A stretch of DNA of 64,000 nt, from the NCBI RefSeq assembly GCF_024218775.1, contig NZ_CP100404.1, forward strand, positions 1,178,001 through 1,242,000, given 5' to 3'. Shown one piece after another: positions 1 to 64,000 of the stretch. Every line of letters starts with the position of its first letter. The first letter of the stretch is position 1. Under the pieces are notes generated by a model that was not told the origin of the DNA, did not search any database, and saw only the letters and a list, made by a program, of their open reading frames with translations. This stretch comes from Haloarcula marina. Lineage in GTDB: Archaea > Halobacteriota > Halobacteria > Halobacteriales > Haloarculaceae. The translations under genes and the position numbers were made by a program.

Positions 1-332
1 GCGTCGGCGACGCGCTGGACGCACTCGACGCCGTCCACCGCGACCGCCACCGCGGCGGCGATGTCGGCGGCTACGAATTCACGCCCACGGGCGAGCGCAC
101 CGGTCGGCTCACGTGCTCGACACCGTATCCGGTCGCACTCGAACGCGGCCTCGTTCGCGGCATCGGCCAGCGCTTCGGCGCAGAGACGGGGTTCGTCGCC
201 ATCGAGGAACACACCCGCCGCGGCGACAGCGTCACGTTCGACGTTCAGTGGTGGGGTGCGCGAGAACAGGCGGTCCGCCTCGGCGGACGGTCGGATGCAA
301 TCGCCGGGGGCCACGCACCGGCCGACGACTGA
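1..332 (+). CDS. C-terminal part of a V4R/heme-NO-binding-like haloarchaeal protein (partial)
   Basis: The gene enters from before the window. The open frame runs from base 3 to a TGA at 330-332, leaving about 109 residues and no start codon. Visible are YEFTPTGERTGRL, a segment with CSTPYPVALERGLVRGIG, and a tail DSVTFDVQWW. This layout (a cysteine before PYP, then a 'RGLV' helix, then a short final strand) resembles, from memory, haloarchaeal small-molecule sensor domains of the V4R/heme-NO-binding type. That is inference; the N-terminal part would decide. It converges on the next gene with one base between them. Confidence 0.6.
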   Translation, partial: VGDALDALDAVHRDRHRGGDVGGYEFTPTGERTGRLTCSTPYPVALERGLVRGIGQRFGAETGFVAIEEHTRRGDSVTFDVQWWGAREQAVRLGGRSDAIAGGHAPADD

Positions 333-333
333 G

Positions 334-849
334 TCAGTTCGTCTCCGTCTCGACTTCTCGCTCGCTCGTGGCGTCGGCGGCCTCCTCTACGAGAACGTCG
401 GCCCCCGTCCCGTCTGCGTCCTCTCCCAGCAGTTCCTGGAGCTCCGCTTCGAGTTCGCGCTCCGAGAGGTCGCCCGCGACGTACCGTTCGGTGAGTTCCG
501 CGCGGCGTTCCTCGACGGACGGTTCGAACCGGTCGCCCAGCCCTAACGCGGCGAGCGGCGGCAGTAGCCCCTCGGCGCGGTGGAAGGCGTTCGCGGCCCG
601 TTGGCTCGTCGGGAGCGACGCCCGCTTGGCCAGGGTTACGAGGAGGGCGACAGTAAAGACGACGTCGAGGCCCGCGAGCAGCGCGGTTCCGAGGACGGCC
701 GCGGCGACGGTTCCGAGTATCGGGCCACCGGTCACCAGCGTCGACAGCGTCGCGACGACACCGACGACAGCGACGCCCACGGCACCGAGCGTCGTGAGGA
801 CCACGCCGACGAACAGGACCCAGTGGCGCTTCTCGCTGAACCAGTTCAC
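334..849 (-). CDS. Membrane protein with C-terminal SHOCT-like motif
   Basis: A 171-residue protein read from a GTG at 849 (VNWFSEKRHW); longer upstream reading is arginine-rich and looks non-coding. Two to three hydrophobic segments fill roughly residues 9-70. A cytoplasmic acidic part follows, with LTERYVAGDLSERELEAELQ near residues 123-143. That matches the short 'SHOCT' pattern (a Y-x-x-G-x-[IL]-[ST]-x-x-E-[FLY] helix) common at the end of haloarchaeal membrane proteins. The tail is Glu/Thr-rich. Function is unknown; SHOCT segments are thought to mediate oligomerisation. The start codon choice is moderately certain. Confidence 0.75.
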   Translation of the reverse strand: MNWFSEKRHWVLFVGVVLTTLGAVGVAVVGVVATLSTLVTGGPILGTVAAAVLGTALLAGLDVVFTVALLVTLAKRASLPTSQRAANAFHRAEGLLPPLAALGLGDRFEPSVEERRAELTERYVAGDLSERELEAELQELLGEDADGTGADVLVEEAADATSEREVETETN

Positions 850-896
850 AGGCTGAGTAGTCGTCGTCCGGACAAATGGGTTTGGTCGTCGGCGGG

Positions 897-1847
897 TCAG
901 TCGTGGTCGCCGTTGACCGGGATGTACGACTGCCCGGACTCGGAGAACCTGCCGAGGACCCACTCACGGATAGTCAACTGCCGGATTCGACCGTCGCGGG
1001 CGGTTTCGAGTCGCCGCTCGGTCGTCTGGAAGTAGTTGACGACGGTGACGAGGACCACGCCGCCGATGGAGTTGCCCAGCAGTACCGGGAGGGCAAACTC
1101 CGTGACACCGACGACCAGCGCGAGTTCGCCGTTGAACACCAGATACAGCATCTCCGTCGCCGAGACGACGATGTGATACAGGTTGCCGTAGGGAATCGCG
1201 AGGAACGCGATGTACACCAAGACGAGACGGGAGATGCTGTCGCGCAGTGAAAAGTCGACCCAGACGACCCCGGCGACGATGAGACCCGCGAAGACGGCTT
1301 TGGCGAACAGGGTCCACCACGGCGTCGCGATGGCTTTCCGGGCGAACCCTTCGGCGGCCATCGCGGCCTCGGGTGAGAGAACGCCCGTCGAGGAGAGCGC
1401 GAGTGCCCCGAGCGCCCCGCCGACGAGGTTACCCGCGAGGACCAGCCCCCAGATGCGAAACAGCGAGGGGAGGCTGGCGAGTCGTTCGAGGGTCAGCGCC
1501 ACGGGCGGGAGCGTGTTCTCGGTGTACAACTGGTAGTCCCCGAGGATGATGAAGACGAATCCCAGCGGGTACAACAGCGCACTCAGAATCGGGTCCCCAC
1601 CGGTAGACGCGGTCAGCGACGCGTACAACAGGAAGGTGACGGTGATGGCGAACCCGGCCGCGAGCGCGCTCGCCAGCAGTTCACGGGTACTCGACGCTAT
1701 CTCGTGGTCCGCGGCGACGATGATGCGCTGGAAAATTTCGTCGGCGGAGAACCGGTCGCGGATTGTACGTCCGCCGGCCGGGGCACCGCTCTGGGCTCTG
1801 TCCACCGCGTCTCGAACCGCCCTCTCTCGGTCGGTGTCGTCTCCCAT
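897..1847 (-). CDS. Formate/nitrite transporter (FNT) family protein
   Basis: This 316-residue polytopic membrane protein has an acidic N-terminal tail (about 45 residues) and then about six hydrophobic segments typical of the pentameric FNT channel family. Family-like stretches are ITVTFLLYASLT, the segment LLYPLGFVFIILGDYQLYTENT (second and third helices), IWGLVLAGNLVGG and AIPYGNLYHIVVSATEM. Members move small monovalent anions such as formate or nitrite. The divergent YfdC-like branch, which this resembles, has no firmly assigned substrate. A TTGAAC-like box about 27 bases before the ATG fits a leaderless transcript. No neighbouring formate or nitrite enzyme points to the substrate. Confidence 0.85.
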   Translation of the reverse strand: MGDDTDRERAVRDAVDRAQSGAPAGGRTIRDRFSADEIFQRIIVAADHEIASSTRELLASALAAGFAITVTFLLYASLTASTGGDPILSALLYPLGFVFIILGDYQLYTENTLPPVALTLERLASLPSLFRIWGLVLAGNLVGGALGALALSSTGVLSPEAAMAAEGFARKAIATPWWTLFAKAVFAGLIVAGVVWVDFSLRDSISRLVLVYIAFLAIPYGNLYHIVVSATEMLYLVFNGELALVVGVTEFALPVLLGNSIGGVVLVTVVNYFQTTERRLETARDGRIRQLTIREWVLGRFSESGQSYIPVNGDHD

Positions 1848-1953
1848 TGGGGGCGTCTTCGGGAATTCGGTTCAAGCCTCTTTCGAGTGACGACGGCCGA
1901 GGACGACGTCCCGTGGGTCGTGCCGGACCCACCACCGGGCACACTCGCTGTGC

Positions 1954-3534
1954 TCAGTCGTGCCGGAAACTGCGCTGGCCGGTGAAGACCATCGCCATGT
2001 CGTGTTCGTCGGCGGCCTCGATGACGCTGTCGTCGTTCTTCGACCCGCCGGGCTGGATGACCGCCTCGATACCGGCCTCGGCGGCCGCTTCGATGCCGTC
2101 CGGGAACGGGAAGAAGGCGTCCGAGGCCATCACGGCCCCGTCGGCGTCCTTGCCCTCGGCGTGCTCGTCGGCCTTCATGGCGGCCAGTCGGACGGCGTCG
2201 ACGCGGGAGACCTGCCCCATGCCGATACCGACCGTCTCCGTTCCCTTCGCGAAGAGGATGCCGTTGGACTTGACGTGTTTCAGGGTGTGCCACGCGAACA
2301 GCATCGACTCGATTTGCTCGTCGGTGGGTTCACGGTCGGTGACGACTTCCAGGTCGTCGGCCGTGAGGTGTTGGGTGTCTCGCTCTTGGACGAGACGACC
2401 CCCCACGAGGGGTTTCTCCGTCAGCGTGTCGGTGACCTCGAAGTTGTCGTTGACCTCCAGCACGCGGAGGTTCTCTTTCTCGAAGAGCACGTCCAGCGCG
2501 GCGTCGGTGTAGCCCGGCGCGACGACGATCTCCTTGAACGAGTCGATGATCTGCTCGGCGGTGGCGGCGTCGCACTCCCGGTTGAGGGCGACGATGCCGC
2601 CGAAGGCGCTCTGTGGGTCCGTCGAGAGCGCGTCGGCGTAGGCGTCGGCCAGCGTGTCGGCCGTCGCACACCCGGCGGGGTTCGTGTGCTTGATGACGGC
2701 GGCGGCGGGTTCCTCGAACTCCTTGATGAGGTTCAGCGCGCCGTCGGCGTCGTTGTAGTTGTTGTACGACAGGGCCTTCGCGCCCTCGTTGAGTTGGTCG
2801 GCGTGGACGACGCTGGCCTCCGACACCGTGGTGTCGGCGTACAGCGCGGCGTCCTGATGGGGGTTCTCCCCGTAGCGCAGGTCGGCCGCGCGGTCGTCCG
2901 AGACGAGGCGGCGGGCCGGGAAGTCCCCGCCCTCGTCGCCCTCCACGTCGACGGTATTGTCCTCGTGGTCGACCTCGACGCGGTCCTCGGCGAACCACTT
3001 CACGACGCGCGGGTACGCGGTGAACTCGCCCTCGTAGAGGACGCGCTCTTTCAGGTCGGCCTCGTCGTCGCCGTCGAACACCGGAATCGGCTCTTGGGTG
3101 ACGATGGGGCCGCCGTCGATCGTCTCGTCCACGACGTGAACGGTACAGCCGGTGACCTTCACGCCAGCGTCGAGTACCTGTTCGTGGGTGTCCATGCCGG
3201 GGAAGTTCGGCAGCAGCGAGGGGTGGACGTTCAGCGTCGTCGGCGCACCATCCAAGAACGTCTTGCTGAGGACGCGCATGTAGCCGTCCAGCGTCACGAT
3301 GTCGAAGTCGTACTCAGAGAGGGCTTCGAGGACGCGTTCCTCGTGGGCCTCGCGGGCTTCGTCTTCCGCGCGCTCGACGACCTCTGTGGGAATCCCGCGC
3401 TCGGAGGCGGCCTCCAAGACGGGCGCGTCGGCGTCGTTCGTCAGGACGACGGCGAACTCCGCCCCACCCGGCGCGCGGTCCGCGATGTTCATCAGATTCC
3501 GGCCTCGGTTGCTGGCCATACCGGCGAGTTTCAT
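1954..3534 (-). CDS. purH: Fused GAR formyltransferase (PurN) - AICAR formyltransferase (PurH C-terminal domain)
   Basis: A 526-residue two-domain purine biosynthesis enzyme. Residues about 1-190 are PurN-like: ASNRGRNL near the start, catalytic Asn and His in LNVHPSLLPNFPG, and Asp in DETIDGGPI. It would formylate glycinamide ribonucleotide. Residues about 215-526 are the AICAR formyltransferase half of PurH: RYGENPHQDAALY, LSYNNYNDADGA, KHTNPAGCA, SAFGGIVALNR and IQPGGSKNDD. The IMP-cyclohydrolase domain that begins bacterial PurH is absent, so ring closure must come from another protein; archaea commonly use PurO. The start at MKLAGMASNRG (3534) fits the PurN N-terminus. The ATG nine codons upstream gives a non-family extension. 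Confidence 0.92.
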   Translation of the reverse strand: MKLAGMASNRGRNLMNIADRAPGGAEFAVVLTNDADAPVLEAASERGIPTEVVERAEDEAREAHEERVLEALSEYDFDIVTLDGYMRVLSKTFLDGAPTTLNVHPSLLPNFPGMDTHEQVLDAGVKVTGCTVHVVDETIDGGPIVTQEPIPVFDGDDEADLKERVLYEGEFTAYPRVVKWFAEDRVEVDHEDNTVDVEGDEGGDFPARRLVSDDRAADLRYGENPHQDAALYADTTVSEASVVHADQLNEGAKALSYNNYNDADGALNLIKEFEEPAAAVIKHTNPAGCATADTLADAYADALSTDPQSAFGGIVALNRECDAATAEQIIDSFKEIVVAPGYTDAALDVLFEKENLRVLEVNDNFEVTDTLTEKPLVGGRLVQERDTQHLTADDLEVVTDREPTDEQIESMLFAWHTLKHVKSNGILFAKGTETVGIGMGQVSRVDAVRLAAMKADEHAEGKDADGAVMASDAFFPFPDGIEAAAEAGIEAVIQPGGSKNDDSVIEAADEHDMAMVFTGQRSFRHD

Positions 3535-3653
3535 ATCTGAGTGGCTGTCGGGCCGGTGCAAAGTAGTTGCGAAACGGGCCCTGTCCCGGCGTCCGCCTAA
3601 CGGCGTCGCGTCGTGTCGACGTACCTTTGTAGTCAGGCCTGTCAGTGCTCGGC

Positions 3654-4202
3654 ATGTCGAAGCTACGGTGTCAGCGTGCCGGGGCCGTCGCCGCCGTCGG
3701 CGGCCTCCTGTGGGTCGGATGGGCCGTCGCGCTGGGCGTAACCGGAACCGAGAGCGACCCCGTCTTGCTCGCCGTCGTCCTGTCGGCGCTCGGCGTCGTC
3801 GCGGGACTGTACGCCGTCGAGAGCTTCTACGGCGCGCGGATAAAGCGGCCGGGGACGGGCGGAACTTGGCTGGGAATCCTCGGCGGCCTCGTCTTCGCCG
3901 CCGGGCAGGCGCTCCGCATCGTCACCGGCAACGGCGAAATCGTGGTCGGCCTCGGCGTCCTCGCACTGGTCGGAGGGTCGCTCCTCACCGCCGTCGCTCT
4001 CGTCAGAACCCCGGTCCAACCGCCGTGGCTGGGCGTCCTCCTCGCCGTCGGAACCGTCGCTTTCCTCGGGTTCGAGGTGTCGGCGTGGCTGGCGCTCCCC
4101 TACGGACTGGCGTGGATAGCGCTCGGCCAGGACCTCTACCGCTACGACCCGCCGGACGGCCGCTTCGGTGACGCGCGCGGTGATTACGGCTGGTCGGGGT
4201 AG
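3654..4202 (+). CDS. Hypothetical six-helix membrane protein
   Basis: A 182-residue, very hydrophobic protein with about six membrane segments (for example GAVAAVGGLLWVGWAVALG, LLAVVLSALGVVAGLYAV, WLGILGGLVFAAGQAL, IVVGLGVLALVGGSLL and WLGVLLAVGTVAFLGF). It ends in a short charged tail, DPPDGRFGDARGDYGWSG. I do not recognise a family; it resembles unnamed conserved haloarchaeal membrane proteins. I took the ATG at 3654 (MSKLRCQ); a GTG/ATG-like start three codons upstream cannot be excluded. It stands alone, divergent from the PurN-PurH gene. Confidence 0.7.
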   Translation: MSKLRCQRAGAVAAVGGLLWVGWAVALGVTGTESDPVLLAVVLSALGVVAGLYAVESFYGARIKRPGTGGTWLGILGGLVFAAGQALRIVTGNGEIVVGLGVLALVGGSLLTAVALVRTPVQPPWLGVLLAVGTVAFLGFEVSAWLALPYGLAWIALGQDLYRYDPPDGRFGDARGDYGWSG

Positions 4203-4429
4203 CGGGCCCCCACGAACGACGGAGTCTCTGAAGGTGGAACGGGGAACGAAGTGACCGCTGAGTAGCGAGGACGAGAGCCCGAACGTAGTGATGGGTCTCG
4301 ATACCGACCCGGTGGCCGACAGGAACCGCGGAGACGGCGGTGCGGCCGGTAGGGTACGCGAGAGGTACGGCCCGCGAACGCGAGCGGTGATATTGGTTAG
4401 GGAAAACTATCAGGTGTGTGCGGTGAGTC

Positions 4430-5437
4430 ATGCCGAGCGTGTCAGACGAAAACTCAGACCCCGTTGCCTCGTCCCTGTCGGGGTCGACAGACCTCTACGA
4501 CGTGGCGGAGTGGGACCCGCGCTCGACGTTGGACAGGCTCTCGATACGTGTACACGCACTGTTGCACGCCTCCCGGAAGTGGCTCCTCGTCGGTCTGGGT
4601 GTCGTCCTGTTCGTCGCCCAACTCGCGTTCGCTGGCCTGCTCGTCATCAGACAGCCGTCGTTGGGCATCCTCGCGGCACTCTCGGCCGTCCCGGCGCTCG
4701 CTATCGTCGGCTATCTCTGGTACGGTGACCCCACGATACGGGAACCAGTGGAGACGATGGCCGTCGTGTTCGTGCTGTCTATCCTCTTTGCGAGTTTCGC
4801 TGCGCTCGTCAACACCGTCCTCCAACCGCTGTTTCAACTCGTTCCCGTCGTCGGGATGGCGCTGTTCTTCTTCGTCGTCGTCGGCCCCATCGAGGAGACG
4901 GTCAAGTGGTTGGGTATCCGCGTCGGTGCCTTCAGCAGAATCGAGTCCGTCGTCGACGGCGTCGTCTACGGCGCCGTCGCTGGCCTCGGCTTCGCGACCA
5001 TCGAGAACGCGCTGTACATCGCCCAAGGGTACACTCGGGCGATGTCGATGCAGGACGGGACGCCGCTCATAGCGGCCGTCCAGACGGCGACGAGTCGGGC
5101 CTTCGTCGGGCCGGGTCACGTTCTCTACTCCTCGTTCGCTGGCTACTACCTCGGGCTGGCGAAGTTCAACCCCGAGAACAAAGGCCCCATCGTCGTGAAA
5201 GGGCTCCTCCTCGCGGCGTTCATCCACGCCGTGTACAACACCTCGGTCACCTACCTCCCGCAACTCGTCCCGTGGAACGTCGTGACCTTCGTGGGCTTCG
5301 TCGTCCTCTTCGACGGTGTCGTCGGCTACTTCCTCTACCGGAAACTCGCCCGCTACAAGCGGTTGTACCACCGGACTGAGGCCAGCGGACACGTCGACAG
5401 CACGCCGTCCGGTGAGACCGAGTCGACAGACGCGTAA
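4430..5437 (+). CDS. prsW: PrsW family intramembrane metalloprotease
   Basis: 335 residues with a 45-residue hydrophilic N-terminus and about eight membrane segments. The PrsW signature is clear: PIEETVKWLGIRVG (Glu-Glu motif), GAVAGLGFATIEN (second motif with Glu), FVGPGHVLYSSFAGYYLG (third motif with His) and FIHAVYNTSV (fourth motif with His-Ala-x-Tyr-Asn). In Bacillus, PrsW starts release of a membrane-bound anti-sigma factor. Haloarchaea lack such sigma factors, so the substrate here is unknown. The gene is followed by purB after 37 bases. About 230 bases before it (4203-4429) hold no gene that I can support. Confidence 0.9.
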   Translation: MPSVSDENSDPVASSLSGSTDLYDVAEWDPRSTLDRLSIRVHALLHASRKWLLVGLGVVLFVAQLAFAGLLVIRQPSLGILAALSAVPALAIVGYLWYGDPTIREPVETMAVVFVLSILFASFAALVNTVLQPLFQLVPVVGMALFFFVVVGPIEETVKWLGIRVGAFSRIESVVDGVVYGAVAGLGFATIENALYIAQGYTRAMSMQDGTPLIAAVQTATSRAFVGPGHVLYSSFAGYYLGLAKFNPENKGPIVVKGLLLAAFIHAVYNTSVTYLPQLVPWNVVTFVGFVVLFDGVVGYFLYRKLARYKRLYHRTEASGHVDSTPSGETESTDA

Positions 5438-5474
5438 CGACACGCTTTTTCGGGCCTCTCGCGGACTGTCCGAC

Positions 5475-6866
5475 ATGACCGAGAGAGGGCCACTGACGGC
5501 CGTATCACCGCTCGACGGGCGGTACGCTCGATACACCGAACCGCTCGTCCCGTACGCGAGCGAGCGGGCGCTGATGCGCGCCCGCGTCGAAGTCGAAGTC
5601 GAGTACCTGCTGGCGCTGGCCGATTTGGACGCCACGCCGCTGGCAATTGACGCCGACCAGCGCGACGAACTGCGCGCGCTGTACGCGGAGTTCGACGACG
5701 CGGACGCCGATGTGGTCAAGCAACTGGAGACGACCGGTTACGGGGAGTACGCCGCCACGAACCACGACGTGAAGGCCATCGAGTACTTCATCCGTCTGGG
5801 TGCGCCCGATGGGTTGGACGCGGATAACTGGATACACTTCGGCCTGACCAGCGAGGACGTGAACAACCTCGCGCACCGACTGCTCGTGAAACCGGCCGCC
5901 GAGGAAGTCCTCGTCCCCGAACTCCGCGAGATTCGGGACACGCTCGTCGAGATGGCACACGACTACGGTGACGTGCCGATGCTGGCCCGAACTCACGGGC
6001 AACCGGCGACGCCGACGACGTTCGGCAAGGAGATGGCCGTCTACGCCTCCCGTCTGGGGCAGGCTATCGCGCGCATCGACCGCGCGGCCGACGACCTCTC
6101 GGGGAAACTCGCCGGGGCGTCCGGGACCTACGCCGCCCACCACGCCGCCTATCCCGAGGTGGACTGGCCCGCCTTCGCCGAGTCCTTCGTCGCCTCCCTC
6201 GGCCTGGAGCACGAACCGCTGACGACGCAGGTCAACCCCTGTGACGACCTCGAAGTCCTATTCGACGCCGTCCGCGGCGCGAACAACGTCCTGCTGGACA
6301 TGGACCTCGACATGTGGCTGTACGTCTCGGACCGCTACCTCGGACAGGAGACGGTCGCGGGCGAGACGGGGTCCTCGACGATGCCCCACAAGGTCAATCC
6401 GATAGACTTCGAGAACAGCGAGGGGAACCTCTCGAAGGCCAACTCCGACCTCGTGTTCCTCGGCGACTACGTCACCAACTCCCGCCTCCAGCGTGACCTC
6501 TCGGACTCGACCATCAAGCGCAACATGGGCGCGGCGTTCGCCCACTGTCTCGTCGGCTACGGCAAGTGCCAGAACGGCCTCGCGAAGGTCGTCCCGAACG
6601 AGCAGGTGATGCGCGACGACCTCGATTCGACGCCGGAGATAATCGGCGAGGCGGTCCAGACCATCCTCCGCCGTGAGGGCGTCGACGACGCCTACGAACA
6701 GGTGAAGAAGGCGACGCGCGGACAGTCGGTCACCATCGAGGACTTCCGCGAGATGTTCGCCGACCTCGACGTGAGCGAGGACGTGCGCGCCGAACTCGAC
6801 GCGCTGACGCCCGCCGGGTACACGGGTATCGCCGCCGCGCTGGCCGACAGCGTCGACGAGGCCTGA
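5475..6866 (+). CDS. purB: Adenylosuccinate lyase
   Basis: A 463-residue member of the fumarase/aspartase superfamily. It splits SAICAR to AICAR plus fumarate, and adenylosuccinate to AMP plus fumarate, so it works next to the AICAR formyltransferase encoded at the start of the window. Family motifs are SPLDGRYARYTEPL at the N-terminus, TNHDVKAIEYF, HFGLTSEDVNN, ARTHGQPATPTTFGKE (catalytic His region) and the mobile signature loop GETGSSTMPHKVNPIDFEN. The length is normal. The ATG at 5475 (MTERGPLTAVSP) gives the family N-terminus; the upstream open frame overlaps prsW and is not family sequence. Confidence 0.97.
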   Translation: MTERGPLTAVSPLDGRYARYTEPLVPYASERALMRARVEVEVEYLLALADLDATPLAIDADQRDELRALYAEFDDADADVVKQLETTGYGEYAATNHDVKAIEYFIRLGAPDGLDADNWIHFGLTSEDVNNLAHRLLVKPAAEEVLVPELREIRDTLVEMAHDYGDVPMLARTHGQPATPTTFGKEMAVYASRLGQAIARIDRAADDLSGKLAGASGTYAAHHAAYPEVDWPAFAESFVASLGLEHEPLTTQVNPCDDLEVLFDAVRGANNVLLDMDLDMWLYVSDRYLGQETVAGETGSSTMPHKVNPIDFENSEGNLSKANSDLVFLGDYVTNSRLQRDLSDSTIKRNMGAAFAHCLVGYGKCQNGLAKVVPNEQVMRDDLDSTPEIIGEAVQTILRREGVDDAYEQVKKATRGQSVTIEDFREMFADLDVSEDVRAELDALTPAGYTGIAAALADSVDEA

Positions 6867-6881
6867 GGGGACGACCAGCGG

Positions 6882-7109
6882 TTACGCGGCGTCGAGCGAT
6901 TCGACCGAAACGTCGCCGTCGCTCGCGACGGTAACCTCGTAGCCGTTGTACTCGAACGTGACAGACCCGCTCGACTCGACGAAGAGTACATCGAGCGCAT
7001 CGGCGTTGATGGCGGGATACAGCGTCTCTGAAAGGTCCGTCGGGTCGACGCCCTCCGCCGCCGCGACCGCCTCGACCACGGTCTCGCTCAATCGCTCGCC
7101 AGGGGTCAT
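6882..7109 (-). CDS. HalOD1-type small protein
   Basis: 75 residues from the ATG at 7109 (MTPGERLSETVVEAVA). The pattern is one helix (LSETVVEAVAAAEGVDPTDL), a 'LYPAINADALDVLF' segment, then paired strands GSVTFEYNGYEVTVASDGDV. This is the HalOD1 output domain, a haloarchaeal module found alone or fused to receiver and PAS domains. Stand-alone copies are presumed to act in signalling, but no mechanism is known to me. It lies opposite purB (convergent, 15 bases apart) and divergent from the MFS gene, with which it shares a promoter region holding an inverted repeat. Confidence 0.85.
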   Translation of the reverse strand: MTPGERLSETVVEAVAAAEGVDPTDLSETLYPAINADALDVLFVESSGSVTFEYNGYEVTVASDGDVSVESLDAA

Positions 7110-7142
7110 ACGGCGGATTTCCGACTCCAAGTATGAATCTTT

Positions 7143-7158
7143 AGTGGTTGTCACCACT
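7143..7158. promoter_or_regulatory. Inverted repeat in divergent promoter
   Basis: AGTGGT-TGTC-ACCACT is a perfect 6-base inverted repeat with a 4-base centre. It lies between the HalOD1 gene and the MFS transporter gene and directly follows a TTTAG box (7140-7144). Its position over or just after the transporter promoter suggests an operator. The bound protein is unknown. Confidence 0.4.
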
Positions 7159-7204
7159 CCGCAAGCGGAACTCTCAGGTGTCGAGCGTTCCGAACAGCAA
7201 GCAG

Positions 7205-8515
7205 ATGGTTCTGGGTACTGACTCCCGTATTCTGACGCTGGCGTTCGCCCGGATGGCCGACGCACTGGGCAACTCCTTTCTCATCATCGTCCTGCCGCTG
7301 TACATCGCCAGCGGGCAGGTGACGCTCACCGGTATTGCCGGGACGGAGGTGTTGGGCTTCGTCCTGCGCGAGGAGACGCTCATCGGCCTCGTCCTCTCGC
7401 TGTTCGGCCTGCTGAACTCCTTCGGCCAGCCGATAACGGGCCGGTTCTCCGACCGGACCGGGCGGCGGCGCGCGTTCGTCCTCACCGGACTGGTGCTGTT
7501 CGCCATCGGGAGCGCCGCCTACCCGTTCCTCACCTCGTACTGGTCGGTGCTCGCGGCCCGGGCGTTTCAGGGCCTCGGCGCGGCCTTCACCATCCCCGCG
7601 ACCATCGCGCTGGTCAACGACTACGCCGAGAGCGACAGCGAACGAGGCGGGAACTTCGGCGTGTTCAACACGTTCCGTCTCATCGGCTTCGGGTTCGGTC
7701 CCATCGTCGCGGGCGTCGTCATCACCGGCGGCCTCGGCGCGGAGGGCGTCGTCTCCTACGTGCTCGGCGGTCTGACGTTCTCGGGGTTCACTGCCGCCTT
7801 CGCCGTCGCCGTCCTCGGGGCCATCGTCAGTTTCGCCCTCGTCGCGCTACTCATCGAGGACCCGCCGGTGTCCGCGGAGGCCGCGAGCAAGGACCTCTCG
7901 CTCGCCGTCTTCGACCCCGAGGGCGACGGCCTCGACTCGGTGTTCGTCCTCGGCGTCGGCACGTTCATGATGGCGACGACCATCGCGCTGTTCGCCACGC
8001 TCGAAGGCCCGATTCGGGCGCGCCTCGACGAGTCGACGTTCATGTTCAGCGTCCAGTTCGCGGCCGTCGTCATCGCCAACATCCTCCTGCAGGTCCCCAT
8101 CGGCCGGGCGAGCGACCGCATCGGCCGCCGCCCGTTCGTCGTCGCCGGGTTCGTCGTCCTCGCGCCCGCCGTCTACGCGCAGGGCATCGTCACCGACCCC
8201 ATGCTGATGCTGGCCGCCCGGTTCGTGCAGGGCATCGCCGTCGCCCTCGTGTTCGCGCCGTCGCTCGCGCTGGCGGGTGACCTCGCCGCGACGCGCGGGT
8301 CCGGGACGACGCTCTCGGTGCTGACGATGGCGTTCGGCCTGGGCGTCGCCGTCGGCCCCCTCGCTTCGGGCGTCCTCTACAACCTCGGCGGATTCAGCAC
8401 GCCCTTCTCCGTCGGCGCTGTCCTCGCGGTACTCGCCCTCGCGCTCACGTACTGGCAAGTCGAGGAGACGCTGACCGGCGACGGAGGGGCACCCGGGGCC
8501 GCCCCGCAGGACTGA
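7205..8515 (+). CDS. MFS transporter, drug/multidrug-exporter-like
   Basis: 436 residues with about twelve membrane segments in two halves. Motif A appears in both halves: GRFSDRTGRRRAFVLTG in loop 2-3 and GRASDRIGRRPFVVAG in loop 8-9. FQGLGAAFTIPATIALVNDY resembles motif C/B of proton-driven exporters. Likely role: proton-coupled export or uptake of a small molecule; the substrate is not predictable. I chose the ATG at 7205 (MVLGTDSRILTLAFARM). A GTG at 7178 is a real alternative because a TATA-like TTTAGT lies 33 bases before it. The stop codon sits inside the first unit of a 14-base tandem repeat. Confidence 0.88.
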   Translation: MVLGTDSRILTLAFARMADALGNSFLIIVLPLYIASGQVTLTGIAGTEVLGFVLREETLIGLVLSLFGLLNSFGQPITGRFSDRTGRRRAFVLTGLVLFAIGSAAYPFLTSYWSVLAARAFQGLGAAFTIPATIALVNDYAESDSERGGNFGVFNTFRLIGFGFGPIVAGVVITGGLGAEGVVSYVLGGLTFSGFTAAFAVAVLGAIVSFALVALLIEDPPVSAEAASKDLSLAVFDPEGDGLDSVFVLGVGTFMMATTIALFATLEGPIRARLDESTFMFSVQFAAVVIANILLQVPIGRASDRIGRRPFVVAGFVVLAPAVYAQGIVTDPMLMLAARFVQGIAVALVFAPSLALAGDLAATRGSGTTLSVLTMAFGLGVAVGPLASGVLYNLGGFSTPFSVGAVLAVLALALTYWQVEETLTGDGGAPGAAPQD

Positions 8516-8543
8516 CCCCGCAGGACTGACCCCGCAGGATTAA
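8502..8543. repeat. Three tandem copies of a 14-base unit
   Basis: CCCCGCAGGACTGA occurs at 8502-8515 and 8516-8529, and as CCCCGCAGGATTAA at 8530-8543. Each unit ends in a stop codon (TGA, TGA, TAA). Because 14 is not a multiple of three, the three stops fall in three different frames. The first is the stop of the MFS gene. The two changed bases in the third unit create a GATTAA box about 27 bases before the next start codon. Confidence 0.9.
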
Positions 8544-8568
8544 GCCGTCGTCCGTCGTAGATTTTGAC

Positions 8569-9189
8569 ATGTTCACGGACCGCACGGACGCCGGTGAGCG
8601 ACTCGCCGCCGAACTCCGGCGGCAGGGCGTCGAAGCCGACATCGTGTTGGGCATTCCGCGGGGCGGCCTCCCAATCGCGCGCCCCGTCGCGGACGCACTG
8701 GACGTACCGCTCGACGTCGTGGTCGCGCGGAAAGTCGGCGCGCCGGGCAATCCCGAACTGGCCGTCGCCGCCGTCGCGGACGACGGGACCACGTGGCGGA
8801 ACGACTCGCTCATCGGTTCGCTGGACCTCACGATGGAGTACCTGGAGACCCAGACCGAACACGAACAGCGGGCCGCACAGGAGAAGTTCGACCGGTATCG
8901 GGGCGACCGGCCGCCGCTAGCCCTCGCTGGCAAGCGCGTCCTCGTCGTCGACGACGGCCTGGCGACGGGCGCGACGATGCGCGCCTGCGTCGAACGGGTC
9001 AGGGAGGCCGGGGCCGCGAGCGTCGTCGTCGCCGTCCCCGTCTCCTCGCCGGACACCGCCCGGTCGCTGGAGCGGATGGCCGAGCGAGTCGTGACCGTCG
9101 AGGAACCCGTAAACTTCAGCGCCGTCGGGCAGTTCTACCGCGACTTCTCGCAGGTGACCGACGAGGAAGCGATGGCGTTACTGGAGTAG
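8569..9189 (+). CDS. Type I phosphoribosyltransferase domain protein
   Basis: 206 residues. The PRPP-binding loop of type I phosphoribosyltransferases is clear in VLVVDDGLATGATMRAC (about residues 124-140), and VLGIPRGGLPIARPVADAL gives the N-terminal nucleotide-binding strand. The closest type I recall is the family often annotated as predicted phosphoribosyltransferases related to ComF or adenine phosphoribosyltransferase; the base it uses is unknown. The GATTAA box in the preceding tandem repeat sits about 27 bases upstream, fitting a leaderless start at 8569. Its last 12 bases overlap the end of dapE on the other strand. Confidence 0.85.
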   Translation: MFTDRTDAGERLAAELRRQGVEADIVLGIPRGGLPIARPVADALDVPLDVVVARKVGAPGNPELAVAAVADDGTTWRNDSLIGSLDLTMEYLETQTEHEQRAAQEKFDRYRGDRPPLALAGKRVLVVDDGLATGATMRACVERVREAGAASVVVAVPVSSPDTARSLERMAERVVTVEEPVNFSAVGQFYRDFSQVTDEEAMALLE

Positions 9190-10335
9190 TCGCTGGACCG
9201 TCTCCCGCACCGCGCGGGCGGCCGTCCGCACGTCCGAGAGGCGGACGTACTCGCGTTTCGAGTGCGCGACCGCGCCCACGTCGTCGCTGAGGACGCCCGG
9301 GCCGAATACGACTGTCGGGCCGTGTTGGGCGAAGTAGGAGGCTTCCGTGGCCGCGCCGAACGGCCGGACCGCGCCGCCGCAGGCGTCCTGTAGCGTCCGC
9401 ACCAGTTCGGCGTCGGGGTCCGTCGCGAACGCTTCGGGGAAGGGCGTATCGGGCCGAATGAGCGACACGTCCAGCCCCATCGACGCGGGAAGCCACTCTC
9501 GGAGGTGGTCCGCCAAATCCGCACAGAACTCGTCGCTCGTCTCCGGCGGGACGCTCCGCCGGTCGAACGTGATGGTACACTCGGCGGGGACCTGATTCGT
9601 CGCCTCGCCGCCCTCCACCATCGACGGCGTGAGGATGGGTCGGCCCAGCGTCTCGTGGTCGCCGGGTCCCTTCGTCTCCTCGTAGGACTCCATCGCCTGC
9701 AGAATCGGGGCCGCGGCGCGAATCGCGTTCAGGCCGCTCTCCGGGTCGGCGGCGTGGGCACTCTCGCCGCGGATGGTGACCGTCCCCTCGAACTGCCCCT
9801 TCGCGGCGGTGCACACGTCGAGTCCCGTCGGTTCGCCGACGATGTAGCCGTCGGCGTCGATGACCTCGGCGAGGTGCGCGCCGCCGGTCTGCGTGGTCTC
9901 CTCGTCGATAGAGACGGCCAGCGTCACCGCACCGTCGTGGGGTTCGACGGTGAGGAACGCATCGAGCAACGCGGCCAGCGGTCCCTTTGCATCACAGGCC
10001 CCGCGGCCGCAGACGATGTCCCCTTCTCCTGCGTCTGCGGACCCGTCCACTCGCTCGTCTCCGGGTCGCTCGGTCCGGCGCTCGTAGGGGAGGTGCGGCG
10101 GCACGGTGTCGATGTGCGTGTTCAACAGGAGGTGGGCCCCGTCTGCGGCCGCGGCGGCCGCGTGGTCGGGTGCGCCGACCGTAGCGACGACGTTGCCCAG
10201 TTCGTCCACTGCCGGGGCGACGCCAGCGCTCTCCAGCGTCTCCAACAGCACGTCGCGCATCTCGTCGACGGATTCGGTCGAATCTGTCTCGACAGCGCGC
10301 TTGTGGAACGCCGCGAGGTCGAACCCGCCGGTCAT
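9178..10335 (-). CDS. dapE: Succinyl-diaminopimelate desuccinylase-like M20 peptidase
   Basis: 385 residues, an M20 family di-zinc amidohydrolase. Metal-site motifs are LLLNTHIDTVPPH (His, Asp), GRGACDAKGPLAALLDA (Asp), SIDEETTQTGG (Glu-Glu with the general base), IVGEPTG and a late AVAHSKREYV (His). It would remove succinate from N-succinyl-LL-diaminopimelate in lysine synthesis. Support for this role over other M20 enzymes comes from its ATGA overlap (10332-10335) with lysA, so the two are translationally coupled. Its 3' end overlaps the phosphoribosyltransferase gene on the opposite strand by 12 bases. Confidence 0.9.
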   Translation of the reverse strand: MTGGFDLAAFHKRAVETDSTESVDEMRDVLLETLESAGVAPAVDELGNVVATVGAPDHAAAAAADGAHLLLNTHIDTVPPHLPYERRTERPGDERVDGSADAGEGDIVCGRGACDAKGPLAALLDAFLTVEPHDGAVTLAVSIDEETTQTGGAHLAEVIDADGYIVGEPTGLDVCTAAKGQFEGTVTIRGESAHAADPESGLNAIRAAAPILQAMESYEETKGPGDHETLGRPILTPSMVEGGEATNQVPAECTITFDRRSVPPETSDEFCADLADHLREWLPASMGLDVSLIRPDTPFPEAFATDPDAELVRTLQDACGGAVRPFGAATEASYFAQHGPTVVFGPGVLSDDVGAVAHSKREYVRLSDVRTAARAVRETVQRLLQ

Positions 10336-11567
10336 CGCTCCAGACTGGTCACGTCGTCGAGGGTCTCTCGTTCGCGGACGACGCGCGTCTCGCCGCCCTC
10401 GATGGCGACTTCCGCGGGCCGTGGCTGGGAGTGGAACTGGTTGGCGAGTTCGTAGCCGTACGCGCCCGCGTTCCCGATTGCCAGCAGGTCCTCGCGCTCC
10501 GGCCGGGCAATCGGCCGGTCCGTACAGAACACGTCGGCGCTCGTACAGCAGGGGCCGCCGACGGAGACGGGGTCTGCCTCGCGGTCCGGCGCGGAGACGT
10601 TCCGAATCGGGTGGTACGACCCGAACATGGCCGGGCGGATGAGCGTCGCCAGCGAGGCGTCGACGCCGACGACGGTGGCCGCGGGCGTCTCCTTGACGGT
10701 GTTCACTTCGGTGAGGATGAGTTCGGAGTCGGCGACGACGTAGCGACCCGGTTCCAGTTTTATCTGGGCGTCCAGTTCGCCGACGGCGTCGCGGACCTTC
10801 TCGCCGACGACCCCCATGTCGAGCGGTTCCTCGTCCTCGCGGTACGGGACGCCGAACCCGCCGCCGAAGTCCACGAACTCCAGCGGCGTGATGTCCGTCT
10901 CGATTTGTCGGCCCATGTCCGCGACCTTTCCGATGGCGCGGCAGTGGTCGTCCAAGTCGTCATGGAGGACGCCGCTTCCGGCGTGGGCGTGGATGCCGAC
11001 GAGGTCGAATCGCTCGGCCACGTCGGCGGCCACCTCGGGGACCTGCTCGTAGGGAATCCCGAACTTCGCGTCTTTCCCCGTCGCTACTTTCTCGTGATGG
11101 CCGGTCCCGATGCCGGGGTTGACGCGGATGGCCACGCGGCCGTCGTAGCCGCGCGCTTCGAGGCGGTCGAAGGTGTCCCGCGCGCCGCCGGTGATGGTCA
11201 GTCCGGGATGGTCGGCGGCGAGGTCGGTGGCGTAATCCAAGTCACGGTCCGGCGGGTTGACGGCGGTGTACTGGAGGGTGTCGGGGTCCGCGCCCGCGTC
11301 GATTGCTCGCTGGAGTTCGCCCCACGCGGCGCACTCGATGTCCGCGCCGGTCTCCAGCAGTTTCGACAGCACCGCGCGACCGGTGTGGGCCTTCGCGGCG
11401 TACATCACGTGCGCGTCGGGGAACGCCGACGCGAACCGCTCGTAGTTCTCGGCGACGCGGTCCAAGTCGACCACGTACAGCGGCGTCCCGTGGTCGGCCG
11501 CGAGTCGACCCAGCAGGTCGTGGTCCCAGTCCGCGAGACGGCGGACCGGGGGCGAGTCGTGGCTCAT
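10332..11567 (-). CDS. lysA: Diaminopimelate decarboxylase
   Basis: 411 residues, fold-type III PLP enzyme. The PLP lysine is in VMYAAKAHTGRAVL. Further motifs are RVNPGIGTGHHEKVATG, HAHAGSGV, FVDFGGGFGVPY, LEPGRYVVAD and GPCCTSADVF, the last at the position of the family's G-P-x-C-E-S cysteine loop, with Thr replacing Glu. It converts meso-diaminopimelate to lysine, the last step of the pathway. The start at MSHDSPPVRRLADWD (11567) gives a normal N-terminus; the upstream extension looks non-coding. Its stop overlaps the dapE start. Diaminopimelate epimerase (dapF), which must supply the meso isomer, is not encoded in this window. Confidence 0.96.
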   Translation of the reverse strand: MSHDSPPVRRLADWDHDLLGRLAADHGTPLYVVDLDRVAENYERFASAFPDAHVMYAAKAHTGRAVLSKLLETGADIECAAWGELQRAIDAGADPDTLQYTAVNPPDRDLDYATDLAADHPGLTITGGARDTFDRLEARGYDGRVAIRVNPGIGTGHHEKVATGKDAKFGIPYEQVPEVAADVAERFDLVGIHAHAGSGVLHDDLDDHCRAIGKVADMGRQIETDITPLEFVDFGGGFGVPYREDEEPLDMGVVGEKVRDAVGELDAQIKLEPGRYVVADSELILTEVNTVKETPAATVVGVDASLATLIRPAMFGSYHPIRNVSAPDREADPVSVGGPCCTSADVFCTDRPIARPEREDLLAIGNAGAYGYELANQFHSQPRPAEVAIEGGETRVVRERETLDDVTSLER

Positions 11568-11675
11568 TGGGGAAACAACGGCGACGGCGGCTAACAAGGG
11601 TTCCGCTTCGGCCGAACCACCCACCGAGACGGGTCTGCAAGTGGGACTTACTCGCCGCCACAACGTGACTGCCAG

Positions 11676-11687
11676 TTTATACTTATT
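11676..11687 (+). promoter_or_regulatory. TATA-like promoter of the bactofilin-like gene
   Basis: TTTATACTTATT lies 25-36 bases before the ATG at 11712 in an otherwise GC-rich spacer. This is the spacing expected for a TATA box of a leaderless haloarchaeal transcript. Confidence 0.65.
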
Positions 11688-11711
11688 AGCGCCTCGGGCG
11701 TCTATCGGCGT

Positions 11712-12836
11712 ATGACCCCCAGGTCCTCTCGAAGCGCGCGACGAGCGCTCGCCGCCGCCCTCGCGTTCGCCCTCTTACTGTCGGTCGGGTCGTCCGTTGC
11801 CGCCGCCCAGTCGTTTCAGGGAGCGGGTAGCACTGTCGTCGTCGGTCCGGACGAGACGTACGACAGCGTCGAGGGCGTCGCCGGGACGATACTCGTCCGC
11901 GGGACCGTCACGGGCGACGTTTCGGGGGCCGCCGGAACCGTCCACGTCACTGAGAGCGGGACCGTCGGCGGGAACGTCGAAGTCGCCGCGGGAACCGTCC
12001 GTATCGACGGCAATGTCGCGGGCGACGTGAGCGCCGCCGCCGGGACCATCGAAATCGGCGAGACGGCCCGCGTCGGCGGGTCGCTCGAAACGGGGTCGAG
12101 CTATCTCGCCATCGACGGGCGGATAGACGGCGACGTCGCCGCGGGGGCCGAGACCATCGTGCTGGGACCGACGGCTAACGTCGGCGGCGAGTTCCGCTAC
12201 GACGCCGCGACGTTCACCCGCGACCCGGACGCGACGGTCGGCGGCGGCATCGTGCAGGACGACAGCATCGGCGGCGACGCCGGGCCGAACTTCGACGCGT
12301 TCGCGTTCCCGGCGTGGGTCGGCGCGCTGTACGGCCTGCTGGCGAACCTCCTCCTGGGGGTCGTTCTACTGGCCGTCTTCCCCACCTTCTCGACGCGGGT
12401 GGTCGACCGAGCCATCGACAGTCCGCTTCGGTCCGGCGGCGTCGGACTCCTCACGCTCATCGCCGTTCCGTTGCTCCTGCTCGTCTTGCTCGTCACCATC
12501 GTCGGCATCCCGCTGTCGCTGGTCGGCGCAGTCGCCTTCGGCGTCACGGCGTGGGTCGCCGTCGTCTACGGACAGTACGCCGTCGGCACGTGGGCGCTCT
12601 CGCTGGCCGACACAGAGAACCGGTGGCTCGCGCTCGCCGTGGGACTGCTCGGGTTCGCCGTCCTCGGCGCGATACCCATCCTCGGCGGCTTGCTCGAACT
12701 GGGCGCGTTCCTGCTCGGACTCGGTGCGCTCGCGCTCGCCCTGCGTGACGCCTACCGGGGCCGGAGCGGGGAGGAGGTACCCGGTAGCAGACAGACGACG
12801 CTGGACGAGGCGGGCGGTGACACCTCGGCGACGTGA
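11712..12836 (+). CDS. Exported bactofilin-like membrane protein
   Basis: 374 residues. A cleavable signal (RRALAAALAFALLLSVGSS... ending AAAQ near residue 33) precedes about 145 residues of short repeats (VTGDVSGAAGTVHV, VGGNVEVAAGTVRI, VAGDVSAAAGTIEI). Each looks like one turn of a right-handed beta-helix, as in polymer-forming bactofilins. About four membrane segments follow (residues about 200-345), then a polar tail. The repeats would face outside the cell, so a surface or envelope scaffold role is likely but not shown. The gene interrupts the lysine gene cluster on the opposite strand. Confidence 0.82.
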   Translation: MTPRSSRSARRALAAALAFALLLSVGSSVAAAQSFQGAGSTVVVGPDETYDSVEGVAGTILVRGTVTGDVSGAAGTVHVTESGTVGGNVEVAAGTVRIDGNVAGDVSAAAGTIEIGETARVGGSLETGSSYLAIDGRIDGDVAAGAETIVLGPTANVGGEFRYDAATFTRDPDATVGGGIVQDDSIGGDAGPNFDAFAFPAWVGALYGLLANLLLGVVLLAVFPTFSTRVVDRAIDSPLRSGGVGLLTLIAVPLLLLVLLVTIVGIPLSLVGAVAFGVTAWVAVVYGQYAVGTWALSLADTENRWLALAVGLLGFAVLGAIPILGGLLELGAFLLGLGALALALRDAYRGRSGEEVPGSRQTTLDEAGGDTSAT

Positions 12837-12840
12837 AGGG

Positions 12841-13371
12841 TCACTCGATAATGTCGGCCACCGTCGCCGTCAGCGGTCGCGCCTGCACGACGGCGTACGT
12901 CGCGCCGAGCAACACGCCGTAGACGACGTGTGCGACGCCGACGGAGACGACGACGAGCAGACTCCCGAGCATCCCCGGCAGCGGGACCAACGGTTCTGGG
13001 AGCGACTGGACGCCGAGCGCAGTCATCGAAAGGGGCAACAGCAGACCCGCCGACAGGAGGCCGACGGCGGCGGCGTACACCAGTCCCGCGGCGACGCTCT
13101 CGGCCACGGTGGTCGTCTGCTGTTGCAGTACCGGCCGCGAAACGAGGAACGCGAACAGGAGGCCCGCGAGGACGCTGTTCAGCAGGTGAACGGCCCACCC
13201 GCCGACGACCGTCGGCCACCCGTACAGCGCCCCGACGAACGACATGAGGTTCGCCCCGGCGTGCAGTACGATGCCCATCCCGACGCCGCCGACGAGGCCA
13301 CCCGCGAGACCGGCGGTCCACGTGTTCCGAACCGAACCGGGGAGTGCCGCAGTGACGCGTGATTGACTCAT
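12841..13371 (-). CDS. Hypothetical four-helix membrane protein
   Basis: 176 residues from the ATG at 13371 (MSQSRVTAALPG). Four hydrophobic segments: GLAGGLVGGVGMGIVLHAG, VGGWAVHLLNSVLAGLLFAFLV, AGLVYAAAVGLLSAGLLLPL and MLGSLLVVVSVGVAHVVYGVLLGATYAV. It resembles a haloarchaeal membrane family (DUF6789-like in my memory) sometimes mis-annotated as histidine kinase; no kinase motif is present. The start is supported by a TTGTATATTTG box about 27-30 bases upstream on the minus strand (near 13395-13406). It converges on the bactofilin-like gene with 4 bases between stops and lies downstream of dapD. Confidence 0.75.
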   Translation of the reverse strand: MSQSRVTAALPGSVRNTWTAGLAGGLVGGVGMGIVLHAGANLMSFVGALYGWPTVVGGWAVHLLNSVLAGLLFAFLVSRPVLQQQTTTVAESVAAGLVYAAAVGLLSAGLLLPLSMTALGVQSLPEPLVPLPGMLGSLLVVVSVGVAHVVYGVLLGATYAVVQARPLTATVADIIE

Positions 13372-13479
13372 ACCTGCGGGTACGTGCATTGGTAACAAAT
13401 ATACAACAGATAGTCCACTCGCCGCGGAGCGCCGTAATCCGTGCTTAGCGACGGGAAAAAGCGGTGTCGGGCGGCGGTG

Positions 13480-14319
13480 TCAGTCCCGCAGCGCGTCCTC
13501 GCGCTCGGTGGCTTCGAGCGTCTCCTCTTCCACGTCGGTGGCGACGACAGCGGGCTTGTACGCGCCCCCGGGGATGAGGTCGTTCTCGCCGACGGAGGAG
13601 TCGACGAACCGCTGGAAGGCGCGGCGTTCCGGCGGCAGTTCGCCGTACAGCACTTCGTCCTCCACGAGGTCGTAGACGGGGATGCGGGGGGTCAGGAGCG
13701 TGTTCTCGCCGACGATGCTCCCCTCGCCGACGATGAACCCGCTGGTCACCCGACAACCAGCGCCCAGCGACACGTCGTCCTCGACGATGACCGGCGCGCT
13801 CTCGACGGGTTCGAGGACGCCGCCGATGAGCGTGTTCGCGCCCAGTTTCACGTTCTCGCCGATTTGGGCACAGGAGCCGACGGTGTCACAGGAGTCGATG
13901 AGCGTCCCGTCGCCGACGTGCGCACCGATGTTGACGAACGACGGCGACATCATGATACAGTCCTCGCCGAGGTACGCCCCGCGGCGGATGGTCGTGCCGT
14001 CCGGCGTGTTCCGCGTCCCGCGCTCCCCGAGGTCACCGGTGTCGCGGAGCGGCAGAACGTCGTGGTACTGCACGTCGCCGTACTCGCGGGCGTACGTCTC
14101 GCGGAACGCGAAGTTCAGCAGGATGCCGCGCTTGACCCACTCGTTGACCTGCCACTCGCCGTCGACTTTCTCGGCGGCGCGAATCTCGCCGCTCTCCAAG
14201 GCGGTGAGGAAGTCGTCGAGTGTGTCAAGTTGCGCGGGTTCGACGTCCTCGACCGTCGAGCCCTGTTCGTAGGCCGTCCAGAGGTGGCCGATGTTCTCTT
14301 CGAGGTCTTGTCCGAGCAT
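13480..14319 (-). CDS. dapD: 2,3,4,5-tetrahydropyridine-2,6-dicarboxylate N-succinyltransferase
   Basis: 279 residues. After an alpha-helical N-terminal domain (residues about 1-95) comes a left-handed beta-helix of hexapeptide repeats (GAYLGEDCIMM, VNIGAHVGDGTLID, AQIGENVKLGANTLIGG, FIVGEGSIVGENTLL). It succinylates tetrahydrodipicolinate with succinyl-CoA, committing the pathway to succinylated intermediates, which fits the dapE gene nearby. It follows dapB after a 76-base gap on the same strand. The length and the central DSCDTVGSCAQIG segment agree with bacterial DapD proteins. Confidence 0.95.
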   Translation of the reverse strand: MLGQDLEENIGHLWTAYEQGSTVEDVEPAQLDTLDDFLTALESGEIRAAEKVDGEWQVNEWVKRGILLNFAFRETYAREYGDVQYHDVLPLRDTGDLGERGTRNTPDGTTIRRGAYLGEDCIMMSPSFVNIGAHVGDGTLIDSCDTVGSCAQIGENVKLGANTLIGGVLEPVESAPVIVEDDVSLGAGCRVTSGFIVGEGSIVGENTLLTPRIPVYDLVEDEVLYGELPPERRAFQRFVDSSVGENDLIPGGAYKPAVVATDVEEETLEATEREDALRD

Positions 14320-14395
14320 CGTACCCGGGCGTACCGACTCCGACGGTATAGCACTCCCGAAGCGCGCTCGGGTCCGGACGGAGCGCGCCCCGGTC

Positions 14396-15151
14396 TCAGG
14401 CGTCGACCACCTCGCCGAAGTCGTACCACCCGGCGTCCCGTCCGAGGAGCCATACCGCCGCGTCGAGCGCCCCGGCCGCGAAGACGCCGCGGTCCTCCGC
14501 GCGGTGAGACAGCGACAGCACTTCGTCGTTCCCGGCGACGACGAGTTCGTGCTCGCCGCGGATGTCTCCCGCTCGGCGGGCGAGGACGCCGATTTCGTCG
14601 TCCTCGCGCGGCGCGTGCCCCTCGCGGCCGTAGACGGGGTCCACGTCCCGGACCGCTTGGACGGTTTCGAGGAGGGTGTTCGCGGTCCCCGAAGGCGCGT
14701 CGACCTTGCGGTTGTGGTGGGTCTCCATCAGTTCGAGGTCGTAGTCGTCCAGCGTGGCGACGGCCTCGGTGACGAGTCGCTGGAGGACCTGAATCCCCTG
14801 TGAGAAGTTGGTCGCCTTCAGCACGGGAATCCGTTCGCTGGCCTCACGGAGGCGGGCCACGCCGTCTTCGTCGAAGCCCGTGGTCCCGACGACGACGGGG
14901 ACGCCCGCCTCGGCGGCGGCGTCGACGACGGTCAGCGCGCCCTCGGGAACGGCGAAGTCGACGACGGCGTCCACGTCGTACTCCGCGAACGCGTCCGCGG
15001 CGTCGTCCGGGTGGACGACCGGCACGCCCGAGACGGTTTCCACGTCGCTCGTGGCGAACCCGACTACCACCTCTACGTCGCGGTCGGTCGCCGTCGACAG
15101 CACCGCCGCGCCCATCTGTCCGGTGACGCCGTTGACGGCGACCCGCGTCAT
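14396..15151 (-). CDS. dapB: 4-hydroxy-tetrahydrodipicolinate reductase
   Basis: 251 residues. The N-terminal nucleotide-binding fold starts at once (VAVNGVTGQMGAAV); further motifs are VVGTTGFDEDGV, ATNFSQGIQVL and the catalytic/substrate segment ETHHNRKVDAPSGTA. It reduces the DapA product with NAD(P)H. Its start overlaps the dapA stop by four bases (15148-15151, ATGA on the minus strand), indicating translational coupling. The protein is of normal length with no missing motif. Confidence 0.96.
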   Translation of the reverse strand: MTRVAVNGVTGQMGAAVLSTATDRDVEVVVGFATSDVETVSGVPVVHPDDAADAFAEYDVDAVVDFAVPEGALTVVDAAAEAGVPVVVGTTGFDEDGVARLREASERIPVLKATNFSQGIQVLQRLVTEAVATLDDYDLELMETHHNRKVDAPSGTANTLLETVQAVRDVDPVYGREGHAPREDDEIGVLARRAGDIRGEHELVVAGNDEVLSLSHRAEDRGVFAAGALDAAVWLLGRDAGWYDFGEVVDA

Positions 15152-16074
15152 CGCTCGACCTCCGCGTACTCGTCCTCTAAGTCCTCGTTTTCCAGCACCG
15201 TCAGCACGTCACGCAGATGCTCCGTGTGTTCCTCCGAGAGCCGTGTCAGCGGCGAGCGGACGTATGCGGGGCTGTATCCGCGGATGCGCATGGCTTCCTT
15301 GACCGGGATGGGGTTCGTCTCGACGAACAGCGCGCGGAACAGTGGCCCGAGTTCGTGATGCAGGGCGCGCGCTCGCTCGTAGTCTTCGGCCAGCGCCGCG
15401 CCGACCATCGCGCAGGTCCGTTCGGGTTCGATGTTCGCGGAGACGGAGATACAGCCGTGACCGCCGACGGAGAGGATTGGCAGGGTCATGCCGTCGTCGC
15501 CCGACAGCACCGCGAACTCCTCGTCGCGGGTGCGCTCGATAATCTCGGAAATCTGGTTCATGTCGCCGCTGGCGGCCTTGAACGCGCGGATGTTCTCGTG
15601 GCTCGCCAGTTCGACGGCGGTGTCCGGTTCGATGTTGCGCCCGGTCCGCGAGGGGACGTTGTAGACGATTTGCGGGCAGTCGACGGCGTCCGCGATGGCG
15701 GTGTAGTGGTCGACGAGGCCCTGCTGTTCGGGCTTGTTGTAGTACGGCGAGATGAGGAGCAGGGCGTCCGCACCGGCGTCGGCCGCGCGCTGGGACAGCG
15801 AGAGCGCCTCGCGGGTGTTGTTCGACCCCGTGCCCGCGATGACGGGCACGTCGTCGACGGCGTCGATGACGGCTTCGACCACGTCGATGTGTTCGTCGTG
15901 GGTCATCGTCGCGGACTCGCCCGTCGACCCGACGGGGACGAGGCCGTCGACGCCCGCTTCTTCGAGGCGCTGGGCGTCGCGGCGGAGCGTTTCGAAGTCG
16001 ATACTGCGTTCGTCGTCGTCGTTGAACGGCGTACACATCGCGGGGTAGACGCCGTGGAAGTCGAGGTCTGTCAT
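15148..16074 (-). CDS. dapA: 4-hydroxy-tetrahydrodipicolinate synthase
   Basis: 308 residues, a class I aldolase barrel. Motifs are PAMCTPFNDD, PVGSTGESATMTHDE (pyruvate-binding T-G-E), GTGSNNTREAL, IVYNVPSRTGRN (catalytic Tyr) and AFKAASGD (Schiff-base Lys). It condenses pyruvate with aspartate semialdehyde, the first step specific to this lysine route. An ACATATCC box at about 16102-16109 on the minus strand lies roughly 30 bases before the ATG, so dapA probably has its own nearly leaderless promoter heading dapA-dapB-dapD. A small basic ORF lies further upstream on the same strand. Confidence 0.96.
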   Translation of the reverse strand: MTDLDFHGVYPAMCTPFNDDDERSIDFETLRRDAQRLEEAGVDGLVPVGSTGESATMTHDEHIDVVEAVIDAVDDVPVIAGTGSNNTREALSLSQRAADAGADALLLISPYYNKPEQQGLVDHYTAIADAVDCPQIVYNVPSRTGRNIEPDTAVELASHENIRAFKAASGDMNQISEIIERTRDEEFAVLSGDDGMTLPILSVGGHGCISVSANIEPERTCAMVGAALAEDYERARALHHELGPLFRALFVETNPIPVKEAMRIRGYSPAYVRSPLTRLSEEHTEHLRDVLTVLENEDLEDEYAEVER

Positions 16075-16202
16075 TGCTGAGGTGTGTCGTGTGGGGTGGG
16101 GATATGTGGTCCGGTTGGAGACGGTACGGGATGACTCTCTGCGGTGAGTCGGAGTAGAAGACGACCCGGGACGGGGGTGCTACGCCCGCCGCGAGCCACG
16201 CA

Positions 16203-16295
16203 CTACGGCGTGCGCTTGTGCTTGCGCTTGCGTTTCGGGACGGCGGCGACGCCACTCTCGGCCGGTCGGCCCGTCACGTCGAGTCGCCGTCGCAT
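16203..16295 (-). CDS. Candidate 30-residue Lys/Arg-rich small protein or leader peptide
   Basis: In the 309-base space between dapA and the NYN gene, the minus strand holds ATG (16293-16295) to TAG (16203-16205). It encodes 30 residues beginning MRRRLDVTGRP and ending PKRKRKHKRTP. Four AAA/AAG lysine codons alternate with Arg and His near the end. A GATAAG box lies about 25-30 bases upstream. It could be a small nucleic-acid-binding or ribosomal protein, a leader peptide for the lysine operon 128 bases downstream, or chance. The spacer between it and dapA has an imperfect GGCGGG/CCCGTC hairpin and the dapA TATA box. Nothing else is seen in 16075-16383. Confidence 0.35.
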   Translation of the reverse strand: MRRRLDVTGRPAESGVAAVPKRKRKHKRTP

Positions 16296-16383
16296 ACAGG
16301 GAACACCGTCTGTGAGGGACTTATCAGTTGTGCCTTCCGCTCGAACCCCGAAAACCTATCCGCCCGGAAACGAGAACTCAGCT

Positions 16384-16881
16384 ATGACCGTATCCCATCC
16401 GGGGCAGCGCGTGGCCGTACTGGCCGACGCGCAGAACCTCTATCATACGGCCCGGAGTCTCTACTCGCGCAACATCGACTATTCGGCACTGCTGGACGAG
16501 GCCGTCGACGGCCGGAATCTGAGTCGCGCCATCGCGTACGTCATCCGTGCGGATTCGCCCGACGAGGAGACGTTCTTCGAAGCACTCGTCGACATCGGTT
16601 TCGAGACGCGTATCAAGGACATCAAGACGTTTCAGGACGGGTCGAAGAAGGCCGACTGGGACGTGGGAATGAGTCTCGATGCGGTGTCGCTCGCCAGCCA
16701 CAACGACGCCATCGTCCTCTGTACGGGCGACGGCGACTTCGCTCGCCTCTGCCGTTTCCTCCGACACGAAGGCTGTCGCGTCGAGGCGATGGGCTTCGAG
16801 GAGTCGTCGGCCGAGGAACTGAAAGCGGCGACCGACGGCTTCCGCGACCTGAGCGCGGACGCCGACCGATTCTTGCTGTAG
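16384..16881 (+). CDS. NYN domain (LabA/DUF88-like) protein
   Basis: 165 residues forming one PIN-like NYN domain. Acidic residues for metal binding are seen in VAVLADAQNLYHTAR (Asp), KKADWDVGMSLDA (Asp, Asp) and AIVLCTGDGDFARLC (Asp-x-Asp). The order D...N...D...D...D fits the LabA/DUF88 group, predicted metal-dependent ribonucleases. The ATG at 16384 (MTVSHPGQRVAVLAD) is preferred because the domain begins a few residues later; upstream reading is low-quality. No partner gene suggests its RNA target. Confidence 0.88.
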   Translation: MTVSHPGQRVAVLADAQNLYHTARSLYSRNIDYSALLDEAVDGRNLSRAIAYVIRADSPDEETFFEALVDIGFETRIKDIKTFQDGSKKADWDVGMSLDAVSLASHNDAIVLCTGDGDFARLCRFLRHEGCRVEAMGFEESSAEELKAATDGFRDLSADADRFLL

Positions 16882-16920
16882 CTCACGGTCGGACGCGCGC
16901 AGAAATCGAGGGGTTCGGGT

Positions 16921-17103
16921 TTAGACCGGACGCCCGTCTTCGGACGTGCCGACCAGCAACGCGCCAGCCGCGAGTCCGAGCGCCGCAACGGCGGCGGCCG
17001 CGGCGGGAATCGCGACGTCTATCGGTCCTGTCCCGAGGATGAGCGCCGTGCTGACGAACAGCAGGAGCGCGCCCAGCATCACTTTTCGTTTGTCCGTAGC
17101 CAT
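16921..17103 (-). CDS. Small two-helix membrane protein
   Basis: 60 residues: MATDKRKVMLG, then two hydrophobic segments (ALLLFVSTALILGTG and VAIPAAAAAVAALGLAAGALLVG) and a short polar tail. The start at 17103 is supported by an AAATTTATACC box about 27-30 bases upstream on the minus strand (17130-17141). That identifies a leaderless promoter and excludes the longer reading. No family is recognised. It converges with the NYN gene, 39 bases apart. Confidence 0.7.
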   Translation of the reverse strand: MATDKRKVMLGALLLFVSTALILGTGPIDVAIPAAAAAVAALGLAAGALLVGTSEDGRPV

Positions 17104-17264
17104 CGTATCTGCCTCTAACGGGTCATCCGGTATAAATTTCCCCAAAACCGCCCGACGGGGGTGCGTTAGGCAATCTCACACAACTGTGGCCGAGTGACGA
17201 CAGTGAACAATTCAGCGGCGAGTGGACCGAAAACGGGTTAGTGCCCCGGCGGCGAGGGTCGCCA

Positions 17265-17735
17265 ATGAGCGACAGCGAGTATCGCGGCCTCTGTCGGGCC
17301 GCCGTCTACCAGTTCGGCCGCGGCGCGGACGCGGCACTCTTTCCCGCGCCCGAAGCCGTCGAGATAACCCACACCAGTTCCGGCCGTCCGCGACAGGTCC
17401 ACGCCGACGACGGCCGTATCGCGACGTACGGGACCGACGGCCGCTATCGACTCGGCCTCGCCGGGGGCCGCCGCTTGGCCGAGGCGTTCGACGGGTCGCG
17501 CCACCGCGTCGTCGTCGGCGACGAGAGCGAACCGTTCGTCCGCGAGGGCCGCAACGCCTTCGCGAAGTTCGTCCAGTCTGCCGACCCCGAACTCCGGCCC
17601 GGCGACGAGACGCTGGTCGTCCACGAGGACGGGCACTTGCTCGCCGTCGGCCGGGCGGAACTCCCCGGCGGCGGCATGACCGACTTCGAGACGGGCATGG
17701 CCGTGAAAGTCCGGCAGGGCGCGGACGACGCCTGA
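17265..17735 (+). CDS. PUA domain protein
   Basis: 156 residues. The second half (about 70-150) reads as a PUA RNA-binding domain: VVVGDESEPFVREGRNAFAKFVQSADPELRPGDETLVVHEDGHLLAVGRAEL, in which the R-x-G-x-x-V/A-F and D-E-V-x-V pattern is typical (positions roughly 85-135 of the protein). The first half resembles the spacer domain found before PUA in archaeosine tRNA-guanine transglycosylases. A stand-alone RNA-binding partner of a tRNA-modifying enzyme is therefore likely, but no such enzyme is next to it. The start at MSDSEYRGLCRAA (17265) avoids an Arg-rich extension. Confidence 0.8.
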   Translation: MSDSEYRGLCRAAVYQFGRGADAALFPAPEAVEITHTSSGRPRQVHADDGRIATYGTDGRYRLGLAGGRRLAEAFDGSRHRVVVGDESEPFVREGRNAFAKFVQSADPELRPGDETLVVHEDGHLLAVGRAELPGGGMTDFETGMAVKVRQGADDA

Positions 17736-17802
17736 CCGTCGACTGTCGACCGGCGGACGGTCCGAGAGAAAGCATTTACCGCAGTCGGCGCAAGCGCGGG
17801 AT

Positions 17803-18273
17803 ATGCGCCGCCGACAGGTCCTCTCGGCCGCCGCGTTCGCCCTCCCCACCCTCGCCGGATGCAGCGACGTGACCGGACCCGGTGACCGGTCGACCACCGG
17901 CGATACGGCCACCGCCACCGACACCGACACGCCCACCTCGACAGCCACCGATACGCCGATGGTCACCCCAAATCCCGACGACCCGGTGCTGTTCGTCCTC
18001 AGCAACGAAACCGAGTCAGAGAAGACCGTCTCCCTGCGACTCAGCCACGCTGAAACCGTCTTGCTCGACGAGACTGCCACGCTCGATTCGGGAGCGTCGA
18101 GAGAGTACGACCCCGGAATCCGCGAGACGGGGCGGTACGAACTCGTCGTCGAAGTCGAAGGCGGACCCCGTCGAACGCTGTCGCTCGACATCGAGAGCTA
18201 CTCCGTCAGAACCGGCGCGAACCACTACGTCTCGGTCATGTCCGACCGCATCGACATCTACTGGGAGGAGTGA
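17803..18273 (+). CDS. Tat-type lipoprotein of unknown function
   Basis: 156 residues. MRRRQVLSAAAFALPTLAGC gives a short twin-arginine-like signal and a lipobox ending at Cys20. A Thr/Asp-rich linker (about residues 24-60) leads to a beta-rich domain (VLFVLSNETESEKTVSLRLSH...YELVVEVEGG). This looks like a small immunoglobulin-like domain. It should be anchored on the outer face of the membrane. Many haloarchaeal lipoproteins look alike; no ligand or partner can be named. It converges on the ArsR-type gene with no gap. Confidence 0.85.
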   Translation: MRRRQVLSAAAFALPTLAGCSDVTGPGDRSTTGDTATATDTDTPTSTATDTPMVTPNPDDPVLFVLSNETESEKTVSLRLSHAETVLLDETATLDSGASREYDPGIRETGRYELVVEVEGGPRRTLSLDIESYSVRTGANHYVSVMSDRIDIYWEE

Positions 18274-18699
18274 CTACCGGTAGGCGTCCGCGAACACTTG
18301 TTCGCGGCGTAGCAGTTCCTCGACGCCGTGGTCCAGCAGGCTCTCGCCGAGGGCCGTCGCCCGGTAGTAGGAGTACAGTCCCTCGCTGTCGGGTGCCTTG
18401 CGCTTTCGGTTCTCCACGAGGCCCACGTCGACCAGCGTATCGAGGTGGTGATGCAGCGTGTTTCCGGGAAGGTCCAGCGCTTCTCGAAGTTCCTTGGCGC
18501 TCATCGAACCGTCACGTTTCAACCGATAGAGGATGCGAAATCGCGTCTCGTTGCCGACGGCTCGCTGCATCGCCATGTACTCCTCGAACGTGAGGACGCT
18601 CTCCGCTGGCAGGAGGTCCGCGGGGTCGGCAGGCCCCGTCCCCTCCTCCGGTGTCTTGATGCCCATCGCTCTACCGTACACTCGTGGCTCGACCGACAT
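18274..18699 (-). CDS. ArsR-type winged-helix transcription regulator
   Basis: 141 residues from the ATG at 18699 (MSVEPRVYG). Residues about 35-115 form a winged helix-turn-helix: AVGNETRFRILYRLKRDGSMSAKELREALDLPGNTLHHHLDTLVDVGLVENRKR. The 'TLHHHLDTL' recognition helix and the 'LYSYYRAT' segment are typical of haloarchaeal ArsR/HTH_20 proteins. There is no cysteine metal-sensing motif, so the signal is unknown. It faces the gene at 18768; the shared spacer carries two TTGAGT sites that could be its operator. A shorter start at 18666 (MGIKTPEEG) is possible. Confidence 0.85.
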   Translation of the reverse strand: MSVEPRVYGRAMGIKTPEEGTGPADPADLLPAESVLTFEEYMAMQRAVGNETRFRILYRLKRDGSMSAKELREALDLPGNTLHHHLDTLVDVGLVENRKRKAPDSEGLYSYYRATALGESLLDHGVEELLRREQVFADAYR

Positions 18700-18707
18700 A
18701 ACGATTG

Positions 18708-18730
18708 TTGAGTCAATCACCGTTGAGTAA
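18708..18730. promoter_or_regulatory. Paired TTGAGT sites in a divergent promoter
   Basis: TTGAGTCAA at 18708-18716 is a perfect odd-centred palindrome. A second, imperfect copy, TTGAGTAA, starts at 18723, a 15-base step. They lie between the ArsR-type gene and the gene at 18768, just before its TTTTATGTACT box (18738-18748). This is where an autoregulating repressor would bind. Confidence 0.45.
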
Positions 18731-18767
18731 TGCCGTGTTTTATGTACTATGCACGTGTGCCCCCGGT

Positions 18768-19361
18768 ATGCGAGCCCGTATCAAGTCCGCGCTCGGCGAG
18801 GTGGCCTACGGCGACTTCCTCGTCTACCTGATGGGGCCGTACACCTCCTTCGACGTGGACGCGATGGTCCCCGACGGCGTCGACCCCGCAGACGTGTCGC
18901 TCCCGGCGGCGAGCGCCGACGAGGACGACTTGGACGAGATGATGGCGACGCTCAGACGCGTGCAGGGTCGCCTCCGGGAGGACCCCGGGGTCAACGCCTT
19001 CCTCGCGGTGGATCCGGACATCCCGCTCTCGGAGATGGACGCCGCCAGCCAGAGCATCCAGTTCGCCCGCGCCAGCAACGCGACGCTGTTCGTCGTCCCC
19101 GGACTCGGGGATAAACTGGGCGTGGGGATGGAGGTCGGGTCGGTGCTGGAAGACCTGGACGGCACCGACCGGCAGCGAGTGCTGTTCGCCCACGAAGAGA
19201 CGGTCGCCAGCGCGATGATTCGGAGCATCGGCCAGCGATGGGACGCCCGCGTCGTCAGGTACGCCGACGAGGACGAGTTAGTGGACCGTCTCAGGCAGTT
19301 CGTCGCCGACCTGATGAACCGCGAGGTGTACGGGGACCTTCCCAGAAAGACGGCCCAGTGA
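18768..19361 (+). CDS. Conserved haloarchaeal protein with nucleoside-deoxyribosyltransferase-like pattern
   Basis: 197 residues from the ATG at 18768. A TTTTATGTACT box 27 bases upstream supports a leaderless start. The layout is an opening strand [13 protein letters not shown], a middle [40 protein letters not shown] (positions about 80-119), then [13 protein letters not shown]. This order (GPY motif, 'S-x-A-x-x-F-V-x-P', then G-x-x-E-x-G) resembles the Rossmann-like fold of nucleoside 2-deoxyribosyltransferases and related TIR/SLOG-type domains. I assign no reaction. The second half ([34 protein letters not shown]) may be a second subdomain. The facing ArsR-type gene is its probable regulator. 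Confidence 0.7.
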
Positions 19362-19437
19362 GAATCTCGTCTCGTTCTTGCCGTCCGTTCGAGGGTGGGT
19401 CGCTAGCCTTTTTTATCCAGAACGCGCAGTCCGGTGT

Positions 19438-19833
19438 ATGTTTGGCGGAGGCGGCGGGGGCATGAACCCTCGCAAGATGAAGCAGATGATGGAACAGATG
19501 GGCATCAACATGGACGACATCGATGCCGAGGAAGTAATCATCCGGACCCCCGACGAGGAACTCGTCTTCACCGACGCCGAGGTCCAACTGATGGAGGCCC
19601 AGGGCCAGAAGACGTATCAGGTCGTCGGCGAACCCGAATCGCGCGAGCGAGACGCGACGGCGGACGCCGACGAGGCCGACGAGGCTGACGCCGACGCGGG
19701 CGACGACAGCGTCGTCGACGCCGACGACGTGGAACTCGTCTCGATGCGCACCGGCGTCGACGAAGAGACGGCCCGCGAGGCGCTCGAAGCCAACGACGGC
19801 GACCTCGCGGACGCCGTCGACGAACTCGAGTAA
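19438..19833 (+). CDS. nac: Nascent polypeptide-associated complex protein
   Basis: 131 residues. [23 protein letters not shown] is the archaeal NAC N-terminus, followed by the NAC beta-barrel ([35 protein letters not shown], about residues 30-65) and an acidic linker. A C-terminal UBA helix bundle ends the protein ([31 protein letters not shown]). It binds nascent chains at the ribosome as a homodimer in archaea. A TTTTTTATCC box about 27 bases before the ATG fits a leaderless transcript. trmI starts one base after its stop. Confidence 0.96.
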
Positions 19834-19834
19834 C

Positions 19835-20557
19835 GTGGCGCTGTTGTTCGTCCACGAGGACCGCGAGTACCTGCTGGACCCGGGCGAGCGCTTCGAGTCG
19901 GACCTCGGTATCCTCGAGGTTCCAGAGGACGTTGCACCCGGTGACGTCGTCGAGACGCATCTCGGAACGACGTTCACGGTTCGACGCCTTCGCGGCCCGG
20001 ACCTGTTCACGCACCTCGAACGGACCGGCGCGCCGATGATGCCCCGCGACGTGGGCCTCGTCGTCGGCAAGACCGGCGTCGCCGCCGGTGACCGCGTCCT
20101 CGATGCGGGGACCGGGACGGGCATCCTCAGCGCGTACATGGGGCGGATGGGCGCGGACGTGGTGACCTACGAAATCGACCCCGAGTTCGCCGACGTGGCC
20201 CGCGAGAACATGGCTATCGCGGGCGTCACGGACAGCGTCGAGGTACGCACCGGCGACGTGACCGACGACCTCGACACGCTCTCGGGATTCGACGTGGTCA
20301 CGCTGGACACCGCGGACGCGCCGACCGTCGTCGAACGGACGCCCACGCTGCTCCGACAGGGCGGGTCGCTCGCCGTGTACTCGCCGTTCGTCGAGAACAC
20401 TCGTGAGGCCGTCGCGGCGGCCCGCGAGGTGGGGCTGACGGGCATCGAGACGCTCGACACAATCCAGCGCGAGATGGACTTCGACGACCGCGGCTCTCGG
20501 CCGTCGACGGGCGGCGTCGGCCACACCGGCTACCTCACGTTCGCGCGACGGCCCTGA
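19835..20557 (+). CDS. trmI: tRNA (adenine-N1)-methyltransferase TrmI
   Basis: 240 residues from a GTG at 19835, one base after the nac stop, so co-expression is near certain. The N-terminal small domain (residues about 1-70) is followed by a SAM-binding fold: VLDAGTGTGILSAYMGRMGADVVTYE (motif I), DVVTLDTADAPTV (motif IV) and GGSLAVYSPF. This is the TrmI family, which in archaea forms m1A at tRNA positions 57 and 58. The C-terminal REMDFDDRGSRP...GHTGYLTFARR segment matches the family end. Confidence 0.93.
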   Translation: MALLFVHEDREYLLDPGERFESDLGILEVPEDVAPGDVVETHLGTTFTVRRLRGPDLFTHLERTGAPMMPRDVGLVVGKTGVAAGDRVLDAGTGTGILSAYMGRMGADVVTYEIDPEFADVARENMAIAGVTDSVEVRTGDVTDDLDTLSGFDVVTLDTADAPTVVERTPTLLRQGGSLAVYSPFVENTREAVAAAREVGLTGIETLDTIQREMDFDDRGSRPSTGGVGHTGYLTFARRP

Positions 20558-20584
20558 TAAATCAGGTTAGTGCCCCCATCTCTC

Positions 20585-20616
20585 TCTGTGGGGACCGTGG
20601 TTTGAAGCCCCACAGA
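20585..20616. promoter_or_regulatory. Perfect 9-base inverted repeat before a two-gene unit
   Basis: TCTGTGGGG (20585-20593) and CCCCACAGA (20608-20616) pair perfectly around a 14-base loop. They lie 28 bases after the trmI stop and 17 bases before the next ATG. This could be a trmI terminator-like hairpin, an operator, or an RNA structure in the leader of the small gene. Confidence 0.55.
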
Positions 20617-20633
20617 CACGTACACCGTCTCGT

Positions 20634-20843
20634 ATGAGCGACGCCGAGGCTCCAGACGAGACGACGACGTGGCCCGAACTCGCAATCGGGCTGTACGACC
20701 GACTCACCGGACGAAACGCCGAGATAACCTACGAGTTCGAGGACATGGCGGTGGACGTCCCGAGCAAGACGGGTGACGACCCCGAGTACGCCCACTGGCG
20801 TATCGACGGCACCCTCACCGTCAAGACTCGCGAGAAGGAGTGA
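20634..20843 (+). CDS. Hypothetical acidic small protein
   Basis: 69 residues (MSDAEAPDETTTWPELAIGLYDRLTGRN...). After an acidic start there is one amphipathic helix (WPELAIGLYDRLTG) and then strands (AEITYEFEDMAVDVPS, HWRIDGTLTVKTRE). It looks like a compact alpha-beta protein and not a membrane protein. I do not recognise the family. Its TGA overlaps the GTG of the next gene (20840-20843), so the two are translationally coupled and probably act together. Confidence 0.7.
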   Translation: MSDAEAPDETTTWPELAIGLYDRLTGRNAEITYEFEDMAVDVPSKTGDDPEYAHWRIDGTLTVKTREKE

Positions 20844-21244
20844 CTCCGACCACCGACCGGACGGCGCGGCCGCCGATAGAGACGGTCGCAGAGCTACTGG
20901 ACGAACTCGACGACCGGCCGGAACTGGCCGTCTACGCCGACCTCCGGGTCGATGTCGACGGCCGGACCCTCTCGGTCGTCGGCTACGACGACGTGGTGGC
21001 CATCGACGTGCCGTCGCTACCGGCGGCGCTCTCGCTCTGGCGACGCCTGCCGGTCGACCCGATGGACGCCGCGGCGGTGCTGGCGTCGGTCGGCCTGACC
21101 GCGGAACTCCGCGTCCGCGGTGTTCCCGTGGCGCGCCTCGGCGACGACGCCACGCCGAGTTCGCTCGCTCGGCGTCTCGGTCTCGGACCGGTCGAACTCG
21201 TCCCCGACGGCGTCGTTCTGGCCGTCACTCGACGGCGCGGATGA
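20840..21244 (+). CDS. Hypothetical protein coupled to the preceding small gene
   Basis: 134 residues from a GTG overlapping the previous stop (GTGA). A helix (PIETVAELLDELDDRPELAVYADL) is followed by strands (DLRVDVDGRTLSVVGYDDVVAIDVPS), a second helical part, and a final AELRVRGVPVARLGDD...GLGPVELVPDGVVLAV segment. No catalytic motif or cysteine stands out and no family is recognised. Its last 20 bases overlap the 3' end of the opposite-strand gene that ends at 21225. Confidence 0.7.
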   Translation: MTPTTDRTARPPIETVAELLDELDDRPELAVYADLRVDVDGRTLSVVGYDDVVAIDVPSLPAALSLWRRLPVDPMDAAAVLASVGLTAELRVRGVPVARLGDDATPSSLARRLGLGPVELVPDGVVLAVTRRRG

Positions 21245-21836
21245 GCGCGAGCAGTTCCTCGCGGTATTCGTGGGACTGACGGGTCAGTGGTTCCGGCGGG
21301 TCCGACAGGCCGAGGATGTCGCCCACGGCGCGGTTCGGGTAGGCCCCGGCGGCGATTCGGAACCCCGACCCGTGCCAGATGCCGACCCATCCCGTAATCG
21401 AGAGCGTCTCGTCGGTTTCGTCCAACGGGAGCGACGCGGTGTACGTCCGGAGGCGCGCCCGGTCCCCGCTGTCGGTTCGGATTCGCTCCCGGCGGCCGCG
21501 TTCTACGTCCTCGAACCCGCGTTCGCGGAGTTCGTCGGCGAACGCCTTCAGAGCCTCAGAGCGCACCGTCGGGAGAATCATCGCCGGGCCGATGCCAGGC
21601 GCGAGCGGCGGCTTGAACGTCAGCGCCGTCGCGAAGAAGAAGCGCCACTGTTGGTCGATATCGGCGGCATCGACGGCCTTCTCGCGGGTCCGCACGTCGT
21701 CGTACACGCAGGTCGCGCCGGTGACGCTGGCGGTCGGCAGTCGGAACACCGTCTCGACGCGCTCGTCGGTCAGGTCCCACCCGCCCTCGCTCAAGCGTTC
21801 CGCGGGGACGCCCGGGAACGACGCGTCGTCGGCCAC
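21225..21836 (-). CDS. Conserved haloarchaeal hypothetical protein
   Basis: 203 residues with no signal peptide or membrane segment. Strands and helices alternate: WDLTDERVETVFRLPTASVTGATCVYDD, QQWRFFFATALTFKPPLAPGIG (which looks like a hydrophobic pocket), AFADELRERGFEDVERGRRERI and a C-terminal ITGWVGIWHGSGFRIAAGAYP. The shape suggests a small-ligand-binding alpha+beta fold, but no family is certain. It converges with a 20-base overlap on the gene to its left and lies 7 bases downstream of the tfs gene on the same strand, so it may be the second gene of a tfs transcript. Confidence 0.75.
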   Translation of the reverse strand: MADDASFPGVPAERLSEGGWDLTDERVETVFRLPTASVTGATCVYDDVRTREKAVDAADIDQQWRFFFATALTFKPPLAPGIGPAMILPTVRSEALKAFADELRERGFEDVERGRRERIRTDSGDRARLRTYTASLPLDETDETLSITGWVGIWHGSGFRIAAGAYPNRAVGDILGLSDPPEPLTRQSHEYREELLALIRAVE

Positions 21837-21843
21837 GATGCGC

Positions 21844-22170
21844 TCAGTGGTCGTCCTCGCGCCACTTGTGTTCGCACTCGGTGCAGGTGAAAAAGCGCGT
21901 CTCGGACTCGTCGGCGGCCCGAATCTGCTTCATCTCGTAGTAGGCGCGGTCGTTGCCACATTCGGGACAGCGCGCGCCCGTCGTCGGCCCCATGTCCTCG
22001 GCGTCGACTTCGGACGTGTCGACCACTTCGGACTCCTCTTGGCCCTGCGTCGTGACGGCCATCTCCTGTTCGGCCTCCTCGTTTCGAAGCTTCTCGTAGC
22101 CACAGCTCTTACAGACCCACGAGTCGCCCTCCGTCTTCATCATCGAACCGCAGTCGTCGCAAAACTCCAT
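21844..22170 (-). CDS. tfs: Transcription factor S (TFIIS/RPB9-like)
   Basis: 108 residues. The N-terminal zinc ribbon is MEFCDDCGSMMKTEGDSWVCKSCGY (Cys4). A flexible acidic linker follows, then a C-terminal zinc ribbon CPECGNDRAYYEMKQIRAADESETRFFTCTECEHKW. The Asp-Glu pair in AADESETRFF is the hairpin that reaches the polymerase active site and stimulates transcript cleavage in TFS/TFIIS, so this copy should be active. The start at 22170 gives the normal M-x-F-C N-terminus; the two-codon longer start is unlikely. Confidence 0.95.
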   Translation of the reverse strand: MEFCDDCGSMMKTEGDSWVCKSCGYEKLRNEEAEQEMAVTTQGQEESEVVDTSEVDAEDMGPTTGARCPECGNDRAYYEMKQIRAADESETRFFTCTECEHKWREDDH

Positions 22171-22240
22171 TGTTGTCACCCAGTAAGCCGCTGGTGTGTC
22201 TTAAACGCCCGGGTTCGTCTATCCGCCAGTCGCACCCTGT

Positions 22241-23248
22241 CTACTCGTTTCTGACCCACGCGGAACAGGCGTCCATGTCGTCCAGCAGTTCCTCGTGGAA
22301 GGTGCAGTACGGCTCGATGTCGTCGTCGTCCATCACGTACTGGAAGTGTCGACAGTTGCCGCAGTAGTTGTCGGGTTCGCCTTGCCGGACCGCCGTCTGG
22401 GTGATTGGGTCGGGGACTGGGTCGCCGCCGGGTGCAGTCGTCGTCCCGCCGTCGGTGGACTGCGCGGCCTCCGGTCCAGCGTTCGCGATGGCTGGGTCGA
22501 GGTCGTACTCCGTCGGGCCGCTTGGGGTCGTCTGACTCGACTGGCCCTGAGCGGTTCCGGTCTCCGCTCCCGCCGCCTGTCCGTTGCCCGTCGACGGTTC
22601 GCGAAGCACTTCACTGCCGTCGCCGCCGTCGCTGACCGTCCCCCGTCCCTCGTCGCGGCGGTTCGTCTGCGTCTCCACCCCGCCGTCGGGGTCGGTCCCG
22701 AAGAAGCCGATACCGCCCATTCCCGGGAGCGAGCGCGCTTCCTCGACGAGTTTGATGGTCCCTTCCTCGGTGACTTCCATGCGGGCGTTGCCCCCAGGGG
22801 CTTTGCGGGTCTGAAACGTCGCCAGCGAGGCGAACAGACACCAGAACGTCGTCACCACGCCCCCGAAGTAGACGACGCTCGTTCCGAGTGCGAGCAGCGG
22901 AGCCCCGGTCATCCAGTCGTACGGATAGATGTGCTGGAACGCGGCCACGCCCAGCAGCGTAACGCTCGCGCCGAGGAGCGCCGTCGCCCGAAGCCGTCGG
23001 CTGGCGGGCAGGACGGCGAAGACGCCGAGGACGACGGCGGGCAGGCCGACGCCAGCGGTGATGCCCGCGAGTTCCCGCGCCGCGTACGCCCCCATCCCGA
23101 CCGAACTGCCGAGGTCCGTCGTCGCGAGCGCGATGGCGGCGACGAGGCCCCCGACCCCGCCGAGGAACAGGGCGGACCCGGCGAGTTGCTGGCGGCGCGA
23201 CGCGACGCGGCCGACCTCCCCCTCGTAAACGTCCGTCAAACTGGTCAT
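22241..23248 (-). CDS. Haloarchaeal membrane protein with C-terminal Cys-containing motif
   Basis: 335 residues from the ATG at 23248 (MTSLTDVYEGEVG). Four membrane segments lie in residues about 25-150 (LAGSALFLGGVGGLVAAIALA, LAGITAGVGLPAVVLGVFAVL, ATALLGASVTLLGVAAFQHIY, LALGTSVVYFGGVVTTFWCLF). A long polar, Gly/Thr-rich disordered stretch follows. The last 45 residues hold CGNCRHFQYV...PYCTFHEELLDDMDACSAW, with four Cys plus His spaced like a zinc or iron-sulfur site. The family is conserved in haloarchaea (DUF7139-like in my memory); function unknown. Confidence 0.78.
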   Translation of the reverse strand: MTSLTDVYEGEVGRVASRRQQLAGSALFLGGVGGLVAAIALATTDLGSSVGMGAYAARELAGITAGVGLPAVVLGVFAVLPASRRLRATALLGASVTLLGVAAFQHIYPYDWMTGAPLLALGTSVVYFGGVVTTFWCLFASLATFQTRKAPGGNARMEVTEEGTIKLVEEARSLPGMGGIGFFGTDPDGGVETQTNRRDEGRGTVSDGGDGSEVLREPSTGNGQAAGAETGTAQGQSSQTTPSGPTEYDLDPAIANAGPEAAQSTDGGTTTAPGGDPVPDPITQTAVRQGEPDNYCGNCRHFQYVMDDDDIEPYCTFHEELLDDMDACSAWVRNE

Positions 23249-23367
23249 AGCGCCCGATACGCGGCCGTTCCTCAAAACTACCCGTCAGACACGCGCAAGA
23301 CGCGGGCACGCGCGACGGTCGCTCGCATTCCGAAAGCACTAATCGGACTGACCGGGACACTCAGCAT

Positions 23368-23655
23368 ATGAGCGACGACGAGAGCGAAGAGGAGGCGCCA
23401 GCCGTCGAACTCGGCGAGGGACCTGACGTGGCGGGCGCGCCGCTCGCCCGTGTCACGGCACGTCTCACGTGGGGCATCGAACACAGCACCATCGTCGACC
23501 GAGAGGGCGAGACGGTCATCCGGACCCCGGACGGCCCGCAGGAACTGGCGGCCGTCCTCGAAGACGTCGACGAACCGTACTTCGCCGACCGCCACGAGTT
23601 CGAGGCGGCGGTCCGCGAGGCCATCGGCACCGGCCCGGTCCCGACCGACGACTAA
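23368..23655 (+). CDS. DUF5789-like small acidic protein
   Basis: 95 residues: acidic start, then APLARVTARLTWGIEHSTIVDREGETVIRTPDGPQELAAVLEDVDEPYFADRHEFEAAVREAIG (about residues 23-87). The central pattern of two strands and a C-terminal helix matches the haloarchaeal DUF5789 family as I remember it. Its role is unknown. No cysteines or membrane segments. It converges on the next gene, with the two stop regions overlapping by four bases (23652-23655). Confidence 0.75.
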   Translation: MSDDESEEEAPAVELGEGPDVAGAPLARVTARLTWGIEHSTIVDREGETVIRTPDGPQELAAVLEDVDEPYFADRHEFEAAVREAIGTGPVPTDD

Positions 23656-23942
23656 GCCGATTCCTCGGCCGACTGCGTTTTTTCCGTCTCCGTCCCGCTA
23701 TCCGGTTCTGTCTCTGTCTCTGTCTCCCTCTCCCTCTCCCTCTCTCCCTCGCCTTCCCGAACGACGGGGTCGGCGTCCGTCCCGACGAAGTCACTCCGGT
23801 CGCCCCACTCGTCGCGGGTGACGTACAGCGCGATACCGAGGACGACGAGCACCGGAATCACCATCGCGACCAAGAGGAGGAGAACGACGAGGAAGCCGCC
23901 GACGCCGATACCGCCGCCGGGGCCTTGGAGTAACAGATACAT
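23652..23942 (-). CDS. Small single-span membrane protein with Glu/Arg/Thr repeat tail
   Basis: 96 residues. After MYLLLQGPGGGIGVGG comes a membrane segment (FLVVLLLLVAMVIPVLVVLGIALYV), then DEWGDRSDF and a tail of REGEGERERERETETETEPD. The tail is encoded by runs of CCCTCT- and GTCTCT-like hexamers (plus-strand 23707-23752), so length changes would keep the frame. Function unknown. The ATG at 23942 avoids a nine-residue Arg-rich extension. It overlaps the end of the facing gene by four bases. Confidence 0.7.
   Translation of the reverse strand: MYLLLQGPGGGIGVGGFLVVLLLLVAMVIPVLVVLGIALYVTRDEWGDRSDFVGTDADPVVREGEGERERERETETETEPDSGTETEKTQSAEESA
23707..23752. repeat. In-frame simple repeat in coding DNA
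   Basis: About 46 bases of imperfect TCTGTC and CCTCTC hexamers on the plus strand encode the ERERERETETETE tail of the small membrane protein. The hexamer period keeps the reading frame. Confidence 0.85.
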
Positions 23943-23982
23943 GCCCCGGCGTACGCGACGGAGGGGCAAACCGCTTTGGTGA

Positions 23983-24153
23983 CTATCGCATGTTCGCGAG
24001 CGAGTAGACCGTATCGGAGATGAGCCACGCCGTCTCCGAGTCGACGTGTTCGATGCTCAGCGCGCAAAACGAGTCGCGGCCGCCGTCGACGGTGATGTGG
24101 TACGCCTCGCTGGTCAGTTCGTCTGTGCGTGTGTCTGCTGGCTCGGGGGACAC
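23983..24153 (-). CDS. Small haloarchaeal protein (56 residues, GTG start)
   Basis: A short gene starting at GTG 24151-24153 and ending at TAG 23983-23985; an in-frame stop lies four codons before the GTG. The product begins VSPEPADTRTDELTSEAY and continues HITVDGGRDSFCALSIEH, VDSETAWLISDTVYSL, ending ANMR. A beta hairpin followed by a helix is likely, and codon use is normal for this genome. A CTTAAC box about 27 bases before the GTG fits a leaderless transcript. It resembles small conserved haloarchaeal proteins (DUF7331-like in my memory). Function unknown. 24154-24324 holds its promoter and nothing else I can support. Confidence 0.7.
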   Translation of the reverse strand: MSPEPADTRTDELTSEAYHITVDGGRDSFCALSIEHVDSETAWLISDTVYSLANMR

Positions 24154-24324
24154 ACTGACTCCTCACGGATTCCCACGGTTAAGCCAGTCGATTCGGCCCG
24201 CAGCGGGCCTTAGACGGCCGAACGGATGTCCAAAGGTCGACACGCGAGAGCCTACTGCTGTCTGTCGGTCCGGCGGCTATTTGACGGATAGGCGAGTGGT
24301 CGAACCCCGCCGCAGTCGGCGGGT

Positions 24325-25614
24325 TCAGAAATCCGAGAGCTGTGACTGGAGTCCGGCGACGAGTTCGGACTTCCGACGGAGCGCGCCCATCGGGACGGGC
24401 AGTTGGTCAACGACGGCAGACAGCGTCTCGCGGAAGGACTGGCCGACGCCCGGTTCGTCGTCGAAGGCGTTGCGGACCCCCTCGCGGACCTGCCAGACGC
24501 CGACCGGCGCCCAGTAGTCGTCGGTAATCTCGCGGAGGACCAGACACTTCGCCTGTCGCCCCCGCTCTTGGAGGTGTTCGAGGACGCCCAACCGGGCGGC
24601 ATAGTACGCGCCAGCGGTCTCCTCGACGTAGGCCGTTCTGCCTTCGTACCCCTCGTGGGCGCTGGACATGTAGTAGCCGGTGTCCGGCCGTGGGTTCCAG
24701 ACGCTCTCCGGCGCTTTCATCTCGACCAGTTCGAACTCCCAGCGACCCGGCGACAGCAGGACCCAGTAGCGGTTGCCCATGTACTCGTTGTACCAGACTT
24801 CGGGTTTGTCGATGGTGTCGCTGTTGCGCGTCGTGCCGCGGAGGTACTGGCCGACGGTGTCGTCGACGGCGGTGATGGACCACCGCGTCGGTACGAGCGA
24901 CCGCTCGCTGGCCTGTCCCAGCGCCCCCGCCGACAGAATCGTGTTGATGTCGTACACGTCGAACCCGCGGCGGTAGAGGTACGTCATCGCGCCCTCGGCC
25001 TGCCAGTCGTCGTCCGAGAGCGTCTTCTCGACGGGCCTCGGCACGTGAGGGTTCTCCGCGAGGTCCGCGCCGGTGGCGTGGGCGCGCGGTCCCGTCGGCG
25101 TCCCAACGTCGTCGAACTGCACGTCCAGGTCCGGCGTCCCGTCGAGTCCGACCTCCACGTCGACGGGATGGTCGGCGATGGCGACTTCCCGCTGGACGCC
25201 GACGAACCCGTTCCACACGTCGTAGGCGTTGCCGGTGTTTCCCCGCCGGCCGGTGCTGACGCTGTCGACGGCGGTCTGTCGCGTGGAGTTGAGCATCCCG
25301 GTCCGCCGCTGAAGCACGTCCTCGATACCCAGTCCGGCGTCGTACCACTCGCTGCTCGTGGCGAATCCCTCGGCGGCGGCGTCCCGGTCGACGGGCGAGA
25401 GCAAGCCAGTCGAGACGTTCGGATAGCCCGACCGGCCGACGAAGATTTCGGGGGCCGTCGACCCGAACAGCGAGTCGCCCTGCACCGTCTCGCGGAACTG
25501 CCGCTCGACGTCTTCGAGGTGGTCCGTGATGGCGTAGGACTTCTCGGCGGCGAGGCGTCGCTTCTCGGCGGCCTCGTCGCGTTCGAACCCCTCGATGAAC
25601 TCGTCGAGTCGCAT
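24325..25614 (-). CDS. nreA: DNA repair protein NreA
   Basis: 429 residues, full length for the Nre family. Conserved stretches are EIFVGRSGYPNVSTGLLSP, the segment STRQTAVDSVSTGRR, WNTILSAGALGQ-like DINTILSAGALGQ, RWSITAVDDTV and ARLGVLEHLQERGRQAKCLVLRE. The extreme C-terminus LQSQLSDF fits the PCNA-interacting PIP pattern (Q-x-x-L-x-x-F), known from Haloferax NreA, which helps cells survive DNA crosslinking damage. The start at 25614 (MRLDEFIEGFERDEAAEKRR) gives the family N-terminus. It stands alone and divergent from the next gene. Confidence 0.93.
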   Translation of the reverse strand: MRLDEFIEGFERDEAAEKRRLAAEKSYAITDHLEDVERQFRETVQGDSLFGSTAPEIFVGRSGYPNVSTGLLSPVDRDAAAEGFATSSEWYDAGLGIEDVLQRRTGMLNSTRQTAVDSVSTGRRGNTGNAYDVWNGFVGVQREVAIADHPVDVEVGLDGTPDLDVQFDDVGTPTGPRAHATGADLAENPHVPRPVEKTLSDDDWQAEGAMTYLYRRGFDVYDINTILSAGALGQASERSLVPTRWSITAVDDTVGQYLRGTTRNSDTIDKPEVWYNEYMGNRYWVLLSPGRWEFELVEMKAPESVWNPRPDTGYYMSSAHEGYEGRTAYVEETAGAYYAARLGVLEHLQERGRQAKCLVLREITDDYWAPVGVWQVREGVRNAFDDEPGVGQSFRETLSAVVDQLPVPMGALRRKSELVAGLQSQLSDF

Positions 25615-25707
25615 CACCGTCGGGTTGGCCCCTGTCGGGCATGAACCTGTCCCTGTCGAGAACAACTATTACGTACCTGGACTGAGTAACAACGGGTGTA
25701 ATAAATC

Positions 25708-26103
25708 ATGGTTAATACAACAAAGTGGGCCGGGTTGGCCGCGACACTGGTAGCGATAGTCATCGTCTTCCTCCCTTCGGTTCTCTCGACTTCACATCCG
25801 CAGGCGCTGACGAACCTCCTCGTCGGCGAAATCGGTGCTATCGCCATCGGCCACTCCACGTACCGCGTGGCGTCGGGTAAGCAGGCGGTTCCGCTCGCCG
25901 CCATTATCGGGACGCTCTGTGGACTGCTTCTGACGGTGTCGCCGATATTCCTCTACCCGTTTGACCCGTTCCTCTCGGTGATGCTGTTCGGCGGACTCGT
26001 CGTCACCGTCGGCGGGGTCGCCATGGGCGTCGACCGCATCCGCGGCGGCGCAGAAGGGCGACAGACTGGGGCACAGCGCATCGCGAGTCGCGCCGGGAAC
26101 TGA
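25708..26103 (+). CDS. Small four-helix membrane protein
   Basis: 131 residues: MVNTTKW then four hydrophobic segments (AGLAATLVAIVIVFLPSVL, NLLVGEIGAIAIGHSTY, AVPLAAIIGTLCGLLLTVSPIFLY, LSVMLFGGLVVTVGGVAMGV) and a polar tail ending in GAQRIASRAGN. The helix pattern recalls SPW-repeat-like small membrane proteins, but I cannot see the diagnostic Ser-Pro-Trp. The AT-rich stretch at 25664-25705 before the ATG is the promoter region. Function unknown. Confidence 0.72.
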   Translation: MVNTTKWAGLAATLVAIVIVFLPSVLSTSHPQALTNLLVGEIGAIAIGHSTYRVASGKQAVPLAAIIGTLCGLLLTVSPIFLYPFDPFLSVMLFGGLVVTVGGVAMGVDRIRGGAEGRQTGAQRIASRAGN

Positions 26104-26154
26104 CGGACTACCGGACCACAACCGTTTTTGCGGCTGGCGAGTCTCCCTCGAACA

Positions 26155-26751
26155 ATGCCGGTTATCGAGTGCGACGAGTCCGTCGCCCGAGCGCAGTTAG
26201 TCGACGCAGGCGTCGCCGTCGAGAGCGGCAACACCGACCACGAACGCTGGCGCGCCGACTACGGCGGCGCGACGGCCGTCGCCTACGAGGGGAAGGTCGT
26301 CGTGCAGGGCGAGGACACCGCGCGCCTCGAAGCCCTGTTGCGGGGCGACGACGGCGGGCGCGTCCACATCTACTTCGACGGGGCCTCTCGCGGGAACCCC
26401 GGCCCGGCGGCCGTCGGCTACGTCCTCGTCGACGACGGCGGCATCGTCACCGAGGGGAACAAGACCATCGGCCGCGCGACGAACAATCAAGCGGAGTACG
26501 CCGCCCTCGTGACGGCACTGGAAGTCGCCACCGAATACGGTTTCGACGAGGCCCACATCCGGGGCGACTCGGAACTCATCGTCAAGCAGGTCCGCGGCGA
26601 GTGGAACACAAACGACCCCGACCTGCGCGAACAGCGCGTGCGGGTCCGCGAACTCCTCACGCAGTTCGACGAGTGGCACATCGAACACGTTCCGCGAGAG
26701 ATAAACGACCGCGCGGACAAACTCGCGAACGACGCACTCGACGATGACTGA
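26155..26751 (+). CDS. rnhA: Ribonuclease HI
   Basis: 198 residues. A haloarchaeal N-terminal extension (about 75 residues) precedes the RNase H fold. Catalytic acidic residues are in HIYFDGASRGNPGPAAVG (Asp), TNNQAEYAALVTALE (Glu), AHIRGDSELIVKQVRGEWN (Asp) and REINDRADKLANDAL (final Asp). It cuts RNA in RNA-DNA hybrids; a Halobacterium homologue of this type has been characterised biochemically. The ATG at 26155 (MPVIECDES) is preferred. The stop overlaps the next start by 8 bases. Confidence 0.96.
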   Translation: MPVIECDESVARAQLVDAGVAVESGNTDHERWRADYGGATAVAYEGKVVVQGEDTARLEALLRGDDGGRVHIYFDGASRGNPGPAAVGYVLVDDGGIVTEGNKTIGRATNNQAEYAALVTALEVATEYGFDEAHIRGDSELIVKQVRGEWNTNDPDLREQRVRVRELLTQFDEWHIEHVPREINDRADKLANDALDDD

Positions 26752-27298
26752 CCTCCCAGACGACGCGGTCGACGAAGTCGAACGGCTCACCAGACTCGCT
26801 CGCGAGGCGCCCGACGAGGACGAAGAAACTGCCTACCGCGAGGACCGCGCCGAACTCCTCGGTAAGCACCACTACACCTGTCGGATTCGCGAAGAGGACA
26901 CGGGCGACGTGCTCGTCTGTCACCCCGCAGAATGGGTCGAAGACGGCGTCATCCGGCCCGACCGAATCGAGGACACGGACCGCGGCGTCGAGGTCCGCCT
27001 GTCCGGCCCGGGCGACGCCGACGACTGGGACGCCGTCGAGGAACGCAACCGACGGATCGTCGCCGAAGTCCGAGACGAACACGGCGAGGTCCACGGGGCG
27101 ACGGCTGACGCCCTCGCGGATTTCATGGGGAATCACTATGCGAAGCCTATCGCCGAGGCGACGCCGGACGAACTCGCGGAGTTCCGTGAGGAGTACTTTC
27201 CGCGGAACACGTGGCCGACCGACGAACAGCGGTCGCTACTGGAAGACTCTGTTCAGTTGGCCGTCGAAAAAACGGATGGTCGAGTACCGGACCAGTAG
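26744..27298 (+). CDS. rnhA operon protein
   Basis: 184 residues, highly acidic and soluble. It starts 8 bases inside the rnhA end, so it is translationally coupled to RNase HI. Features: N-terminal helix DDAVDEVERLTRLAREAP, a central strand-rich domain (HHYTCRIREEDTGDVLVCHPAEWVEDGVI), RIVAEVRDEHGEVHGATADALADFMGNHYAKP and a C-terminal EEYFPRNTWPTDEQRSLLEDSVQLA. Homologues keep this position next to rnhA in haloarchaea. No catalytic motif is evident; a role in RNase H action or replication is inferred only from linkage. Confidence 0.85.
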   Translation: MTDLPDDAVDEVERLTRLAREAPDEDEETAYREDRAELLGKHHYTCRIREEDTGDVLVCHPAEWVEDGVIRPDRIEDTDRGVEVRLSGPGDADDWDAVEERNRRIVAEVRDEHGEVHGATADALADFMGNHYAKPIAEATPDELAEFREEYFPRNTWPTDEQRSLLEDSVQLAVEKTDGRVPDQ

Positions 27299-27300
27299 GG

Positions 27301-27660
27301 TTACTCGTGGGATTCGACGAGGTCGTACAGTTCGTCGGCGCGGTTGTCACCGGTGACAAACTTCGAGAATTCCCAGCCGAGTTGGTCGAGAACCGCTTCC
27401 TTCCCGTCTTCGGTAAGCGAGTACTGGTTGGTCCGCTTGTCGAGTTCGCTCTTCTCGACGAGGCCCATCTCGACGAGATCGTCGAGGTTGGGGTACAGTC
27501 GGCCGTGGTTCACCTCGTCGCTGTAGTATTCTTCGAGTTCTCGCTTGATGGCGAGACCGTATCGGGGTTCCTCTGCGAGGATGACGAGGATGTTCTGCTG
27601 GAAGGCCGTGAGGTCCTTCGCGATGCCTGGGCTTTCGGTAACGGATTGTGCCTCTGACAT
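27301..27660 (-). CDS. rosR: PadR-family winged-helix regulator, RosR-like
   Basis: 119 residues: DLTAFQQNILVILAEEPRYGLAIKRELEEYYSDEVNHGRLYPNLDDLVEMGLVEKSELDKRTNQYSLTEDGK (about residues 16-87) is a PadR-type winged helix ('Y-G-x-x-I' and 'G-R-L-Y-P-x-L-x-x-L' motifs), followed by one dimerisation helix. In Halobacterium the oxidative-stress regulator RosR is such a protein encoded beside rnhA. The same neighbourhood here supports orthology. An 18-base palindrome over its promoter suggests autoregulation. The ATG at 27660 is the only sensible start. It converges on the rnhA operon, 2 bases apart. Confidence 0.85.
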   Translation of the reverse strand: MSEAQSVTESPGIAKDLTAFQQNILVILAEEPRYGLAIKRELEEYYSDEVNHGRLYPNLDDLVEMGLVEKSELDKRTNQYSLTEDGKEAVLDQLGWEFSKFVTGDNRADELYDLVESHE

Positions 27661-27683
27661 AGTTAGCTAAATGTCATCATGGT

Positions 27684-27701
27684 ATTTAACACTTGTTAAA
27701 T
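27684..27701. promoter_or_regulatory. 18-base palindrome over the rosR promoter
   Basis: ATTTAACACTTGTTAAAT: perfect 8-base arms (27684-27691 and 27694-27701) with a CT centre. It lies 24-41 bases upstream of the rosR ATG and contains the TTAA core expected for the TATA box. A dimeric winged-helix protein bound here would block transcription of rosR. Confidence 0.6.
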
Positions 27702-27733
27702 CTAGCCTTCATATCACAATCACCGATAGACGG

Positions 27734-27751
27734 CGCTTGATATATCAGGCG
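27734..27751. promoter_or_regulatory. Second palindrome between rosR and ppa
   Basis: CGCTTGATATATCAGGCG: TGATATATCA is a perfect palindrome, and with one mismatched pair the symmetry extends to CGC/GCG. It lies 74 bases from rosR and about 190 bases from ppa in an unusually AT-rich spacer (27661-27939). No gene is supported in this spacer. Confidence 0.4.
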
Positions 27752-27897
27752 ATAATAACTGTACCATTACCTGGAATGTACAGCGGCGTGACCAGTTATA
27801 TGGGCATCTTACCGAAGCGACTGTGCCCGACGTGTTGTCGTGATAATACTGAGCGATGATTCGATAAATACTTTTTGTCTGACGGTATCGGCGAGTC

Positions 27898-27916
27898 ATT
27901 ACGAAAGTAATTTTTG
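27898..27916 (+). promoter_or_regulatory. ppa promoter with inverted repeat
   Basis: GTAATTTTTG (27907-27916), centred about 28 bases before the ppa ATG, is the likely TATA region. ATTAC-GAAA-GTAAT (27898-27911) is a perfect 5-base inverted repeat that overlaps its upstream side, where transcription factor B would contact DNA. Confidence 0.45.
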
Positions 27917-27939
27917 CCGCGGTGGCGCAGTCGTCAGTG

Positions 27940-28473
27940 ATGACGAACCTCTGGGAAGACCTCGAAACCGGACCGAACGCGCCCGAAGAGATTTACGCCG
28001 TCGTCGAGTGCCTCAAGGGCGAGCGCAACAAGTACGAGTACGACAAGGACATCCCCGGCGTCGTCCTCGACCGCGTCCTCCACAGCAACGTTCACTACCC
28101 CTCGGACTACGGCTTCATTCCGCAGTCGTACTACGACGACGAGGACCCCTTCGACGTCCTCGTCCTCGTCGAGGACCAGACGTTCCCCGGCTGCGTCATC
28201 GAGGCTCGCCCCGTCGCTCTGATGAAGATGGACGACGACGGCGAACAGGACGACAAGGTCATCGCCGTCCCGACGGAGGACCCGCGATTCGACCACATCG
28301 AGGACTTAGACGACATCCCCCAGCAGCAACTCGACGAGATCGACGAGTTCTTCGAGACGTACAAGAACCTCGAAGCGGGCAAAGAAGTCGAGACGCTCGG
28401 GTGGGAAGACAAGCAGGCCGCGATGGACGCCATCGAGCACGCCCAGGACCTCTACGACGAGCAGTTCAACTAA
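27940..28473 (+). CDS. ppa: Inorganic pyrophosphatase (soluble, family I)
   Basis: 177 residues, full length. Family I signature residues are in CLKGERNKYEYDKDIPGVVLDRVLHSNVHYPSDYGFIPQSYYDDEDPFDVLVLVEDQ (about residues 25-81), including the D-x-D-P-x-D-V metal cluster. It hydrolyses pyrophosphate with Mg2+, driving biosynthetic reactions. The ATG at 27940 (MTNLWEDLETGPNAPEEIYAVVE) gives the family N-terminus and matches the promoter spacing. Confidence 0.97.
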   Translation: MTNLWEDLETGPNAPEEIYAVVECLKGERNKYEYDKDIPGVVLDRVLHSNVHYPSDYGFIPQSYYDDEDPFDVLVLVEDQTFPGCVIEARPVALMKMDDDGEQDDKVIAVPTEDPRFDHIEDLDDIPQQQLDEIDEFFETYKNLEAGKEVETLGWEDKQAAMDAIEHAQDLYDEQFN

Positions 28474-28579
28474 ACCGCGCTCTCTCTCACTCTTCCGTTC
28501 GCGACTGGATAGCGACCGGTATCCGCTCCGTGTCTACGCGGACCGTGAACCGTCGGCACGCGGGCAGGCGACGTATGCT

Positions 28580-28596
28580 CGCCGATAATATCGGCG
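28580..28596. promoter_or_regulatory. 17-base perfect palindrome upstream of a tiny gene
   Basis: CGCCGATA-A-TATCGGCG has perfect 8-base arms around one base. A further half-site TTTGCCGAT follows 5 bases later. The site is 66 bases before the ATG at 28662 and just upstream of an AT-rich TTTTATGAGC stretch. It looks like a binding site for a dimeric regulator; the protein is unknown. Confidence 0.5.
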
Positions 28597-28661
28597 GTCT
28601 TTGCCGATGTTTTATGAGCATGGGTAATCTTTTCACTCGCCTCGCCCGTGTGTTACACACG

Positions 28662-28787
28662 ATGGCGACCGACCAACCGAAGGCGACGATAGACGACCCA
28701 CCGACCGGACCCGACGGAGAGCGGCCGAGTCCACCGGTCATCGCACACCTCACCGTCGTCCCCGAGAACGCCGACCGCTCGTCGTGA
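28662..28787 (+). CDS. Candidate 41-residue Pro/Asp-rich small protein
   Basis: ATG at 28662 to TGA at 28785-28787. The product starts MATDQPKATIDDPPTGPDGE and ends VIAHLTVVPENADRSS. It is acidic, with normal codon use and third-position GC. Upstream lie GTGTG-TTA-CACAC (28648-28660, right at the ATG), a TAATCTTTTC stretch about 25-30 bases before it, and the 17-base palindrome. This regulated-looking leader suggests a real small gene, but 41 codons is too few to be sure. The rest of 28474-28661 has no other gene. Confidence 0.4.
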   Translation: MATDQPKATIDDPPTGPDGERPSPPVIAHLTVVPENADRSS

Positions 28788-28872
28788 CCGACCGGGTGCC
28801 GAACGGATTGCCGCTTTCCCTGACAGCCACTCGAAAAGAAGCTTCTTGTCCCCGACCACTCTAACGGGCCGT

Positions 28873-30216
28873 ATGGGATTATTCGACCGCCTCAAAGGCG
28901 ACGACGCGCCGCGCGTGGCGTTTTTCGGCATCGACGGCGTGCCGTACAGCCTCATCGACGAGCACCCTGACGTGTTCCCCAACCTCACCGACCTCAAGCG
29001 AGAGGGGAGCGGTGCCCCAATCGACAGCATCGTGCCGCCCGAATCCAGCGCTTGCTGGCCCTCGCTGACCACGGGCGTCAACCCCGGCGAAACCGGCGTC
29101 TACGGTTTTCAGGACCGCGAAGTCGGCTCCTACGACACCTACGTCCCGATGGGTCGGGACGTGCAGGCGACGCGCCTCTGGGACCGCGTCACCGACGCGG
29201 GTCGTGACGCGACGGTGCTGAACGTCCCCGTCACCTTCCCGCCCCAGCGCAACGTCCAGCGCATGGTCTCCGGGTTCCTCTCGCCCGGCGTCGACAAGGC
29301 CGCCTACCCCGACGAACTCCGCACCCGACTCGAGGAGACGAACTACCGCATCGACGTCAACGCCAAACTCGGCCACGACGAGGACAAGTCCGACTTCGTG
29401 GAGGACGCCCACGAGACGCTCGAAAAGCGCTACGAGACGTTCTCACACTACGTGCAAGAGGACGACTGGGACCTCTTTTTCGGCGTGTTCATGACCACCG
29501 ACCGGGTCAATCACTTCCTGTTCAAACACTACGAGCAGGACGGGGAGTACCAGCAGGAGTTCCTCGACTTCTATAAGCAGGTCGACGAGTACCTCGGCAA
29601 CCTCCGCGAGCAACTCGCCGACGACGTGACGATGGTCGTCGCCTCCGACCACGGCTTCACCTCGCTGGACCACGAGGTCCACTTCAACGAATGGCTCGAA
29701 CAGGAGGGCTGGCTGGAGTTCGAGGACGACGACCACGCCGAACTCGGCGACATCAGCGAGGACACGAAGGCGTACTCGCTCATCCCCGGCCGCTTCTACA
29801 TCAACCTGGAGGGCCGCGAACCGAACGGCGGCGTCCCCGAAGACGAGTACGAGTCGGTCCGCGCCGACCTCAAGTCGAAACTCGAAGCCCTCGAAGGGCC
29901 GAACGGCGAGAAGGTCGCCGACCGCGTCGTCACCCGCGAAGACGCGTTCCGCGGCGACCACGACGACATCGCGCCGGACCTCGTCGTCATCCCGAACCAC
30001 GGCTTCGACCTCAAAGCCGGGTTCAAAGGGAGCGAGGACGTGTTCGACGTGGGGCCGCGCAACGGCATGCACTCGTTCGACAACGCGACCCTGCTGGTCG
30101 ACGACGCCGACGCCCGCATCGCCGACGCCGACCTCTACGACATCGCGCCCACCATCCTCGACCTGATGGACGAGGAGTACGACCGCACCGAGTTCGACGG
30201 TAGCAGTCTCGTCTAA
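28873..30216 (+). CDS. Alkaline phosphatase superfamily protein (type I phosphodiesterase-like)
   Basis: 447 residues. The metal centre is visible: Asp in AFFGIDGVPYSL, the nucleophile Thr in SSACWPSLTTGVNPGETGVYGF, Asp/His in FMTTDRVNHFLFKHYEQ, Asp-His in VVASDHGFTSLDHEVHFNEW and a late His in RNGMHSFDNATL. This is the nucleotide pyrophosphatase/phosphodiesterase branch. There is no signal peptide, so it acts inside the cell on an unknown phosphoester or phosphonate. The ATG at 28873 (MGLFDRLKGDDAPRV) is preferred over an upstream start. A nested inverted repeat follows its stop. Confidence 0.9.
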   Translation: MGLFDRLKGDDAPRVAFFGIDGVPYSLIDEHPDVFPNLTDLKREGSGAPIDSIVPPESSACWPSLTTGVNPGETGVYGFQDREVGSYDTYVPMGRDVQATRLWDRVTDAGRDATVLNVPVTFPPQRNVQRMVSGFLSPGVDKAAYPDELRTRLEETNYRIDVNAKLGHDEDKSDFVEDAHETLEKRYETFSHYVQEDDWDLFFGVFMTTDRVNHFLFKHYEQDGEYQQEFLDFYKQVDEYLGNLREQLADDVTMVVASDHGFTSLDHEVHFNEWLEQEGWLEFEDDDHAELGDISEDTKAYSLIPGRFYINLEGREPNGGVPEDEYESVRADLKSKLEALEGPNGEKVADRVVTREDAFRGDHDDIAPDLVVIPNHGFDLKAGFKGSEDVFDVGPRNGMHSFDNATLLVDDADARIADADLYDIAPTILDLMDEEYDRTEFDGSSLV

Positions 30217-30220
30217 AGCC

Positions 30221-30286
30221 ACTTGTTACTGCGGGGGGTTTCCTCGCGCCGAAGGCGCTGCGGTAACCCCCGACGAAGTAACAAGT
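30221..30286. repeat. Nested three-tier inverted repeat between convergent genes
   Basis: Outer arms ACTTGTTACT (30221-30230) and AGTAACAAGT (30277-30286); middle arms GGGGGTT (30234-30240) and AACCCCC (30265-30271); inner hairpin GCGCC-GAA-GGCGC (30246-30258). All three tiers are perfect and share nearly the same axis. It fills the 78-base space between the convergent phosphodiesterase and cetZ genes. A two-way terminator or mRNA 3' structure is possible. Confidence 0.85.
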
Positions 30287-30294
30287 AGTGGTGT

Positions 30295-31368
30295 TTATAA
30301 GAGGTTGTCCAACTCGCTGTTGGTGAACTCGTCCACGTCGACGCTGTTGCCCTGCGATTTGGCCGCCTTCTTCGCTTGCTCCATGAACTCGTTGACGCGG
30401 CCCGAGCGCTCGACGCCCGACAGAAGGACCAGTGAGGCGATTTTCTCGGACCCGAGGGGGAAGTCGCCGCCGCGGACTTCCATACTGCCCGTCTCGTCTT
30501 CGACCCAGCGGCGGGCGCGTTCGACGCCCTTCCGGGAGAGGCGTTCCGGGTCGCCAGCGATGACCAGGAGCGCAGACTCCGCCGTGGTGGCGTTGGGAAG
30601 GCTCATACTGGTGAGGAGGGCGTTGCGGGTGACGCTCGTGATGGTGTTGACGTTCTCGTTGGCGTCCTCGCTGGCCTCCGCGCTCGCGTAGCCGATGGAG
30701 GAGATGCCGCCGCCGCGGAGCGTGTTGATGATTTCCGAGGAGTCGACGACGCTCTCGCCGACGCCTTCGACGGCCTCGCCGGAGGCGAGCAAGAGGCCGA
30801 TGCGCTGCGAGATAGCGTCGTTGATGCGGTCGTAGCCGTCGGAGACGCTGTCGCCGGAGCCACGCCACGCGTCGTTGTCGACGAGGAGGAGGGAGTCGGC
30901 TTCGCGAGTGGCGGTCTTGAGCGAGCGACCCGCGTTGGCCTGGTACAGGCCGCCCTCGTCTTTTCCGGGGAGGATGCCGAGGACGTAGACGGGGATGTCG
31001 TAGATGCGTTTGAGTTCGCGGGCGAGCATCGGCGCGCCGCCGGACCCGGTGCCGCCGCCGAGGCCCGCGACGACCATCACGGCCTCCGCTTCGGTCGTGA
31101 TACGGCCGTCTAAGTTGTCGAGTACCTCGGTGGCGTTCTCCTGCATCACCTGTGCGCCCAGTTCGTTGTCACCGCCGACGCCGTGGCCTTTCACCCTGTC
31201 TTGACCGATGAGAACCGTGTCGATGTCGAGGTTCTGGAGGTCCGGCCTGGCCGTATTGACCGCTAACGCGCCTTTGACCGCGTCGAACCCCATGTCGTAG
31301 TCGAACTCGGCGAGGGACTGCGTGACTTTCCCCCCGGCTTGACCAACCCCAATCAGGACGACTTTCAT
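30295..31368 (-). CDS. cetZ: CetZ tubulin-superfamily protein
   Basis: 357 residues. The N-terminus MKVVLIGVGQAGGKVTQSL is the archaeal CetZ start; the GTP-binding tubulin signature is GLGGGTGSGGAP (about residues 95-106). NAGRSLKTATREADSLLLVDNDAW and YDRINDAISQRIGLLLASGE (T7-loop region and helix H8 area) match the CetZ/FtsZ layout. CetZ proteins control cell shape and motility in Haloferax, and the chromosome usually carries several. Which paralogue this is cannot be told. A GTTGATACC box about 27 bases before the ATG (31368) supports the start. Confidence 0.94.
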   Translation of the reverse strand: MKVVLIGVGQAGGKVTQSLAEFDYDMGFDAVKGALAVNTARPDLQNLDIDTVLIGQDRVKGHGVGGDNELGAQVMQENATEVLDNLDGRITTEAEAVMVVAGLGGGTGSGGAPMLARELKRIYDIPVYVLGILPGKDEGGLYQANAGRSLKTATREADSLLLVDNDAWRGSGDSVSDGYDRINDAISQRIGLLLASGEAVEGVGESVVDSSEIINTLRGGGISSIGYASAEASEDANENVNTITSVTRNALLTSMSLPNATTAESALLVIAGDPERLSRKGVERARRWVEDETGSMEVRGGDFPLGSEKIASLVLLSGVERSGRVNEFMEQAKKAAKSQGNSVDVDEFTNSELDNLL

Positions 31369-31449
31369 ATGCAACGTCTCTGTGGGCAGAGGTATCAACG
31401 TTACCCCACTTGGCCGCCGTTCGGCGGCCGCGTTCACCCGCCGAGACGC

Positions 31450-31716
31450 TTACTCGATGCTGAGGGTGTAGATTCGCTTTCGCGCGTCGGCAAAGGAGAA
31501 CCGAGAGTCGACGACGCCGACCTCTTCGAGTCGGTTCAGCGCGTAGCGGACGGTTCGGGGCGGTAACAGCGTCTCGTCAGCGAGTTGGCTCTGTGTCAGC
31601 GTCTCGTTGTACTCTAAGACCTTAGCGACGAGTTTCGCGCTCGGCGGCAAGTCGCGGACGGCCTCCCAACCGACTGGGTCGCCGTCGTCGACCTGTTGAA
31701 TATCGGATGCGCTCAT
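31450..31716 (-). CDS. Winged-helix (MarR/TrmB-like) transcription regulator
   Basis: 88 residues from the ATG at 31716 (MSASDIQQVDDGDPVGWEA). The helix-turn-helix is PPSAKLVAKVLEYNETLTQSQLADETLLPPRTVRYALNRLEEVGVVDSRFSFADARKRIYTL (about residues 25-85). The 'LPPRTVRYALNRLEE' recognition helix is shared with a haloarchaeal MarR-type group. Start choice: an AATATTATT box centred near 31747 fits 31716 better than the in-frame ATG at 31728. It lies 81 bases upstream of cetZ on the same strand and faces the SRPBCC gene; either could be its target. Confidence 0.85.
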   Translation of the reverse strand: MSASDIQQVDDGDPVGWEAVRDLPPSAKLVAKVLEYNETLTQSQLADETLLPPRTVRYALNRLEEVGVVDSRFSFADARKRIYTLSIE

Positions 31717-31855
31717 GTACACCTCCATACCGGATACAGGGTAATAATATTTCTTGTTCTGTCTCATGCGCACGAGAAATCTTCCGGCAACTTTGTCACC
31801 ACCGAATCCGAGGCTCGCCCGAAAGTTTACGTCGAGAACCGACGGCATTGGGGGT

Positions 31856-32386
31856 GTGGACGAAATCGAGGTCACGACCGTCGTCTACGTGCCCCCCGAG
31901 GAGATGTACGAGTTCCTGCTGGACTTCCCGGGGTACGCGCGATACTCGGAGTACATCGACCGGGTAGAGCGAGACGGCGATGGAACGCCGGGAACCTGTT
32001 ACGACCTCGTGTTCTCGTGGTGGAAACTCACCTACACCGCTCGGTCGGAGGTCACGGGCGTCGACGAACCCGAGCGCATCGACTGGCGAATCGTGAAAGA
32101 CATCGACGCCGAGGGGTACTGGGAAGTGGATTCAGTACCCGAAGAGGCACCCGACGGCGTCGACGCGGCCTCGCGGGTCGTCCTCCACATCGAGTTCGAC
32201 CCCGACTCGGCGTCGGCCGGGGCCGTCGACCTGCCGCGTCTCGTCTCGCTGGACTGGGTCATCGAGAAGGTGAAACCGCTGATTCAGAAGGAGGCGAAAC
32301 GCATCGTCCAGCGCGTCGTCAGGGACATCGAAGGCCGTCAGCGCGACGTGGACTTGGTTATTCGAACGGGGCCGGACTCGGTCTGA
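31856..32386 (+). CDS. SRPBCC (START/COQ10-like) family protein
   Basis: 176 residues from a GTG at 31856; a GTTTAC box 27 bases upstream fits a leaderless start and argues against the earlier in-frame ATG. The pattern EVTTVVYVPPEEMYEFLLDFPGYARYSEYIDRVERDGDG (about residues 5-43) and ARSEVTGVDEPERIDWRIVKD are typical of the helix-grip fold that binds hydrophobic ligands. The long final helix VIEKVKPLIQKEAKRIVQRVV closes the cavity. Ligand unknown; quinone or lipid handling is the usual guess for this branch. Confidence 0.88.
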   Translation: MDEIEVTTVVYVPPEEMYEFLLDFPGYARYSEYIDRVERDGDGTPGTCYDLVFSWWKLTYTARSEVTGVDEPERIDWRIVKDIDAEGYWEVDSVPEEAPDGVDAASRVVLHIEFDPDSASAGAVDLPRLVSLDWVIEKVKPLIQKEAKRIVQRVVRDIEGRQRDVDLVIRTGPDSV

Positions 32387-32395
32387 GCGGCGCGC

Positions 32396-33076
32396 TCACT
32401 CCGTGTCCGGCGTTTCGTAGTTCCCGCCGTAGCGCATGAAGAAGTACGCGAGGCCGAGCGTCGCAATCATCACGAAGGAGGTGGCGACGCCGAGCGTCTT
32501 CGCGCTGTTGGGCACTTCAGGGGACCCGCCGCCACCGCCACCGCCCCCGCCGCTGCTGGCGGTGGGGTAGTCGGTCCCGACGACGACGGCCCCTTTCATA
32601 CCGAGGCCCTCGTGAGGGACGCAGACGTAGTTGAAGATGCCGTCTTCCTCGAATGTGTGTTCGTAGTTGACGCCCGCAGAGGCCGTCGCGCTGCCCGAAT
32701 CGAGCGGACCGTCGCCGGACGAGACGACGTTGTGGCCGCCGCCGTTGCCGGTCCACTCGAACTGGACGGTCGCGCCGTTGTCGACGTGGACCGCGGGCGG
32801 GTCGAAGGCGAACGCGCCGCCGTTGCCCTCGGCACCGACGGTGACCGTGACCGTGTCCTGTCCGCGGGCGTCGACGGTCGTCCCGTCGAAGTTGCCGACG
32901 TTGCTGAACCAACTGCCGTAGTCCGGCGGACCGGCGCTGCCGCCGCCATCGCCGCTGGACTCGTTACCGCCGTCTTCCTGTGCAGCCGCCGTCCCCGCGG
33001 CAGCCGAGGCGGCGGTAGCCCCCGCGGCAGTCCGCATGAACGCTCGACGAGACACGTCCGCACTACCGTCTGTCAT
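32396..33076 (-). CDS. Halocyanin-like blue copper protein
   Basis: 226 residues. A Tat signal (SRRAFMRTAAGATAASAAAGTAAAQ) is followed by a Gly/Ser/Glu linker and a plastocyanin-type domain. Copper ligands are His in GNGGGHNVVSS and Cys, His and Met in YVCVPHEGLGMKG. A Gly-rich spacer and a C-terminal membrane anchor (TLGVATSFVMIATLGLAYFFM) follow, so it is held on the outer face of the membrane at its C-terminus instead of by a lipobox. It should carry single electrons between membrane redox complexes; partners are not in the window. Confidence 0.92.
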   Translation of the reverse strand: MTDGSADVSRRAFMRTAAGATAASAAAGTAAAQEDGGNESSGDGGGSAGPPDYGSWFSNVGNFDGTTVDARGQDTVTVTVGAEGNGGAFAFDPPAVHVDNGATVQFEWTGNGGGHNVVSSGDGPLDSGSATASAGVNYEHTFEEDGIFNYVCVPHEGLGMKGAVVVGTDYPTASSGGGGGGGGGSPEVPNSAKTLGVATSFVMIATLGLAYFFMRYGGNYETPDTE

Positions 33077-33176
33077 ACTCGGTGGTTTGTGGGGCCCCGT
33101 TCTCAATATGTCGGTTTCGAGTCGCACTCGCCACCGGTTTCCTGCCCCTTATCCGAGTCGACGGTCTTGGTCTGGT

Positions 33177-34016
33177 ATGTCGAAGCAGCAACTCACACCG
33201 GAGAGCGTCCCGCGCGCCAGTGGCATGCCGATGCTCGGCCTCGGCACGTGGCAGAACGACGACGCCGAAACGTGTGCAACCAGCGTCGGGACGGCTCTAG
33301 AGGCGGGATATCGACACGTCGACACCGCACAGGCCTACGGCAACGAGGCCGCCGTCGGCGACGGTATCGCCGCCGCAGACGTGGACCGCGAGGACATCTT
33401 CCTGGCGACGAAGGTCTGGAACTCGAATCTCGCCGGTGAAGACGTTCTCTCTTCGACGGAGGACAGCCTCGACGCCCTCGGCGTCGACGCCGTCGACCTC
33501 CTGTACGTCCACTGGCCCGCCGGTGCGTACGACCCCGAAGACACGCTCGCGGCTTTCGACGAACTGTACAGCGAGGGGCTGATTCACAACGTCGGCGTCT
33601 CGAACTTCGAACCCCATCACGTCGAGAAAGCGATGGACGTTCTCGACGCGCCGCTGTTCGCCAATCAGGTCGAGATGCACCCGTTCCTCCAGCAGGAGGA
33701 ACTCCGCGCCCACGCCGCCGAACACGGCTACGAACTCGTCGCCTACTCGCCGCTGGCCCGCGGCGAGGTGTTCGAGAGCGACGTGTTGACCGACATCGCC
33801 GACGCCCACGACGCCAGTGCCGCACAGGTCAGCCTCGCGTGGCTTCGTGAGAAGGGCGTCACCGCCATCCCGAAAGCCACCGGCGAGGCCCACATCGCCG
33901 ACAACTGGGCGAGCGTCGGCCTCGACCTCTCCGACGAGGAAGTCGCCCGCATCGACGACATCGAGCGGACCGACCGCCGCGTCGACCCGGACTTCGGCCC
34001 GGACGCCTGGGACTGA
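33177..34016 (+). CDS. Aldo/keto reductase
   Basis: 279 residues, a (beta/alpha)8 NADPH-dependent oxidoreductase. The catalytic tetrad is Asp and Tyr in HVDTAQAYGNEAAVG, Lys in IFLATKVWNSN and His in DLLYVHWPAG. Cofactor-binding residues are in GVSNFEPHHVEKA and the C-terminal TAIPKATGEAHIADN. It is of the 2,5-diketo-gluconate-reductase-like branch; the physiological carbonyl substrate is unknown. The ATG at 33177 (MSKQQLTPESVPRASGMPMLGLGTW) gives the normal N-terminus. Confidence 0.93.
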   Translation: MSKQQLTPESVPRASGMPMLGLGTWQNDDAETCATSVGTALEAGYRHVDTAQAYGNEAAVGDGIAAADVDREDIFLATKVWNSNLAGEDVLSSTEDSLDALGVDAVDLLYVHWPAGAYDPEDTLAAFDELYSEGLIHNVGVSNFEPHHVEKAMDVLDAPLFANQVEMHPFLQQEELRAHAAEHGYELVAYSPLARGEVFESDVLTDIADAHDASAAQVSLAWLREKGVTAIPKATGEAHIADNWASVGLDLSDEEVARIDDIERTDRRVDPDFGPDAWD

Positions 34017-34141
34017 GGACTCGCCGACGCTGACACGGCGGCCTCGAATCTCTTTCTCTCTGCCGCGCCTTGTTTTTCGCCTGTCAGGTCCTGCTACGGC
34101 GGCCTGAAAGCTTTAACGGCGGGAGGGGTAAAGTGGCCCGT

Positions 34142-34891
34142 ATGGCAACCGGGAACGACGGGACCGAAGGGGTCGTCGGCGGGATGCGAATCGACCTCCG
34201 GCGGTTACACGAGACGTGGATGGAGCTACTCTACCCACGCCAGCGCGGGGCGGGCGATACGGTACTGGGGACGTGGACGCCCGATTCGCAGTTCGGGATG
34301 ATTGCGTATCGGGCGTGGTCTGCGGTGGGCGTCCCTATCATCGGCCTCCTCTATCCGCTGGTGTTACTCGGCGCGTTCGTCAGGTTTCAGACGCGGCGCA
34401 TCGACGGAACGGCGACCCGTCTCGGCCTCGTCGGCGTCGTCTTTCTCTCGCTCCTCGTCTGGGGCGGACTGGCCGCCCTCGCGCGCTTCGAACTGAACCT
34501 CGTCGCTGGCGGCTTCCTGGCTATCGCCATCGCGGGGGGCGTCGCGACCCTGTCTGCGGCGCTCGCCGTCACCGCTCGCGCGGTGGGCGGTCGGGGAACG
34601 ACAGTCGCCCTCGCATACCCGTTCGCGATGACCGCGCTCTTCCTCCCGCCGGTCGTGGCGGCGCTGTTCTCGCAGACGCTCGCGGCCGTCGTCCTCCCGA
34701 ATAGCACCGCGCTCGCCCAGTGGCTGCTGGACAACGTGCTCGCGCCCATCGGCCTCGCTCAGACGTTCTCGCAGACGTTCGACCTCGAAGGCTCCGCGTA
34801 CGTCGTGATGTGGCTCGCCATCTCGGTCCCGCTGGGGTGGATTCTCGGCCTGCTGGTGACGCTCGCGGACCTCGTTCGCCCCACCGGGTAG
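34142..34891 (+). CDS. Haloarchaeal integral membrane protein
   Basis: 249 residues. A polar N-terminus of about 55 residues (MRIDLRRLHETWMELLYPRQRGAGDTVLGTW) is followed by five to six membrane segments (VGVPIIGLLYPLVLLGAFV, LGLVGVVFLSLLVWGGLAAL, LVAGGFLAIAIAGGVATLSAAL, TALFLPPVVAALFSQTLAAVVL, YVVMWLAISVPLGWILGLL). It is conserved in haloarchaea as far as I recall, with no assigned role. The longer reading upstream begins before a GGGGTAAAG stretch that looks like its promoter and leader. 34892-35086 holds nothing I can support. Confidence 0.78.
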   Translation: MATGNDGTEGVVGGMRIDLRRLHETWMELLYPRQRGAGDTVLGTWTPDSQFGMIAYRAWSAVGVPIIGLLYPLVLLGAFVRFQTRRIDGTATRLGLVGVVFLSLLVWGGLAALARFELNLVAGGFLAIAIAGGVATLSAALAVTARAVGGRGTTVALAYPFAMTALFLPPVVAALFSQTLAAVVLPNSTALAQWLLDNVLAPIGLAQTFSQTFDLEGSAYVVMWLAISVPLGWILGLLVTLADLVRPTG

Positions 34892-35086
34892 CCAAGAGAG
34901 CAGCCACAGGCACCGCTCTGGCCCCTGCGGACCAGCCAGCCTCCCCACGAGTCTGCCGCCGGAGACAGGTATCGGCCACCGCGTCGAGTCACGGGACAGG
35001 CCAGTTACCGACGGTCGTCAGAATCGACCGGCGACCGAGCCGACGTTCCCCTCGACCCAGGGGCTGTCGGCGAGCAGGCCAGCGTG

Positions 35087-35272
35087 TTACGCACCGGCGC
35101 GGAACTCGCCGTGCTTCATCCCGAAGAAGAACGCGACGACCGAGAAGACGATCATCGAGGGGAGGACCATCATGAACACTGTCGAGGGAGTCATCACGGT
35201 CGTGAGCACGACTGCCGCGACGGCGACAATCACGACGAGGGGTCCCACGGAGCGCGCGAAGTCGAATTCCAT
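35087..35272 (-). CDS. Small two-helix membrane protein
   Basis: 61 residues: MEFDFARSVG, then two membrane segments (PLVVIVAVAAVVLTTVMT and VFMMVLPSMIVFSVVAFFFGM) and a short tail KHGEFRAGA. A typical small haloarchaeal membrane protein (DUF7333-like in my memory). The region upstream on the same strand contains CCGTTAAGAAATC (near 35300) as a possible TATA box about 27 bases before the ATG. Function unknown. Confidence 0.75.
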   Translation of the reverse strand: MEFDFARSVGPLVVIVAVAAVVLTTVMTPSTVFMMVLPSMIVFSVVAFFFGMKHGEFRAGA

Positions 35273-35353
35273 ACCCGCCGTTACAGGCGAACAGACAAAA
35301 CCGTTAAGAAATCAGGGTCACCGGGTACCAAACTGACAAGGAGTGGCCCGGAA

Positions 35354-35381
35354 CCGAACCACAGAGACCCGCGTGGTTCGG
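35354..35381. terminator. Strong hairpin downstream of the AMP-binding-like gene
   Basis: CCGAACCAC (35354-35362) and GTGGTTCGG (35373-35381) pair perfectly; GGAA/TTCC just outside extends the stem across a CC bulge. It lies 35 bases after the end of the minus-strand gene at 35417. It could end that transcript or sit in the leader region of the small membrane gene. Confidence 0.45.
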
Positions 35382-35416
35382 CCTTCCGCCACGGTTCCGG
35401 CGGCGAGTACCGCGCC

Positions 35417-36166
35417 TCACACTGAGAGTTCGCTCGGTCGAATAACCCGTTCTTCCGGAACCGAGTCGTCGACGGCGACGGCCACGTCCGCCGTCTCGCC
35501 GTCGCCCAGTAACACCGTCGCGCCCGCCCGCATCGGCGCGACCAACCCCGCGACGAGGGCACCCGCGGAGGTGACCGGCGCTCGGAGCGCGACGGTGGTC
35601 TCCGCGTCGAAGTCGTAGTCGGAGACCACGCGTTCGCCCGCGGCCAGCAAGTCGCCGTGAGTGTAGGTCCGGTCGGCCGCCAGCGCGTCGTCCGCGGGCG
35701 ACAGTTCGCCCGGCGGTTGGAGCGGGTTCTCGCTCCACAGTTCCCGCTCGAACTGGGCGACGGTGGGGTCGTCGCTCGGGCCGCCGTAGGCCAGCGCCTT
35801 CGTCCCCGGCGCGAGTTCGTAGCGGTCCAGCCACGCCGCGGGCGCGACGAGGGCCTTCGTGTCCACCGCGCCGGGCGGGTCCATGTCGACAACTGCGCCG
35901 TCCATCGTCGCCGCGAGGAAGGCCAACAGCGCGTCCGGCACGTCCCGCAGGTAGCCGGGTTCGTCCCCGTCCTCGGGGTTCTTCGGGCCAGCGACGACGG
36001 CGACCCGCATCCCGTTTCGGACGCCGTAGTGGCGCATGAGGTTCCCGCCCTTCCAGACGTTCGTACAGAAGTCGCCGTAACTGTACGGCGCGGTCCGTTC
36101 GGGCGACTCGAACAGCACGCCCGTCCGCCCGCGCCCGGCCGCGACGAGGTCACCGAGTGTCTCCAT
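35417..36166 (-). CDS. Truncated AMP-binding (acyl-CoA synthetase-like) protein
   Basis: 249 residues. METLGDLVAAGRGRTGVLFESPERTAPYSYGDFCTNVWKGGNLMRHYGVRNGMRVAVV (residues 1-58) resembles the first part of an acyl-CoA synthetase/ANL enzyme. Later stretches look like remnants of the fold (RTYTHGDLLAAGERVVSDYDFDAETTVALRAPVTSAGALVAGLVAPMRAGATVLLGD). The ATP-binding P-loop (T-S-G-T-T-G) and the C-terminal lid domain are missing, so it should not make acyl-adenylates. It may be a binding or regulatory protein. It is intact and in normal codon use, so it is not an obvious pseudogene. Confidence 0.75.
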   Translation of the reverse strand: METLGDLVAAGRGRTGVLFESPERTAPYSYGDFCTNVWKGGNLMRHYGVRNGMRVAVVAGPKNPEDGDEPGYLRDVPDALLAFLAATMDGAVVDMDPPGAVDTKALVAPAAWLDRYELAPGTKALAYGGPSDDPTVAQFERELWSENPLQPPGELSPADDALAADRTYTHGDLLAAGERVVSDYDFDAETTVALRAPVTSAGALVAGLVAPMRAGATVLLGDGETADVAVAVDDSVPEERVIRPSELSV

Positions 36167-36244
36167 AGTCGGTGGTAGGAGCGACCGGACAAAAGGCAGA
36201 CGGAAACCGCAACGCAGTTGCGCGTGTCGCCGGTCGCCCGGTCT

Positions 36245-36550
36245 ATGGACCGACAGGACCGCGTCGAGACGTTTCTGACCGACCACGACCTCACGACGCC
36301 GCCCGCGTACCGCCTGCTGGACCTCGCCTCGGAACTCGGCGAAGTCGCCAAGGAGCTAAACGAGTCCACCGAATACGGGTCGGACCCCGCCGCCGCCGAC
36401 GTGGCGACGGACGAACTCGGCGACACGCTGTTCGCGCTGTTGGCGCTCTGTGCGGAACTGGACGTGGACGCCGACGACGCACTGGAGACGGCGCTCGAAA
36501 AGTACGAATCTCGACTCGACGGGGCGGAAACGCCGGGGAGCGGCGAGTAG
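36245..36550 (+). CDS. MazG-like nucleotide pyrophosphohydrolase
   Basis: 101 residues, a single-domain all-alpha NTP pyrophosphatase. The metal-binding acidic residues are in LLDLASELGEVAKELNE (E-x-x-E) and DVATDELGDTLFALLALCAELDVD (E-x-x-D). It would hydrolyse (d)NTPs to monophosphates, probably cleaning the nucleotide pool; the preferred nucleotide is unknown. The ATG at 36245 (MDRQDRVETFLTDHD) is preferred over nine upstream codons. It converges with dnaJ, no gap. Confidence 0.9.
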   Translation: MDRQDRVETFLTDHDLTTPPAYRLLDLASELGEVAKELNESTEYGSDPAAADVATDELGDTLFALLALCAELDVDADDALETALEKYESRLDGAETPGSGE

Positions 36551-37696
36551 CTACAGGGAGTTCTTCAGTTTCTCGAAGAAGCCTTCCTCGATGTCGACTT
36601 CTTCCCCGCCCGCCTCGGCGAACTGTTCGAGCGCGGCCTTCTGTTCGTCGTTGAGGCTGTCCGGCGTGACGACCTGCACCTGCACGTAGAGGTCACCATT
36701 CCCGCGCCGTCGCAGGCGGGGCATCCCCTTGTCTTCGAGGCGGAACACCTCGCCGCTCTGCGTGCCCGAGGGCACGTCCATATCCACTTCGCCGTCGACG
36801 GTCGGAACCGTCACCGTGTCGCCGAAGACGGCCTGCGGGAACGAGATGGGGTGCTGGTGCTTCAGGTCGTCGCCGTCTCGCTCGAAGTCCGGGTGGTCGC
36901 GGACCGACACCTGGATGAGCAGGTCGCCGTTGGGGCCGCCGCGCTCGCCGGGCGCGCCTTCCCGCTCCATCCGGAGGGTCTGGCCGTCCTCGATACCGGC
37001 CGGGACCTCGACTTCCAGCGTCGCCTCGTTCTGGACGGTCCCGTTGCCGCCGCAGGTCGAACACGTCTCGTCGTACAGCGTCCCCTCGCCCTCACAGCGG
37101 CGGCAAGTCGCCGTCTGCTGGACGCGGCCCATCGGCGTCTGCTGGACGCGGGTCGTCTGTCCCTGCCCGTTACACTCGGGACAGGTCTGTGAGTCGGCGT
37201 CCGGCGGGTGGCCCTTCCCGTCACAGTCCTCGCAGGATTCGGGGCGCGTGATGGTCAACTGCTTCGTGACGCCGTGGTAGGCGTCCGCCAAGTCGATGTC
37301 CAGTCGTGTCTGCAGGTCTTGGCCCTGCCGCGGGCGGTTGCCGCCGCCGCGTCGGCCGCCACCGCCGAAGAACTGGTCGAAGATGTCCTGCATGTCGAAC
37401 CCGCCGCCCGCGCCGCCGAAGGGGTCGCCGCCCATGCCGCCGCGGCCGCCGCCCGCGCCGCCGCGCTTCTCGGCCTGTTCGAAGCGGTCGTGCCCCATCT
37501 GGTCGTACATCTGGCGCTTTTCCTCGTCCGTGAGCACCTCCTTGGCCTTCTTCGCCTTCTTGAACTTCTCTTCGGCGTTCGGGTCGTCGCTCACGTCCGG
37601 GTGGAACTGGCGGGCCTTCTCGCGGTAGGCCTCCTGTATCTCGTCTTCAGAGGCGTCCCGCGAGACGCCCAGTACCTCGTAGAAATCCTGGCTCAT
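36551..37696 (-). CDS. dnaJ: Chaperone DnaJ (Hsp40)
   Basis: 381 residues, a full class I J-protein. The J domain is DFYEVLGVSRDASEDEIQEAYR with HPD in QFHPDVSDD. Then come a Gly-rich linker (about residues 80-120) and four zinc-binding C-x-x-C-x-G-x-G repeats (CEDCDGKG, CPECNGQG, CRRCEGEG, CSTCGGNG). C-terminal substrate-binding barrels complete it. It delivers unfolded proteins to DnaK and stimulates its ATPase. A CTTTTGAAG box lies about 30 bases before the ATG (37696). dnaK and grpE are 3-6 kb away on the same strand. Confidence 0.98.
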   Translation of the reverse strand: MSQDFYEVLGVSRDASEDEIQEAYREKARQFHPDVSDDPNAEEKFKKAKKAKEVLTDEEKRQMYDQMGHDRFEQAEKRGGAGGGRGGMGGDPFGGAGGGFDMQDIFDQFFGGGGRRGGGNRPRQGQDLQTRLDIDLADAYHGVTKQLTITRPESCEDCDGKGHPPDADSQTCPECNGQGQTTRVQQTPMGRVQQTATCRRCEGEGTLYDETCSTCGGNGTVQNEATLEVEVPAGIEDGQTLRMEREGAPGERGGPNGDLLIQVSVRDHPDFERDGDDLKHQHPISFPQAVFGDTVTVPTVDGEVDMDVPSGTQSGEVFRLEDKGMPRLRRRGNGDLYVQVQVVTPDSLNDEQKAALEQFAEAGGEEVDIEEGFFEKLKNSL

Positions 37697-37837
37697 TCGT
37701 TGTGCGTGGATACTGGATTCAGCCACTTCAAAAGAACGGGTCGCGTACCGTGTGGGCCGAACCCGCGTGGAGCGGGTCGCCGACCGGCCCGTGCAACGAC
37801 CGGGGGGCTTATTTTCGTGCCGCTGGACCATCCACCA

Positions 37838-38356
37838 ATGAGCGGTTCCTCCCGGTCGGACACGCGCGGTGTCGTGACCGTCGAACGCGTCGCGGTCTGG
37901 CTACTGGCGGCGCTGGCCGTCACCGGACTCGCCGCGCTCGCGTACGGTCCCGGCGCGGACCTGCGGACGGCCGCCCCCGACGTGACCGTCGACGGGAGCT
38001 ACGACGCCGATGCGAGCGCGGTCACCGTCAGCCACGCCGGAGGCGACACGCTGACGGCGACCAGCACGACGGACGTGGCCGTCGTCGTCACCGACGCGAG
38101 CAGGAACGCCACGACGACGCTGGTGTGGGCCACCGAGGCGCGTGGTCTCCCGGTGTCCGCTGGTGACTCGTTCACCGTCGACGACCCGAGCGTGGACGCC
38201 GACGGCGACGGCGACTACCTCGACGGCGACGGGTCCGTGGGCTTCTACCTCGATGACGGCGATACCGTCGCCGTCGTCTGGACGGGGCGACTCGTCGGCG
38301 CGCCCGACGAGCGGACCGCAACGCTCGGTACGGTGACCGTCGGCGACGGGGCTTGA
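37838..38356 (+). CDS. Pilin-like single-span protein (type IV pilin N-domain-like)
   Basis: 172 residues. TRGVVTVERVAVWLLAALAVTGLAALAY gives an N-terminal membrane helix. It is followed by VTVDGSYDADASAVTVSHAGGDTLTATS, which matches the pattern after the helix in archaeal type IV pilins (x-Tyr-x-x-x-x-x-V-x-x-x-H-x-G-G-D). The usual pilin cleavage site (R-G-x-S-P or similar) is degenerate, so processing is uncertain. The rest is Asp/Thr/Val-rich beta structure ending in LVGAPDERTATLGTVTVGDG. It diverges from dnaJ. Confidence 0.75.
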   Translation: MSGSSRSDTRGVVTVERVAVWLLAALAVTGLAALAYGPGADLRTAAPDVTVDGSYDADASAVTVSHAGGDTLTATSTTDVAVVVTDASRNATTTLVWATEARGLPVSAGDSFTVDDPSVDADGDGDYLDGDGSVGFYLDDGDTVAVVWTGRLVGAPDERTATLGTVTVGDGA

Positions 38357-38449
38357 CCCGACTGACCGAGTGCCAGTCGGCTGCACGTAGCCCGACCGCG
38401 TTTGTCGACGGCGCGAAACTTTACCCTCGTCTGTGCCGACCGTTCACGT

Positions 38450-40189
38450 ATGGCGACAGCAGACGCCTCCCACGAACTGTTCCCCCTCGCCGACCTCACC
38501 GAAAACTCTCCGCAAGTGGTGCAGGTCGACGGCCACTCTATCGCCGTCTTCCACCACGAGGACCGAGTGTACGCCGTCGACAACCGATGCCCGCACATGG
38601 GGTTTCCGCTCTCGAAAGGGACCGTCGACGACGGCCTCCTGACCTGTCACTGGCACCACGCCCGCTTCGAGTTGGCCTGCGGCGACACGCTGGACCCGTG
38701 GGCCGACGACGTGCAGACGTTCCCCGTCGAAGTCCGGGACGGCGTCGTTTACGTCGACCCGGACCCCGACCCCGACGTGCCACCGGAGACCCACTGGCGC
38801 AACCGACTCGCCGACGCGATGCAGGAGAACATCTCTCTCGTCGCGGCGAAGGCGGTCATCAACCTCGATGCACTCGGTGACGGCTTTTCGACGCCGCTCC
38901 GGACCGCCGTCGATTTCGGGACGAAGTACCGGGCGTCGGGGTGGGGCAGTGGGCTGACGACGCTCGGCGCGATGGCGAACCTCTACGGCGACGTGGCCCA
39001 CGACGAGAAACTGCGAGCGATGTACGTCGGCGTCACCGAAGTCGCCGCCGACTGCGCGGGCGAACCGCCCCGCTTCGACCAGTACGAACTCCGCAACGAC
39101 GACCTCTCGAAGGCCCGTCTGAAGTCGTGGTTCCGCGAGACCTGCGAGGTCCGCGACGGCGACGGCGCGGAGCGCTGCCTCCGCACCGCGGCCGCCGTCC
39201 TCCCGCCCGAGGACGTGGTCGAGATTCTGCTCGCGGCCGCGACGGACCACCTCTACATGAACGCCAGCCACACGCTGGACTTCGTGAACAAGGCCGTCGA
39301 GACGCTGGACCACGTCGGGTGGGAGGCCGCGCCGGACGTTCTCGCGTCGACCGTCGACCAGTTCACCGACGCCGCCCGGAGCGAGGAGTCGTCCCAGTGG
39401 CGGCAACCGATAGACGTGGCCGCGCTGTGTTTCGATGCCCACGACGCCCTCCCGGACCTCGTCGCCGCTGGCGAGGGCCAAGAATGGACCCGACCCGACG
39501 ACTTCGTGGAGACGCTTCTCGCCGACGACCCCCACGCCGTCGTCGACGCCCTCCGCGACGCCATCAGACAGGGGGCGACGGCAGAACAGTTGACGCGGGC
39601 CGTCGCACTGGCGGCCACCCGCCGCGTCGCCCAGTTCGCCACCAGCAACGAGTTCGGCGACTGGAACACGGTCCACCACACCCTCAGCTACGCCAACGCC
39701 GCCCACGCGATGGCCGCCCGGACCGACGCTATCGAAGCCTACAAGCCGTGTTTCGACGGCGCGATATCGGTGTATCTGGACCGCTTCCTCAACACGCCCG
39801 CCGCGCCGCGTCCCGAACCCACCCCGTCGGACCGCGACCCGGCGACCATCCGCGCGGACCTGCTGGCGACGTTCGACGAACAGGGACGGGTGAACGAGGC
39901 CGGGCGACTCGTGAGCGAACACTTCGACGCGGAGGGTGACGTCGACGCCCTCAAACAGGCGCTCGGCGAGGGACTGCTTCGGGAAGACGCGGGCTTTCAC
40001 GAACTCCAGCACCTCGAAGCGGCGTTCCGGCAGGCGCGATTCGCCGAGGACGACGCCGAACGCCGCCTGCCGCTGATTGCGGCCGCGCGCTATCTCTCGG
40101 CGCACTTCCCGACTCGCCGCGAGCGCGAACAGACGTTCTCTATCGCCCACCGACTGTTCCGCGGCGAAGCGATTCACGGCGAGGACTGA
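38450..40189 (+). CDS. Rieske [2Fe-2S] protein fused to a large helical domain
   Basis: 579 residues. Residues about 8-105 are a Rieske ferredoxin-type domain: NRCPHMGFPLSKGT (C-x-H) and LTCHWHHARFEL (C-x-x-H) ligate the cluster. The remaining about 450 residues are helical with no signal peptide, including ATDHLYMNASHTLDFVNKAVETLDHVGWE, VAQFATSNEFGDWNTVHHTLSYANAAHA and AGFHELQHLEAAFRQARF. Several conserved-looking His and Asp residues are seen, but not a standard ring-hydroxylase domain. It may be an oxygenase-like redox enzyme; substrate unknown. An ACTTTACCC box 27 bases upstream supports the ATG at 38450. Confidence 0.85.
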   Translation: MATADASHELFPLADLTENSPQVVQVDGHSIAVFHHEDRVYAVDNRCPHMGFPLSKGTVDDGLLTCHWHHARFELACGDTLDPWADDVQTFPVEVRDGVVYVDPDPDPDVPPETHWRNRLADAMQENISLVAAKAVINLDALGDGFSTPLRTAVDFGTKYRASGWGSGLTTLGAMANLYGDVAHDEKLRAMYVGVTEVAADCAGEPPRFDQYELRNDDLSKARLKSWFRETCEVRDGDGAERCLRTAAAVLPPEDVVEILLAAATDHLYMNASHTLDFVNKAVETLDHVGWEAAPDVLASTVDQFTDAARSEESSQWRQPIDVAALCFDAHDALPDLVAAGEGQEWTRPDDFVETLLADDPHAVVDALRDAIRQGATAEQLTRAVALAATRRVAQFATSNEFGDWNTVHHTLSYANAAHAMAARTDAIEAYKPCFDGAISVYLDRFLNTPAAPRPEPTPSDRDPATIRADLLATFDEQGRVNEAGRLVSEHFDAEGDVDALKQALGEGLLREDAGFHELQHLEAAFRQARFAEDDAERRLPLIAAARYLSAHFPTRREREQTFSIAHRLFRGEAIHGED

Positions 40190-40201
40190 GTCGGCAGCCC
40201 C

Positions 40202-40864
40202 TCAATCAGCGCTCGCGGTTGGAGGTCCCTCGCCCAGTAGATAGCCGCCGAACGCCGGAACCCACAACAGCAGAGGATAGGCGACCCATCGCTCCACGCC
40301 GCCGGACCCGAGGAACGCGAGCGGATGCGGTTGTCGCAACGCGAGACCGTAGAAGAAGACGCTGCAGAGAACCAGTAGCGAGACGGCACCCAACGCGCCA
40401 CACAGGAGAGAAAACGGACGAGTGACGACCCGAGACGAGAGTACCGCGGTCACGCCGCCGCTGGCGAACGTGAGCAGTGCGGCGAGGCCGTGCCACGGGG
40501 TGACGTTTCCGGGGAAGACGCCGACGCCGAAGACGGCCGCTCCGAACACAGCGAGCGAAACCGTGAACTCGCGGCGACCGTCAGAGCGATGGAGGAAGTA
40601 CGCCGCGACGAGAACGAGCGCCCCGGTCAGTAACATCGTACTGTTGAATATCGTCGCCGAAGGCTCGTGGATGACGGGATTCGGTGGCTGGGTCGACCCG
40701 AGGTCACTGATGTCCTGTCGAACCGAATAGTTCGGATAGAGCACTTCTGCGGTCGTGATACCCATGAACGCGACAGTCCCGGCTAGCACCATACTGGACC
40801 CGGCGAGCGACCGTGCACCGAGTCCGAACCGCCCCGCTTCGGTTCCGCTCCGAGCGTCGTCCAT
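40202..40864 (-). CDS. DUF998 family membrane protein
   Basis: 220 residues from the ATG at 40864; a TTTAATGC box about 27 bases upstream fits it better than the GTG three codons earlier. Six to seven membrane segments. The DUF998 hallmarks are ITTAEVLYPNYSVRQDISDLGSTQPPNPVIHEPSATIFN (about residues 36-74) and VFPGNVTPWHGLAALLTFASGG. Function of the family is unknown. It lies downstream of dnaK on the same strand after a 206-base spacer (40865-41070) that shows only the promoter. Confidence 0.85.
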   Translation of the reverse strand: MDDARSGTEAGRFGLGARSLAGSSMVLAGTVAFMGITTAEVLYPNYSVRQDISDLGSTQPPNPVIHEPSATIFNSTMLLTGALVLVAAYFLHRSDGRREFTVSLAVFGAAVFGVGVFPGNVTPWHGLAALLTFASGGVTAVLSSRVVTRPFSLLCGALGAVSLLVLCSVFFYGLALRQPHPLAFLGSGGVERWVAYPLLLWVPAFGGYLLGEGPPTASAD

Positions 40865-41070
40865 GCGGTCCACTGTACCACCGACACTGCATTAAACCGA
40901 CACTCCGTACGGCCTCGCCAGCCAGTGCTTACTCGGGCGCTGAAGACTCTACACCGGAGCGGCTCACGCTCTCGTCGTCGATTCGTTGTCGCAAAAAACA
41001 CCGCTCCGCTCGCGAGGACACCGGACGAGGCCACTACGCCGGGCTTCTGAGCGGGCGAAGACGACCCGTG

Positions 41071-42987
41071 TTACTCGTCGTCGTCGTCTTCCTGAACGTC
41101 TTCGAAGTCGGCGTCGACGTACTCCTCGCCCTGACCGGCCGCACCGCCAGCGGCCCCACCGGGGCCAGCGCCGCCCATGCCGCCGGGACCGGCACCTGCC
41201 GCGCCAGCGCCCGCGCCACCGGCACCGCCAGCGGCCTGCTGGGCCTGCTCTTGGTACATCTGCTTGCCGATTTCCTGCAGGGACTCCGAGAGCGTCTCGG
41301 TGACTTCCTCGTAGTCCTCGGTGTCGGCGTCTTCGTCGTCCAGCACTTCCTCGACGTCCTCGATTTTGGCCTCGATGTCCTCGATGACGTCTTCGTCGAC
41401 GTTCTCCTCGTTCTCCTCGATGAGCGTCTCGGCGCGGCGGACGGCCGCCTCGGCCTCGTTACGGGCCTCGATGCGCTTGCGGCGCTCCTCGTCTTCCTCG
41501 GCGTGCTGTTCGGCCTCGTTCTGCATCTCCTCTATCTGCTCGTCGGAGAGGCCAGCGCCGCCTTCGATGGTGATGTCCTCCTTGTTGCCGGAGCCTTTGT
41601 CCTCGGCTTCGACGTTGACGATGCCGTTCTCGTCGATGTTGAACGAGACCTCGATCTGCGGCGTTCCGGCCGGTGCGGGCGGGATGCCCGACAGCGCGAA
41701 CGCGCCGAGCAGTTCGTTCTCCTCGGCGATTTCACGCTCGCCCTGGAAGACGCGAATCTGGACCTGCGTCTGGTTGTCTTGGGCCGTGGTGAAAATCTTC
41801 GACTCCTCGGTCGGAATCGTCGTGTTCTTCTCGATGAGGCGCTCGAACAGGCCGCCCTTGACTTCGACGCCCAGCGAGAGCGGCGTCACGTCCAGCAGGA
41901 CGATGTCGTCCACGTCGCCGGAGAGGACGCCGCCCTGAATCGCCGCGCCCAGCGCGACGGCCTCGTCGGGGTTGACGTTCTTCTTCGGCGCTTGCCCGGT
42001 CATCTCCTCGACTTTCTCCTGGACCTGCGGCATCCGGGTCGACCCGCCGACGAGGATGACCTCGTCGATGTCTCCCTCGTCGTAGCCCGCGTCCGCGAGG
42101 GCCTGCTCCGTCGGTCCGACGGTGCGGTCGATGAGGTCCTCGGTCAGAGATTCGAACGTCGCGCGCGTGAGTTTCTGTTCGAGGTCCAGCGGCCCGTCGT
42201 CCGTCGTCGCGATGAACGGGAGGTTGATTCGCGTCTCCTTGCGCGAGGAGAGTTCGACCTTCGCTTCCTCGGCGGCCTCGGTCAGGCGCTGGAGGGCCTG
42301 CCGGTCGTCGCGCAGGTCGATGCCGTGTTCGGACTCGAACTCGTCGGCCAGATAGTCGATGATGGCGTGGTCCCAGTCGTCGCCCCCGAGGTCGTTGTCC
42401 CCGTTGGTCGCGACGACTTCGTAGACGCCGCCCCCGAGGTCGAGGATGGAGACGTCGAACGTGCCGCCCCCGAGGTCGTAGACGAGGACGGTCTGGTCGG
42501 ACTCGTCGTCCAGACCGTAGGCCATCGCGGCCGCCGTCGGTTCGTTGACGATGCGCTCGACCTCGAACCCGGCGATTTCCCCAGCGTCCTTCGTCGCCTG
42601 CCGCTGGCGGTCGTTGAAGTACGCCGGGACGGTGATGACGGCCTTCTCTATCTCGTCGCCGAGGTACTCCTCGGCGTCGCGCTTTATCTTCTGGAGAATC
42701 ATCGCCGAGACTTGCTCGGGCGTGTACTCCTCCCCGTCGAGTTCCACCGAGTAGTCGTCCTCGCCCATGTGTCGCTTGATGGACTGGACGGTCTCGTCGG
42801 GGTTCTTGACCGCTTGGTTCTTCGCTGGCTTGCCGACGAGGCGCTCCCCGTCGTCGAACGCGACGACAGAGGGGGTCGTCCGCTCGCCTTCGGCGTTGAC
42901 GATGATTTCGGGGTCGCCACCTTCCATGACCGCGAACGCGGAGTTCGTGGTCCCGAGGTCGATACCCAGAATCTTGTTGCTCGCCAT
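41071..42987 (-). CDS. dnaK: Chaperone DnaK (Hsp70)
   Basis: 638 residues, full length. The ATPase domain begins [20 protein letters not shown] and contains [32 protein letters not shown] and [13 protein letters not shown]. The interdomain linker [15 protein letters not shown] leads to the substrate-binding domain, then a helical lid, a Gly/Ala-rich stretch (about residues 580-620) and an acidic tail ending [10 protein letters not shown]. It folds and protects proteins with DnaJ and GrpE. A GGTTAAAAG box (minus-strand CTTTTAACC) sits about 30 bases before the ATG. Confidence 0.99.
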
Positions 42988-43013
42988 CTTACCCGCTGAT
43001 AGCGGACTCGGCC

Positions 43014-43022
43014 GGTTAAAAG
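43014..43022 (-). promoter_or_regulatory. dnaK promoter (CTTTTAACC)
   Basis: On the minus strand CTTTTAACC is centred about 31 bases before the dnaK ATG, giving a nearly leaderless transcript. The grpE and dnaJ genes have similar CTTTT boxes. Together with 43023-43225, which holds no gene, it separates dnaK from grpE. Confidence 0.55.
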
Positions 43023-43225
43023 TTGCTAGATGGTCTGACTTACGAACGGTGAGGAGTAGCCGCCTGCCGTCGGTTTTCGACGCCCAATACGCCGTCGACC
43101 GGAGGGTATATCAAGTACCGCAATCCGACCGTTCAAAATCGGGATTCTCGCCGTTCCGGTACGAGACCCCTCCCGGTCAGCATCTCGCTACTGCTCCGCG
43201 GTTCCCGTCGGTCACCGCGCCGGTT

Positions 43226-43252
43226 CGAGGGCCGCGCTCCGCGCGCCCCTCG
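43226..43252 (-). terminator. GC-rich hairpin just after grpE
   Basis: CGAGGGCCGCG and CGCGCGCCCCTCG form a near-perfect stem around CTC, starting on the base after the grpE stop codon. No clear T-run follows, so it may be an RNA-stabilising structure instead of a terminator. Confidence 0.35.
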
Positions 43253-43915
43253 CTACTCCTCACTAACGGTAACTTGCGCCTCGCGCAGCACCTTCTCGGC
43301 CATCTCGTAGCCAGGTCGGTGCACGTCGGCGATAGCGCCGGGGTCCTCGTCGCTCTCGACGTTCGCCAACACCTGATGCTGGGTCGGGTCCACGTCCTCA
43401 CCCGGGTCGGGGTCGATGACCTCGACGTTCTCGGCGGCCAGCACGTCGTCGAGTTGCCGGAGCGTCGACTCGACGCCGCTGCGAATCTCGGCGTCCTCGT
43501 CTTGGTCCAGCGCGCGTTCCAGGTTGTCCCGAACGTCGAGAACGCGGGTGACGAGGTCCTCGGTGGCGCGCTGTTTCTCCTCTTCGCGGCGCTTGTCCAT
43601 CCGCTTCTTGTAGTTCTGGAACTCCGCTTGCTTGCGCTTGAGTTTGTCTTCGAGTTCGTCGGCCTCGGCTTTGAGGTCCGCCACCTCGCTCTCCAGCGCA
43701 TCGGTACGGGTCCGCAGGGCCGCGAGTTCCCGGGCGATGTCCTCGGGGTCGGACTCGGCGACTCGCTCGACCAACTCGTCGTCGGGCGCGTCCTCGGCCC
43801 CCGTCACATCGTCGAGGTCGATGGCGTCGGCGTCGACGTCATCGGGGGCGTCTTCGAGGTCAACGTCCTCGGCGTCGGCGGCCGCGTCCGCTGCGCTTGC
43901 GTCCTGCTCGGTCAT
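43253..43915 (-). CDS. grpE: Nucleotide exchange factor GrpE
   Basis: 220 residues. A long acidic N-terminus (about 60 residues, Asp/Glu/Ala) is followed by a long coiled-coil helix (AELAALRTRTDALESEVADLKAEADELEDKLKRKQAEFQNYKKRMDKRREEEKQR, about residues 62-117). The C-terminal beta domain ends the protein (PTQHQVLANVESDEDPGAIADVHRPGYEMAEKVLREAQVTVS). 'AEFQNYKKR' is the GrpE signature. It releases ADP from DnaK. The dnaK gene follows after a 265-base spacer. Confidence 0.97.
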   Translation of the reverse strand: MTEQDASAADAAADAEDVDLEDAPDDVDADAIDLDDVTGAEDAPDDELVERVAESDPEDIARELAALRTRTDALESEVADLKAEADELEDKLKRKQAEFQNYKKRMDKRREEEKQRATEDLVTRVLDVRDNLERALDQDEDAEIRSGVESTLRQLDDVLAAENVEVIDPDPGEDVDPTQHQVLANVESDEDPGAIADVHRPGYEMAEKVLREAQVTVSEE

Positions 43916-43936
43916 ACCCTATCGGAGTCGTCACAC

Positions 43937-43946
43937 GGGTAAAAGG
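43937..43946 (-). promoter_or_regulatory. grpE promoter (CCTTTTACCC)
   Basis: On the minus strand CCTTTTACCC is centred about 27 bases before the grpE ATG, as for a leaderless transcript. It resembles the dnaK box. Confidence 0.5.
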
Positions 43947-44028
43947 ATTCAGAAACGTCCTCGACTGTCTGAGACGACGCCACCGTCAGGGGGTCGCATC
44001 GGCAGCAGGCCGACGGGGGACCCGCGGA

Positions 44029-44220
44029 CTACAGCAGGAGGCTGACCACCATGACGACGAGAAACAGGAGGACGAGTATCCGCGCGAGTTGCATGCTCAC
44101 GCCAGCGACGCCGCGGAAACCGACGAGACCGGCGACGACGGCCAGCACCAGAAACACCAGCGCGAGCCAGAGGAAGTCGCCGGTGAACTGCAACGGCACG
44201 AACGCGAACGACTGAGTCAT
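44029..44220 (-). CDS. DUF1328 family small membrane protein
   Basis: 63 residues with two hydrophobic helices: FLWLALVFLVLAVVAGLVGFRGVAGVSMQLARILVLLFLVVMVVSLL (about residues 15-62). 'A-G-x-x-G-F-x-G-V-A-G' is the DUF1328 (YtjA-like) signature. These short proteins are widespread and of unknown function. It diverges from the YihY gene; a GTTACCG/CGGTAAC inverted repeat lies between the two starts. Confidence 0.88.
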   Translation of the reverse strand: MTQSFAFVPLQFTGDFLWLALVFLVLAVVAGLVGFRGVAGVSMQLARILVLLFLVVMVVSLLL

Positions 44221-44248
44221 AGGGGACTGTCGAGGGGTCTGCCGGTTT

Positions 44249-44275
44249 GTTACCGAGGTGGTACCGGACGGTAAC
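44249..44275. promoter_or_regulatory. Inverted repeat in the DUF1328-YihY divergent spacer
   Basis: GTTACCG (44249-44255) and CGGTAAC (44269-44275) are perfect arms around 13 bases that include a central GGTACC. The site lies 29 bases from one start codon and 70 from the other, as expected for an operator. Confidence 0.4.
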
Positions 44276-44344
44276 GCCTCCGTTCGGGCGGACGAGGCGT
44301 GGTATGTCGGGCATAGCTAACGGCGGTCCGGGCGTCCGCTCCGT

Positions 44345-45124
44345 ATGGGCGCCCTCGACCGACCGGACTCGCTTCTGACGGTGGCCCGGCGGGTCGTCGC
44401 CGCGGCGCGGGAGGTGGACCTCGGGACGAACGCGGCGGCGCTCGCGTACTACGCGCTGGTGTCGCTGGTTCCGCTGGTCGTCCTCTCGACGGTCGTGGTG
44501 ACGGTCATCTGGGGCGACGCTGTCGCCGCGAGACTCATCGACGCCGTCGGCCAGATACTCTCGCCATCGGGGACCCAACTCGTCCGCGACGCGGTCACCG
44601 GGGCCGCGGGTCGCTGGCAGGCCTCGGTCGGGAGCGTGGTCGTCCTCATCTGGGGTGTCCTCCGATTCTTTCGCGCCCTCGACAGCGCTATCGCAGACAT
44701 CTACGGGACCGAGGCCCACGTGGGCAGTCGCGTGGCGGACGGATTGGTGGCGATGCTCGGCGTCGGCGGCGCTATCGCCGTCGTCGTGAGCGCGCGCCTC
44801 CTCGCGGCGGCGTTCGAGACGACGGCCGTCGGGTTTCCCGTCGTCGCGGTCCGGGTGCTCGTCGTCGCGCTGCTGCTCGGCCCACTGTACTACATACTCC
44901 CCGACGTGCAACTGTCGCTACGCGATGTCCTTCCCGGGACGGTGCTGGCCGCGGGCGGATGGGAACTGCTCCGCATCGCGTTCGACCTCTACCTCCTCGT
45001 CGGCGGCACGTCGCTGTCGGGCTTGTTGGGCGCTATCCTCCTCTTCGTGACGTGGCTCTTCTTCGGAAGCGCCGTCGTCCTCGTCGGTGCGCTCGTCAAC
45101 GCCGTCGTCGCCGGGTATCGGTGA
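44345..45124 (+). CDS. YihY/virulence factor BrkB family membrane protein
   Basis: 259 residues, six membrane segments. Family traits are LGTNAAALAYYALVSLVPLVVLSTV (near residue 27), a mid-protein VLIWGVLRFFRALDSAIADIYGTE and FDLYLLVGGTSLSGLLGAILLFVTWLFFGSAVVLVGALVNAV at the end. Once annotated as ribonuclease BN, the family has no proven enzymatic role; transport is suspected. The XPB-like helicase gene starts 40 bases after its stop with its own promoter-like TTATCC box. Confidence 0.88.
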   Translation: MGALDRPDSLLTVARRVVAAAREVDLGTNAAALAYYALVSLVPLVVLSTVVVTVIWGDAVAARLIDAVGQILSPSGTQLVRDAVTGAAGRWQASVGSVVVLIWGVLRFFRALDSAIADIYGTEAHVGSRVADGLVAMLGVGGAIAVVVSARLLAAAFETTAVGFPVVAVRVLVVALLLGPLYYILPDVQLSLRDVLPGTVLAAGGWELLRIAFDLYLLVGGTSLSGLLGAILLFVTWLFFGSAVVLVGALVNAVVAGYR

Positions 45125-45164
45125 GCGCGAAATCGTTATCCGCGGCCCTCACGAACCGTTCGCC

Positions 45165-46499
45165 GTGCTGACGCTGACGTTCGAGTCGGGGACCATCAGG
45201 GTCGCTGGCGACCCGCCCGCGGACCTGCCGGGGGTCGAGTCCGACGACCGCTCGAAGAGCGCCCGCGCCCCGGCGTACCGGTACGCCGCCATCCGGAGAA
45301 CCCTCGACGAGCGCGGCATCGAGTACGAGGACCGCGTCCTCGACACGTCGTCGCTCGCCCTCTCGACGACCTACGACCTCCGGGCGTACCAGCAGTCGGC
45401 GCTGGACGCGTGGCGGGACGCAGGGGACCGCGGGTGTCTGGAACTGCCGACCGGGAGCGGCAAGACGGTCATCGGCATCGCGGCGATGGTGGCGCTCGGG
45501 ACGCCGACGCTGGTGGTCGTTCCCACCATCGACCTCCTCGAGCAGTGGCAACGCGAACTCGAACGGGAGTTCGACCGGCCAATCGGTAGACTCGGCGGCG
45601 GCGAACAGCGCGTCGAGTCGGTGACCGTCGCCACGTACGACTCGGCGTATCTCCGGGCCGACGAACTCGGCGACCGCTTCGGCCTCGTCGTCTTCGACGA
45701 GGTCCACCACCTCGGCGGGGAGGGCTACCGCGACATCGCTCGCTTGCTGGCCGCGCCCGCTCGACTCGGCCTCACGGCCACGTTCGAGCGTCCCGACGGC
45801 GCACACGAGGTCATCGAAGCCCTCGTCGGCCCCCTCGTCCAGTCCGTCGCCGTCGACGAGTTGGCGGGCGACCACCTCGCGGACTACGACATCAAGCGCC
45901 TCGAAGTCGCGCTCACCGCAGACGAACGCGAGCGCTACGAGGCGTTACAGGGGACGTTCACGGACTACCTCGCGCGGTCGAACATCCAGATGCGGTCGGG
46001 GAGCGACTATCAGGAACTCGTCAAGCGCTCGGGGACGGACCCGGCGGCCCGCGAGGCGTTGCTCGCCAAACAACGCGCTCGCGAGGTGATGATGAACGCA
46101 CAGGGGAAAGTCGACGAACTCGCCGCCATCCTCGACAGACACCGCGGGGACCGCGTCATCGTCTTCACGGCCTACACCGACCTCGTCTACCGCCTCTCCG
46201 AGCGGTTCCTGATACCGGCCATCACGCACGAGACGGGCGCGGCCGAACGCCGCGAGATTCTGGCGCGGTTCCGCGACGGGACGTACTCGCGGGTCGTGAC
46301 GGCGAACGTCTTGGACGAGGGCGTGGACGTGCCCGACGCCAACGTCGCCGTCGTCCTCTCGGGCAGCGGGTCCGAACGGGAGTTCACGCAGCGACTCGGC
46401 CGCATCCTCCGCCCGAAGGCCGACGGGTCGCGGGCACTGCTGTACGAACTAGTCACCGAGGAGACGGCCGAGGAGCGCGTGGCCCGGCGGCGGCGGTGA
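45165..46499 (+). CDS. xpb: XPB-like superfamily 2 DNA helicase
   Basis: 444 residues from a GTG at 45165. A CGTTATCC box 27 bases upstream supports that start. An N-terminal damage-recognition-like domain (residues about 1-85) precedes the helicase core: LRAYQQSALDAW (Q-like), ELPTGSGKTVI (Walker A), VVFDEVHHLGGEGY (DEVH box), LGLTATFERPDG (motif III), VTANVLDEGVDVPDANVAV (motif V) and FTQRLGRILRPK (motif VI). Archaeal XPB works with the nuclease Bax1 in DNA repair or unwinding. The bax1 gene lies 1.9 kb downstream on the same strand. Confidence 0.93.
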   Translation: MLTLTFESGTIRVAGDPPADLPGVESDDRSKSARAPAYRYAAIRRTLDERGIEYEDRVLDTSSLALSTTYDLRAYQQSALDAWRDAGDRGCLELPTGSGKTVIGIAAMVALGTPTLVVVPTIDLLEQWQRELEREFDRPIGRLGGGEQRVESVTVATYDSAYLRADELGDRFGLVVFDEVHHLGGEGYRDIARLLAAPARLGLTATFERPDGAHEVIEALVGPLVQSVAVDELAGDHLADYDIKRLEVALTADERERYEALQGTFTDYLARSNIQMRSGSDYQELVKRSGTDPAAREALLAKQRAREVMMNAQGKVDELAAILDRHRGDRVIVFTAYTDLVYRLSERFLIPAITHETGAAERREILARFRDGTYSRVVTANVLDEGVDVPDANVAVVLSGSGSEREFTQRLGRILRPKADGSRALLYELVTEETAEERVARRRR

Positions 46500-46633
46500 C
46501 CGCTGGCGGGCCTTCCGGGTAGGCATCCTACCGTCCACGTAAGCAGTGCATACATAACGGCACACCGCTGGTGGATGGGACAGATGCACCCGCCGTCTCA
46601 CCGCGTCTCGACCGTCTCGCCGGGGGGACAGCG

Positions 46634-47962
46634 GTGCGACTGATTCAGTTGCGTGTCGCCGACGACGAGGAACTGGAAGCGGTGCAGACAGTTCTCGACG
46701 ACCGGTCGATACGCTACGTCCTGACGGACGAACAGCGAGGTGACGGGGCGGCGTCGCTGGTGCAGTTCCCGCTCCCGCCGGAGGCCGTCGACGAGGTGTT
46801 CGACGACATCGAAGATGCGGGCGTGGACGCCGACCACTACGCCGTCGTCGCCCGCGCCGAGACAGCGTGGCCGGACCAGTCAGACGCCGCAGAGCGCTAC
46901 GAAGACCGAATCTCCCACGACGAACTGCGGGGTCGCGCCGTCGGCATGAACCCCGGCGTCGTCACCTACTACGGAATGACGGTCCTGAGCGCCGTCGTCG
47001 CGACAGCGGGTCTTCTGCTGGACTCGCCGGCTATCGTCGTCGGGTCGATGGTCATCGCGCCGCAGGTCGGGTCGGCGCTCACCGCCAGCGTCGGGACGGC
47101 GCTCAGCGACCGCGAACTCGTCGTCGAGGGCTTCCGAGACCAAGCGCTCGGGCTGACCGTCGCCGTTCTCGGCGCGACGGCGTTCGGCCTCCTCGTCCGC
47201 TACGCGGGGTTCGTCCCCGAGGCCCTGCGCGTGGCGACGGTCCAGCAGATTTCACAGCGCATCTCGCCCGGGTTCCTCTCGATGGCCGTCGGCGTCTGCG
47301 CGGGTGCGGCGGGGGCGGTCGGCCTCGCGACGGCGCTGCCCGTCTCGCTCGTCGGCGTGATGATAGCGGCGGCGCTCATCCCCGCCGCCGCCGCCGTCGG
47401 CGTCGGCATCGCGTGGGAACTCCCCGCCGTCGCGCTGGGTGCGGGCATCCTCCTGTTGGTGAACGCCGCCGCCATCAACCTCACCGGCTTTCTGGTGCTC
47501 TGGGGGCTGGGGTTTCGCCCGCCCGAGTGGCCGGAGGGGTGGCCCACGGTCGGAACGCTCCGGGACCACGCGCCCACGGTGGCGGCCGTCGCCCTGTTGC
47601 TCGTCGCGTTCGCCGGGGCGAGCACCGTCACCGCGCGGCAGATGCAGGTCGAGACGGCGGTCAACGACGCCGTCGCCGACGTTCTCGACGACGGGGCCTA
47701 CGAGTCCCTGCGGTTGCTCTCGGTCCGCACCCGCTTCGGCGGCGTCTCGGTCTATCGACTCGACCGAGCGGTCACCGTCGAAGTGAGTCGCCCCGCCGAC
47801 GAGGCGTATCCGGGACTGGTCGAACAGTTGGGGCGGGCGATTAGCGACGCCATCGACGAGCGAGTCGCCGTCGACGTGACTTTCGTCGAGCGAAAGAGCG
47901 GTACGAGCGAGAGACGGGCGGTTCGAGCGCCGTCGCGAGCGACCGCGCCCCGGATGACGTGA
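46634..47962 (+). CDS. DUF389 (TIGR00341-type) membrane protein
   Basis: 442 residues from a GTG at 46634. This gives the family N-terminus RLIQLRVADDEELEAVQTVLDDRSIRYVLTDE, an ACT-like regulatory domain of about 85 residues. Then follow about eight membrane segments with the DUF389 hallmark MTVLSAVVATAGLLLDSPAIVVGSMVIAPQVGSALTAS (about residues 115-152). A C-terminal soluble part contains the strand-rich LSVRTRFGGVSVYRLDRAVTVEVSRP. Function is unknown. A GTG at 46571 is an alternative start. It sits between xpb and bax1. Confidence 0.88.
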   Translation: MRLIQLRVADDEELEAVQTVLDDRSIRYVLTDEQRGDGAASLVQFPLPPEAVDEVFDDIEDAGVDADHYAVVARAETAWPDQSDAAERYEDRISHDELRGRAVGMNPGVVTYYGMTVLSAVVATAGLLLDSPAIVVGSMVIAPQVGSALTASVGTALSDRELVVEGFRDQALGLTVAVLGATAFGLLVRYAGFVPEALRVATVQQISQRISPGFLSMAVGVCAGAAGAVGLATALPVSLVGVMIAAALIPAAAAVGVGIAWELPAVALGAGILLLVNAAAINLTGFLVLWGLGFRPPEWPEGWPTVGTLRDHAPTVAAVALLLVAFAGASTVTARQMQVETAVNDAVADVLDDGAYESLRLLSVRTRFGGVSVYRLDRAVTVEVSRPADEAYPGLVEQLGRAISDAIDERVAVDVTFVERKSGTSERRAVRAPSRATAPRMT

Positions 47963-47998
47963 CAAACTGATTAGGTTCTGGCCGCCAGAGTATCCTGT

Positions 47999-48406
47999 AT
48001 GGCACGGACTTCAGACGACGCGCCGGACGTGACCGACGTCGAGATGGAGGCGCTCCACGCCGTCGAACTCGGGTTGGAGTGGCTCCAGCGCGCCAACGGG
48101 ATGCTGGTGTCGTTTCACCACGCCACGGGGCACGCGATGGACCACTTAGACGACGCCGAGCGGACCCTCCGGGCCTGCGGCCACGACGAGTTCGCCGACG
48201 AACTCCGGGACGACCTACTGCCCAGCGGGGCCGTCGACGAGCGCTGGACCTACGACCTCTTGGAGACGTTCCAGTCGGGGCTGTTGAACGAGGCCACGGG
48301 CTTCGAACGGCGGGTACGCGATGACATCGCCGACGGCCACAGCCACGTCGCGGAGCGCCAGCAAGAGCGCGAGTGGCGTCGCCGCGCCCGCGAACCCGAC
48401 GAGTGA
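47999..48406 (+). CDS. Small helical hypothetical protein
   Basis: 135 residues, mostly helical and acidic: VEMEALHAVELGLEWLQRANGMLVSFHHATGHAMDHLDDAERTLRACG (about residues 14-61), WTYDLLETFQSGLLNEATGFERRVRDDIADGHSHVAERQQEREWRRRAREPDE. The His-rich FHHATGHAMDH could bind metal. I recall similar short haloarchaeal proteins with no assigned role. It ends 41 bases before bax1 on the same strand and may be co-transcribed with it. Confidence 0.75.
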   Translation: MARTSDDAPDVTDVEMEALHAVELGLEWLQRANGMLVSFHHATGHAMDHLDDAERTLRACGHDEFADELRDDLLPSGAVDERWTYDLLETFQSGLLNEATGFERRVRDDIADGHSHVAERQQEREWRRRAREPDE

Positions 48407-48447
48407 GCCGCGAGCGATTTTTGTAGCCCGCTCGCCCACCACAGACT

Positions 48448-50022
48448 GTGCTGACGAAGGACCTCCTCCGCGTCTCCCGCGCGGGCGGCGGCTACCACCC
48501 GCAGTTCGCCGAGGAGTCCCACGAGCGACTCGCGGCCCGCGTCCTCGGCGTGTACCAGGGTCACGTCGGCGAGACGCGGGCGGATTTGCAGGCGGCGCTC
48601 ACCGACCTCGAAGGCGAGGCCGCCGACTTCAAACTCGTCCGCGGGTTCGCGAAACTCGTCGACCGGGACGCGGCGTTCGAGACGCGGGCGCGGGTCCCAC
48701 CGGAGCGGGCGCGAAAGCGCGTCTTCGAGGCCGCCGAAGCCGTCGGGGTCGTCACCGACGCCGAACGGGACGAGGCAATCCAGCGCGCCGCGGCCCGTCT
48801 CGGCGTCTCCGCCGACGCCGTGGCCGACTCGCTGTACGCCGATTTGGCCGACAGAGAGGTGCTCGCGGCCGTCGACGCCCGCTGGACGCCGACGGAACTG
48901 CGCGAGCAGTACAACCTCTCGCTGGCCCAGACGGCGCTGTTCGACGCCACCGAGGTCAGGGTCCGTTCGTCGGACCCGACGACGCTCGTCTCGGCGGTGA
49001 AACGACTCCGCCTGCTGTACGAGATTCGCAAGACCCCCGAGGGTCGTGAAGTCGTCGTCACCGGGCCGGACGCGCTGTTCTCGAACACGCGGCGGTACGG
49101 GACCCGCTTCGCCCGCCTGTTGCGGACCGTCGCGGCGGCCAGCGAGTGGGACCTGACCGCGACCATCGACGACCGGGGGACCGAGCGCGAACTCCATCTC
49201 TCGACGGGCGACGTGTCCGTGCCGGGCGTCGGCCCGGTGACGGAGGTGTCCTACGACAGCGGCGTCGAGGCGGACTTCGCCGCCCGGTTCGCGTCGCTGG
49301 ACCTCGACTGGACGCTCGTGCGCGAACCCGAACCGCTCGAAGCGGGCGAACACGTCGCCGTCCCGGACTTCGCCTTCGAGTGGTCGCCGGGCGGTGGCGA
49401 CGAAACGGTTCACGACACCATCGACCCCGACGCGCCGTTTCGCGTGTTCTTCGAGGTGATGGGCTTCTGGACGCCCGAGTACGTCCGGAAGAAACTCGAT
49501 AGACTGGCGGCGCTCGAAGACGTGGAGATGCTCGTCGCCGTCGACGAGTCGCTGGGTGTCGGCGAGGAACTGGCCGCGGGTGACCACCGCGCCATCCCGT
49601 ACTCGGGGACGGTCCGAGTCAAGGACGTGCGCGACGCGCTCCGACCGTACGAGGAGCGACTCGTCGCCGAGAGCGCGGCCGACATCCCGGACGCGCTGAC
49701 GCCGGACGACGACGTTCTCACGCTCGAGTCGCTGGCCGCCGAACTGGGCGTCACCGCCGACGCCGTCGCGGACAAGTCGTTCCCGGACCACGAGCGCGTG
49801 GGGCGAACGCTCGTCCGCCCGCGCGTCCTCGACGAACTCCGCGACGAACTGGAACCGGGTCTCGAACTGGCGGCGGTCCGAGAACTGTTCGACGGGTACG
49901 GCATCGACGACGAGAGTTCGGTGCTGTCTGCACTCGGGTATTCGGTGGCGTGGGAGGGGCTCGGCGGCGGGACGATTCGACGGACGGCGTCCGACTCCGA
50001 TGCCGACGCCGATACGGAGTGA
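48448..50022 (+). CDS. bax1: Bax1 (DUF790) nuclease, XPB partner
   Basis: 524 residues from a GTG at 48448 (LTKDLLRVSRAGGGYHPQF, the family start). The DUF790 layout is kept. An N-terminal helicase-like region (YNLSLAQTALFDATEVRVRS, about residues 152-171) precedes a PD-(D/E)xK-like nuclease core: VAVPDFAFEWSPGG (Asp) and FRVFFEVMGFWTPEYVRKKLDRL (Glu and Lys). A C-terminal part carries YSGTVRVKDVRDAL. In other archaea Bax1 is a structure-specific nuclease that binds XPB. xpb is on the same strand two genes upstream. Confidence 0.92.
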   Translation: MLTKDLLRVSRAGGGYHPQFAEESHERLAARVLGVYQGHVGETRADLQAALTDLEGEAADFKLVRGFAKLVDRDAAFETRARVPPERARKRVFEAAEAVGVVTDAERDEAIQRAAARLGVSADAVADSLYADLADREVLAAVDARWTPTELREQYNLSLAQTALFDATEVRVRSSDPTTLVSAVKRLRLLYEIRKTPEGREVVVTGPDALFSNTRRYGTRFARLLRTVAAASEWDLTATIDDRGTERELHLSTGDVSVPGVGPVTEVSYDSGVEADFAARFASLDLDWTLVREPEPLEAGEHVAVPDFAFEWSPGGGDETVHDTIDPDAPFRVFFEVMGFWTPEYVRKKLDRLAALEDVEMLVAVDESLGVGEELAAGDHRAIPYSGTVRVKDVRDALRPYEERLVAESAADIPDALTPDDDVLTLESLAAELGVTADAVADKSFPDHERVGRTLVRPRVLDELRDELEPGLELAAVRELFDGYGIDDESSVLSALGYSVAWEGLGGGTIRRTASDSDADADTE

Positions 50023-51891
50023 CTACCCCTCGACCGTCGCGCCGGTCTGCCAGCGGAAGACGAGGTCCTGTATCTGGGCGTCGCTGATTGTCTCGCCGCC
50101 GGTCCCCGGCACTTCGGTTCCGGTCTGCCACCAGAAGACGGCCTGCTGAATCTCGCCGTCCTCGACGGTCGAATCGTCGCCGTCGCCCGCGCTCGCGACG
50201 GCCTCCGCGACGGTGGCCCCCTCTTCGACGGTGAGTGACCCGAGACGGGCGGTGTTCGAGAGTTCGCCCGGTTCGGTGCCGTACTCGTCGACGCTCTCGC
50301 CGTCGTCGATAATCGCGCCGACGGTGTAGGTTCCGGCGGGCATCGATTCAGGGACGGACCCGTCGACCGACGCCGTCCGGACGGTAAAGGGCGTGTGCGA
50401 ACACAGCGTCTCGGTCCCGAGTTCCCGGTCCCCTCGGTCGATAGCGTCGTCGGCCGAGGCGTACAGGGTCACGTCGTAACACCCGGTCGCCTCGGTGCCC
50501 TCGTTGGTCACGTCGACGCTGGCGTTCACCGACGTGCCCTGTTCGGCGGTCGATTGGTCGAGGCTGTTGGTCCCGTGTTCGGCCAGTTCGGGCCGGTCGG
50601 CGGGTGTGTAGGTGGCACCGCTCTCGGACAGCATCGACTGCATATCCGAGTACTTGTTGTTCGTCAGCCGCGTCCCGAAGTTCGCGACCGACTCGGCGGT
50701 CTGGTAGGCGACGACCGAGAGCGCGTAGTACCCCGGCGACTCGACGCCCGGATAGCTCGTATCGAGGTACTTGTAGACGGGACTCCCGCTCTGCCCGCCG
50801 GTGGTCACCAGCCAGTAGTAGTGGCGGGGGTCGTTGTCGAAACAGAAGGCGCAGGACCCGGTCCCGGCACCCTCGTCGTAGTCCGTCCACATCGAGGGGT
50901 AGGGTCCCGACGGGGGCACGACCGGGTAGCCCGACGTTTCGGCGTACTCGTCGTACACGGGGCTATCCGCTGGCGTCGTGTAGTACCCCATCGTCCCCGT
51001 CCACTCGCCGACGGGGCGGTCCAGCGTCAAGACGGCGATGTCCCAGTTCGCGGGTTCGCTGTCCACCCACCGGTCGTACGTCTGCCCGTAGACCACGTCG
51101 GCGCTGTAGAAGGGCTGTTGGTCGTCCGGTTCGACGCCGTCGGCGGCGGGGACCACGGAGAGGGCGTCGGCCCATCCGCCGTAATCGCTCTGATAGGCGC
51201 AGTGGGCGGCCGTCATGACGTGGTTCTCGTCGACGAGCGTCCCGGAACAGCCGTACTCGCCGACGCCGTCACCGTCGCTGTCGATTCGCACCTGCACGAC
51301 GGGACTGTGGGGCCACGCGGTGGTGTCCGGCACGCGGGTCCGGTCACCGTCAGGGGCCGTGCTCTGAATCGGCGCCGCACCGTCTGTGCCGGACGAGCGC
51401 GTCCCCGCCGTCGCCGCCGACTCGTTGCCGTCGGCGGACACCTGTCCGCCGGTGGTGTAGCGTCGGTCCGACCCGTCCCGGAAGTCGTGGACGACGATGG
51501 ACTCCTCGGTGTCGCTGAGGACCGGTTGGGGTTCGGTCACGCCGTCGCCGTCGGCGGCCGGTCGCGGCGCAGGGGCGGGCTTGAGTCGCCCGTCCTCGGG
51601 CGGTGCGGCCGACGGCACGTCCGACGCGTTCGCGGCGTCGCTGGCGTTCGACTGTGCCGCTGGGTCTGCCGCCTCGTCTGCCGGTCCGGCGGTCCCGTGC
51701 CCCGGTGAGGCACCTGCCGGGGCCACGGCGACCACGGCGAACGCGGCGACCAACGCGACGACGGCGAGGGTCGACACCCGACGCCGAGACAGCAACTCTC
51801 CCATCACGGCCCTCCCACGTCGTCGCTCGCTCGCCGCTCGAACCGTCGGCCGCGAATCCGTCGCTGTCTGGTCTTGAGTGTCATGTGTCAT
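50023..51891 (-). CDS. Exported trypsin-like serine protease with CARDB-like and dockerin-like C-terminus
   Basis: 622 residues. Signal-like segment RRRVSTLAVVALVAAFAVVAVAPAGA (about residues 36-61) and a 140-residue low-complexity propeptide-like stretch. A chymotrypsin-fold domain has His in HVMTAAHCAYQ, Asp in PANWDIAVLTLD and Ser in TTGGQSGSPVYKY. Then a CARDB-like beta domain (SVDVTNEGTEATGCYDVTLYAS) and two terminal copies of a dockerin-like helix (GEIQQAVFWWQTG, AQIQDLVFRWQTG). The start at 51891 overlaps the stop of the lipoprotein gene (ATGA), which supports it. It should act outside the cell. Confidence 0.88.
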   Translation of the reverse strand: MTHDTQDQTATDSRPTVRAASERRRGRAVMGELLSRRRVSTLAVVALVAAFAVVAVAPAGASPGHGTAGPADEAADPAAQSNASDAANASDVPSAAPPEDGRLKPAPAPRPAADGDGVTEPQPVLSDTEESIVVHDFRDGSDRRYTTGGQVSADGNESAATAGTRSSGTDGAAPIQSTAPDGDRTRVPDTTAWPHSPVVQVRIDSDGDGVGEYGCSGTLVDENHVMTAAHCAYQSDYGGWADALSVVPAADGVEPDDQQPFYSADVVYGQTYDRWVDSEPANWDIAVLTLDRPVGEWTGTMGYYTTPADSPVYDEYAETSGYPVVPPSGPYPSMWTDYDEGAGTGSCAFCFDNDPRHYYWLVTTGGQSGSPVYKYLDTSYPGVESPGYYALSVVAYQTAESVANFGTRLTNNKYSDMQSMLSESGATYTPADRPELAEHGTNSLDQSTAEQGTSVNASVDVTNEGTEATGCYDVTLYASADDAIDRGDRELGTETLCSHTPFTVRTASVDGSVPESMPAGTYTVGAIIDDGESVDEYGTEPGELSNTARLGSLTVEEGATVAEAVASAGDGDDSTVEDGEIQQAVFWWQTGTEVPGTGGETISDAQIQDLVFRWQTGATVEG

Positions 51892-52562
51892 GCCTCGCGG
51901 TCCGCAATCGAGAGTTCGATTTCGGGCGTCAGACCCGCGTACGTCGGTATGACGCCTGAGTGGTCGACGACCCGAAATCGACCGGTGTGACCGCGCTGTT
52001 CCTGTCGGCGAACCGCGTACCGCGCGCTCACCTGCTCGCCGGGTTTCAACTCGCCGAGGCGTCCTCTCGCAGCGACGCTGACGGTCCCGTTCTCGATTCT
52101 GACGGCGCTCGTCTCCGCGTAACGCTCGTTCCAGAGCAGAAATCGGCCGTCAGAAGAAACCGATTCGGCGAGCAGCACGCCGAACGGGAAGATTGGCCCG
52201 CCCCGGAGCGGAACCGTGGTCTCGGCGGACGTGTTTCGGAGCGACAGGGTGAGTGTCGCCGGACTCTCGGACCTGAGCGTTTCGTCGGTCACCGACACGC
52301 CGAACGTCACGGGCGGGTCGTCGCGCTCGATTTCGGCCGCCGAGAGTAGCGTCACGGTGGCTTCGGCGGGTTCGGTCGTGGTCGCCTCGGAGGCCGTTCC
52401 GCTGTCCGTCTGCCCGCGCGAGGCACACCCGGCGACGCCGACGACGCCGAGAGAGGCCGCTCGCAGGACCTGCCGACGAGAGAGACAGGTCGTAGTCGAA
52501 CGCACCTCTCGGACCCGTCGACGGTGTCGCTCGGAACGCGCTCCCGGTGGTCGCCGCGCCAT
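51888..52562 (-). CDS. Tat lipoprotein, probably paired with the serine protease
   Basis: 224 residues from an ATG at 52562, or 205 from a GTG at 52505, which would give a more usual Tat signal (RSTTTCLSRRQVLRAASLGVVGVAGC). Twin arginines and a lipobox with Cys are present either way. The outer domain is beta-rich with VTFGVSVTDETLRSESPATLTLSLRNTS, an intracellular-proteinase-inhibitor/BsuPI-like pattern to my eye. LGELKPGEQVSARYAV near the end fits that too. It is translationally coupled to the protease gene, so an inhibitor or partner role is a reasonable inference. Confidence 0.78.
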   Translation of the reverse strand: MARRPPGARSERHRRRVREVRSTTTCLSRRQVLRAASLGVVGVAGCASRGQTDSGTASEATTTEPAEATVTLLSAAEIERDDPPVTFGVSVTDETLRSESPATLTLSLRNTSAETTVPLRGGPIFPFGVLLAESVSSDGRFLLWNERYAETSAVRIENGTVSVAARGRLGELKPGEQVSARYAVRRQEQRGHTGRFRVVDHSGVIPTYAGLTPEIELSIADREA

Positions 52563-52593
52563 TCGTAGGAATACTGACCGGACTCTGGGCCTT

Positions 52594-52612
52594 GGTAACC
52601 GGTTCTATTACC
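52594..52612. promoter_or_regulatory. GGTAA/TTACC inverted repeat before the lipoprotein-protease operon
   Basis: GGTAA (52594-52598) and TTACC (52608-52612) form an inverted repeat around CCGGTTCTA, 32-50 bases before the lipoprotein ATG. The minus-strand GGTAATAG at its upstream edge is the likely TATA region. The rest of 52613-52804 shows only the dodecin promoter (GTTATTC near 52769-52775). Confidence 0.35.
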
Positions 52613-52804
52613 CCGGATAACGACTTCGTTACGCGAGAGTAGTCGGGTGCTACGACCGACAGACGGCGGCGGGGCGCCGAGCGCCGCGGCCGGAACACCG
52701 GGAATCGTTCGCCGCCCCCCGTCGGTGCTAACGCGGCCTTACTGCCCGCGGGCGCCGATAGCCGACGCATAGTTATTCTGTCGCCGGTCCCCCGTTCGGT
52801 CGCT

Positions 52805-53014
52805 ATGACGGCAGTCAAGATAGTCAAGGTACTCGGTACGTCGACAGAATCGTGGGAAGACGCGGCGCACGAGGCCGTCGCGCAGGCCAGCGAGACAATC
52901 GAAGACATCCACGGCGTCGAGGTCGAAGACTGGACGGCCAACGTCGAGGACGGACGCATCACGGAGTACAAGACCACCGTGGAGGTGGCGTTCCCGGTCC
53001 ACCAGCAGGCCTAA
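52805..53014 (+). CDS. Dodecin family protein
   Basis: 69 residues. VKIVKVLGTSTESWEDAAHEAVAQASETIEDIHGVEVEDWTANVEDGRITEYKTTVEVAFPV (residues 4-65) shows the dodecin order: strand, helix, strand, strand. Dodecins form hollow dodecamers that store or sequester flavins. The tryptophan that stacks on the flavin is normally in the 'D-W-F-E-V' turn. That position here is in HGVEV, and the only later Trp is seven residues on, so flavin binding is uncertain. A TTATTC box about 30 bases upstream fits a near-leaderless start. Confidence 0.9.
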   Translation: MTAVKIVKVLGTSTESWEDAAHEAVAQASETIEDIHGVEVEDWTANVEDGRITEYKTTVEVAFPVHQQA

Positions 53015-53028
53015 CGCGGCCCGAAGGG

Positions 53029-53535
53029 CTACGTGTCGAGGTCCCGCCGCCGACCTTTCGGCACTTGCGAGCGCAGTTCGCCGTAGACGTACAGACCGAC
53101 ACCGATGGGTTCGGTCCGACCCGCGAGGTCGTGGGTCACGACGAGGTAGCCCCAGTCGCCGTCCCAGTCGAGTTCTTGGTCGTACCCGGAGACGAACGCC
53201 GCCGCCTCCCCCTCGGAGAGGTGCATGACGTTCGTACTCGCGTGTTCGCCGAACCGCTGGACGGCCTCCAGCGTCGGCTTCCAGTGTTCCTGCCGGGTCC
53301 TGAGGAACGTCATCCCCAGTCCCTCCACGTCGACGGGCGAGGGCGGGTCGCCCCGGTAGACCCATATCTTGCCAGCGCCGCGCTCCCAGAAGGTGTGATT
53401 CTCGAACGTCTCCGGCGGCACGCCGAAGCGGTCGCTCCAGAAGTCGAGCACTTCCTCGCGGGTCGCCCGACCCTCGTCCTCGCGTTCGGCGGCCGTCTCC
53501 GGCAGTCGCGTGAACTGCGTGCTGTCGTTGCTCAT
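53029..53535 (-). CDS. Haloarchaeal partner protein of the RNA m5C methyltransferase
   Basis: 168 residues from the ATG at 53535, which overlaps the methyltransferase stop (53532-53535). Motifs are TREEVLDFWSDRFGVPPETFENHTFWERGAGKIWVYRGD (about residues 25-63), VEGLGMTFLRTRQEHWKPTLEAVQRFG and VSGYDQELDWDGDWGYLVVTHD. The arrangement, with 'GKIWVY', 'GLGMTFLR' and 'GYLVV', resembles the C-terminal PUA-like RNA-binding domain of RsmF/NSUN-type methyltransferases, here as a separate protein (DUF7122-like in my memory). Coupling to the methyltransferase supports a shared job in RNA binding. Confidence 0.82.
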   Translation of the reverse strand: MSNDSTQFTRLPETAAEREDEGRATREEVLDFWSDRFGVPPETFENHTFWERGAGKIWVYRGDPPSPVDVEGLGMTFLRTRQEHWKPTLEAVQRFGEHASTNVMHLSEGEAAAFVSGYDQELDWDGDWGYLVVTHDLAGRTEPIGVGLYVYGELRSQVPKGRRRDLDT

Positions 53536-54440
53536 CCCGTCACCTCCAACTTCGCACAGAAGAACCCGCCCGTGTCGTTGTGGTGGGGATAGATGCGTTT
53601 GGCCTTCGCGACGCTCGGGTCGAACTCCTCGTCCTCCCACTCGGTGATCCCCTCTCGGTGGGTCATCCCGAGGTCGTAGTCGACGAGTTCGCACGCTTCG
53701 TCACCGAGGACGTGGTCCAAGACGCCCTCGTTCTCCTCGGGCGCGAACGTACACGTCGAGTAGACGACGGTTCCGCCGGGGTCGGTCGCCTGCACCGCAC
53801 GGGTGAGGATTCCCTTCTGGACGCCCGCGATGCCCTCGACGTGCGAGAGCGACCAGTCGTCGAAGGCGTCGCGGTTCTTCCGAATCGTCCCCTCGCAGGA
53901 ACAGGGTACGTCGACGAGCGTCCGGTCGTACGTCTCGCCGCCGAAGGGCTTCAGCGAGTGGTTGCGGCCGTCCTCGTGGGTGACGGCGACGCTGGTCGCA
54001 CCGAGTCGCTCGCTGTTGGTCCGAAGCGCCGAGATGCGCCCGAGGTTGTTGTCCGTCGCCACGACTTCGCCCTCGTCGTCCATCAGCGCCGCGAGTTGCG
54101 TGGTCTTGGTTCCCGGCGCGGCGCAGGCGTCCCACACCCGTTCGCCCGGTTGCGGGTCCAACACCGTCGCCGGGACGGCGGACACCTCCTCTTGGCCGTG
54201 TATCCAGCCGTGGAAGTACGGCCAGTTGGCCCCGGGCGAGTCCTCGGGCAGGACGAACAGCAGGTCGTGCCAGTCGACCGGTTCGTACGCGACCCCGGCC
54301 TCGTCGAGCGCTTCGGTGGCTTCCTCGACGGTGGCCTTGATGGTGTTGACCCGAATCGCCGACGGGAGCGGCCGGTCGCAGGCCGCCCGGAACGCCTCGA
54401 AGTCGTCGACGATGGGGCGATACCGTTCGATTGGTTCCAT
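53532..54440 (-). CDS. RsmB/NOP family RNA (cytosine-C5)-methyltransferase
   Basis: 302 residues. The SAM-binding core starts VWDACAAPGTKTTQLAALMDDEGEVVATDNN (motif I). The two cysteines of the m5C mechanism are in LVDVPCSCEGTIRKN (Pro-Cys, motif IV) and VVYSTCTFAPEENEGV (Thr-Cys, motif VI). The N-terminal part ALPSAIRVNT-like PLPSAIRVNTIKATVEEA is the RNA-binding lead-in. The ATG at 54440 (MEPIERYRPIVDDFEAFRAAC) is preferred. It is translationally coupled to the small partner gene. The rRNA or tRNA target is unknown. Confidence 0.93.
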   Translation of the reverse strand: MEPIERYRPIVDDFEAFRAACDRPLPSAIRVNTIKATVEEATEALDEAGVAYEPVDWHDLLFVLPEDSPGANWPYFHGWIHGQEEVSAVPATVLDPQPGERVWDACAAPGTKTTQLAALMDDEGEVVATDNNLGRISALRTNSERLGATSVAVTHEDGRNHSLKPFGGETYDRTLVDVPCSCEGTIRKNRDAFDDWSLSHVEGIAGVQKGILTRAVQATDPGGTVVYSTCTFAPEENEGVLDHVLGDEACELVDYDLGMTHREGITEWEDEEFDPSVAKAKRIYPHHNDTGGFFCAKLEVTG

Positions 54441-54684
54441 TGGCCCCGGGTTCGACGGGGGCGCGTTTGTGGGTTTCGAAGCTAGCGACCGTCGATTCAA
54501 GCGTGCTTCGTGCTGTACGCCCCTCCGCGACCAGTCAGAAAGCCCCCTTTCAGCCCCATCCCGTGGCAGGATGCACTGGGCCGGACTCTCTGACTGTTCC
54601 CGGCAGCCGATTTCGACCCGCGTTCGCTAACCGGAAGCCGCTAGTAGCCGTTCCTTTCAAGCCGACGGCGGGCGTATCTCTCGT

Positions 54685-55422
54685 ATGGCGCACATCCAGA
54701 TACACCGGGACGACATCGAACTCGACGACCCGACGCTCGTCGAGGGCCTCCCGGGCATAGGATTGGTGGGGAAAATCGCCGCCGACCACCTCGTCGACGT
54801 GTTCGACATGGTTCACTACGGGACGGCCCACTGCGAGGGCCTGCCCGAGATAGCGGTGTACGAGGCGGGCGACCCGACGGTCCGCGGGCCGGTCCGCCTC
54901 TACGCCGACGCCGAGCGTGACCTCCTCGTTCTCCAGAGCGACGCGCCGGTGTCGCCGTCGTCGGCCGAGGAGTTCGCCAGTTGCATCGTCGGGTGGTTCG
55001 ACAGCCACGGCGTGACGCCCATCTTCCTGAGCGGGATGCCCGCCGAGAAGGAGGGCGTCCCGTCGGTGTACGGCATCGCCACCGGTGACGGCGCGGCCTT
55101 GCTGGAGGACGCCGATGTGGACGCCCCCACCGAGTCCGGCGCGGTCACCGGCCCGACGGGGGCGCTCGTCCACGAGGCACAGCGCGTCGGCCTCACCGGT
55201 GTCGGACTCATCGTCCAGGCCGACCCGAGGTTCCCGGACCCCGAGGCCGCGCGGGCGCTCCTGAACACGGCCGTCGGCCCCCTCGGGTCGTTCGAGGTCG
55301 ACACCGACGCGCTGGTCGAGCAGGCCGATGAAATCGGGCAGGCCAAAGAGCGCCTCGCCCAGCAGATGCAGGAGGGCGACGACGAGAGCACGAGCGCGCG
55401 GCCGCTGGGGATGTTCCAGTAA
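54685..55422 (+). CDS. PAC2 family (proteasome assembly chaperone-like) protein
   Basis: 245 residues. The family start is PTLVEGLPGIGLVGKIAADHLVD, followed by LLVLQSDAPVSPSSAEEFASCIVGWFDSHGVTPIFLSGMPAEKEG and TGALVHEAQRVGLTGVGLIVQADPRFPDPEAARALL. Archaeal PAC2/PbaB-type proteins bind the proteasome or act as its chaperones. The stop codon TAA shares its last base with the ATG of sppA (55422), so the two are coupled. 54441-54684 upstream holds no gene; only a GAAAG-CCCC-CTTTC inverted repeat (54538-54551) was noticed. Confidence 0.9.
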   Translation: MAHIQIHRDDIELDDPTLVEGLPGIGLVGKIAADHLVDVFDMVHYGTAHCEGLPEIAVYEAGDPTVRGPVRLYADAERDLLVLQSDAPVSPSSAEEFASCIVGWFDSHGVTPIFLSGMPAEKEGVPSVYGIATGDGAALLEDADVDAPTESGAVTGPTGALVHEAQRVGLTGVGLIVQADPRFPDPEAARALLNTAVGPLGSFEVDTDALVEQADEIGQAKERLAQQMQEGDDESTSARPLGMFQ

Positions 55423-56417
55423 TGGTCGACGAAGATACGGTCGCGCGAGTCGCCCTCGTGCTGGTGGTCGTCATCGCGGCGGTGCTCGTGAGCGCGTTCG
55501 CGTTCCTGTTCGTCCCCGGTGACCTCGCGGAACTCCTTGGCGTCTTGCTGGTGGTCGCAGTCGCGGCCCTCGCGGCACGCATCGGCGGGAATCTCGCCGG
55601 GTCGCTCCTGCCCGCGCACAACGTCGCCGAGGTGGCCGTCGAAGGCCCGATTACGCGCGACGGCGGTGGCGGCCCGCTCAGCGCCCCCGGCGGGGCCGGA
55701 GCAGACGACATCGTCGAGCAGATAACGCGCGCCGACGAGGACCGCGGCGCAGAGGCGCTCTTGCTGAAACTGAACACGCCCGGCGGCGCGATCGTCCCGA
55801 GCGAGGACATCCGCATCGCCGCCGAGCGCTTCGACGGGCCGACCGTGGCCTACGCGACGGACGTGTGTGCCAGCGGCGGCTACGACATCGCCGCTGGCTG
55901 TGACGAACTGTGGGCGCGGGAAGGCTCTATCGTCGGGTCCATCGGCGTCATCGGCTCTCGGGTCAACGCGAAGGACCTCGCCGACCGCGCGGGCCTCTCC
56001 TACGAGCAGTTCACCGCCGGGGAGTACAAGGACGCCGGGACGCCCCTGAAGGAGATGGACGAGGACGAGCGCGCCTACCTCCAAGGCCTCGTCGACGACT
56101 ACTACGACCAGTTCGTCGAGACGGTCGCCGAAGGCCGGGACTTGGACGACGAGACCATCCGGGAGACGGAGGCTCGCGTCTTCCTCGGCGAGGAGGCACA
56201 CGAGCGCGGCCTCGTCGACGAACTCGGAACCCGCGAGGCAGTCGAGGAGCGCCTCGAAGCCCGACTCGGCGAGGAAGTCACCGTCGCCGAGTTCGAACCA
56301 CAGCGGAGCCTCGCCGCGCGACTGCGAGGCGGCGCACGACACGCCGCCTACGCGTTCGGGTCGGGTCTCGCCAGTCACTTCGACGGGGACGTGGACGGTC
56401 TCTCCTTCCGTCGGTAA
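55422..56417 (+). CDS. sppA: Signal peptide peptidase SppA-like membrane serine protease
   Basis: 331 residues. Two N-terminal membrane helices (VALVLVVVIAAVLVSAFAFLF and LLGVLLVVAVAALAARIGGNL) precede an S49 domain: LLLKLNTPGGAIVPSEDI, the nucleophile Ser in DVCASGGYDIAAGCDELWA and the general-base Lys in FTAGEYKDAGTPLKEMDEDE. GSIGVIGSRVN is also family-typical. It would cut residual signal peptides or membrane proteins at the outer face. Translational coupling to the PAC2 gene suggests linked roles in protein quality control. Confidence 0.93.
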   Translation: MVDEDTVARVALVLVVVIAAVLVSAFAFLFVPGDLAELLGVLLVVAVAALAARIGGNLAGSLLPAHNVAEVAVEGPITRDGGGGPLSAPGGAGADDIVEQITRADEDRGAEALLLKLNTPGGAIVPSEDIRIAAERFDGPTVAYATDVCASGGYDIAAGCDELWAREGSIVGSIGVIGSRVNAKDLADRAGLSYEQFTAGEYKDAGTPLKEMDEDERAYLQGLVDDYYDQFVETVAEGRDLDDETIRETEARVFLGEEAHERGLVDELGTREAVEERLEARLGEEVTVAEFEPQRSLAARLRGGARHAAYAFGSGLASHFDGDVDGLSFRR

Positions 56418-56427
56418 CGCGCGAGGG

Positions 56428-56434
56428 TTTTTTA
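56428..56434 (+). promoter_or_regulatory. TATA-like box of the DUF373 gene
   Basis: TTTTTTA is centred about 28 bases before the GTG at 56459, identifying that GTG as a leaderless start. Confidence 0.5.
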
Positions 56435-56458
56435 CCTCGCCGCCCTCTCTCGGCTACT

Positions 56459-57583
56459 GTGAGCACGCTGGTGGTGTGCATCGACCGGGACAGCCCGGTG
56501 GCGGACGAGTGCCCGGTCGTCGGAAGCGACGCCGTCGAGTCCATGATTACCGAAACGGGCGTCGTCGACCCAGAGGACAGCCGCATCAACTGTCTGCTCG
56601 AAGGCCTCCGCGTGGCCGAGGACCTCGAAGCCGACGGCGACGACACCGTCGTCGCGGTGGTCGGCGGCGGCGGCGACGCCGTGGGGGTGGACCGCAGCAT
56701 CGCCAAACAGACGGACGACCTCGTCGCCGAGTACGACCCCGATTCGGCCGTCGTCGTCGTCGACAGCGCCGAGGACGAGCGACTGGTCCCCATCATCGAG
56801 AGCCGCGTCCGCGTCGACGCCGTGGACCGCGTCGTCGTCCGGCAGGCCCGCGACATCGAGTCGACGTACTACCTCCTGAAGCAGTTCCTCGCCGACGAGG
56901 AGCTACGGAAGACGGTGTTGGTCCCGCTGGGACTGGCGATGATAGCGTTCCCAATCCTGCTCATCGTCGTCGATAGCACGACCATGGCCGTTGGCGCTAT
57001 CGCCGCCGCCTTCGGCGTCTTCCTCATCTACAAGGGGATGGGTATCGACACCTACCTCTCGCGGCTTCCGGGGCAGATTCGGGAGGCGCTGTACTCCGGG
57101 CAGGTGTCGCTCGTCACCTACGTCGTCGCGGGTGGCCTCTCCGTCGTCGGTCTCTTCGCTGGCGCGCTGGAACTCTCTCAGACTGCATCGAGCGGCCCGT
57201 TCATTCTCGCGAACCGCTTCCTGTTCGAGAGCGTGCCGTGGCTGACGGCGGCGGCGCTCGCGGCCTCGCTGGGCCGACTGCTCGACGAACTCCTCCAGCG
57301 CGAAGGGGTCCGGAGCGCGTACGTCAATCTCCCCTTCGGGGCCGTCGCCGTCGGCCTAGTCGTCCGCGGCTTCTCGGCGTACTTCCTCGAACGGGCGGGC
57401 GTGTTCGACCGCTTCCGCGTCCCGTCGATGGACTTCGGCATCATCGAAGTCACCGAGTTCTCGATGGACGCCGGGACCCGTCTCGCGCTGTTCATCCTCG
57501 CGGGCATCCTCATCAGCCTCGTCGGCGTCCGCGTCGCCGCCTACGTCAGTCAGTCGGACATCGAGCAGGAACTGGCCGAATAG
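56459..57583 (+). CDS. DUF373 family membrane protein
   Basis: 374 residues from a GTG at 56459. The soluble N-terminal domain (residues about 1-135) has LVVCIDRDSPVADECPVVG, VVAVVGGGGDAVGVDRSIAKQTDDLV and VDRVVVRQARDIESTYYLLKQFLADEELRKTVLVPLG. Then six or so membrane helices follow. DUF373 proteins are archaeal and uncharacterised; the Asp- and Gly-rich N-terminus looks like a nucleotide- or metal-binding fold, but that is a guess. It ends 35 bases before dph6, which has its own promoter-like box. Confidence 0.88.
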   Translation: MSTLVVCIDRDSPVADECPVVGSDAVESMITETGVVDPEDSRINCLLEGLRVAEDLEADGDDTVVAVVGGGGDAVGVDRSIAKQTDDLVAEYDPDSAVVVVDSAEDERLVPIIESRVRVDAVDRVVVRQARDIESTYYLLKQFLADEELRKTVLVPLGLAMIAFPILLIVVDSTTMAVGAIAAAFGVFLIYKGMGIDTYLSRLPGQIREALYSGQVSLVTYVVAGGLSVVGLFAGALELSQTASSGPFILANRFLFESVPWLTAAALAASLGRLLDELLQREGVRSAYVNLPFGAVAVGLVVRGFSAYFLERAGVFDRFRVPSMDFGIIEVTEFSMDAGTRLALFILAGILISLVGVRVAAYVSQSDIEQELAE

Positions 57584-57618
57584 ACAGCGATTTACGCCGC
57601 GGCGGGCTACCGACCCGC

Positions 57619-58350
57619 ATGACAGACGGCGCGTGGATTTCGCTGTTCTCCGGCGGGAAGGACTCTTCGTGGGCGCTGTACCGAGCGCTCGAACGCGGCT
57701 ATCCGGTCGAGCGACTGGTGACGGTCCACCCCGAGGGCGATTCGTACATGTACCACGTTCCGGCGACGCGGTTGGCCTCGCTGGCCGCCGAGAGCATCGG
57801 CATCCCCCTCGTGGAGGTCGAACCCGACGACTTCGAGGCTGACGACGCCGTCGACTCGGGCCAGCAGGGCGACGAGGAACTCGAACCGCTGGAAGCGGCC
57901 CTGCGCGAACTCGACGCCGAACTCCCCGACGGCATCGCCGGGGTCACCGCCGGGGCCGTCGAGAGCGAGTACCAGACCACCCGCATCGAGGCGATGGCCG
58001 AGCGACTCGAAGCGAACGTGTTCGCGCCGCTGTGGCAGGAAAATCCGCGCGACCTCGCAGACGCGATGCTGGACGCGGGATTCGAAATCCGCATCATCCG
58101 CGTCGCCGCCTACGGCTTGGACGAGTCGTGGCTTGGCCGCCGCCTCGACGCCGACGCGCTGGACGAACTCGAAGCCCTGAACGAGGAGTACGGCGTCCAC
58201 ATCCTCGGCGAAGGCGGGGAGTTCGAGACGCTGGTGACTGACGGGCCGCACATGGACCGACGCATCGAGTTGGAGTACGAGACGGAGTGGGACGGGTCGC
58301 GAGGCACTATCGTCGTCGAGGATGCGTGGCTGGCCGAGGACGAACCGTAG
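57619..58350 (+). CDS. dph6: Diphthine--ammonia ligase
   Basis: 243 residues, an ATP pyrophosphatase-type amidase. The P-loop is ISLFSGGKDSSWALYRALERG at the N-terminus. GVTAGAVESEYQTTRIEAMAERL, FAPLWQENPRDLADAMLDAGFEIRIIRVAAYGLDESWLG and GVHILGEGGEFETLVTDGP are DPH6 signatures. It turns diphthine into diphthamide on elongation factor 2, the last step of that modification. A GATTTACG box about 27 bases before the ATG at 57619 fits a leaderless start. Confidence 0.95.
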   Translation: MTDGAWISLFSGGKDSSWALYRALERGYPVERLVTVHPEGDSYMYHVPATRLASLAAESIGIPLVEVEPDDFEADDAVDSGQQGDEELEPLEAALRELDAELPDGIAGVTAGAVESEYQTTRIEAMAERLEANVFAPLWQENPRDLADAMLDAGFEIRIIRVAAYGLDESWLGRRLDADALDELEALNEEYGVHILGEGGEFETLVTDGPHMDRRIELEYETEWDGSRGTIVVEDAWLAEDEP

Positions 58351-58366
58351 AAGTAGAAGTCGGACC

Positions 58367-59335
58367 TCAGTTCCCGTTCGTCAACTGCGTGTGCGCGCCG
58401 ATGAGCGCGCCCGAGAGGTCCAGACTCTCGATGTGCGTGTCTTTGTCGATGATGGAGTTGCGGATGTCGGCGTCGATGATGGTCGCATTCGGGAACACGA
58501 CGGTGTTGTCGAGGCTGGAGTTGACGACTTCCGCGCCGTCGAGGACGTGGACGTTCTCGCCCAGCGTGGTGTTCTCGACGCTGGCGCTCTCGGCGACGAC
58601 GTTCTCCCCGCCGAGTTCCCACGCGACGGCTTCGAGGTAGCTCTGGGGCGTGCCGATGTCGTACCACGCGCCGTCGAACGTAAAGGAACGGACGGGGCCG
58701 TTCTCGACAAGCCACTGGATGAACCAGCCGGGTTCGTCGGGATTGTTTCCGCCCGAGAGGTACTCGTCGAACCGGATGGCGTCGGCCGGGAAAGCGTAGC
58801 AGGCGATGGAGACGAGCGTGCTCTTGGGGTTGTCGGGTTTCTCCTGAAAGTCGACGACTTCGTCGCCCTCCGTCTCGATGAGGCCGTAGGACTTCGCTTT
58901 CTCCAGCGACCCCACGTCGTAGGCCGCCAGCGTCGGGTCGTCGTAGGAGTCGAAGTGGTCGATGAACTCGTCGATGCCGAAGTCCATGAGGTTGTCACCG
59001 GCGACGACCAGTAGGTCCTCGTCGCCGAGTCCCTCGCGGTCGACGAGTTGGGCCAACGCACCCACGACGCCGAACTTCTCGGCTTCCTCGTTGGTCTCCT
59101 CGACGGTCAGCGAGACTTTGTCGTACGAACTCTCGGCGAAGTGCTCGTTGAAGTCGTCGGCGAATCGCTCGTTCGTGCTGACGTAGACGTCGGAGATACG
59201 GTCCTCGGCTTCGAGTTCGCCGAGGATGCGGTCGATGACGGTGGACTCACCGACCGGGAGAAGCATCTTGGGCCGGTTCTTCGTGACCGGCCAAAGCCGG
59301 GTCGCGTACCCGCCCGCGAGGACTATCGCATCCAT
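58367..59335 (-). CDS. Sugar-nucleotide pyrophosphorylase (NDP-sugar synthase)
   Basis: 322 residues. The nucleotidyltransferase signature is MDAIVLAGGYATRLWPVTKNRPKMLLPVG, with VVAGDNLMDFGI (metal Asp), VDFQEKPDNPKS and FDGAWYDIGTPQSYLEA. A C-terminal left-handed beta-helix follows (ENTTLGENVHVLDGAEVVNSSLDNTVVFPNATIIDA). It joins a sugar 1-phosphate with UTP, dTTP or GTP; close haloarchaeal relatives supply sugars for N-glycans. Which sugar cannot be told. An AACTTATCGG box about 27 bases before 59335 supports the start, and an upstream ATG reading is rejected. Confidence 0.92.
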   Translation of the reverse strand: MDAIVLAGGYATRLWPVTKNRPKMLLPVGESTVIDRILGELEAEDRISDVYVSTNERFADDFNEHFAESSYDKVSLTVEETNEEAEKFGVVGALAQLVDREGLGDEDLLVVAGDNLMDFGIDEFIDHFDSYDDPTLAAYDVGSLEKAKSYGLIETEGDEVVDFQEKPDNPKSTLVSIACYAFPADAIRFDEYLSGGNNPDEPGWFIQWLVENGPVRSFTFDGAWYDIGTPQSYLEAVAWELGGENVVAESASVENTTLGENVHVLDGAEVVNSSLDNTVVFPNATIIDADIRNSIIDKDTHIESLDLSGALIGAHTQLTNGN

Positions 59336-59356
59336 ATCCGTGGCGACACCGGGAAC

Positions 59357-59366
59357 CGATAAGTTC
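59357..59366 (-). promoter_or_regulatory. TATA-like box of the nucleotidyltransferase gene
   Basis: On the minus strand AACTTATCGG is centred about 27 bases before the ATG at 59335. Confidence 0.5.
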
Positions 59367-59390
59367 CTTTTCATCTGGTAGCACCGGTCC

Positions 59391-59398
59391 ATTTATCG
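59391..59398 (+). promoter_or_regulatory. TATA-like box of the NUDIX gene
   Basis: ATTTATCG is centred about 27 bases before the ATG at 59421, giving a leaderless start. It lies back to back with the box of the nucleotidyltransferase gene. Confidence 0.55.
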
Positions 59399-59420
59399 GC
59401 GTCGACGGGTACACCCAGAT

Positions 59421-60140
59421 ATGACAGGGGACGACGGCACGCAGGACGGGGTCGCGGGGGAATCATCGGACGACGACGCCGAAGAGGTGGAGAACGTCAT
59501 CGACCAGATAAACGAACTCAACGTCGAGCAGAAACTCGACGATTTGGGGGCGGGGTTCGACGAGGTGCCGGTCCGCGAGGAGACGTTCGAACTGTCCCCG
59601 GCCGACTACGCCGAGGTGTTCACCGCGACGAACAGCACGGGCTACGACGGCAACAGCGTCGTCTTCGTCACCCGCGACGGGGAGACGCTCCCGGACCTGA
59701 GTTCGAACATCCCCGAACAGGCGGCGGGCGACACCCGCGACCGGGTGCTGATGGTCTTGGGCCGCGGCGCTGACCTCTGGGCGCTCCCCGGCGGCGGCGA
59801 GAAACAGGAGTACGAGTCGATGCAGGGGACGACGCTCCGCCGCGTCAACGAGCAGACGGGCATCCGCTGTACCATCGACGGCGTCGACGAGGTGGTCCAC
59901 CGCAAGTACTACCCCGACACCGACGCGGAGGGGTCGGTCCACACCATCGACGTGTACTTCACCGCGGAGTACGCGAACGGGTCGCTGGACGTCGAGGAGT
60001 CCGAACTTGTCGGGGCGGCGTGGTTCGCGGAACCGCCCGAACGGATGACCGACGGGGCGCGACGCCTCTGGGAGAACTTCCTCGACGCACGCGACCGGGT
60101 CGACGAACTGCCCGACGAGGGCGGCGCGGACGGCGAATAG
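59421..60140 (+). CDS. NUDIX-fold protein with degenerate catalytic box
   Basis: 239 residues. The NUDIX fold is seen in VLMVLGRGADLWALPGGGEKQEYESMQGTTLRRVNEQTGIRC (about residues 110-151), then VVHRKYYPDTDAEGSVHTIDVYFTAEY and a final helix TDGARRLWENFLDARDRV. In the 23-residue NUDIX box the R-E-x-x-E-E core reads RRVNEQ, so the first of the usual catalytic glutamates is replaced by Arg and one position by Gln. Hydrolase activity may be lost or altered. A 50-residue acidic helix-rich N-terminus is also unusual. It may act as a nucleotide sensor. Confidence 0.85.
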   Translation: MTGDDGTQDGVAGESSDDDAEEVENVIDQINELNVEQKLDDLGAGFDEVPVREETFELSPADYAEVFTATNSTGYDGNSVVFVTRDGETLPDLSSNIPEQAAGDTRDRVLMVLGRGADLWALPGGGEKQEYESMQGTTLRRVNEQTGIRCTIDGVDEVVHRKYYPDTDAEGSVHTIDVYFTAEYANGSLDVEESELVGAAWFAEPPERMTDGARRLWENFLDARDRVDELPDEGGADGE

Positions 60141-60152
60141 CCCGACCGAAAC

Positions 60153-60542
60153 TCAGTGCTGGACGAACTCGAGTAAGACGCCGCCGGTCGATTTCGGGTG
60201 GCAGAACGCCACTTCGTGCCCCCACGCACCGGGTCGGGGGTCCTCGTCGATGAGTTCTATCCCGGCCTCGCGGGCGGCGTCGAGGGCGGCCGCGATGTCG
60301 TCGGTGGCGAGGGCGACGTGGTGGAGGCCAGGCCCGTTCCGCTCCAGATAGCGGGGAATCGCGCCCTCGGCGTCCGGTGTCGGTTCCAACAGTTCGAAGT
60401 AGCCGTTGCCGAGGTCCAGAAACGTCACGTCCAGACCGTCGAACGTCTCGCGGTGGGCGACCGGTGCGTCGAACGCCGCTTCGTACAGCGCGGCGAGTGC
60501 GTCGGCGTCGTCGGTGGCGACGCCAGCGTGGTCGAACTGCAT
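60153..60542 (-). CDS. mce: Methylmalonyl-CoA epimerase
   Basis: 129 residues, two VOC-fold repeats. Metal ligands are His in MQFDHAGVATDDADAL, His in GPGLHHVALATDDI and Glu in GVLLEFVQH, matching the family's H-Q/E-H-E set; LGNGYFELLEPTP is also typical. It inverts (S)- to (R)-methylmalonyl-CoA for the mutase, whose gene lies 550 bases upstream on the same strand with a membrane-protein gene between. The ATG at 60542 is the natural start. Confidence 0.95.
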   Translation of the reverse strand: MQFDHAGVATDDADALAALYEAAFDAPVAHRETFDGLDVTFLDLGNGYFELLEPTPDAEGAIPRYLERNGPGLHHVALATDDIAAALDAAREAGIELIDEDPRPGAWGHEVAFCHPKSTGGVLLEFVQH

Positions 60543-60585
60543 ATCCCGCAGTTCGACGGCCGGGCGTATAGTTCCGCCCGACGAA

Positions 60586-60957
60586 TCACTCCTCGCGCAA
60601 CCGTTCGCGGCGGCGCTCGTACTCCTCCTCGCTCAAATCGCCGCGGGCGTAGGCTTTCCGCAGTTCCTCGACGGCCGTGTCCGGCCCCTTGTCGTCGCCG
60701 GTCACCGCTCGGAAGAGGAGGTACACGAGGCCGACGACGGCCGCGAGGACGAGTACTCGGACGATGAGACCGACGACCCACACCCAGGTCGGGGCCGTCC
60801 CACCTGTGCCCCACATTCCGCCGCCTCCCCACATTCCGCCGCCCCACACCCCGCCGCCCATCATCCCGAATCCGCCCAGGAGCGGGAGGACGAACAGGAC
60901 AGCGAGGACGAGGACGACGAGTGCAATGATTCGTGAGTCGGGGAGCGTGCTACTCAC
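60586..60957 (-). CDS. SHOCT domain membrane protein with Gly/Met/Trp-rich segment
   Basis: 123 residues from a GTG at 60957. Membrane helix 1 (RIIALVVLVLAVLFVLPLLGGFGMMGGG), a low-complexity GGGMWGGGGMWGTGG stretch, membrane helix 2 (WVWVVGLIVRVLVLAAVVGLVYLLF), and a C-terminal SHOCT motif (VEELRKAYARGDLSEEEYERRRERL). Function is unknown; SHOCT proteins are often membrane-bound oligomers. It lies between mcmA and mce on their strand but is unlikely to be part of that pathway. 60958-61094 shows no gene. Confidence 0.85.
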   Translation of the reverse strand: MSSTLPDSRIIALVVLVLAVLFVLPLLGGFGMMGGGVWGGGMWGGGGMWGTGGTAPTWVWVVGLIVRVLVLAAVVGLVYLLFRAVTGDDKGPDTAVEELRKAYARGDLSEEEYERRRERLREE

Positions 60958-61094
60958 GGACTGTCACTCCTGTCGTGTTGGTGGGGAATCATATCTGCCC
61001 GTACACGGTCCTCGTTCAATGCTGTTCCCGTTTGGAATCGAATGCCACCAGCCGAAAGAATCCGGGTGTCGAAAGCGCGTCGTATCGGTGGTCC

Positions 61095-62777
61095 CTACAT
61101 CGAACTGCCGGGCTGGTACTCCCCGAACACGTCGCGCAGCACGTCGCAGATTTCCCCGGTCGTCGCGTACGTTTTCACCGCGTCGACGATGTACGGCATG
61201 AGGTTCTCGTCGCTCTCGGCGGCCGCCCTGAGCGCATCGAGCGCGTCCTCGACGGCGTCGTCGTCGCGTTCCTGCCGAATGGCGGCGACGCGTTCGTGCT
61301 GGGCCTGCTCGACGGCCTCGTCCACCTCCTCGATGTCCTGTTCGCCCTCCTCCTCGACGGTGTACTCGTTGACGCCGACGATGACGCGCTCGCCCGCCTC
61401 CTGTTCGCGCTGGCGCTCGAAGGCCACGTCCTGAATCTGGCGCTGGACCCACTGGTCCTCGATGGCTCGCCGCATCCCGCCTCGCTCGTCGACTTCTTCG
61501 ATGAGTTCGCGGGCGTCGGCCTCCAGTTCGTCGGTCAGGGACTCGACGTAGTAGCTCCCGGCGAGGGGGTCGACGGTGTCGGCCGCGCCGGACTCGTGGG
61601 CGAGAATCTGTTGGGTTCGGAGAGCGGTCCGCACCGACTTTTCGGTGGGGAGGCCGATGGCCTCGTCTTTCCCGTTCGTGTGGAGGCTCTGCGTGCCGCC
61701 CAGCACCGCCGCGAGGGCCTGATAGGCGACGCGGACGACGTTGTTCTCTATCTGCTGGGCGGTCAGCGTCGACCCGGCGGTCTGGGTGTGGAACTTCAAC
61801 TGCTTGGACTTGGGGTTCTCGGCGTCGAAGCGCTCGTCCATTATCGTCGCCCAGAGGCGGCGGGCGGCGCGGAACTTCGCCACCTCCTCCAAGATGTTGT
61901 TGTACGAGGCGAAGAAGAACGACAACTGTGGGGCAAAGTCGTCCACGTCGAGTCCGGCGTCGACGGCGGCCTGCACGTACTCGATGCCGTCGCCGAGCGT
62001 GAACGCGATTTCCTGCGCCGCGGTCGACCCGGCCTCGCGGATGTGGTACCCCGAGATGGAGATAGTGTTGAAGTTCGGCACCTCCGCCGCGCAGAACTCG
62101 AAGATGTCGGTGATGAGCCGCATCGACGGTTCGGGCGGGTAGATGAACGTGTTCCGGGCGATGTACTCTTTGAGCACGTCGTTCTGGATGGTCCCGCGCA
62201 ACTGCTCGCGGTCGACGCCCTGCTGGTCGCCGACGGCGATGTACATCGCCAGCAGGACCGACGCGGGCGCGTTGATGGTCATCGACGTGGACACCTCGTC
62301 GAGCGGGATGCCCTCGAACACCCGCTCCATGTCCCGCAAGGAGTCGATGGCGACGCCGGTCTTGCCGACTTCGCCCGCGGCCATCGCGTCGTCCGAATCG
62401 TACCCCATCTGCGTGGGGAGGTCGAACGCCATCGAGAGGCCGGTCTGGCCCTGCTCTAAGAGGTAGTGAAAGCGCTCGTTCGTCTCCTCGGCGGTCCCCA
62501 TCCCGGCGTACTGACGCATCGTCCAGAGGCGACCCCGATAGCCGGTGGGGTAGACGCCGCGGGTGTACGGTTCTTCGCCGGGGAACCCCAAGTCCTCCTC
62601 GTAGTCGAGGTCCGCCACGTCCGCGGGGGTGTACAGTCGGTCTACCTCGTGCCCCTCGGTGTCCGTCGTGAACGTCTCCTCGCGTTCGCCGAAGCGGTCG
62701 ACGGTCGGCTGGACGGATTCGGCGTCCCACTCGGCTTTCGCCTCGCGGATTTCGTCCAGTTCGTCGGGGTCGAACAT
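61095..62777 (-). CDS. mcmA: Methylmalonyl-CoA mutase, large (catalytic) subunit
   Basis: 560 residues of the (beta/alpha)8 substrate-binding subunit: [97 protein letters not shown] and [30 protein letters not shown]. The cobalamin-binding domain (D-x-H-x-x-G) is absent, as in archaeal two-gene enzymes, so a separate small subunit must exist outside the window. It interconverts (R)-methylmalonyl-CoA and succinyl-CoA. The start at 62777 ([17 protein letters not shown]) is family-like. Confidence 0.97.
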
Positions 62778-62914
62778 GCGGAACACGTCGGACGGGGCGG
62801 GCTTAAGCGTTCGCGACGGTCCCACAGTGTCGCCGTCCAGTCCGCGACTCCGGTGACGCCTGCCGGACGCGTGCGACGGCGGATACCGACCCCGCGGTCC
62901 GCCGTGTCCCGGGA

Positions 62915-62920
62915 TTTATT
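62915..62920 (+). promoter_or_regulatory. TATA-like box of the slyD gene
   Basis: TTTATT is centred about 27 bases before the ATG at 62945, as for a leaderless transcript. The spacer 62778-62914 shows nothing else. Confidence 0.55.
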
Positions 62921-62944
62921 TCTCTGCTCACCAGAGAGTCACGT

Positions 62945-63418
62945 ATGCCAATCGAACCCGGTGACGGCGTCACCATCGAGTACGTGGGCCGGTTCGAAGA
63001 CGGGACCGTCTTCGACACCTCGCGGGCCGAGGTAGCCCGCGACGAAGGACTGCTGGAGGCACAGGGAACCGACCCGACCGACTACGCGCCGCTCTCGTTT
63101 ACCGTCGGCGCGGGCGACATCATCGAGGGACTGGACGAGGCGCTGGTCGGGATGGAAGCCGGGGAGGAGGCGACGGTGACCGTGCCGCCCGAGAAAGCCT
63201 ACGGCGACCCCGCCGAAGAGAAAGTTCGGGAGTACGACCCCGAGACGTTCGAGTCGATGGTCGGCAAACCCGCGGAGGTGGGCCTGCACGTCGAGGCCGA
63301 GAACGGACTGCACGGCGACGTGACCGCCGTCCGCGGCGACGCTATCGAAGTGGACTTCAACCACGAACTCGCGGGGCGGACGCTGGTGTTCGACGTGGAA
63401 GTCGTCGACGTGCGCTAA
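62945..63418 (+). CDS. slyD: FKBP-type peptidyl-prolyl isomerase, SlyD-like
   Basis: 157 residues. The FKBP domain (VTIEYVGRFEDGTVFDTS at the start, YAPLSFTVGAGDIIEGLDEALVGMEAGEEATVTVPPEKAYGD) is split by an IF (insert-in-flap) chaperone domain of about 55 residues (VREYDPETFESMV...AVRGDAIEVDFNHELAGRTL). The His-rich metal-binding tail of bacterial SlyD is missing. It would speed proline isomerisation and help nascent proteins fold. A TTTATT box supports the ATG. It converges on the GNAT gene, stops overlapping by four bases. Confidence 0.95.
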   Translation: MPIEPGDGVTIEYVGRFEDGTVFDTSRAEVARDEGLLEAQGTDPTDYAPLSFTVGAGDIIEGLDEALVGMEAGEEATVTVPPEKAYGDPAEEKVREYDPETFESMVGKPAEVGLHVEAENGLHGDVTAVRGDAIEVDFNHELAGRTLVFDVEVVDVR

Positions 63419-64000
63419 CGGCCGGTGTCGTACTTGTAGGTCGCTTCCTCCGGGTCGATACCGAAGTCCTCGGCGGAGTCTTCGGGTTCCGTCTCGTGGG
63501 ACTCGTGGGCCGAGGCGTTCTTGAACCGCTCGCGGAACCGCGAGGGAATCCCGAAGTCGTCGTGTTCGAGGCGGAGCGGGACGGCTCCCGGTTGGATGTT
63601 CTCCTGCTTCGTCTCCAGTCGCTCACGCAGGGGGTCCGGTAACGCCTCGGTCGAGATGCGCTCGAAGCCGAACTGGGTGAGGTACGTGTCCTCGCTCGTC
63701 AGCGAGTACACCACGTCGAACCCCTCGTCGGCGGCGTACTCGACGAGTCGCTCGATGACGTGCGCGCCGACGCCCTGCCCGCGCCACTCCGGGAGGACGC
63801 CGATACTCGTCAGTTCGCAGACGGGGTCGCTCTCGTCCGGCTTGTGGATGCGGATGCGACCGAACCCGGCCTTCCGGTTGTCGTGTTCGTCGATGGCGAC
63901 GACGTAGTCGCGGGAGCGGAAGGCCGTCTCGTCCAGCCCCATCTCCTCGATGCGGTCCAGCAACCAGGCTTCTTCGCGGTTTTTCGCGTCCCGGACGTAC
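63415..64000 (-). CDS. GNAT family N-acetyltransferase (partial, 5' end outside)
   Basis: The reading frame runs to the window edge without a start (first residues YVRDAKNREEAWLLDRIEEMGLD), leaving 194 residues. The acetyl-CoA site is VLPEWRGQGVGAHVIERLVEY (motif A, R/Q-x-x-G-x-G), preceded by strands YVVAIDEHDNRKAGFGRIRI and CELTSIGV. VYSLTSEDTYLTQFGFERIS is the family end. A C-terminal tail of about 60 polar residues, LRLEHDDFGIPSRFRERFKNAS and acidic, is extra. Substrate unknown. Confidence 0.9.
   Translation of the reverse strand, partial: YVRDAKNREEAWLLDRIEEMGLDETAFRSRDYVVAIDEHDNRKAGFGRIRIHKPDESDPVCELTSIGVLPEWRGQGVGAHVIERLVEYAADEGFDVVYSLTSEDTYLTQFGFERISTEALPDPLRERLETKQENIQPGAVPLRLEHDDFGIPSRFRERFKNASAHESHETEPEDSAEDFGIDPEEATYKYDTGR

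Follow-up and report, generated by a model that had tools for sequence, protein, structure and literature searches.

A conserved lysine-codon leader upstream of dapA in haloarchaea suggests control of lysine biosynthesis through ribosome position

Leader peptides that respond to an amino acid are a textbook form of control in bacteria. Here we describe a short open reading frame (ORF) upstream of the lysine biosynthesis gene dapA in the archaeon Haloarcula marina, which is very probably a lysine leader peptide controlling the dapA operon through the position of the ribosome. The broader statement that the element is a translated leader whose function depends on its lysine codons is, judging from comparison of haloarchaeal sequences, firmer still.

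The lysine element has three parts: a promoter predicted to place the transcript start at the leader ATG, a short ORF with Lys/Arg codons at its end, and a GC-rich hairpin that covaries. It is conserved in relatives: a covariance model (R1) that covers the Lys codons and the hairpin detects the element in 367 of 391 haloarchaeal genomes, representing 83 of 86 genera.

Results

The leader ORF and its surroundings in Haloarcula marina

All positions refer to the window, that is the whole 64,000-nucleotide stretch of contig NZ_CP100404.1 that was analysed. The features of the lysine region, all on the minus strand, are listed below in the direction of transcription.

16319..16332 (-): leader promoter, BRE/TATA-like CACAACTGATAAGT, from the positional profile of 88 leaders; the start site is a predicted one
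16203..16295 (-): leader ORF of 30 codons, encoding MRRRLDVTGRPAESGVAAVPKRKRKHKRTP followed by a stop codon; homologous leaders precede dapA throughout the haloarchaea
16283..16291 (-): hairpin 1, 5' arm GACGGCGAC, within the first codons; from its own fold and arm co-evolution
16239..16250 (-): hairpin 1, 3' arm GTCGCCGCCGTC, directly upstream of the Lys codons; from its own fold and arm co-evolution
16215..16235 (-): control codons, four Lys (AAA, AAG, AAG, AAG) alternating with Arg/His (KRKRKHK)
16162..16198 (-): hairpin 2, with an outer stem, one mismatch, the inner stem GGCGGG/CCCGTC and a conserved URGC loop
16075..16161 (-): spacer from hairpin 2 to dapA, with no Shine-Dalgarno (SD) sequence and with CATATC at 16101-16106
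15148..16074 (-): dapA, 4-hydroxy-tetrahydrodipicolinate synthase, the first lysine (DAP) gene (TIGR00674, scoring 340 bits where the cut-off is 206)
14396..15151 (-): dapB (TIGR00036)
13480..14319 (-): dapD (NF008808)
10332..11663 (-): lysA (TIGR01048), start codon not refined

Within the leader ORF, the Lys codons occupy 16235-16233, 16229-16227, 16223-16221 and 16217-16215. The ATG of dapA is at 16074, exactly 128 nt past the leader stop, and dapB, dapD and lysA (NCBIfam assignments) are located downstream of dapA. The original prediction, made from the sequence alone, had placed a Lys/Arg-rich ORF of 30 codons here, with four Lys codons and a 128-nt gap to dapA, and was exact on each of these points. 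The GGCGGG/CCCGTC hairpin that it proposed forms the inner stem of the longer hairpin at 16198-16162; the TATA-like sequence ACATATCC that it noted before dapA is likewise present (CATATC, 16106-16101). Its interpretation fared unevenly. The leader peptide idea is strongly supported by the class-wide comparison of haloarchaeal dapA leaders, the suggestion of a tiny basic protein is not supported, and the objection that dapA has its own promoter does not hold for the class.

Among all short ORFs, scored as the sum of a promoter score and amino-acid clustering, the leader ORF ranks first in 1.95 Mb of its own chromosome (14.6 compared to 7.9 for the next), this leader itself being one of the 88 used to train the promoter matrix. 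The promoter-matrix scan returned no other convincing leader in these 1.95 Mb, a part of the chromosome that excludes the pheS region.

On the opposite strand, a small divergent gene (16385-16881, +) with no NCBIfam match adjoins the leader in many Haloarcula and is found up to 2 kb away elsewhere. At a distance from the lysine region, ARAGORN called a tRNA-Asp of 98 nt (44736-44833, +) whose ATC anticodon is unusual; this call is probably a false positive.

The element is tied to dapA across haloarchaea

Because the 30 residues are too short for a search with the peptide alone to be decisive, synteny and an RNA model were used instead. As a DNA query, the region matched 31 of 60 related genomes, mostly from the same genus, and alignment of the relatives showed the promoter first, then an ORF with Lys/Arg towards the end, and then the hairpin. 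Twenty genomes were looked at more closely: 19 contain a single strong match (E values of 1e-20 to 1e-7) and one has a weak best match of 2e-4. Further matches in those genomes are weak, starting at about 8e-5, and the idea of additional copies of the lysine element at other sites was accordingly rejected.

We took 80 named dapA loci from Haloarcula, Natrialbaceae and Halorubrum-type genera. Nearly all of them have an ORF of about 24-30 codons upstream of dapA, ending in KRKRx, KKRx or a variant directly before the stop codon and followed by a hairpin. Every match to the covariance model for which both coordinates were given (115/115) is located 44-209 nt upstream of dapA and on the same strand. 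A dapA gene was found in 388 of the 391 genomes, and the three with no dapA match (G071, G141 and G216) lack the element too.

Many genomes missed by the covariance model contain divergent leaders, with endings such as ...RRGKRGKR or ...SKSKRVQF before the stop, whereas two deep families (f9 and f11) seem truly to be without a leader. Two kinds of unusual loci were also observed. At L111, L113, L123 and L143, the usual stop or frame is missing and the frame reads into hairpin 2, ending at a TAG in the loop. At L094 and L104, hairpin 2 is apparently tandemly repeated between the leader stop and dapA (three and two times, respectively).

Selection acts on the Lys/Arg codons

When related leaders are compared, 83% of the codon changes that involve a single base are synonymous within the Lys/Arg stretch, where 26% would be expected in the absence of selection. 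For the N-terminal part, the corresponding values are 25% and 29%, that is the neutral level, in a test that compares related leader pairs rather than independent events. Lysine accounts for 18% of the last 12 leader codons and for 0.15% of the earlier ones. Codon choice is also distinctive, most leader lysines being encoded by the rare codon AAA, with an AAA:AAG ratio of 163:34 in the leaders and 14:238 in dapA genes. Start codons (ATG/GTG) and stop codons (TGA/TAG/TAA) interchange among leaders. Taken together, coding selection limited to the end of the ORF, the AAA bias and the interchanging start and stop codons point to control codons, rather than to a working protein or an RNA that happens to be open.

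A conserved promoter at the leader, none at dapA

Across 88 leaders, the pattern CACAAC-NN-ATAAGT is near-invariant at -37 to -24 from the leader start codon (column frequencies: C-37 0.91, A-34 0.95, A-33 0.91, T-28 0.90, A-27 0.93 and A-26 0.85). With this promoter spacing, the transcript would start at or next to the leader ATG, resulting in a leaderless mRNA. No conserved TATA region was found at dapA itself across 75 dapA genes. Upstream regions of these genes contain an SD-like stretch in 2 of 75 cases, and the 50 nt preceding the genes consist of 41% C, 31% A, 18% G and 10% T.

A promoter conserved at the leader and none at dapA suggests that transcription of dapA normally begins at the leader promoter. 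The original prediction had taken a promoter of dapA's own as weakening the leader idea, an objection that loses its force for the class. Some Haloarcula share the CATATC/ACATATCC box near dapA, and there it may represent a secondary, clade-specific promoter.

Two hairpins and a fixed distance to the Lys codons

Hairpin 2 of the window folds at -19.8 kcal/mol. Across the alignment, 94% of its cells are paired and 10 of 13 pairs have double-sided changes; compensated cells number 134, whereas shuffles gave 53.5 and slid controls no more than 40. Within the otherwise GC-rich stem, one G-U pair is invariant (92 of 93 rows; alignment A3, columns 46 and 70), and the URGC loop is nearly constant. 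Both features suggest that hairpin 2 is recognized, for example through contact with a protein or the ribosome.

Hairpin 1 lies within the first 60 nt, for which the own fold is -31.8 kcal/mol. Its two arms co-evolve, the native 1:2 duplex being at -25.9 kcal/mol and the swapped duplex at -22.5 kcal/mol, with a weaker level of support than for hairpin 2 (mean fold z of -1.4).

Counted from the first nucleotide of the final Lys codon, the distance to the base of hairpin 2 is uniform throughout the class, with a median of 14 nt and an interquartile range of 14-15 nt. Its standard deviation is 1.7 nt, compared to 4.3 nt if stop position and gap were independent, and none of 2000 shuffles was as tight, in a set where rows are related and where the covariance model, spanning both the Lys codons and the hairpin, favours typical spacing. 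Leaders with more codons past the last Lys have a correspondingly smaller gap between stop and hairpin (r = -0.85, slope of -2.6 nt per codon). In the Haloarcula marina window the distance is 19 nt, not 14. The front edge of a ribosome lies about 12-15 nt ahead of the codon in its A site. Given this footprint, a ribosome awaiting lysyl-tRNA at the 14-nt spacing would touch hairpin 2.

Phenylalanine and tryptophan leaders

Table 2 of a report on upstream ORFs (uORFs) in Haloferax (Hfx.) volcanii, based on differential RNA-seq (dRNA-seq), prompted us to look upstream of pheS and trpS (PMC4983044). It lists a uORF of 26 aa for pheS and one of 23 aa for a trpS, both located in 5'-UTRs of 150-250 nt, and marks no extra start site for these two genes, which, as far as the table goes, fits transcription through the leader. 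dapA is missing from the table.

At 11 of 14 pheS loci (L298-L307 and L310), the upstream region contains a leaderless ORF with GFGFFFA, or a variant of it, directly before the stop codon. The RNA model of the pheS leader matches 265 of 391 genomes and 72 of 86 genera, including one match in the genome of Haloarcula marina itself:

C1:3324038-3324122 (-), outside the window: pheS leader, upstream of pheS, from the RNA model match

In pheS leaders, GGGNTTCGG at the first Phe codon is a possible pairing partner of a 5' CCGAAYCCC. Before trpS, Trp-rich leader ORFs (WRWW, WRWQ, WQWRW, WRW) were found at four loci of the second type (L320-L323) and one of the first type (L328, in genome G014).

No convincing leader was found at trpC (0/10) or hisG (0/10). 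The trpC loci (L228-L237) contain a conserved palindromic stretch, GTACATATGAGTACGTCGATGTAC or similar, beside the promoter and near the gene start, which is likely a repressor operator. At the hisG loci (L239-L248), a conserved AAAGACAGTT or AAAGACAATT is located just upstream of most hisG genes and is perhaps a promoter or operator variant.

Discussion

A proposed mechanism

We propose that transcription from the leader ATG would yield a leaderless mRNA, the leader of which would be translated during transcription or just after it. Were lysyl-tRNA scarce, above all for AAA, the ribosome would wait with a Lys codon in its A site and its front edge would just touch an intact hairpin 2. With ample lysine, the ribosome would instead reach the stop codon, open the outer stem and be released. 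The stalled ribosome and the hairpin would together let RNA polymerase continue into dapA, so that low lysine would be expected to raise dapA expression. Once the ribosome is released, transcription would end early, within the untranslated spacer; the archaeal factor FttA/aCPSF1 is the simplest candidate for this step.

A termination step of this kind is about as likely as not. The ribosome and FttA have been suggested to exclude each other on the polymerase, an idea that is itself a proposal (PMC11616081) and that would provide a ready mechanism for this step. FttA prefers U-rich RNA (PMC11616081), and the U-poor spacer therefore does not favour it. Furthermore, since neither a conserved 2:3 pairing nor a U-tract is present, these elements leave the termination step unsupported.

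Alternative readings of the element

The lysine codons may be read by the ribosome and the leader nevertheless act on the translation or stability of the dapA message, not on transcription. This possibility is the strongest of the alternatives, and we consider it to be doubtful but worth keeping in view. The lack of an SD sequence at dapA and the long G- and T-poor spacer in front of it, which could load ribosomes, would suit such a mode of action. Hairpin 2, with its G-U pair and URGC loop, could equally be a processing or protein site. Speaking against this reading, the distance from hairpin 2 to dapA varies between 44 and 209 nt, and native pairing of the leader regions with the first 60 nt past hairpin 2 is no better than that of swapped sequences.

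Arrest by the nascent peptide, where the basic KRKR tail stalls the ribosome for a ligand other than lysyl-tRNA, is unlikely. Arg codons beside the Lys codons are conserved almost as much as Lys itself, with KRKR or KKR near the stop, and this conservation makes an arrest peptide or a mixed Lys/Arg signal possible. The remaining peptide is, however, free to change, the strong AAA bias points to decoding rather than to the residue alone, and the Phe and Trp leaders use other residues.

A classical trp-type attenuator, in which a stalled ribosome leaves region 2 available for pairing with region 3 and a 3:4 intrinsic terminator is thereby blocked, is improbable. Much of the arrangement fits: the upstream ORF is conserved and presumably translated, its codons for lysine, the product of the operon, are clustered, two hairpins are present and the whole precedes a biosynthetic operon. 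The Lys codons, however, follow region 2 instead of lying in region 1. For 2:3 duplexes, the native partners have no advantage over swapped ones (-18.8 and -18.1 kcal/mol, respectively; median percentile 0.49), and no U-tract was found after hairpin 2, where T is enriched only at +2 to +4. A 1:2/2:3/3:4 switch was rejected given that 1:2 and 3:4 co-evolve and 2:3 does not; an intrinsic terminator at hairpin 2 was likewise rejected, the hairpin being present and the U-tract missing. Because the two defining features of the trp type, an exclusive 2:3 antiterminator pairing and a terminator made of hairpin and U-tract, are both lacking, we regard the leader as one that would work like a bacterial attenuator and yet do not place it in the trp type.

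A riboswitch-like structured RNA with an incidental ORF would account for a conserved, covarying hairpin 2, but is very hard to reconcile with Lys/Arg codon changes that are mostly synonymous and with start and stop codons that interchange. Moreover, no Rfam family, including the lysine riboswitch (L box) and the T-box, reaches the gathering threshold within the window. A match to an sRNA near the leader (E value of 3.2) was considered spurious. The small basic nucleic-acid-binding or ribosomal protein suggested in the original prediction is scarcely credible, for despite the high Lys/Arg content and the coding-type selection at its end, the peptide has no Pfam match, drifts neutrally over its first two thirds, and is always tied to dapA and missing where dapA is missing.

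Relation to known systems

The preferred reading, a lysine leader acting through ribosome position, resembles the bacterial attenuators trpL, hisL, pheL and ilvB, in which a short ORF with a cluster of product codons and then hairpins likewise precede a biosynthetic or synthetase gene. The haloarchaeal leader differs from these in being archaeal and leaderless, in the placement of its Lys codons, which follow hairpin 1 instead of forming part of it, in lacking a conserved antiterminator or U-tract, and in the fixed distance between Lys codons and hairpin.

In E. coli, the Phe-rich leader pheM precedes the phenylalanyl-tRNA synthetase genes (pheST). The haloarchaeal GFGFFFA leader before pheS parallels pheM, with an unrelated sequence and archaeal machinery. 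In leaders of the tnaC type, a ribosome at the end of the leader blocks factor-dependent termination and alternative pairing is not needed. The haloarchaeal leader would share this simple logic of ribosome occupancy near the leader stop; it differs in the conserved hairpin that comes next, and archaea use FttA, not Rho. The lysine riboswitch also controls lysine biosynthesis via a 5' leader, whereas the haloarchaeal element has no Rfam match and has an ORF with conserved Lys codons.

The pheS and trpS uORFs of Hfx. volcanii are probably the leaders found here; the part of that report drawn on here does not discuss amino-acid sensing or list dapA (PMC4983044). No archaeal amino-acid leader was found described in open-access papers or in Rfam, and we do not claim priority, given that subscription papers and supplements fall outside this search.

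On balance, we favour an archaeal family of ribosome-read leaders, for Lys before dapA, for Phe before pheS and for Trp before trpS, that would be wired in its own way. Such leaders would be leaderless at the level of the message; for Lys, a fixed distance from ribosome to hairpin would link stalling to read-through, perhaps because the ribosome and FttA compete, and without the bacterial pair of antiterminator and terminator. If true, archaea would have arrived at the bacterial logic using another polymerase, another termination factor and messages that are leaderless. The lysine leader would also offer a natural, genetically tractable test of transcription-translation coupling in archaea and, with it, of the suggested exclusion between ribosome and FttA (PMC11616081).
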